From an uncultured Clostridia bacterium (GTDB lineage: Bacteria > Bacillota > Clostridia > Peptostreptococcales > Anaerovoracaceae): a stretch of DNA of 17,206 nt. The notes beneath the pieces were generated by a model. That model saw nothing but the letters and a program-made list of their open reading frames with translations. It was not told the DNA's origin and made no database searches. The stretch spans positions 1 through 17,206 of the forward strand of contig CAKQWL010000137.1 of the NCBI GenBank assembly GCA_934278965.1, read 5' to 3'. The position numbers and the translations under genes are program-made. Below, in pieces: positions 1-17,206 of the stretch; position 1 is the first letter of the stretch, and every line of letters begins with the position of its first letter.

Positions 1-2
1 CG

Positions 3-365
3 AAAGACCAGCTTCAATGTATCGGCCTCATAAACCACGCGGGGATGCCGCCCGATTTGCTCCGCAAGCGCCGCGACAAGGATAATCCCCGTGTCACAAT
101 ATGGGAGTTCCGCAACCAGAGCATCCCGTTGCAAGAATGGGAAAAGAAATGCCTTGCCATCGAAACGGCGCTGGGAATCACTATCGTTAAGCTGGCTTAT
201 GCCAAGGGTAAGAGCCGTTTGCTGGTGTACGCTGTCTCTGCGGGTGACGATTTGCCGGAAGTCCTGAAGCAGCCTATAATTTTCATTGTACGAAGTTGGC
301 TGGCTTACGCCACAACTTACGCCAATTCCCTGCCAAGTGGCGTAGATTTGCGTAGAAATGTGTGA
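3..365 (+). pseudogene. Fragment of conjugative-element FtsK/TcpA-like coupling protein
   Basis: The reading frame is open from the left edge of the window, so the true start lies outside it. The readable part, including LINHAGMPPDLLRKR, NPRVTIWEFRNQSIPL and ITIVKLAYAKGKSRLL, resembles the region before the Walker A motif in FtsK/SpoIIIE-type proteins of Tn916-like integrative conjugative elements, which pump DNA during conjugation. The resemblance stops near base 275, after LPEVLK. The remaining codons, up to the stop at 363-365, read into unrelated sequence, and no ATP-binding domain follows. I infer a gene remnant cut off at a recombination junction. The family assignment is from memory of these proteins and is moderately sure; the loss of the ATPase domain within this window is certain if the family is right. 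Confidence 0.55.
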
Positions 366-432
366 ATTTTCTTAAAATCAAGGAGACTTCAAAAAGCGGC
401 TCAAAGCATTGATAACTCTACGAAAATCTACG
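341..432. repeat. Inverted repeat at the element/ATPase junction
   Basis: The arms are CGTAGATTTGCGTAG at 341-355 and CTACGAAAATCTACG at 418-432, which are inverted with 14 of 15 positions matching, separated by 62 bases. Just to the left, CTTACGCCA occurs directly repeated at 304-312 and 316-324, and its approximate inverse TGGCGTAG begins at 338. The cluster lies exactly between the conjugation-gene fragment and the metal-ATPase fragment. It could be a recombinase binding region or an element end. That role is an inference; the repeats themselves are plain in the sequence. Confidence 0.6.
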
Positions 433-462
433 TTTTCCGTTATATTCGTTTTGTTTCAAAAA

Positions 463-1046
463 GTTGCGATTCTGAAGGACGGTTTGCCGGTTATCTGGCC
501 CTGTCCGATACCCTGCGGGAGGAGAGTGCAGGTATGGTGGACGAGATTTCGAAGCTCGGAGTCCGTCCGCTGCTGCTGACGGGCGATCAAGAAAATGCGG
601 CATCTGAAATTGCAGGGAAACTGCATATTCGAGATATGAAAGCGAACTGTCTTCCGGAGGATAAGCTCCGTGAGATCGGAAGGTACCAAGAGGAAGGAAT
701 GCCGGTTTGTATGATCGGCGACGGTATCAACGACGCCCCCGCATTGAAAAAAGCCGATGTGGGGATTGCTATGGGCGGTATCGGAAGCGATATTGCCGTA
801 GACGCCGCGGACATTGCGCTGGTGAACGATGAGGTAAAAGAAATCCCGCATCTTATCGCTTTGTCCAAACGCATGATGACGACCATCAGGCTGAACATGG
901 CGTTTTCGATGATACTGAACTTCGCCGCGATACTTTTGGCAATCACGGGAGCACTGAATCCTGTGGTGGGCGCGCTTGTACATAATGCGGGCTCCGTGCT
1001 GGTAATCACCAATTCGGCATTCCTGCTGCGTTGGAAAAGAAAATAA
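463..1046 (+). pseudogene. C-terminal fragment of P1B-type heavy-metal ATPase
   Basis: This codes for the end of a CadA/ZntA-type metal-exporting P-type ATPase. Visible motifs are LLLTGDQENAA, the hinge MIGDGINDAPALKKADVGIAMG, and the last two membrane helices with NPVVGALVHNAGSVLVITNS. The whole N-terminal portion is missing: metal-binding domain, first six helices with the CPC-type motif, and the DKTG phosphorylation site. The protein cannot be phosphorylated and should be inactive. Homology in the final frame begins at FAGYL (483). Just before it, VAILKDG (463-483) is readable one frame over, as if a single base had been lost there. No convincing ribosome binding site precedes the first internal ATG at 534. 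The upstream gene half was probably removed when the conjugative element inserted or was deleted. Metal specificity cannot be told from this part. Confidence 0.85.
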
Positions 1047-1072
1047 AAGTGTAGAGTCCGGCTCCGTATCCG

Positions 1073-1081
1073 TGGTATAAT
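1073..1081 (+). promoter_or_regulatory. Extended -10 promoter for the acetyltransferase
   Basis: TGGTATAAT gives a perfect -10 hexamer (1076-1081) with the TG dinucleotide of an extended -10. No good -35 hexamer is seen about 17 bases upstream, which is usual for extended -10 promoters. It lies about 90 bases before the acetyltransferase start. Confidence 0.55.
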
Positions 1082-1169
1082 ATCGATACAGAAAAGCGAA
1101 AAAACATCAGGAGACGCTTGAAGAGAAGCATATCGGAAGCATCGGAAAGGAGAGAAAGGGATAAAAAGA

Positions 1170-1769
1170 ATGGAAATTACAATCCGGACAGCAGATCTTG
1201 GGGACGCGGAGAAACTTGCAGCAATTTACGCGTATTATGTAAAAAACACCTCACTGACATTTGAATATGATGTTCCGTCTGTATCGGAATTCCGGGAACG
1301 CATCCGAAGGACAAGGGAGCATTATCCGTATCTCGTCGCGGAGGAGGCCGATGAGATCATCGGGTACGCTTACGCCGGACGCTTCCAGCCGAGGGCGGCT
1401 TACGCGTGGAATGCGGAGATGAGCATCTATCTGAAGCACGGGGTTCAGAGGCGGGGCATAGGTCGGCAGCTTTATACCAGGATGGAGGAAATTCTGAAAG
1501 AACAGGGCATTGTGAAAACCATTGCCGTCATAACGATGCCGGTGGATGAATACTCCGATTTTAACAGCGTGCCGTTCCATGAGAAAATGGGGTATGCCCA
1601 TGCCGGACGGATTGAGAACTGCGGATTCAAATTTCACAGGTGGTATACAACGCTAGGTGGTATACAACGCTCTATATGGATAAGCAGATCGGTATGCCGC
1701 AGGAACAGATGGAACCCATCAAGGATTTTGATGAGGTGCGGGATCCATTCGGTTTGTGATTCGGCATAG
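1170..1769 (+). CDS. GNAT N-acetyltransferase, phosphinothricin-acetyltransferase-like, C-terminus frame-shifted
   Basis: A GNAT-fold acetyltransferase of the Pat/Bar-like group, which transfers acetyl from acetyl-CoA to a small amine. Seen in order: ITIRTADLGDAEKLAAIY at the N-terminus, TLTFEYD-like SLTFEYD near residue 30, RAAYAWNAEMSIYL (beta-4), the CoA pyrophosphate loop GVQRRGIGRQLY at about residue 90, and FHEKMGYAHAGRIENCGFKFHRW near residue 135. AAGGAGAG lies about 14 bases before the ATG. The last part is altered: a 17-bp direct duplication (1638-1671) shifts the frame after HRWYTT. Skipping one copy restores LYMDKQIGMPQEQ and further acidic/hydrophobic residues to a TGA at 1757-1759, giving about 190 residues, a normal family length. 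The present frame instead ends in a basic, unrelated tail. The catalytic core is intact, so activity may survive. The substrate is unknown; methionine sulfone or phosphinothricin-like compounds are typical for the group. Confidence 0.88.
   Translation: MEITIRTADLGDAEKLAAIYAYYVKNTSLTFEYDVPSVSEFRERIRRTREHYPYLVAEEADEIIGYAYAGRFQPRAAYAWNAEMSIYLKHGVQRRGIGRQLYTRMEEILKEQGIVKTIAVITMPVDEYSDFNSVPFHEKMGYAHAGRIENCGFKFHRWYTTLGGIQRSIWISRSVCRRNRWNPSRILMRCGIHSVCDSA
1638..1671 (+). repeat. 17-bp perfect tandem duplication (frameshifting)
   Basis: AGGTGGTATACAACGCT occurs twice back to back (1638-1654 and 1655-1671) inside the acetyltransferase gene. Seventeen is not a multiple of three, so the duplication changes the downstream frame. 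Removing one copy restores a family-like C-terminus. Confidence 0.95.
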
Positions 1770-1796
1770 GAGAATACCGTTTATAGGAATACAGGG

Positions 1797-1822
1797 AAGA
1801 GCGGGCAGAGGCCCGCTCTTTT
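1797..1822. terminator. Bidirectional terminator between convergent genes
   Basis: AAGAGCGGGC (1797-1806) pairs perfectly with GCCCGCTCTT (1811-1820) around a 4-base loop. T residues follow on the plus strand, and the A residues before the stem give a short T run on the minus strand. It lies after the acetyltransferase and directly abuts the stop codon of the leftward MerR gene, so it can serve both. Confidence 0.85.
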
Positions 1823-2672
1823 ACGTATGCCGCTCGTTCACAGGCAGGACAAGCCTTGAGCAATACCGCCGCGTTTCGATCTCACGCCCCGTGTAAGGTG
1901 CAGCAATACCCAATACGCGCGGAAAGCCCGCGGGGAGGAGCGATCGGGAGGCTGCCTCGCGCCCAAGTGTCAGCCAGGCCTCGTCAATCCTGTCATAATC
2001 GCCGTAGTACAGGACGGACAGGGCACGGCATTCCGGCAGTACGACGGCGTCCTCCGGGGCCTTTTCCGGCAGCACCGGAACGCAGACCGAGAAGGGATAG
2101 GGGGTGTTGCCAATGTATCCGTTCAAATAATCCTGTCGTTCCGAAATCGTGAAAATCGGCTCATCAGAGAGCACACATCCTCTGCGGATGCACGCGCTGT
2201 AAAAATCATACATTGCAGTATATTTTTCCGAAATGGTATGCCCCTCGCACCGATTCATGCAGCAGGTCACGGAGGGGAGCGTTATGAGCTGTACGGAGAT
2301 TTCGGAGGTTTCCGCCGCGCGCAGCCGCAGTTCTTCCACACTGCGCTGCAAGTCGCGCAGCCGCAGTTCTTCCACACTGCGCTGCAAGTCGCGCAGCCGC
2401 GCCTCCAGCACCGTAAGAAATTGGGACACCTCCCCGCCATGCGCGAAATAGTTCGCGATCTCTTCCGTGCTGAGTCCCATGGCTTTGAATTTTTCAATCT
2501 GCAGAATACGGGCGATATTGTGATTGTCGTAATATCGCCGCCCGCTTCCCGGCGCGATGCGAGCCGGCGTAAGAAGCCCCTTTTCCTCCATGCGCAGGAG
2601 CGTACTGCGAGAGAGACCGCAGGCGTGTGCCGCCTCGGTGATCGGAAAGAGCTTGTTGATATTTTCTTGCAT
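1821..2672 (-). CDS. MerR-family transcriptional regulator with GyrI-like effector domain
   Basis: A DNA-binding regulator of about 283 residues. The N-terminus has the MerR winged helix: FPITEAAHACGLSRSTLLRM, then the wing with GSGRRYYDNHNIARIL, then a dimerisation coiled coil. The C-terminal 150 residues (from about VQLITLPSVTCC) look like a BmrR/GyrI-type small-molecule binding domain. I start it at the ATG at 2670-2672 because GAGGAAA precedes it at good spacing; a longer frame to 2714 would add 14 residues that run over the operator and lack a ribosome site. The coiled coil carries a perfect 12-residue duplication (LRDLQRSVEELR twice). The gene diverges from the SLH protein gene, and its own promoter and a MerR-type dyad lie in the shared region, so it probably controls itself and the surface protein. 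The effector is unknown. Confidence 0.88.
   Translation of the reverse strand: MQENINKLFPITEAAHACGLSRSTLLRMEEKGLLTPARIAPGSGRRYYDNHNIARILQIEKFKAMGLSTEEIANYFAHGGEVSQFLTVLEARLRDLQRSVEELRLRDLQRSVEELRLRAAETSEISVQLITLPSVTCCMNRCEGHTISEKYTAMYDFYSACIRRGCVLSDEPIFTISERQDYLNGYIGNTPYPFSVCVPVLPEKAPEDAVVLPECRALSVLYYGDYDRIDEAWLTLGREAASRSLLPAGFPRVLGIAAPYTGREIETRRYCSRLVLPVNERHT
2319..2390. repeat. 36-bp perfect tandem duplication in the MerR gene
   Basis: Two identical 36-bp units (2319-2354 and 2355-2390) lie side by side, followed by ten bases of a third unit (2391-2400). The unit encodes 12 residues of the coiled-coil linker, so the frame is kept. Full identity suggests a recent event. Confidence 0.95.
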
Positions 2673-2701
2673 ATTTTTTCCTCGAATACTCCTGAAGTCT
2701 C

Positions 2702-2732
2702 TTGATTCGTTCATAGGTGAACGAGTTATAAT
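2702..2732 (+). promoter_or_regulatory. MerR-type promoter with dyad operator, rightward
   Basis: A -35 like TTGATT (2702-2707) and a perfect -10 TATAAT (2727-2732) are separated by 19 bases, the over-long spacing typical of promoters activated by MerR-family proteins. The spacer holds the dyad TCGTTCA-TAGG-TGAACGA (2707-2724) with 7-bp perfect arms. It points toward the SLH protein gene, whose ATG is at 2881, leaving a leader of about 140 bases. Confidence 0.65.
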
Positions 2733-2741
2733 GTTATTATT

Positions 2742-2769
2742 ATTATACGGTTCGAATCGCCAATGTCAA
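2742..2769 (-). promoter_or_regulatory. Sigma-A promoter for the MerR gene, leftward
   Basis: On the minus strand a perfect TTGACA (plus-strand 2764-2769) and a perfect TATAAT (plus-strand 2742-2747) are separated by 16 bases. Transcription would start near 2735 and run through the dyad at 2707-2724, so a bound regulator could repress its own gene. Confidence 0.75.
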
Positions 2770-2880
2770 GCTTCGATGTATCCAATCAAAAAAATCACGG
2801 CATGGAGCTGCGTATACGGACGGGTGTTCGCCGTCAGGAGCTTGAAGGCAAAGGAATTGTGGAAAAGGAGCGAGGAAAGA

Positions 2881-5800
2881 ATGTCAGTTCGAAAACGATT
2901 TTTGAGTGCTGCGTTGTGTCTGTGCATGCTGCTGTGTATATCGGGTGTCGGCGTGGGCACATATGCATATGCGGCGGATGGGACGCATGACAGTCACCCT
3001 ATTTGCGGTAAGACGCACACGGATATCGGTAATCATACGAGTGATCAGTGTCAGGCTGTTGAATGGATAGCGCTGACTCAGAGCGCGGTGGATGAGGCCG
3101 GCGGAACGATGACGCTGGAATCCGGCAAGAGTTATTATCTGAGTGAATCGATTACGGCACAGGACAGTGTTGTGCTTAGCGGCGGCACCGTGAATCTCTG
3201 TTTGAACGGAAAAAAGCTGACCGTGCCGATAGAGCAGATCCGGATGGGCAGTTATACGGTCGGTGGTGTAATTTGGGTCGACGGCGGCGCGGTTTTGAAT
3301 ATCTGCGATTGCGAGGGGACCGGCAGTATTTTATGTGAAGGGACGGATGAGCCGCTTTTCCAGAAATGTACTGTTTATTGCCTTCGGACCGGTGCGCTGA
3401 ATCTTTTCGGCGGAAACATCATCCGGACGGGAGGCGTGCACGGGCGAGCCGTGGAAATTACCAACTTTGCGGCATTCAAGATGTACGGTGGAACGGTTCA
3501 TAACCAAAACGACGACAGCTCCCGTCCCGCTGTGAATTCGAAAACCAGCGCTTCAAGCGAGTTTCCAGTTCGTATTTATGGGGGAGAAATTATTAGTGAT
3601 AGTGGTTACGGACTTGCGATGGACACGTACAATGCGGATGTCTTGATTGAGGGCGGAACGATTTCCGGAGGCCGATGCGCGGTTTATATCAATGCTGATG
3701 GTGATGCGCTGACATTGGGCGGCAGTCCGAACCTTTGTGTGACCGGAAGTGATCCTGAAGCAGTGCTTTATCTCACAGACCGGCCGGATTTTGTTATCAT
3801 AAGAGATGACTTCGCGCCCGCGCAGCCCATATCTGTTCGGGAGTTTGACAATAGCGAGTTCGCTAGGCCGGCCGCGCAAGACGGAACACTGGAGGAAAAA
3901 GCAGATTACTTTGTTTCTGCGACAGAGGGATATTTTGTAGAGTGCGCAGACAAAAATCTTCGTCTTACCGCCTGCAGGATCACGCAGCAGCCCGCGGCGG
4001 AGAACGATTATACCGTCATGGCGAATGGAAGCCCGGTATATCAGTGGTATAAAGCAGTCAAAGGAACTGTTCTCGTAACGAATGAGAATGCTGTCGACAG
4101 CGCTTCTTATTTTTGGTCGGATCGTTGGTCCGGCAGCCTTTCCGAGGGATGGACGGAAGTGTTTACGCTTTCGATGAAAAAGGATGATCCACTGAGACTA
4201 ACATTTAGTTCCGGCGGCGACATAGGCATTGAAGATGTTGATATTTTTGATACGGTAAGCGGTGAACGCTCAAATAATGTGGAGCGTTCAAGCTCCGAAA
4301 CAGGGGAGACTGTTTATACGCTGACCGCACCGGCAAGCGGAAATTATACGCTAAAGCTGCGGCTGGGCGAAGGGCGCGTGCCGGGAGGTATGGGGTGGTT
4401 TAGATTTTCCGCCGATACAGTGGCGTATGTGCCGGATACTGTGCTGAGAGGTCAGAGCGCCGCTACGCTTAATACTGCCGGGCTGCAAAGCGGAGTGTAT
4501 ATTTGCCAGGTTACATGGGAAAACAAGACCACCCGGGCAAGCGCCGAGGTGACTTATCTCCATACACATGTCTGGAAGAACGAATGGGAATCCAACGATA
4601 TCCAGCATTGGCATAAGTGCGAGGGCGCGGGTTGTGATGCCGTTTCTGAAAAGGGAGATCATGTTTATGAAAACGATCGCGATGCGGATTGCAATACCTG
4701 CGGTTACAGGCGTACGATTGCACCGCAGCCTTCCGGCAGCGGCAAAGGCGGCAGCACAGCATCAACGGTCCCAGTTCCGGTTATCGGCAGCCGCAGCACT
4801 GTGTCGGTTTCCGCATCTGTGAGCGGCGGTACGGCAGAGATCAAAGAAATTAAAGCGGATGAACTGGAGAAGATCGGTACAGACGGCAGTGTGATTCTGG
4901 ATCTTTCTTCGCTCGGGCGGAGCATAACAGGCGTGACGCTGCCGGCGGATACGCTCCGGGCCCTTTCGGATTCCGGGGTCGGCAGCATGGAAATTGCACT
5001 GCCGCATGCACGGCTTCAGTTGGATAAGAAGACACTCGCTGCACTCGCGGCGCAGCTGACCGGCCGTGATATCCGGTTGGTGGTGGAAACGGACAGTAAG
5101 GCAAAAAGCACGATGTCAGCCGCTCAGAAGCAGGCGCTTGACGGTATGAAAAATGCCGCCGCACTGGAGGCGTATTTCGTTTCCGGCGGTCAGCGCATTA
5201 CGGATTTTAACGGCGGCGAGGTAGAACTGAGCATCCCATATCAAGCATCCGGTGCGATTCGTGCGTGGTATCTCAGAGAGGGCGGCACGCGTGAGTCGGT
5301 TGCGGTGCACTATGACCGGGAAAATGCGCGGCTGACCCTGCGGCATTTCTCACATTATGTGATTGAGGAACTGGACGGCGGTGCAGAATATGCCATCTGT
5401 ACAAAGGACAACAGCTGTCCGCTCGCGGCGTTCTCCGATCTCAATCCGACAGCATGGTATCATGACGGGATCCATTATTGTCTCGAAAACGGCTTGATGC
5501 AGGGCATTTCCGGCGGAACATTCCTGCCGGATGGCGGCACTTCCCGTGCTCAGCTTGTCACAATTCTGTGGCGAATGGAAGGAGGTCCGGAGAAAAGCAG
5601 CACTGTCAGCTTCCGGGATGTAGAAGAGGATGCGTGGTTTGCCGAAGCTGTTCATTGGGCGGCAGCCGAAGGCATTGTGCAGGGACTTGGCGGCGAACGC
5701 TTTGCACCGGATGACAAAGTAACGCGCGAGCAGATGGTGACCGTTTTGTGGCGCTTTGCTAAATACAAGGGCGATGATGTAAGTATCGGTGAGGATACGA

Positions 5801-5991
5801 ATATTCTAAGTTATGCGGATGCGTTCAGCGTCAGCGATTACGCGATCCCCGCGATGCAGTGGGCCTGCGGCAGCGGGATGGTAAACGGTATCGAGAAAAA
5901 AGACGGATTATTCCTCGAACCGGGAGGCATGACGACCCGTGCGCAGACAGCATCCTTGATGATGCGTTTCTGTGCCGAGCAAATGAAGTAA
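2881..5991 (+). CDS. Secreted SLH-domain surface protein with beta-helix-like N-terminal region
   Basis: An exported cell-wall-associated protein of about 1036 residues. The ATG at 2881 is chosen because AAGGAG and GAGGAAAG lie just before it and it opens a clear Sec signal peptide: basic MSVRKRF, hydrophobic core, cleavage after TYAYA near residue 34. Residues about 60-330 have repeating GGxI/GGT turns (LSGGTVNL, MYGGTVHN, IYGGEIIS, IEGGTISGG), suggesting a parallel beta-helix. Around 561-609 is a Cys/His module (HTHVW, HWHKCEGAGC, CNTCGY) that could bind metal. A GSGKGGS linker and a beta-rich domain of a kind common just before SLH repeats in Clostridia follow. Three SLH repeats occupy about 847-1036 (FSDLNPTAWYHDGI, FRDVEEDAWFAEAV, then one with TTRAQTASLMMRF), anchoring it to secondary wall polymer. 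The ligand or enzymatic role is unknown. Its promoter has MerR features, and a terminator follows. Confidence 0.9.
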   Translation: MSVRKRFLSAALCLCMLLCISGVGVGTYAYAADGTHDSHPICGKTHTDIGNHTSDQCQAVEWIALTQSAVDEAGGTMTLESGKSYYLSESITAQDSVVLSGGTVNLCLNGKKLTVPIEQIRMGSYTVGGVIWVDGGAVLNICDCEGTGSILCEGTDEPLFQKCTVYCLRTGALNLFGGNIIRTGGVHGRAVEITNFAAFKMYGGTVHNQNDDSSRPAVNSKTSASSEFPVRIYGGEIISDSGYGLAMDTYNADVLIEGGTISGGRCAVYINADGDALTLGGSPNLCVTGSDPEAVLYLTDRPDFVIIRDDFAPAQPISVREFDNSEFARPAAQDGTLEEKADYFVSATEGYFVECADKNLRLTACRITQQPAAENDYTVMANGSPVYQWYKAVKGTVLVTNENAVDSASYFWSDRWSGSLSEGWTEVFTLSMKKDDPLRLTFSSGGDIGIEDVDIFDTVSGERSNNVERSSSETGETVYTLTAPASGNYTLKLRLGEGRVPGGMGWFRFSADTVAYVPDTVLRGQSAATLNTAGLQSGVYICQVTWENKTTRASAEVTYLHTHVWKNEWESNDIQHWHKCEGAGCDAVSEKGDHVYENDRDADCNTCGYRRTIAPQPSGSGKGGSTASTVPVPVIGSRSTVSVSASVSGGTAEIKEIKADELEKIGTDGSVILDLSSLGRSITGVTLPADTLRALSDSGVGSMEIALPHARLQLDKKTLAALAAQLTGRDIRLVVETDSKAKSTMSAAQKQALDGMKNAAALEAYFVSGGQRITDFNGGEVELSIPYQASGAIRAWYLREGGTRESVAVHYDRENARLTLRHFSHYVIEELDGGAEYAICTKDNSCPLAAFSDLNPTAWYHDGIHYCLENGLMQGISGGTFLPDGGTSRAQLVTILWRMEGGPEKSSTVSFRDVEEDAWFAEAVHWAAAEGIVQGLGGERFAPDDKVTREQMVTVLWRFAKYKGDDVSIGEDTNILSYADAFSVSDYAIPAMQWACGSGMVNGIEKKDGLFLEPGGMTTRAQTASLMMRFCAEQMK

Positions 5992-6012
5992 ATATAGTTT
6001 AAATCCGGTAAG

Positions 6013-6054
6013 GCGGCGGTAAGCAGGAGTGATGACCCTGTTTACGGCCGCTTT
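6013..6054 (+). terminator. Stem-loop terminator after the SLH protein gene
   Basis: The arm at 6013-6027 pairs with 6037-6051 at 13 of 15 positions around a 9-base loop, starting 21 bases after the stop codon. The following T tract is short (TTTGCATTTCT), so termination may be incomplete. Confidence 0.6.
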
Positions 6055-6215
6055 GCATTTCTACCGTTCTGCACGGCTTGTTCGACCCGGAGACCCGAAC
6101 GAAAATCGGCGGAGACGATTCAAAAAACTACTGTTTTAAGGGCTGTCGCCGTATATATAGATAGAGGATATACATGGCGGCTGGCGGAGACGGGAGTGAA
6201 AAAAGTAAGGTGGGC

Positions 6216-6237
6216 GGCATACCGGAAGCGGTATGCC
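6216..6237 (+). repeat. Perfect 9-bp hairpin at the start of the binding-protein gene
   Basis: GGCATACCG (6216-6224) and CGGTATGCC (6229-6237) form a perfect stem with a GAAG tetraloop. Related bases (GCAGTATGCCG) recur at 6242-6252. If translation starts at the ATG at 6283, the hairpin lies in the mRNA leader and could affect translation of the pst-like cluster. Confidence 0.6.
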
Positions 6238-6282
6238 AAAGGCAGTATGCCGAAAAATCAAAGCGGGGGTGCATTGAGGAGA

Positions 6283-7221
6283 ATGAACAGGAAAAAACGG
6301 AGCATCCACGCGGTGATGGAGGCAGTGCTGCTCTGCGTTTTCGCATTTGCGGGTGCATGGATCGGAAGCCGAATCCCGACGGAATTCTTTTGCACAGAAA
6401 CGGCGGGGAATTCAATTCATCCGATTACGAGAGAGGCGGGTTCCGGCACACGCGAATCCTTTCGGGAAAGCTTCGGAATCGAAAGGATAACGGATACGGC
6501 AGAGGTGACGAACAGTACAGCAGTCGTGCTTGCGGGAGTGATGGCCGATCCGGGGGCGATCGGATATGCGGCGCTTCCCTCGGTGATTCATTCCGGGGAG
6601 GGGCTTCGTGTCCTTCGGATTGACGGAACGGAAGCATCCGATCAAAGCGTGGAGGATGGGCGTTATCCGGCAATTCGGACGATCTTCGCGGTCACATACG
6701 GATGTCCGGGGGAGCAGGAGGAACATTTTCTCCGCTTTGTGTCGAGTGCCGCCGGCGTACGGGCCATTCGAGAGGCGGGTTGCTTTCCACTTGGTGCGGC
6801 TTTTCCGGAATCGGAAAACAATGCAGCAAATGCGGCGGAACGCGCCGAAAAATTGATTCTTGCAGGTTCTTCCTCGGCGATTCCGGTTTTTACCGCACTG
6901 AAAGAAGCCTATGAAGAGATCTGCGAAAAGGCGGGCATGCAGGTGCGGCTTGAAATCCAGCAGAGTGACAGCGCGCAGGCCATCGCATCGCTGCAGCAGG
7001 GAATCTGTGAAATCGGAATGACCTCCCGCCGCCTCACAGAAGAAGAAAAAGCCTGCGGGCTTCGGGAATATCCGGTGGCAGCGGATGCAATTGTTCTGGT
7101 CGTTCATCCGAAAAACCCGGTGAAAGAACTTTCGAGCGAAGAAGTCCGCAAAATTTATGAGGGGGCGATCACGGATTGGAGCGAGATCGAGGCAGGAAAA
7201 ACCGCCGGAAAACGCGAGTGA
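6283..7221 (+). CDS. Membrane-anchored PstS-like phosphate-binding protein with reversed half-domain order
   Basis: A PstS-like protein of about 312 residues, probably binding phosphate outside the membrane for the following permease genes. From the ATG at 6283 it has a basic start (MNRKKR) and one membrane anchor (residues about 9-29). In ordinary PstS the order is GSS near the N-terminus, IGMASR, HPxNPV, ITNW, then REEGSGTR, AIGY, YPxxRP. Here TREAGSGTR (49-57), GAIGYAALPSV and GRYPAIRT come first, then GSSSAIPVFTAL (about 196), EIGMTSRRL, VVHPKNPV and YEGAITDW (about 300), after which the protein ends. Both lobes are thus present but swapped, as in a circular permutation at the hinge. The start is uncertain: GTG at 6196 and ATG at 6247 are also in frame, and GAGGAG sits very close to the ATG at 6283. 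The 3' end overlaps pstC. Confidence 0.78.
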   Translation: MNRKKRSIHAVMEAVLLCVFAFAGAWIGSRIPTEFFCTETAGNSIHPITREAGSGTRESFRESFGIERITDTAEVTNSTAVVLAGVMADPGAIGYAALPSVIHSGEGLRVLRIDGTEASDQSVEDGRYPAIRTIFAVTYGCPGEQEEHFLRFVSSAAGVRAIREAGCFPLGAAFPESENNAANAAERAEKLILAGSSSAIPVFTALKEAYEEICEKAGMQVRLEIQQSDSAQAIASLQQGICEIGMTSRRLTEEEKACGLREYPVAADAIVLVVHPKNPVKELSSEEVRKIYEGAITDWSEIEAGKTAGKRE

Positions 7222-8093
7222 CGCCCGGGGAAGTGCTTCTGCTTTTGGCGGCCCTGATTTCATCGGCGGTGCTGCTTTTAATTTTCCTTTTTCTTGCGGC
7301 GGGGGCGTTTCCGGCGATTTGCAGGATAGGCCTCTGGAATTTTTTGCTGGGAAAAGTGTGGGACCCGGAGCACGGAAGCTACGGGATCTTTCCGATGCTG
7401 GTCGGAAGCGTTCTGGTGACGGCCGGGGCGGCGCTGATTGCGGGCGGCATCGGAACACTGACGGCCGTTTACCTGGCGGCATTCTGCCCAAAGAAACTTT
7501 ACCGCGTGATAAGAAGTTTGATTTCGGTGCTTGCCGGAAGTCCGTCCGGTGTGTACGGGATGTTCGGGATGGCTGTGCTGGTGCCGCAAATCCGGGCGCT
7601 GACAGGAAGCGACGGAAAGGGGATTTTAACCGCTTCCGTTCTTCTTGCGTGGATGATCCTGCCAACGATTGTCAGCACGGCAGAGCCGGCACTGCGTGCG
7701 GTGCCGATCCGGTTTTACGAAGGTTCGCGCGCACTCGGGGCGACGCACGAGGACAGTGTTTTCCGCGTTCTCCTGCCAGAAGCGGCTTCCGGTATCCTGA
7801 CCGGAATCGTACTCGGCATCGGACGCGCCGCCGGGGAAGCGACGGCGGTCGTTATGGTATGCGGCAATCAGCCGATTCTGCCGGAAAGCATTTTATCCGG
7901 CACCAGAACCCTGACGGCGAATATCATGATGGAGCTGGGATATGCGTCCGGGCTGCATCGGGAGGCGCTGATCGCGGCCGCCGCAGTGCTTTTGATATTT
8001 ATTCTGAGTCTGAATCTTTTCTTAGGGTTGGCTCGACGCCGGGGATCCGGAGAAGAAACGCGGCGGGTTAGACGGCGGGGCAGCCAAAAATAA
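7176..8093 (+). CDS. pstC: Phosphate ABC transporter permease PstC
   Basis: One of the two membrane subunits of a PstSCAB-type phosphate importer. About six hydrophobic helices are seen, the first at VLLLLAALISSAVLLLIFLF. Family signatures include GSYGIFPMLVGSVLVT and the cytoplasmic coupling loop EGSRALGATHEDSVFRVLLPEAASGI, which docks on the ATPase subunit. Length (305) fits the family. I use the TTG at 7176: GAGGGGG lies about ten bases upstream, and the start supplies a basic leader (RGRKNRRKTR) suited to positive-inside topology. The alternative is GTG at 7218, which overlaps the upstream TGA as GTGA but would lack that leader. With TTG, the gene overlaps the binding protein by 46 bases, implying translational coupling. 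Assigned as PstC rather than PstA from order and the GxYGIxP region. Confidence 0.88.
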   Translation: MERDRGRKNRRKTRVTPGEVLLLLAALISSAVLLLIFLFLAAGAFPAICRIGLWNFLLGKVWDPEHGSYGIFPMLVGSVLVTAGAALIAGGIGTLTAVYLAAFCPKKLYRVIRSLISVLAGSPSGVYGMFGMAVLVPQIRALTGSDGKGILTASVLLAWMILPTIVSTAEPALRAVPIRFYEGSRALGATHEDSVFRVLLPEAASGILTGIVLGIGRAAGEATAVVMVCGNQPILPESILSGTRTLTANIMMELGYASGLHREALIAAAAVLLIFILSLNLFLGLARRRGSGEETRRVRRRGSQK

Positions 8094-8149
8094 GCGGAAA
8101 CAGGCAGAAATGAGAAAATATCGCAGCTTGATGATGCAGAGAGGAAATT

Positions 8150-9010
8150 ATGCGGAAAGTAAATCCATTGGGCCGATCGGGAAACCGCCGTGCATTCTTT
8201 CGGGCGCGTCTGCTGCGAGGGGCTGTCTTTGCAGCTGCCGCGGCCGTGGTTTTTATAGCAGGGGCGCTGATCGGGAAGATTCTGGCAGGGGGACTTCCGT
8301 ATCTGTCTTTCCGAGATTTTTTACCGGATGGAAAAGACGAAGCAGGGAACCTTTTCGCGCCGCTGCTGAACACGGTGCGGATGACCGCAGCGGCATTGAT
8401 CCTTGCTGTACCGGCAGGAATTTTCGCAGCGGTTTATTTGACGGAGTATGTCGGAGAAGCGAGTCGGAGTGCGGCGGCAGTGCGGCTTGCATCGGAAACA
8501 TTGGCGGGAATTCCATCGATTGTCTACGGTCTTTTCGGTTTCCTGTTTTTCTCGGTTTTTGCGGGGTTGGGATATAGTCTTTTCAGCGGCGCGGCAACGC
8601 TTGCCCTGATGACGCTGCCGCTGATCCTGCGGCAGACAGAGGAAGCACTGACGGCAGTGCCGCATTCCTATCGGGAGGGAAGTCTGGGACTTGGGGCGGG
8701 ACGCTGGCGTACGATTGTCCGGGTGGTCCTTCCGGCGGCAGCGCCGGGGATCGCGGCAGGAATCCTGCTTGCGGTCGGAAGAATGGTGGGGGAGACCGCG
8801 GCGCTCCTTTATACCGCTGGTACGGCTTCGGGGGCGGCGCAAAGCCTGCTCGCTTCCGGCAGGACATTGGCGGTGCATCTTTACGCACTCTTTTCAGAAG
8901 GCCTTTTTCCGGAGGAAGCAAAAGCCGCGGCGGCGGCCATTTTGCTGCTTGCGATCGCGACGAATTTGACGGCGGAGCTCCTCTTCCGGCGGCAGCACGG
9001 TCGGAAATAG
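8150..9010 (+). CDS. pstA: Phosphate ABC transporter permease PstA
   Basis: The second permease subunit, 286 residues. GAGGAAA precedes the ATG at good spacing. A basic N-terminus is followed by a helix (AVFAAAAAVVFIAGALIG) and about five more. Visible family features are LLNTVRMTAAALILAVPAGI, LAGIPSIVYGLFG, and the ATPase-coupling loop YREGSLGLGAGRWRTIVRVV followed by LPAAAPGI. It forms a heterodimer with PstC in the membrane. The gap to pstC is 56 bases. Unlike in a standard cluster, no pstB (ATPase) or phoU follows: the next gene, 140 bases on with its own promoter, is an acyl-CoA synthetase. The transporter would need an ATPase encoded elsewhere. Confidence 0.9.
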   Translation: MRKVNPLGRSGNRRAFFRARLLRGAVFAAAAAVVFIAGALIGKILAGGLPYLSFRDFLPDGKDEAGNLFAPLLNTVRMTAAALILAVPAGIFAAVYLTEYVGEASRSAAAVRLASETLAGIPSIVYGLFGFLFFSVFAGLGYSLFSGAATLALMTLPLILRQTEEALTAVPHSYREGSLGLGAGRWRTIVRVVLPAAAPGIAAGILLAVGRMVGETAALLYTAGTASGAAQSLLASGRTLAVHLYALFSEGLFPEEAKAAAAAILLLAIATNLTAELLFRRQHGRK

Positions 9011-9037
9011 ATTTTGGGGCTTTTCTTGCGGCTTTTC

Positions 9038-9066
9038 TTGCTTCACCGTCTAAAAGATGTTAAAAT
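9038..9066 (+). promoter_or_regulatory. Promoter for the ligase/racemase operon
   Basis: TTGCTT (9038-9043) and TAAAAT (9061-9066) are 17 bases apart, about 85 bases before the first ligase ATG. Just upstream GGCTTTTCTTGC is directly repeated, the second copy containing part of the -35. The lack of a clear terminator between pstA and this site leaves read-through possible. Confidence 0.5.
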
Positions 9067-9150
9067 ATACTATTATCAGAGATTAGACAAGCAAGACAGA
9101 TGACGCCGTTTGAACGCGGAAAAGAGGACGGAAGAAGAGGATTGGAATAG

Positions 9151-10890
9151 ATGAATCATAGAAAGTATAAGGATGTACTTTACGAAGTACGGGAAATCAA
9201 CAGCATCAGAGAGCTGTTTGCGAGTTCGACGGAGCTTTTTGCGCATCGGACCGCGTATTTGACGAAGGAGAAACCGGGCGGGAAATATGTTCCGGTAAAA
9301 TATTCACGCGTTAAAGAGGATGTGGAATGTCTCGGGACCGGATTCCTGAAACTCGGGCTGAAGGGCCGGAAGATCGCCGTTATCGGGGAAAACAGCTACG
9401 AATGGGTAATGACTTATCTGGCGGTTGTGTGCGGCGTGGGCGTGATCGTGCCGCTTGACAAGGATTTGCCGGTGAATGAGATTGTCAATCTCCTGTCGCG
9501 TGCACACGTCAGTGCGGTCGTGTATTCTAAAAAGTGTGAGAAGATGGTGCTGGAAGCGCTCGAACAGCTTCCGCCGGAGGAACAGATTCGTTATACGATC
9601 TGTATGAAACAGCCGCATGACAAGAGAAGCCGGGAGCTTTCCGATATTATGGAGTTCGGAAGAGACGCACTTCTGGAAGGAGATCGCAGCTTTGCCAATG
9701 CCGAAATCGATCCGGATGCGATGTGCACATTGATGTTTACTTCCGGAACGACGGGTCTTTCCAAAGGGGTTATGCTCAGTCACCGGAATATCGCGTCCAA
9801 TGTACGCAATATGTCCAAGTATGTAAAGGTAGGGCGAGAGGATATCGGGCTTTCCGTGCTGCCGATGCACCATGCTTATGAAATGACCTGTCATATCCTG
9901 ACCGGATTTTATCAGGGGATGACGGTTGCCATCTGTGAAGGCTTGAAATATATCAGTAAAAATATGGTGGAGGCAAAGGTTACCGTGATGCTCGGTGTGC
10001 CGCTCATCTTCGAAAACATGCACAAAAAGATGATGAAACAGGCTTCTTCCAAAGGAAAGTTTGAAAAGATGCAGCGCATGATGGAAATTTCCAAAAAGTA
10101 TCGGCTGTACAATGAGCCGAGGCTGGTAAAGAAGATTTTCAAGAGCTTCCATGAAGCAACCGGCGGAAATATCCGACTGTTTATCGCGGGCGGTGCGGCG
10201 ATCAATCCGAAGGTCATCGAAGATTTTCAGGCGCTCGGATTCCCGATGATCCAGGGATACGGCATGAGCGAGAATTCTCCGATCATCGCAGTGAACCGGG
10301 ATAATTACAGCAAGCCGGAAGCGGTAGGGCCGGCGATGCCGGAAACCGAAGTACAGATTGTCAATCCGAGTGAAGACGGTGTCGGCGAGATCATCGTACG
10401 CGGGCCGTCGGTCATGCTCGGTTATTATGAAAATCCGGAAGCGACGGCAGAGGCGATTCAGGATGGGTGGCTTTATACCGGCGATTACGGTTATTTTGAT
10501 GAGGACGGCTTTCTCTATATCTCCGGGCGGAAGAAGAATGTTATCGTCGCGAAGAACGGGAAGAATATTTTCCCGGAGGAGATCGAATATCTTCTGACAG
10601 AGACCGATTATATCAAAGAGGCACTTGTACACGGAGAGATTGATGCGAAAAGCGGAGATACCGTGGTAAAGGCTGAGCTTTATCCGGATTATGACCGGAT
10701 CAAGAAGGATTTCGGCAAGCTGAAGGACGAGGAGATCGAAGGCTTGATGAAGCATGTCGTGGATCAGGTGTGCGATGAAATGCCGCCGTATAAGCGGGTG
10801 ATGCGAATTGGTATCAGAAATACAGAATTTGAGAAGACTACCACAAAGAAGATCAAGAGAAACGCCGAAGCCAATAAATCGAAGCATTAA
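9151..10890 (+). CDS. AMP-forming long-chain acyl-CoA synthetase (first paralogue)
   Basis: An adenylate-forming ligase of the FadD15-like long-chain acyl-CoA synthetase group (COG1022), 579 residues, which activates a carboxylic acid with ATP and transfers it to CoA. Seen: the phosphate loop TSGTTGLSKGVMLSH from residue 197, GYGMSE at 369-374 (adenine/acyl contacts), YTGDYG at 442 containing the ribose-binding Asp, GRKKN near 459, and the C-terminal KKIKR with the probable catalytic Lys567. All key residues are present. A GGAAGAAGAGG-like ribosome site precedes the ATG. It is followed 87 bases later by a paralogue of the same fold, sharing VIGENSY and VPLDK blocks. The natural acid substrate cannot be read from the sequence; membrane lipid or fatty acid recycling is the usual role. 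Confidence 0.9.
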   Translation: MNHRKYKDVLYEVREINSIRELFASSTELFAHRTAYLTKEKPGGKYVPVKYSRVKEDVECLGTGFLKLGLKGRKIAVIGENSYEWVMTYLAVVCGVGVIVPLDKDLPVNEIVNLLSRAHVSAVVYSKKCEKMVLEALEQLPPEEQIRYTICMKQPHDKRSRELSDIMEFGRDALLEGDRSFANAEIDPDAMCTLMFTSGTTGLSKGVMLSHRNIASNVRNMSKYVKVGREDIGLSVLPMHHAYEMTCHILTGFYQGMTVAICEGLKYISKNMVEAKVTVMLGVPLIFENMHKKMMKQASSKGKFEKMQRMMEISKKYRLYNEPRLVKKIFKSFHEATGGNIRLFIAGGAAINPKVIEDFQALGFPMIQGYGMSENSPIIAVNRDNYSKPEAVGPAMPETEVQIVNPSEDGVGEIIVRGPSVMLGYYENPEATAEAIQDGWLYTGDYGYFDEDGFLYISGRKKNVIVAKNGKNIFPEEIEYLLTETDYIKEALVHGEIDAKSGDTVVKAELYPDYDRIKKDFGKLKDEEIEGLMKHVVDQVCDEMPPYKRVMRIGIRNTEFEKTTTKKIKRNAEANKSKH

Positions 10891-10912
10891 CGGCCGGAGC
10901 GCAGCTTCGGAT

Positions 10913-10935
10913 CTTGCCGCGGGTCAGGCGGCAAG
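10913..10935 (+). repeat. Intercistronic hairpin between the two ligase genes
   Basis: CTTGCCGC (10913-10920) and GCGGCAAG (10928-10935) form a perfect 8-bp stem with a 7-base loop. A second small stem, CCGGAGC with GCTTCGG and one G-T pair, lies just before it. No T run follows, so it looks like an mRNA processing or stability element rather than a terminator. Confidence 0.5.
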
Positions 10936-10977
10936 GCAGCATTAAAGAAGGGACAAGAGAAGAGAGAGGAACTTGCA

Positions 10978-12789
10978 ATGATGAATGAATCGGATTACCG
11001 GAACATGAAAGCCCGCGACAGGGCATGGGCCGATCAGTTTGTGAAAAAGATAAAGGAAAGCCCGGATCCGGCAGTAAAATACAGGGATTCGCGGCCGATC
11101 ACCGACATCAAGGATATGGTGGAATCCTCCTGCCGTGAGTTTGCGGAGAATACGGCATTTCTGGTAAAAGATACAAAGGGCGGAGAATATCGCCCGATCA
11201 AATATAAAGAAGCCCTTTTGGATATCAACGGACTCGGGACGGCCTTGATCGCCGCGGGGCTCAAGGACCGGAAAATTTCGGTTATCGGGGAAAACAGCTA
11301 TCAGTGGGCAATTTCTTACCTCGCGGCGGTCTGCGGGACAGGCATTGTCGTGCCGCTGGACAAGGAACTTTCTGCAGGGGAACTGAGACAGCTTGTGCAG
11401 GAAGCGGAGGTCAGCTGTGTCATCTTTGACGCGAAGCACGAGGAGGTCTTTCGCCAGATGAAAGCGGACGGGGACACATCGATCGAACTTCTTGTTTCCA
11501 TGCAGGCAGAGCAGAGCGATAAAGAGGTCTTTGCGTGGAAGGACCTTACAGAATCCGGACGCAACATGGTATTGGCAGGACATACTGAGTTTACAGACGC
11601 GCAGATTGACAGTGACGAAATGAGCATCCTGCTCTTCACATCCGGTACGACCGGTGTTTCCAAGGGCGTTATGCTCAGCCACCGGAATATCGCGGCGGAT
11701 TTGATGGCAGCGCCGACGGTGCTCTGGGTAAAGCCGACGGATCGCTTTTTCTCTTTCCTGCCGCTTCATCACACTTATGAATGCACCGCAGGGTTCCTGA
11801 TGCCGTTTTACAAAGGGGCATCGATTGCCTACTGTGAGGGATTAAAGTATATTGTCAAGAATTTGAGCGAGGCACATCCGACCTTTTTCCTCGGTGTGCC
11901 GGCTGTATTCGAGAATCTGTATAAAAAAATCTGGCAGAATGTTCGGAAGAAGGGAAAGGAAGATTTGCTGAAAAAGGTGATCCGTATCAACCGGAAGACC
12001 AAAAAAGTCGGAATCGACTTGGGCGGGATCTTTTTCAAGGATATCCGGGCGCTTTTCGGCGGCAATATGCGCATGATGATTGCGGGAGGTGCTGCGATCG
12101 ATCCGGCGGTATTGGAAGGCTTCCAGGATTTCGGCATTATGGCCCTCCAGGGCTATGGACTGACGGAGGCAGCGCCGCTTGGCGCGCTGAATCCGGATAC
12201 CGCGCCGAACAGCCGCTCCATCGGGAAGAAATTTCCGTGCTTCGATCTTCGGATCGACCAGCCGGGAGAAGACGGTGTCGGCGAGGTCTGCCTGAAGGGC
12301 GACAACATTATGCTGGGTTATTACAAACGACCGGACCTTTCGGCGGAAGTGCTGAAGGACGGCTGGTTCCACACCGGCGATTTAGGATACATGGACAAAG
12401 ACGGTTATGTATACCTGACCGGCCGGAAGAAAAATGTCATTATTGCCAAAAACGGCAAGAATGTATATCCGGAAGAGCTCGAGTACTATCTTTCCAGGAT
12501 TCCGTATATCGCAGAATCCATGGTTTGGGGAAGGCCGTCGGAGGACGGAAGCGATACGGTTATCGTGGCTTCGGTCGTTCTGAATGAAGAGGCTTTCTGT
12601 GAGCAGTTCGGAAATCAGGAAATGAGCGACGATGAAATCATCGCGCTTCTTTGGAAGGAGGTCGATAAAATCAATCTTGAAGTTCCGTTCTTCAAGAAAA
12701 TCAAGGCGATCGTCCTCCGAAAAGAGGAGTTCGAGAAGAACAGCTCCCGGAAGATCAAGCGTTTTGCGGAGGGCAATAAAAAAGAATAG
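10978..12789 (+). CDS. AMP-forming long-chain acyl-CoA synthetase (second paralogue)
   Basis: A second COG1022-type ligase, 603 residues, with complete motifs: TSGTTGVSKGVMLSH from 221, GYGLTE at 392-397, HTGDLG at 465, GRKKN near 482 and the catalytic-region RKIKR with Lys592. It is about 24 residues longer than its neighbour, mainly through an N-terminal extension. Shared blocks (VIGENSY, SYLAAVCG, VPLDKEL) show that the pair arose by duplication, but they have diverged widely in the acid-binding middle part (residues about 240-390), so they probably accept different acids. GAGAGGAAC lies before the ATG pair at 10978/10981; either may be the start. The racemase gene follows after 44 bases, so all three are probably cotranscribed. 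Confidence 0.9.
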   Translation: MMNESDYRNMKARDRAWADQFVKKIKESPDPAVKYRDSRPITDIKDMVESSCREFAENTAFLVKDTKGGEYRPIKYKEALLDINGLGTALIAAGLKDRKISVIGENSYQWAISYLAAVCGTGIVVPLDKELSAGELRQLVQEAEVSCVIFDAKHEEVFRQMKADGDTSIELLVSMQAEQSDKEVFAWKDLTESGRNMVLAGHTEFTDAQIDSDEMSILLFTSGTTGVSKGVMLSHRNIAADLMAAPTVLWVKPTDRFFSFLPLHHTYECTAGFLMPFYKGASIAYCEGLKYIVKNLSEAHPTFFLGVPAVFENLYKKIWQNVRKKGKEDLLKKVIRINRKTKKVGIDLGGIFFKDIRALFGGNMRMMIAGGAAIDPAVLEGFQDFGIMALQGYGLTEAAPLGALNPDTAPNSRSIGKKFPCFDLRIDQPGEDGVGEVCLKGDNIMLGYYKRPDLSAEVLKDGWFHTGDLGYMDKDGYVYLTGRKKNVIIAKNGKNVYPEELEYYLSRIPYIAESMVWGRPSEDGSDTVIVASVVLNEEAFCEQFGNQEMSDDEIIALLWKEVDKINLEVPFFKKIKAIVLRKEEFEKNSSRKIKRFAEGNKKE

Positions 12790-12833
12790 AGCAGATACAG
12801 TTTCACAGTGGATAAGAAAACGGAGGATTACAG

Positions 12834-13928
12834 ATGGATGGAAATTTGCGTTACCCGTGTTTAGTAATCAATCTTAGGAAGCTTGGCGAAAACATTAAGG
12901 CAATGAGAGAATTCTGTGAGGCGCAGGGCGTTGAGATGGCCGGCGTCATCAAGGGGTTCAGCGGCATTACGGAGTGCGTGCGGGAGTATGAAAAATCCGG
13001 GGTCAGTTACCTTGCGTCCTCCCGGCTCGGACAGCTCGCGCGGGTCAAAGAGGCCGGGATCCGGATTCCGACGATGTGCATTCGGATTTCGATGCTGTCG
13101 GAGGTATCGGATTTGGTGCGGTACGCGGATTGCTCGCTTCAAAGTGAGGAAAGCGTTCTTCGGGCGATTGACCAGGCTGCGCAAGCGCAGAATAAGATTC
13201 ATGATGTGATTCTGATGGCGGATCTGGGAGATTTGAGAGAAGGATTCTGGACGACCGAGGATCTGGTGTCGGCGGCGCTTTTGACCGAAAAGGAACTGCC
13301 GAATGTTCGGCTTCTCGGTGTGGCAACGAACCTCGGCTGTTACGGTTCCGTGGAAGCTACTCCGGAAAAAATGGAGGAGCTCATTGAGCGGGCAGAAGCA
13401 GTGGAGGCCGCAATCGGGCGAAAGCTGCGGTATATCGGCGGCGGGGCAACGACATCTATTCCGCGTTTGTTCGAGCATAACATGCCGAAGCGAATCAACC
13501 TTCTTCGAATCGGGGAGGCGGCCATTTACGCACGGGACCTGCCGGACTTCTTTGCGCTGCCGCTGCCGTTTCTCCACAACGATGCGTTTGTCCTAAAGGC
13601 GGAAATCATCGAGGTGAAGACCAAGGCGTCGCATCCGGTCGGAAACATCACGGTGGATGCGTTCGGACGCAGGAACGAGTATGAGGACCGCGGGATGCGG
13701 AAACGCGCGCTTGCTGCGGTCGGCAAGGTGGATTACGGTGATCCGTTTGATCTGATTCCGCGGGAGGCGGGGATCGAAGTGATCGGGGCCTCCAGCGACC
13801 ATACGATTTTGGATGTCGAAAACTGCGGGAGAGATCTTCAGGTAGGCGATATCGTGGAATTTGATGTGCGCTACGGGACAGGTGTTTACCTTACTTCTTC
13901 GGAAGATGTGAAGCTGTATTTTGAATAA
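12834..13928 (+). CDS. PLP-dependent amino acid racemase, alanine/ornithine racemase type (COG3457)
   Basis: A fold-type III PLP enzyme of 364 residues, belonging to the group that includes clostridial ornithine racemase and related predicted amino acid racemases. YPCLVINLRKLGENIK opens the TIM barrel, and the PLP-binding lysine is Lys40 in AGVIKGFSG. Further features are MADLGDLREGF, GVATNLGCYG, the phosphate-binding YIGGGATTSIP, and LLRIGEAAI. The C-terminal part is a beta domain with GASSDHTILDVE. Unlike typical Alr, the glycine-rich GGG loop and the C-terminal GASSDH are those of the ornithine-racemase-like branch. AACGGAGGA lies about ten bases before the ATG. Substrate is open: D-ornithine, D-alanine or another amino acid. 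Its link to the two upstream ligases is not a known pathway to me. Confidence 0.85.
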   Translation: MDGNLRYPCLVINLRKLGENIKAMREFCEAQGVEMAGVIKGFSGITECVREYEKSGVSYLASSRLGQLARVKEAGIRIPTMCIRISMLSEVSDLVRYADCSLQSEESVLRAIDQAAQAQNKIHDVILMADLGDLREGFWTTEDLVSAALLTEKELPNVRLLGVATNLGCYGSVEATPEKMEELIERAEAVEAAIGRKLRYIGGGATTSIPRLFEHNMPKRINLLRIGEAAIYARDLPDFFALPLPFLHNDAFVLKAEIIEVKTKASHPVGNITVDAFGRRNEYEDRGMRKRALAAVGKVDYGDPFDLIPREAGIEVIGASSDHTILDVENCGRDLQVGDIVEFDVRYGTGVYLTSSEDVKLYFE

Positions 13929-13968
13929 TTTTGACGGGGGCCGCTTTGGTGCGGAATCCGCAGGGTAT

Positions 13969-13998
13969 TTGACAAAAGGCAGGCAATTCCTGTATAAT
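13969..13998 (+). promoter_or_regulatory. Strong sigma-A promoter for greA-lysS
   Basis: A perfect TTGACA (13969-13974) and a perfect TATAAT (13993-13998, preceded by TG) are spaced 18 bases apart. It sits 35 bases before the greA ATG, giving a short leader with AAGGAG. The bases before it (13935-13962) hold only weak GC-rich pairing, not a convincing terminator for the racemase operon. Confidence 0.85.
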
Positions 13999-14032
13999 AT
14001 GAGGAATAATGAGTGGCCGGAAGGAGATAAAA

Positions 14033-14503
14033 ATGTCAGAAGAAATTTTATTAACCAGAGAGGGTTATGAAAAAATCGTCGCGGAGCATGATGAGCTCGT
14101 CGCAGTACGCCGAAAAGAGGTTGCGGAAAGAATCAAGGAAGCGCTTTCTTACGGCGATATTTCCGAGAATGCGGAATACGATGCCGCCAAAAATGAACAG
14201 GCAGAGCTTGAGGAGCGTATTCACAAACTCGAAAATATGATGCGAAAAGCCAAGATCATCGAGGAGTCCGAACAGAGCGGGGATACCGTATCTGTCGGAA
14301 CAAAGGTACGCGTCAAAGACACCAAAACCGGCGACGAGATGGACTTTATTATTGTCGGGTCGACAGAAGCGGACCCGTTTGAGGGTAAGATTTCCAATGA
14401 ATCGCTTGTCGGTGCCGGACTTCTCGGCAGTAAGCTCGGAGAAGTTGTGGAAATTGCCGTACCGGATGGAGTTGTGAATTATGAGATCGTTTCGATCGGT
14501 TAG
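14033..14503 (+). CDS. greA: Transcription elongation factor GreA
   Basis: GreA enters the RNA polymerase secondary channel and stimulates cleavage of backtracked transcripts. At 156 residues it has the normal family length. The N-terminal antiparallel coiled coil (about 1-75) ends in the tip motif YGDISENAEYDAAK with the acidic residues Asp42 and Glu45 that hold the catalytic metal. The C-terminal FKBP-like domain includes VSVGTKVRV, DEMDFIIVGS, and ISNESLVGAGLLGSKLGEVV. The ATG at 14033 is preceded by AAGGAG at ideal spacing; an in-frame upstream ATG at 14009 would add eight residues without a ribosome site and is rejected. It is followed 36 bases later by lysS, a pairing common in Bacillota, and is driven by a strong promoter. 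Confidence 0.97.
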   Translation: MSEEILLTREGYEKIVAEHDELVAVRRKEVAERIKEALSYGDISENAEYDAAKNEQAELEERIHKLENMMRKAKIIEESEQSGDTVSVGTKVRVKDTKTGDEMDFIIVGSTEADPFEGKISNESLVGAGLLGSKLGEVVEIAVPDGVVNYEIVSIG

Positions 14504-14539
14504 ATCGGTGAAGCGGAAAGAAATAGAGAGGGAAAGAAA

Positions 14540-16081
14540 ATGACAGACGAAAGAAATGTACATGTAAACCTTGAGCAGGAAGGCGATTTGTCGGAAGAAC
14601 AGCTGACAGAACAGAGAGTGATCCGAAGAGAGAAGCTCCGCAAGCTTCAGGAAATGGGCAGAAATCCGTTCCTCGTGGAGACTTGGGATGTCGATGCGTA
14701 CAGCAAGGATGTTCGGGACAATTTCGAAAAGTGGGAAGGCAAGACGGTATCGATGGCGGGCCGTATTATGGCGAACCGCCACATGGGCAAGGCTTCTTTC
14801 ATCGATATTCTCGATCGTGACGGTAAGATTCAGGCCTACATTCGTCAGGATGAAATCACGCCGGAAGAGTACGAAATCTTCCTTACTTACGATATCGGCG
14901 ATATCGTAGGTTTCGTCGGCGAAGTATTCAAGACGAGACACGGTGAGGTGTCGGTGAAGGTGCATAAGCTGGTGCTCCTCAGCAAGTCCCTCCAGGTACT
15001 CCCGAACAAATGGCATGGATTGAAGGACATCGACCAGAGATACCGTCAGAGATATGTAGATTTGATCATCAATCCGGAAGTACGGGAAATGTTCTATAAG
15101 AGAGCCGCAATCATTCATGAGATTAAGAGAACCCTCGAAGAGGATTTCGGTTATCTCGAAGTCGATACGCCGATCCTGACAACGATTGCGGGCGGCGCGA
15201 ACGCAAGACCGTTCAACACCCATCACAACACGCTGGATTTGGACATGAAGATGCGTATTTCCAACGAGCTTTTCCTGAAGAGATGCGTAGTCGGCGGTCT
15301 GGACCGTGTCTATGAAATGGGCAAGATGTTCCGAAACGAAGGAATGGACAGAAATCACAATCCGGAATTTACTTCCATGGAGTGTTACGCGGCTTATACC
15401 AACATGGAGTTCGTAATGGAGGTAACCGAAACGGTTGTTTCCAACGCAGCGATGAAGGCGAACGGCTCGATGAAGATCAATTATCAGGGAAAGGAATTTG
15501 ACCTGACTCCGCCGTGGAGAAGACTGAAGATGTCCGACGCAGTAAAGGAAATTACCGGCGTGGACTTCGATAAGATTACAACGGATGAAGAGGCAAGAGA
15601 GGCGGCCATTCAGTACGGAATGGATCCGGAAGACGCAAATAAGTGGACACGCGGCAAGATTCTCGCGGAAATGTTCGAGGACTACTGCGAAGATGTTCCG
15701 GGATATCTGGACGGACCGGTCTTCGTAGTCGGCCACCCGGTAGAGATTTCCCCGCTTGCAAAGAGAGATCCGGAAGATCCGAGAATCACCAGAAGATTCG
15801 AAGCGTATATCAACGGATGGGAAATCGCCAACGCGTTCTCCGAGCTGAATGACCCAATCGACCAGTACGAGAGATTCGCAGAGCAGCAGGCGCAGCTCGA
15901 CAGCGGAGAAGATGACGAGGCACATCCGATGGATCTGGACTTCGTCAACGCACTTGAAGTAGGACTTCCGCCGACCGGAGGCCTCGGAATCGGAATCGAC
16001 CGTGTCATCATGCTGGTAACGAACGCGCCGTCGATTCGCGATATCATGCTCTTCCCGACCATGAAGCCGCTGGACAAATAA
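14540..16081 (+). CDS. lysS: Lysyl-tRNA synthetase, class II
   Basis: Charges tRNA-Lys with lysine in the cytoplasm. The protein has 513 residues, close to the usual 490-510. The N-terminal anticodon-binding OB fold runs about 65-165 (VSMAGRIMANRHMGKASF). The class II catalytic core follows: RQRYVDLI near 170, motif 2 KMFRNEGMDRNHNPEFTSME around residue 262, and motif 3 GGLGIGIDRVIMLV from 480 with the ATP-binding Arg488. DTPILT and GGANARPFNTHHN are typical of LysRS. The N-terminal 25 residues are a charged, Glu-rich extension. GAGAGGGAAAG precedes the ATG. It forms an operon with greA and ends at a strong terminator; no T-box leader is seen before greA. Confidence 0.97.
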   Translation: MTDERNVHVNLEQEGDLSEEQLTEQRVIRREKLRKLQEMGRNPFLVETWDVDAYSKDVRDNFEKWEGKTVSMAGRIMANRHMGKASFIDILDRDGKIQAYIRQDEITPEEYEIFLTYDIGDIVGFVGEVFKTRHGEVSVKVHKLVLLSKSLQVLPNKWHGLKDIDQRYRQRYVDLIINPEVREMFYKRAAIIHEIKRTLEEDFGYLEVDTPILTTIAGGANARPFNTHHNTLDLDMKMRISNELFLKRCVVGGLDRVYEMGKMFRNEGMDRNHNPEFTSMECYAAYTNMEFVMEVTETVVSNAAMKANGSMKINYQGKEFDLTPPWRRLKMSDAVKEITGVDFDKITTDEEAREAAIQYGMDPEDANKWTRGKILAEMFEDYCEDVPGYLDGPVFVVGHPVEISPLAKRDPEDPRITRRFEAYINGWEIANAFSELNDPIDQYERFAEQQAQLDSGEDDEAHPMDLDFVNALEVGLPPTGGLGIGIDRVIMLVTNAPSIRDIMLFPTMKPLDK

Positions 16082-16091
16082 AGTCTGTATC

Positions 16092-16109
16092 AGTCTATAC
16101 ACATAGACT
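16092..16109 (+). repeat. Small hairpin just after lysS
   Basis: AGTCTAT and ATAGACT form a perfect 7-bp stem with an ACAC loop, ten bases after the stop codon. AGTCT also occurs at 16082-16086. No T run follows, so it may protect the transcript 3' end or do nothing. Confidence 0.4.
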
Positions 16110-16158
16110 TACAGAAAGTTATGTTCCGACAATCTTTGTAATTTTAATCATGTTCCGA

Positions 16159-16190
16159 AGCCCACCGAGAAATCGGTGGGCTTTTTGTTT
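16159..16190 (+). terminator. Intrinsic terminator of greA-lysS
   Basis: AGCCCACCGA (16159-16168) pairs perfectly with TCGGTGGGCT (16173-16182) around a GAAA tetraloop and is followed by TTTTTGTTTCT. This is a textbook Rho-independent terminator. Confidence 0.95.
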
Positions 16191-16474
16191 CTGCTCGTTT
16201 CATTCCAAAACAGAATGTGATGGTTTTTTTTGTTTTCATTTATTAGAAGTGTAGGGCAAAACACCCTGCACGATCCTTGAAATTGGCTACTATGAAATCT
16301 TGAGCTACGGAGTACCGAAGTATTAAAAGAACTGCCACCCATTGGGGTGGCAGCTACATAGTTAAAAATCAAGAGACTGTTTCAAGTTTTGTGTAAACCT
16401 CAAAATCGGTGTGGAAAATCAACGAATAATGTACACGGCTCAGGGTATCTGTTGGATATGGGTTACCTCTGGAA
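16191..16474. other. AT-rich non-coding stretch with hairpins, possible mobile-element remnant
   Basis: No gene is supported here; the one minus-strand frame of 74 codons (16148-16372) spans two terminator-like stems and has no ribosome site. The stretch holds a hairpin at 16247-16269 (GTGTAGGG with CCCTGCAC, one G-T pair), a second perfect hairpin at 16332-16353, and a segment at 16372-16400 (GAGACTGTTTCAAGTTTTGT and on) that reminds me of IS256-family terminal repeats. The spacing of compact stems also recalls right ends of IS200/IS605 elements. Both ideas are inference from general appearance. Confidence 0.35.
16332..16353 (-). terminator. Hairpin, probable terminator for the leftward gene
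   Basis: CTGCCACCC (16332-16340) and GGGTGGCAG (16345-16353) form a perfect 9-bp stem with an ATTG loop. On the minus strand the stem is followed by TTCTTTTAATA, suiting termination of the leftward gene ending at 16475. On the plus strand no T run follows. Confidence 0.55.
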
Positions 16475-16990
16475 TTATAGTGTGATGGTAATATCTTCGC
16501 GGACTGTTGTACTTAAGCGGATTTCTATTTTCTTTGGATCGGTTATCGGGTCTCCGTTCCATAAATGAAGATTCCGCGCTAAAACCCATCCGCAGTCACT
16601 GCCGCCAAGCTTATACATTTCGATTATTGAATCAGGTAATTCTAAATGCTTTTCGGGATTATCATAATATGGATTTATACTTGTTCCGCACCCATGAGAA
16701 AATTTAAGCTGCCGATCGTCTACTTTCAAAGATGTTCTTTGGTCAAATGTAAAAGGATTGTCTTCGTCATTTACAACTTGGTTACTTGTTACATTATCCA
16801 TGAATTTTAAAATATCTTCTTTTTTGATTTTTTTGCAGTAGTCGATAATAATGCCTGCATTACATAGATATATTGCGTTGAAGCGCCAGAAAGCATTTGC
16901 AAATTCCTTTTCGATATTTAAAATGCTTACCGCAGCCCAATCCGTAAATTTCTCCTGACCCCAACACAAAGCTTCTAATTTAATTACCAT
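16475..16990 (-). CDS. Hypothetical protein, 171 residues
   Basis: I do not recognise this family. The ATG at 16988-16990 is chosen because CGGAGG lies seven bases before it; a longer frame reaching 17143 would read the neighbouring His-rich coding region out of frame as threonine-rich sequence and is rejected. The protein has no signal peptide or membrane segment. It starts MVIKLEALCWGQEKFTDWAA, has a central charged part (KKIKKEDILKFMDNV), and ends with a strand-rich C-terminus (EIRLSTTVREDITITL). Several Trp and Cys residues suggest a folded cytoplasmic protein. Its base composition is clearly AT-richer than its neighbours, which suggests later acquisition. Small, orphan, AT-rich genes like this include immunity proteins of toxin systems, but nothing here proves that. 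It lies 40 bases after the NifX-like gene and may be cotranscribed with it. Confidence 0.75.
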   Translation of the reverse strand: MVIKLEALCWGQEKFTDWAAVSILNIEKEFANAFWRFNAIYLCNAGIIIDYCKKIKKEDILKFMDNVTSNQVVNDEDNPFTFDQRTSLKVDDRQLKFSHGCGTSINPYYDNPEKHLELPDSIIEMYKLGGSDCGWVLARNLHLWNGDPITDPKKIEIRLSTTVREDITITL

Positions 16991-17030
16991 GTTATGCCTC
17001 CGATTCTTAGTTCTTCCGATTTTCGGTTTT

Positions 17031-17206
17031 TCAGTGGCATCCGTGGTCGCCGCAATCGTGATGACCGCATCCGTGGTCGCCGCAGCTGTGCCCGCCCTCG
17101 CCGTGCGCGTGGTCGTGGTGGTCACAGTGAACATGGGGATCATAACCCAGAGTTCCGTTGATCAGCGCGTTTACCGCGGTGTCCGCCTCGCCGCTGACGC
17201 CGCCAT
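17031..17206 (-). CDS. C-terminal end of a NifX/NifB-like metal-cluster-binding protein with His/Cys-rich tail (partial)
   Basis: Only the last 57 residues are in the window; the gene continues past the right edge. It reads GGVSGEADTAVNALINGTLG, then a tail extremely rich in His, Cys, Asp and Gly (for example VHCDHHDHAHGEGG, SCGDHGCGHHDCGD), ending at a TGA (17031-17033). The GGVSGxAD...A...L.G.L pattern followed by a metal-binding tail is what I know from Clostridia proteins of the dinitrogenase iron-molybdenum cofactor-binding (NifX/NifB C-terminal) group, mostly of unknown role outside nitrogen fixation. The tail could bind nickel, zinc or iron. Another His-tailed metal chaperone is possible. 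The tail contains an 18-bp direct repeat. Confidence 0.55.
   Translation of the reverse strand, partial: GGVSGEADTAVNALINGTLGYDPHVHCDHHDHAHGEGGHSCGDHGCGHHDCGDHGCH
17037..17084. repeat. 18-bp direct repeat in the His/Cys-rich tail
   Basis: GCATCCGTGGTCGCCGCA occurs at 17037-17054 and 17067-17084, starting 30 bp apart. It encodes the repeated CGDHGC element of the metal-binding tail, so the tail may have grown by duplication and its length may vary between strains. Confidence 0.9.

Follow-up and report, generated by a model that had tools for sequence, protein, structure and literature searches.

A probable phosphate-binding protein of the circularly permuted PstS2 type in an uncultured Clostridia bacterium

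The closest described counterpart of the protein considered here is PstS2 of Streptococcus pneumoniae (SP_2084, PDB 4h1x), a chain with the two half-domains of PstS in permuted order that, to judge by its name, serves the Pst2 operon as binding protein. According to PMC4913102, the pneumococcal Pst2 system participates in phosphate uptake, and the drop displayed by a double pst mutant is not seen in the single mutants. Our protein agrees with PstS2 in the permuted order, the chain ends and the fold, and the two are 33% identical in structural alignment. It differs in having an anchor-like N-terminus without a lipobox and a tail that extends further, and in the absence of a pstB gene from the window, by which we mean the whole 17,206-nt stretch of DNA that was analyzed. 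Canonical PstS proteins of Bacillota (TIGR02136; PDB 4gd5 and 4q8r) have both half-domains, the contact motifs and a pst operon in common with the window, but their halves come in the opposite order and they fall outside the permuted clade in our trees. OpuAC (PDB 2b4l) and other permuted binding proteins appear to belong to a different family with another ligand and share about 15% identity; the OpuAC permutation was probably a separate event. The window protein is to be seen as a further member of an existing permuted PstS2 family with a solved structure, and the permutation is old. Judging from search listings, permuted PstS has no recognized description in the open-access literature searched, and the accessible parts of PMC9732360 and PMC12421899 contain nothing on it. 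A common and old permutation of a central nutrient-binding protein thus appears to have passed without comment in that literature.

The permuted pstS gene spans positions 6196..7221 of the + strand, as do all features described below unless stated otherwise, and encodes 341 residues from a GTG at 6196. The frame is open to 7221, and the choice between this start and the alternative ATG codons at 6247 and 6283 (the latter giving 312 residues) is unsettled; residue numbers refer to the 341-residue form. The first-pass annotation of this DNA had noticed C-lobe signatures ahead of N-lobe signatures, and the motifs it quoted are indeed present in that order. Both Pfam PBP_like_2 (121.7 bits against a cut-off of 27, E 6.2e-35) and NCBIfam TIGR02136 (151.9 bits, E 2.1e-44) match the protein far beyond chance and in two stretches. 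The better stretch (profile positions 3-129 of 267 and 27-157 of 295, respectively) represents the first half of the profile and lies at the C-terminal end of the protein. Its alignment with the canonical structures 4gd5 and 4q8r consists of two swapped pieces, that with 4h1x of one collinear stretch over residues 68-331. In other words, the reversed half order is real and has a precedent in a solved structure, 4h1x. The more specific proposal of a clean circular permutation at the hinge holds for the permutation but probably not for the hinge: the cut falls between the ITDW and GSGT motifs, which in the PstS fold is presumably inside lobe 2 and not between the lobes. In one structural search the match to the canonical chain 9l8j was confined to residues 188-304, and no other canonical PstS chain appeared among the best 50 matches of this and a second search; since the aligners are sequential, such sparseness is to be expected and does not speak against kinship.

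The chain begins with a hydrophobic segment (6307..6372), likely an uncleaved membrane anchor, for which the AF2 model has a low-confidence helix at residues 9-22. It has no lipobox cysteine: in the corresponding column of alignment A2, Cys is present in all 65 rows besides the window protein and its close relatives P0002-P0004, and the window protein has Ala. The C-terminal half of PstS, placed first, follows (6415..6789, residues 74-198) with the lobe-2 phosphate-contact motif REAGSGTR (6430..6453), of which R79, E80, G82, S83, G84, T85 and R86 are invariant in alignment A1. The linker that joins the old C-terminus to the old N-terminus (6790..6849) varies in length and is modeled with low confidence; in P0003 it is about 46 residues longer than in P0002 and contains repeated SGAGNSHA-like units. 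The N-terminal half, placed second (6850..7191, residues 219-332), carries three further motifs identified in alignment A1: the GSSS contact loop (6865..6876; G224, S225 and S227 invariant, S226 nearly so), the DS motif (6967..6972; S259 invariant, D258 nearly so) and the SR motif (7024..7029; S277 and R278 invariant). Directly after DS, the TTG of the family is replaced by AQA. In the alignment, a C-terminal tail (7192..7218) extends nine residues past the usual end of the family. Thus, the SGT and GSS elements are kept, as had been claimed, together with the rest of R..GSGT, GSSS, DS and SR, the motifs whose residues touch phosphate in E. coli PstS.

The reversed order is not peculiar to the window gene, as nearly all relatives listed have it. 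Among the best 120 of 2021 scored homologues, 118 read C-N, one C-N-C and one N-N-C; with a second search added, the homologues listed are C-N in 236 of 239 cases. N-N-C is the reading of P0110. A scan with the permuted alignment kept 80 loci from 507 relatives, including Streptococcus, Blautia, Adlercreutzia, Helicobacter anseris and a Spirochaetaceae MAG. When these were compared for an N-C or N-C-N-C arrangement, as the first-pass annotation had suggested, every one of their 83 PstS-like ORFs turned out to be C-N. Because the queries were permuted, neither list measures the share of the permuted form among all PstS. In genome samples, counted by eye from match lists, a full-length permuted match was present in 8 of 199 genomes from the phylum of Blautia sp. 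MSJ-19 (any TIGR02136 match in 155 of them, above the cut-off in 122), in 50 of 150 from its family (57 matches, of which two are interrupted by an in-frame stop), in 39 of 148 from the order of Streptococcus hillyeri and in 34 of 100 from the order of an Adlercreutzia. The last two samples include one more genome each with the gene apparently split across two contigs. Nine of 12 genomes picked for the permuted form are without a second match at E 1e-3, two Streptococcus genomes have a canonical copy too, and in a third genome a 741-aa frame matches weakly. One locus, L162, has a second permuted pstS-like gene (4984-5886, - strand) that starts with a TM-like stretch and is interrupted by an in-frame stop; an open permuted copy lies 3 kb away, and the next gene encodes a RelA_SpoT domain.

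In the window, pstS is followed by pstC (7218..8093; TIGR02138, 231.3 bits against a cut-off of 196.45) and pstA (8150..9010; TIGR00974, 228.1 bits against 193.45). For pstC, a GTG start at 7218, overlapping the pstS stop as GTGA, seems to fit better than the called TTG at 7176. Unlike in most relatives, neither motif search nor HMM found pstB anywhere in the window, and no PhoU domain was found in the five downstream ORFs run against Pfam, a scan that left out the lysS-like ORF 14540-16081. At the 80 loci (L001-L080), pstC, pstA and pstB lie downstream of 70 of the 83 permuted genes in that order, on the same strand and within the fetched locus; this HMM-based pstB count is preferred over that of a first motif search (39/83). 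Ten of the remaining 13 genes reach the end of the locus, leaving L073, L069 and the first copy of L001 as true exceptions. Under strict adjacency, pstC or pstA stands beside 103 of 125 unique permuted genes. As for other genes in the window, two AMP-binding enzyme genes come after pstA, a MerR-family regulator (1821-2714, - strand) contains a 12-residue direct repeat, RDLQRSVEELRL, twice, and a 170-aa HAD-type ORF (534-1046) looks, by its motif, like the C-terminal end only of a P-type ATPase.

Phylogenetic analysis places the permuted proteins together. In the careful tree of both halves (88 rows), the 35 permuted rows, the window protein among them, make up one clade at 100/100, with three canonical rows adjoining it (99/89); Streptococcus is represented by the permuted genes L013 and L020 and not by 4h1x itself. 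In a first quick tree of 36 permuted and 53 canonical rows, for which permuted loci were hand-picked and the weak canonical-like 741-aa frame L098 was omitted, a single permuted clade received a support of no more than 88; this tree included the divergent L135. This long-branch row was dropped from the careful tree and restored in a later one with 15 further, mostly divergent, permuted rows, where the clade has an SH-aLRT of 98. Half-by-half trees each have the starred permuted clade, and L135 lies outside it in the N-half tree. One old permutation is the simplest reading of these sequences. The ancestor may have been made once, via duplication and loss, the usual route to circular permutation, or an equivalent rearrangement. 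We considered the C-N-C proteins P0010 and P0204 and the N-N-C protein P0110 as tandem intermediates and rejected them. In P0010 and P0204 the first C-half agrees with one strain at 100% and 99.2% identity, compared with 71% and 67.9% for the N-half, and the contigs are shorter than 1.7 kb; the first C-half and N-half group within the permuted clade, the second C-half with canonical rows. Their identity pattern and short contigs point to recombinants or assembly chimeras, and being mosaic-like these two were excluded as evidence on the route.

With its halves in this order, its predicted fold and conserved motifs, its location ahead of pstC-pstA and its place in a single clade with the other permuted PstS sampled, the window protein very probably serves a Pst ABC importer as the subunit that binds phosphate, in the circularly permuted PstS2 form and with a normal two-lobed type II fold. 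Structure prediction, proposed earlier as a check, is in line with this: the chain runs from the putative anchor through the C-half (GSGT) and the linker to the N-half (GSSS, DS, SR), and in the model both halves of the predicted phosphate site face a single cleft. Such a protein would bind inorganic phosphate and hand it over to PstC/PstA, with the power supplied by a PstB whose gene lies outside the window. Through the permutation the membrane tether would come to sit on lobe 2 instead of lobe 1, with the cleft unchanged, making permuted PstS a natural test of whether the tether of a binding protein can sit on either lobe.

Several observations count against this assignment, including the support of 88 with L135, the position of L135 outside the N-half clade, the pneumococcal single mutants without the drop of the double mutant, and the absence of a lipobox and, in the window, of pstB. 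The window lineage is also divergent. In a neighbor tree comprising all 22 permuted genes without adjacent pstC, a random draw of 45 of the 103 with it, the window protein, P0002, P0005 and five canonical rows, it forms a long branch of 1.62 changes per column. The protein departs, TTG to AQA included, at 37 columns conserved in at least 90% of the 65 other A2 rows (one departure is a gap and two are in the signal region), and since 36 of the departures are common to P0002-P0004, this is an old, kept change. Its sister in the neighbor tree (98/88) is L002, a pstC-linked gene whose product has a lipobox, so that the lipobox was apparently lost within the window lineage. A lipobox regex missed 23 of 83 permuted proteins; inspected by eye, some have over-long ORF starts or variants and others (e.g., in Blautia) no Cys. 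It might be, then, that the fold was kept but the job changed, to a membrane-anchored sensor or a binder of another oxyanion, with a degenerate or partnerless PstCA. The switch of genomic partner in a related sub-clade would also agree with this. However, the contact motifs are kept, and pstC and pstA have open frames that score above their NCBIfam cut-offs; we regard a changed job as unlikely.

The first-pass annotation, borne out on the permutation and probably not on the hinge, also fared poorly in its alternative, an ancestral tandem PstS of which the middle survives, here taken as an N-C-N-C gene stripped of its two outer halves in this genome. A remnant of this kind is what duplication and loss would predict, and P0010 and P0204 do read C-N-C. 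However, relatives, including named genomes of other phyla, have the same ends, no N-C-N-C or C-N-C occurs among the classified locus ORFs, and the two C-N-C proteins have the mosaic look and short contigs noted above; the family-wide C-N order largely refutes a recent loss, which we hold to be very improbable. The pseudogene reading was likewise rejected. An assembly artefact in the window contig is more improbable still and is refuted by independent sequences: P0001, of the same length and 98.5% identical (hence not the same sequence), lies on a 313 kb contig, and relatives 60-69% identical have the same order on other contigs.

The PstS2 assignment has a practical side. Compared with canonical PstS, the window protein is without the N-half-first order and the lipoprotein signal and stays below the TIGR02136 cut-off (151.9 < 206.6 bits). 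Ten other permuted proteins score 152.4-202 bits, all below 206.6 as well, so the shortfall goes with the permutation. With 11 of 11 tested members below the cut-off, phosphate-uptake surveys may overlook or wrongly label permuted PstS. The source names of eight listed homologues are 'substrate-binding domain-containing protein' (five), 'extracellular solute-binding protein' (one) and 'phosphate transport system substrate-binding protein' (two).

A sub-clade of permuted PstS, separate from the branch of the window, directly adjoins a Na+/Pi cotransporter-like gene instead of pstC. Members with such a neighbor are L158, L159, L161, L163, L177-L181, L210, L211 and L001 (1-2425). Seven of the cotransporter-like proteins (563-595 aa) were run on Pfam, and each gave two Na_Pi_cotrans stretches and a PhoU match, the latter weak in L163; the remaining ones were recognized with an HMM derived from four of the seven. 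Within 250 bases and on the same strand, such a neighbor accompanies 12 of 125 unique permuted genes, a count enriched by a search aimed at finding more of the sub-clade, versus none of 54 canonical genes. In the sample from the Blautia sp. MSJ-19 family it is found beside at least four of 57 permuted genes (L158, L159, L161, L163), a lower bound because only part of the neighbors were examined. All 12 linked genes are within one 16-row clade at 100/99, in which the other four rows have other neighbors, and the cotransporter-like gene is downstream in nine and upstream in three. Their products keep GS[ST]S in all 12 cases and GSGT in ten, L163 having DSGT and L181 SSGT. It is tempting to speculate, tentatively and at somewhat less than even probability, that permuted PstS arose once and that one branch gave up the ABC transporter and now serves a Na+/Pi cotransporter with Na_Pi_cotrans and PhoU domains as its dedicated extracellular binding protein. 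If functional, this would join a binding protein to a secondary transporter in what may be a new way, amounting to a binding-protein-dependent secondary phosphate transporter or sensor; the logic would be analogous to that of TRAP and TTT systems, but the transporter is a different one. Polyphosphate kinase and CorA-like genes adjoin two members of the sub-clade, L158 (1938-4942) and L209 (1220-4207).
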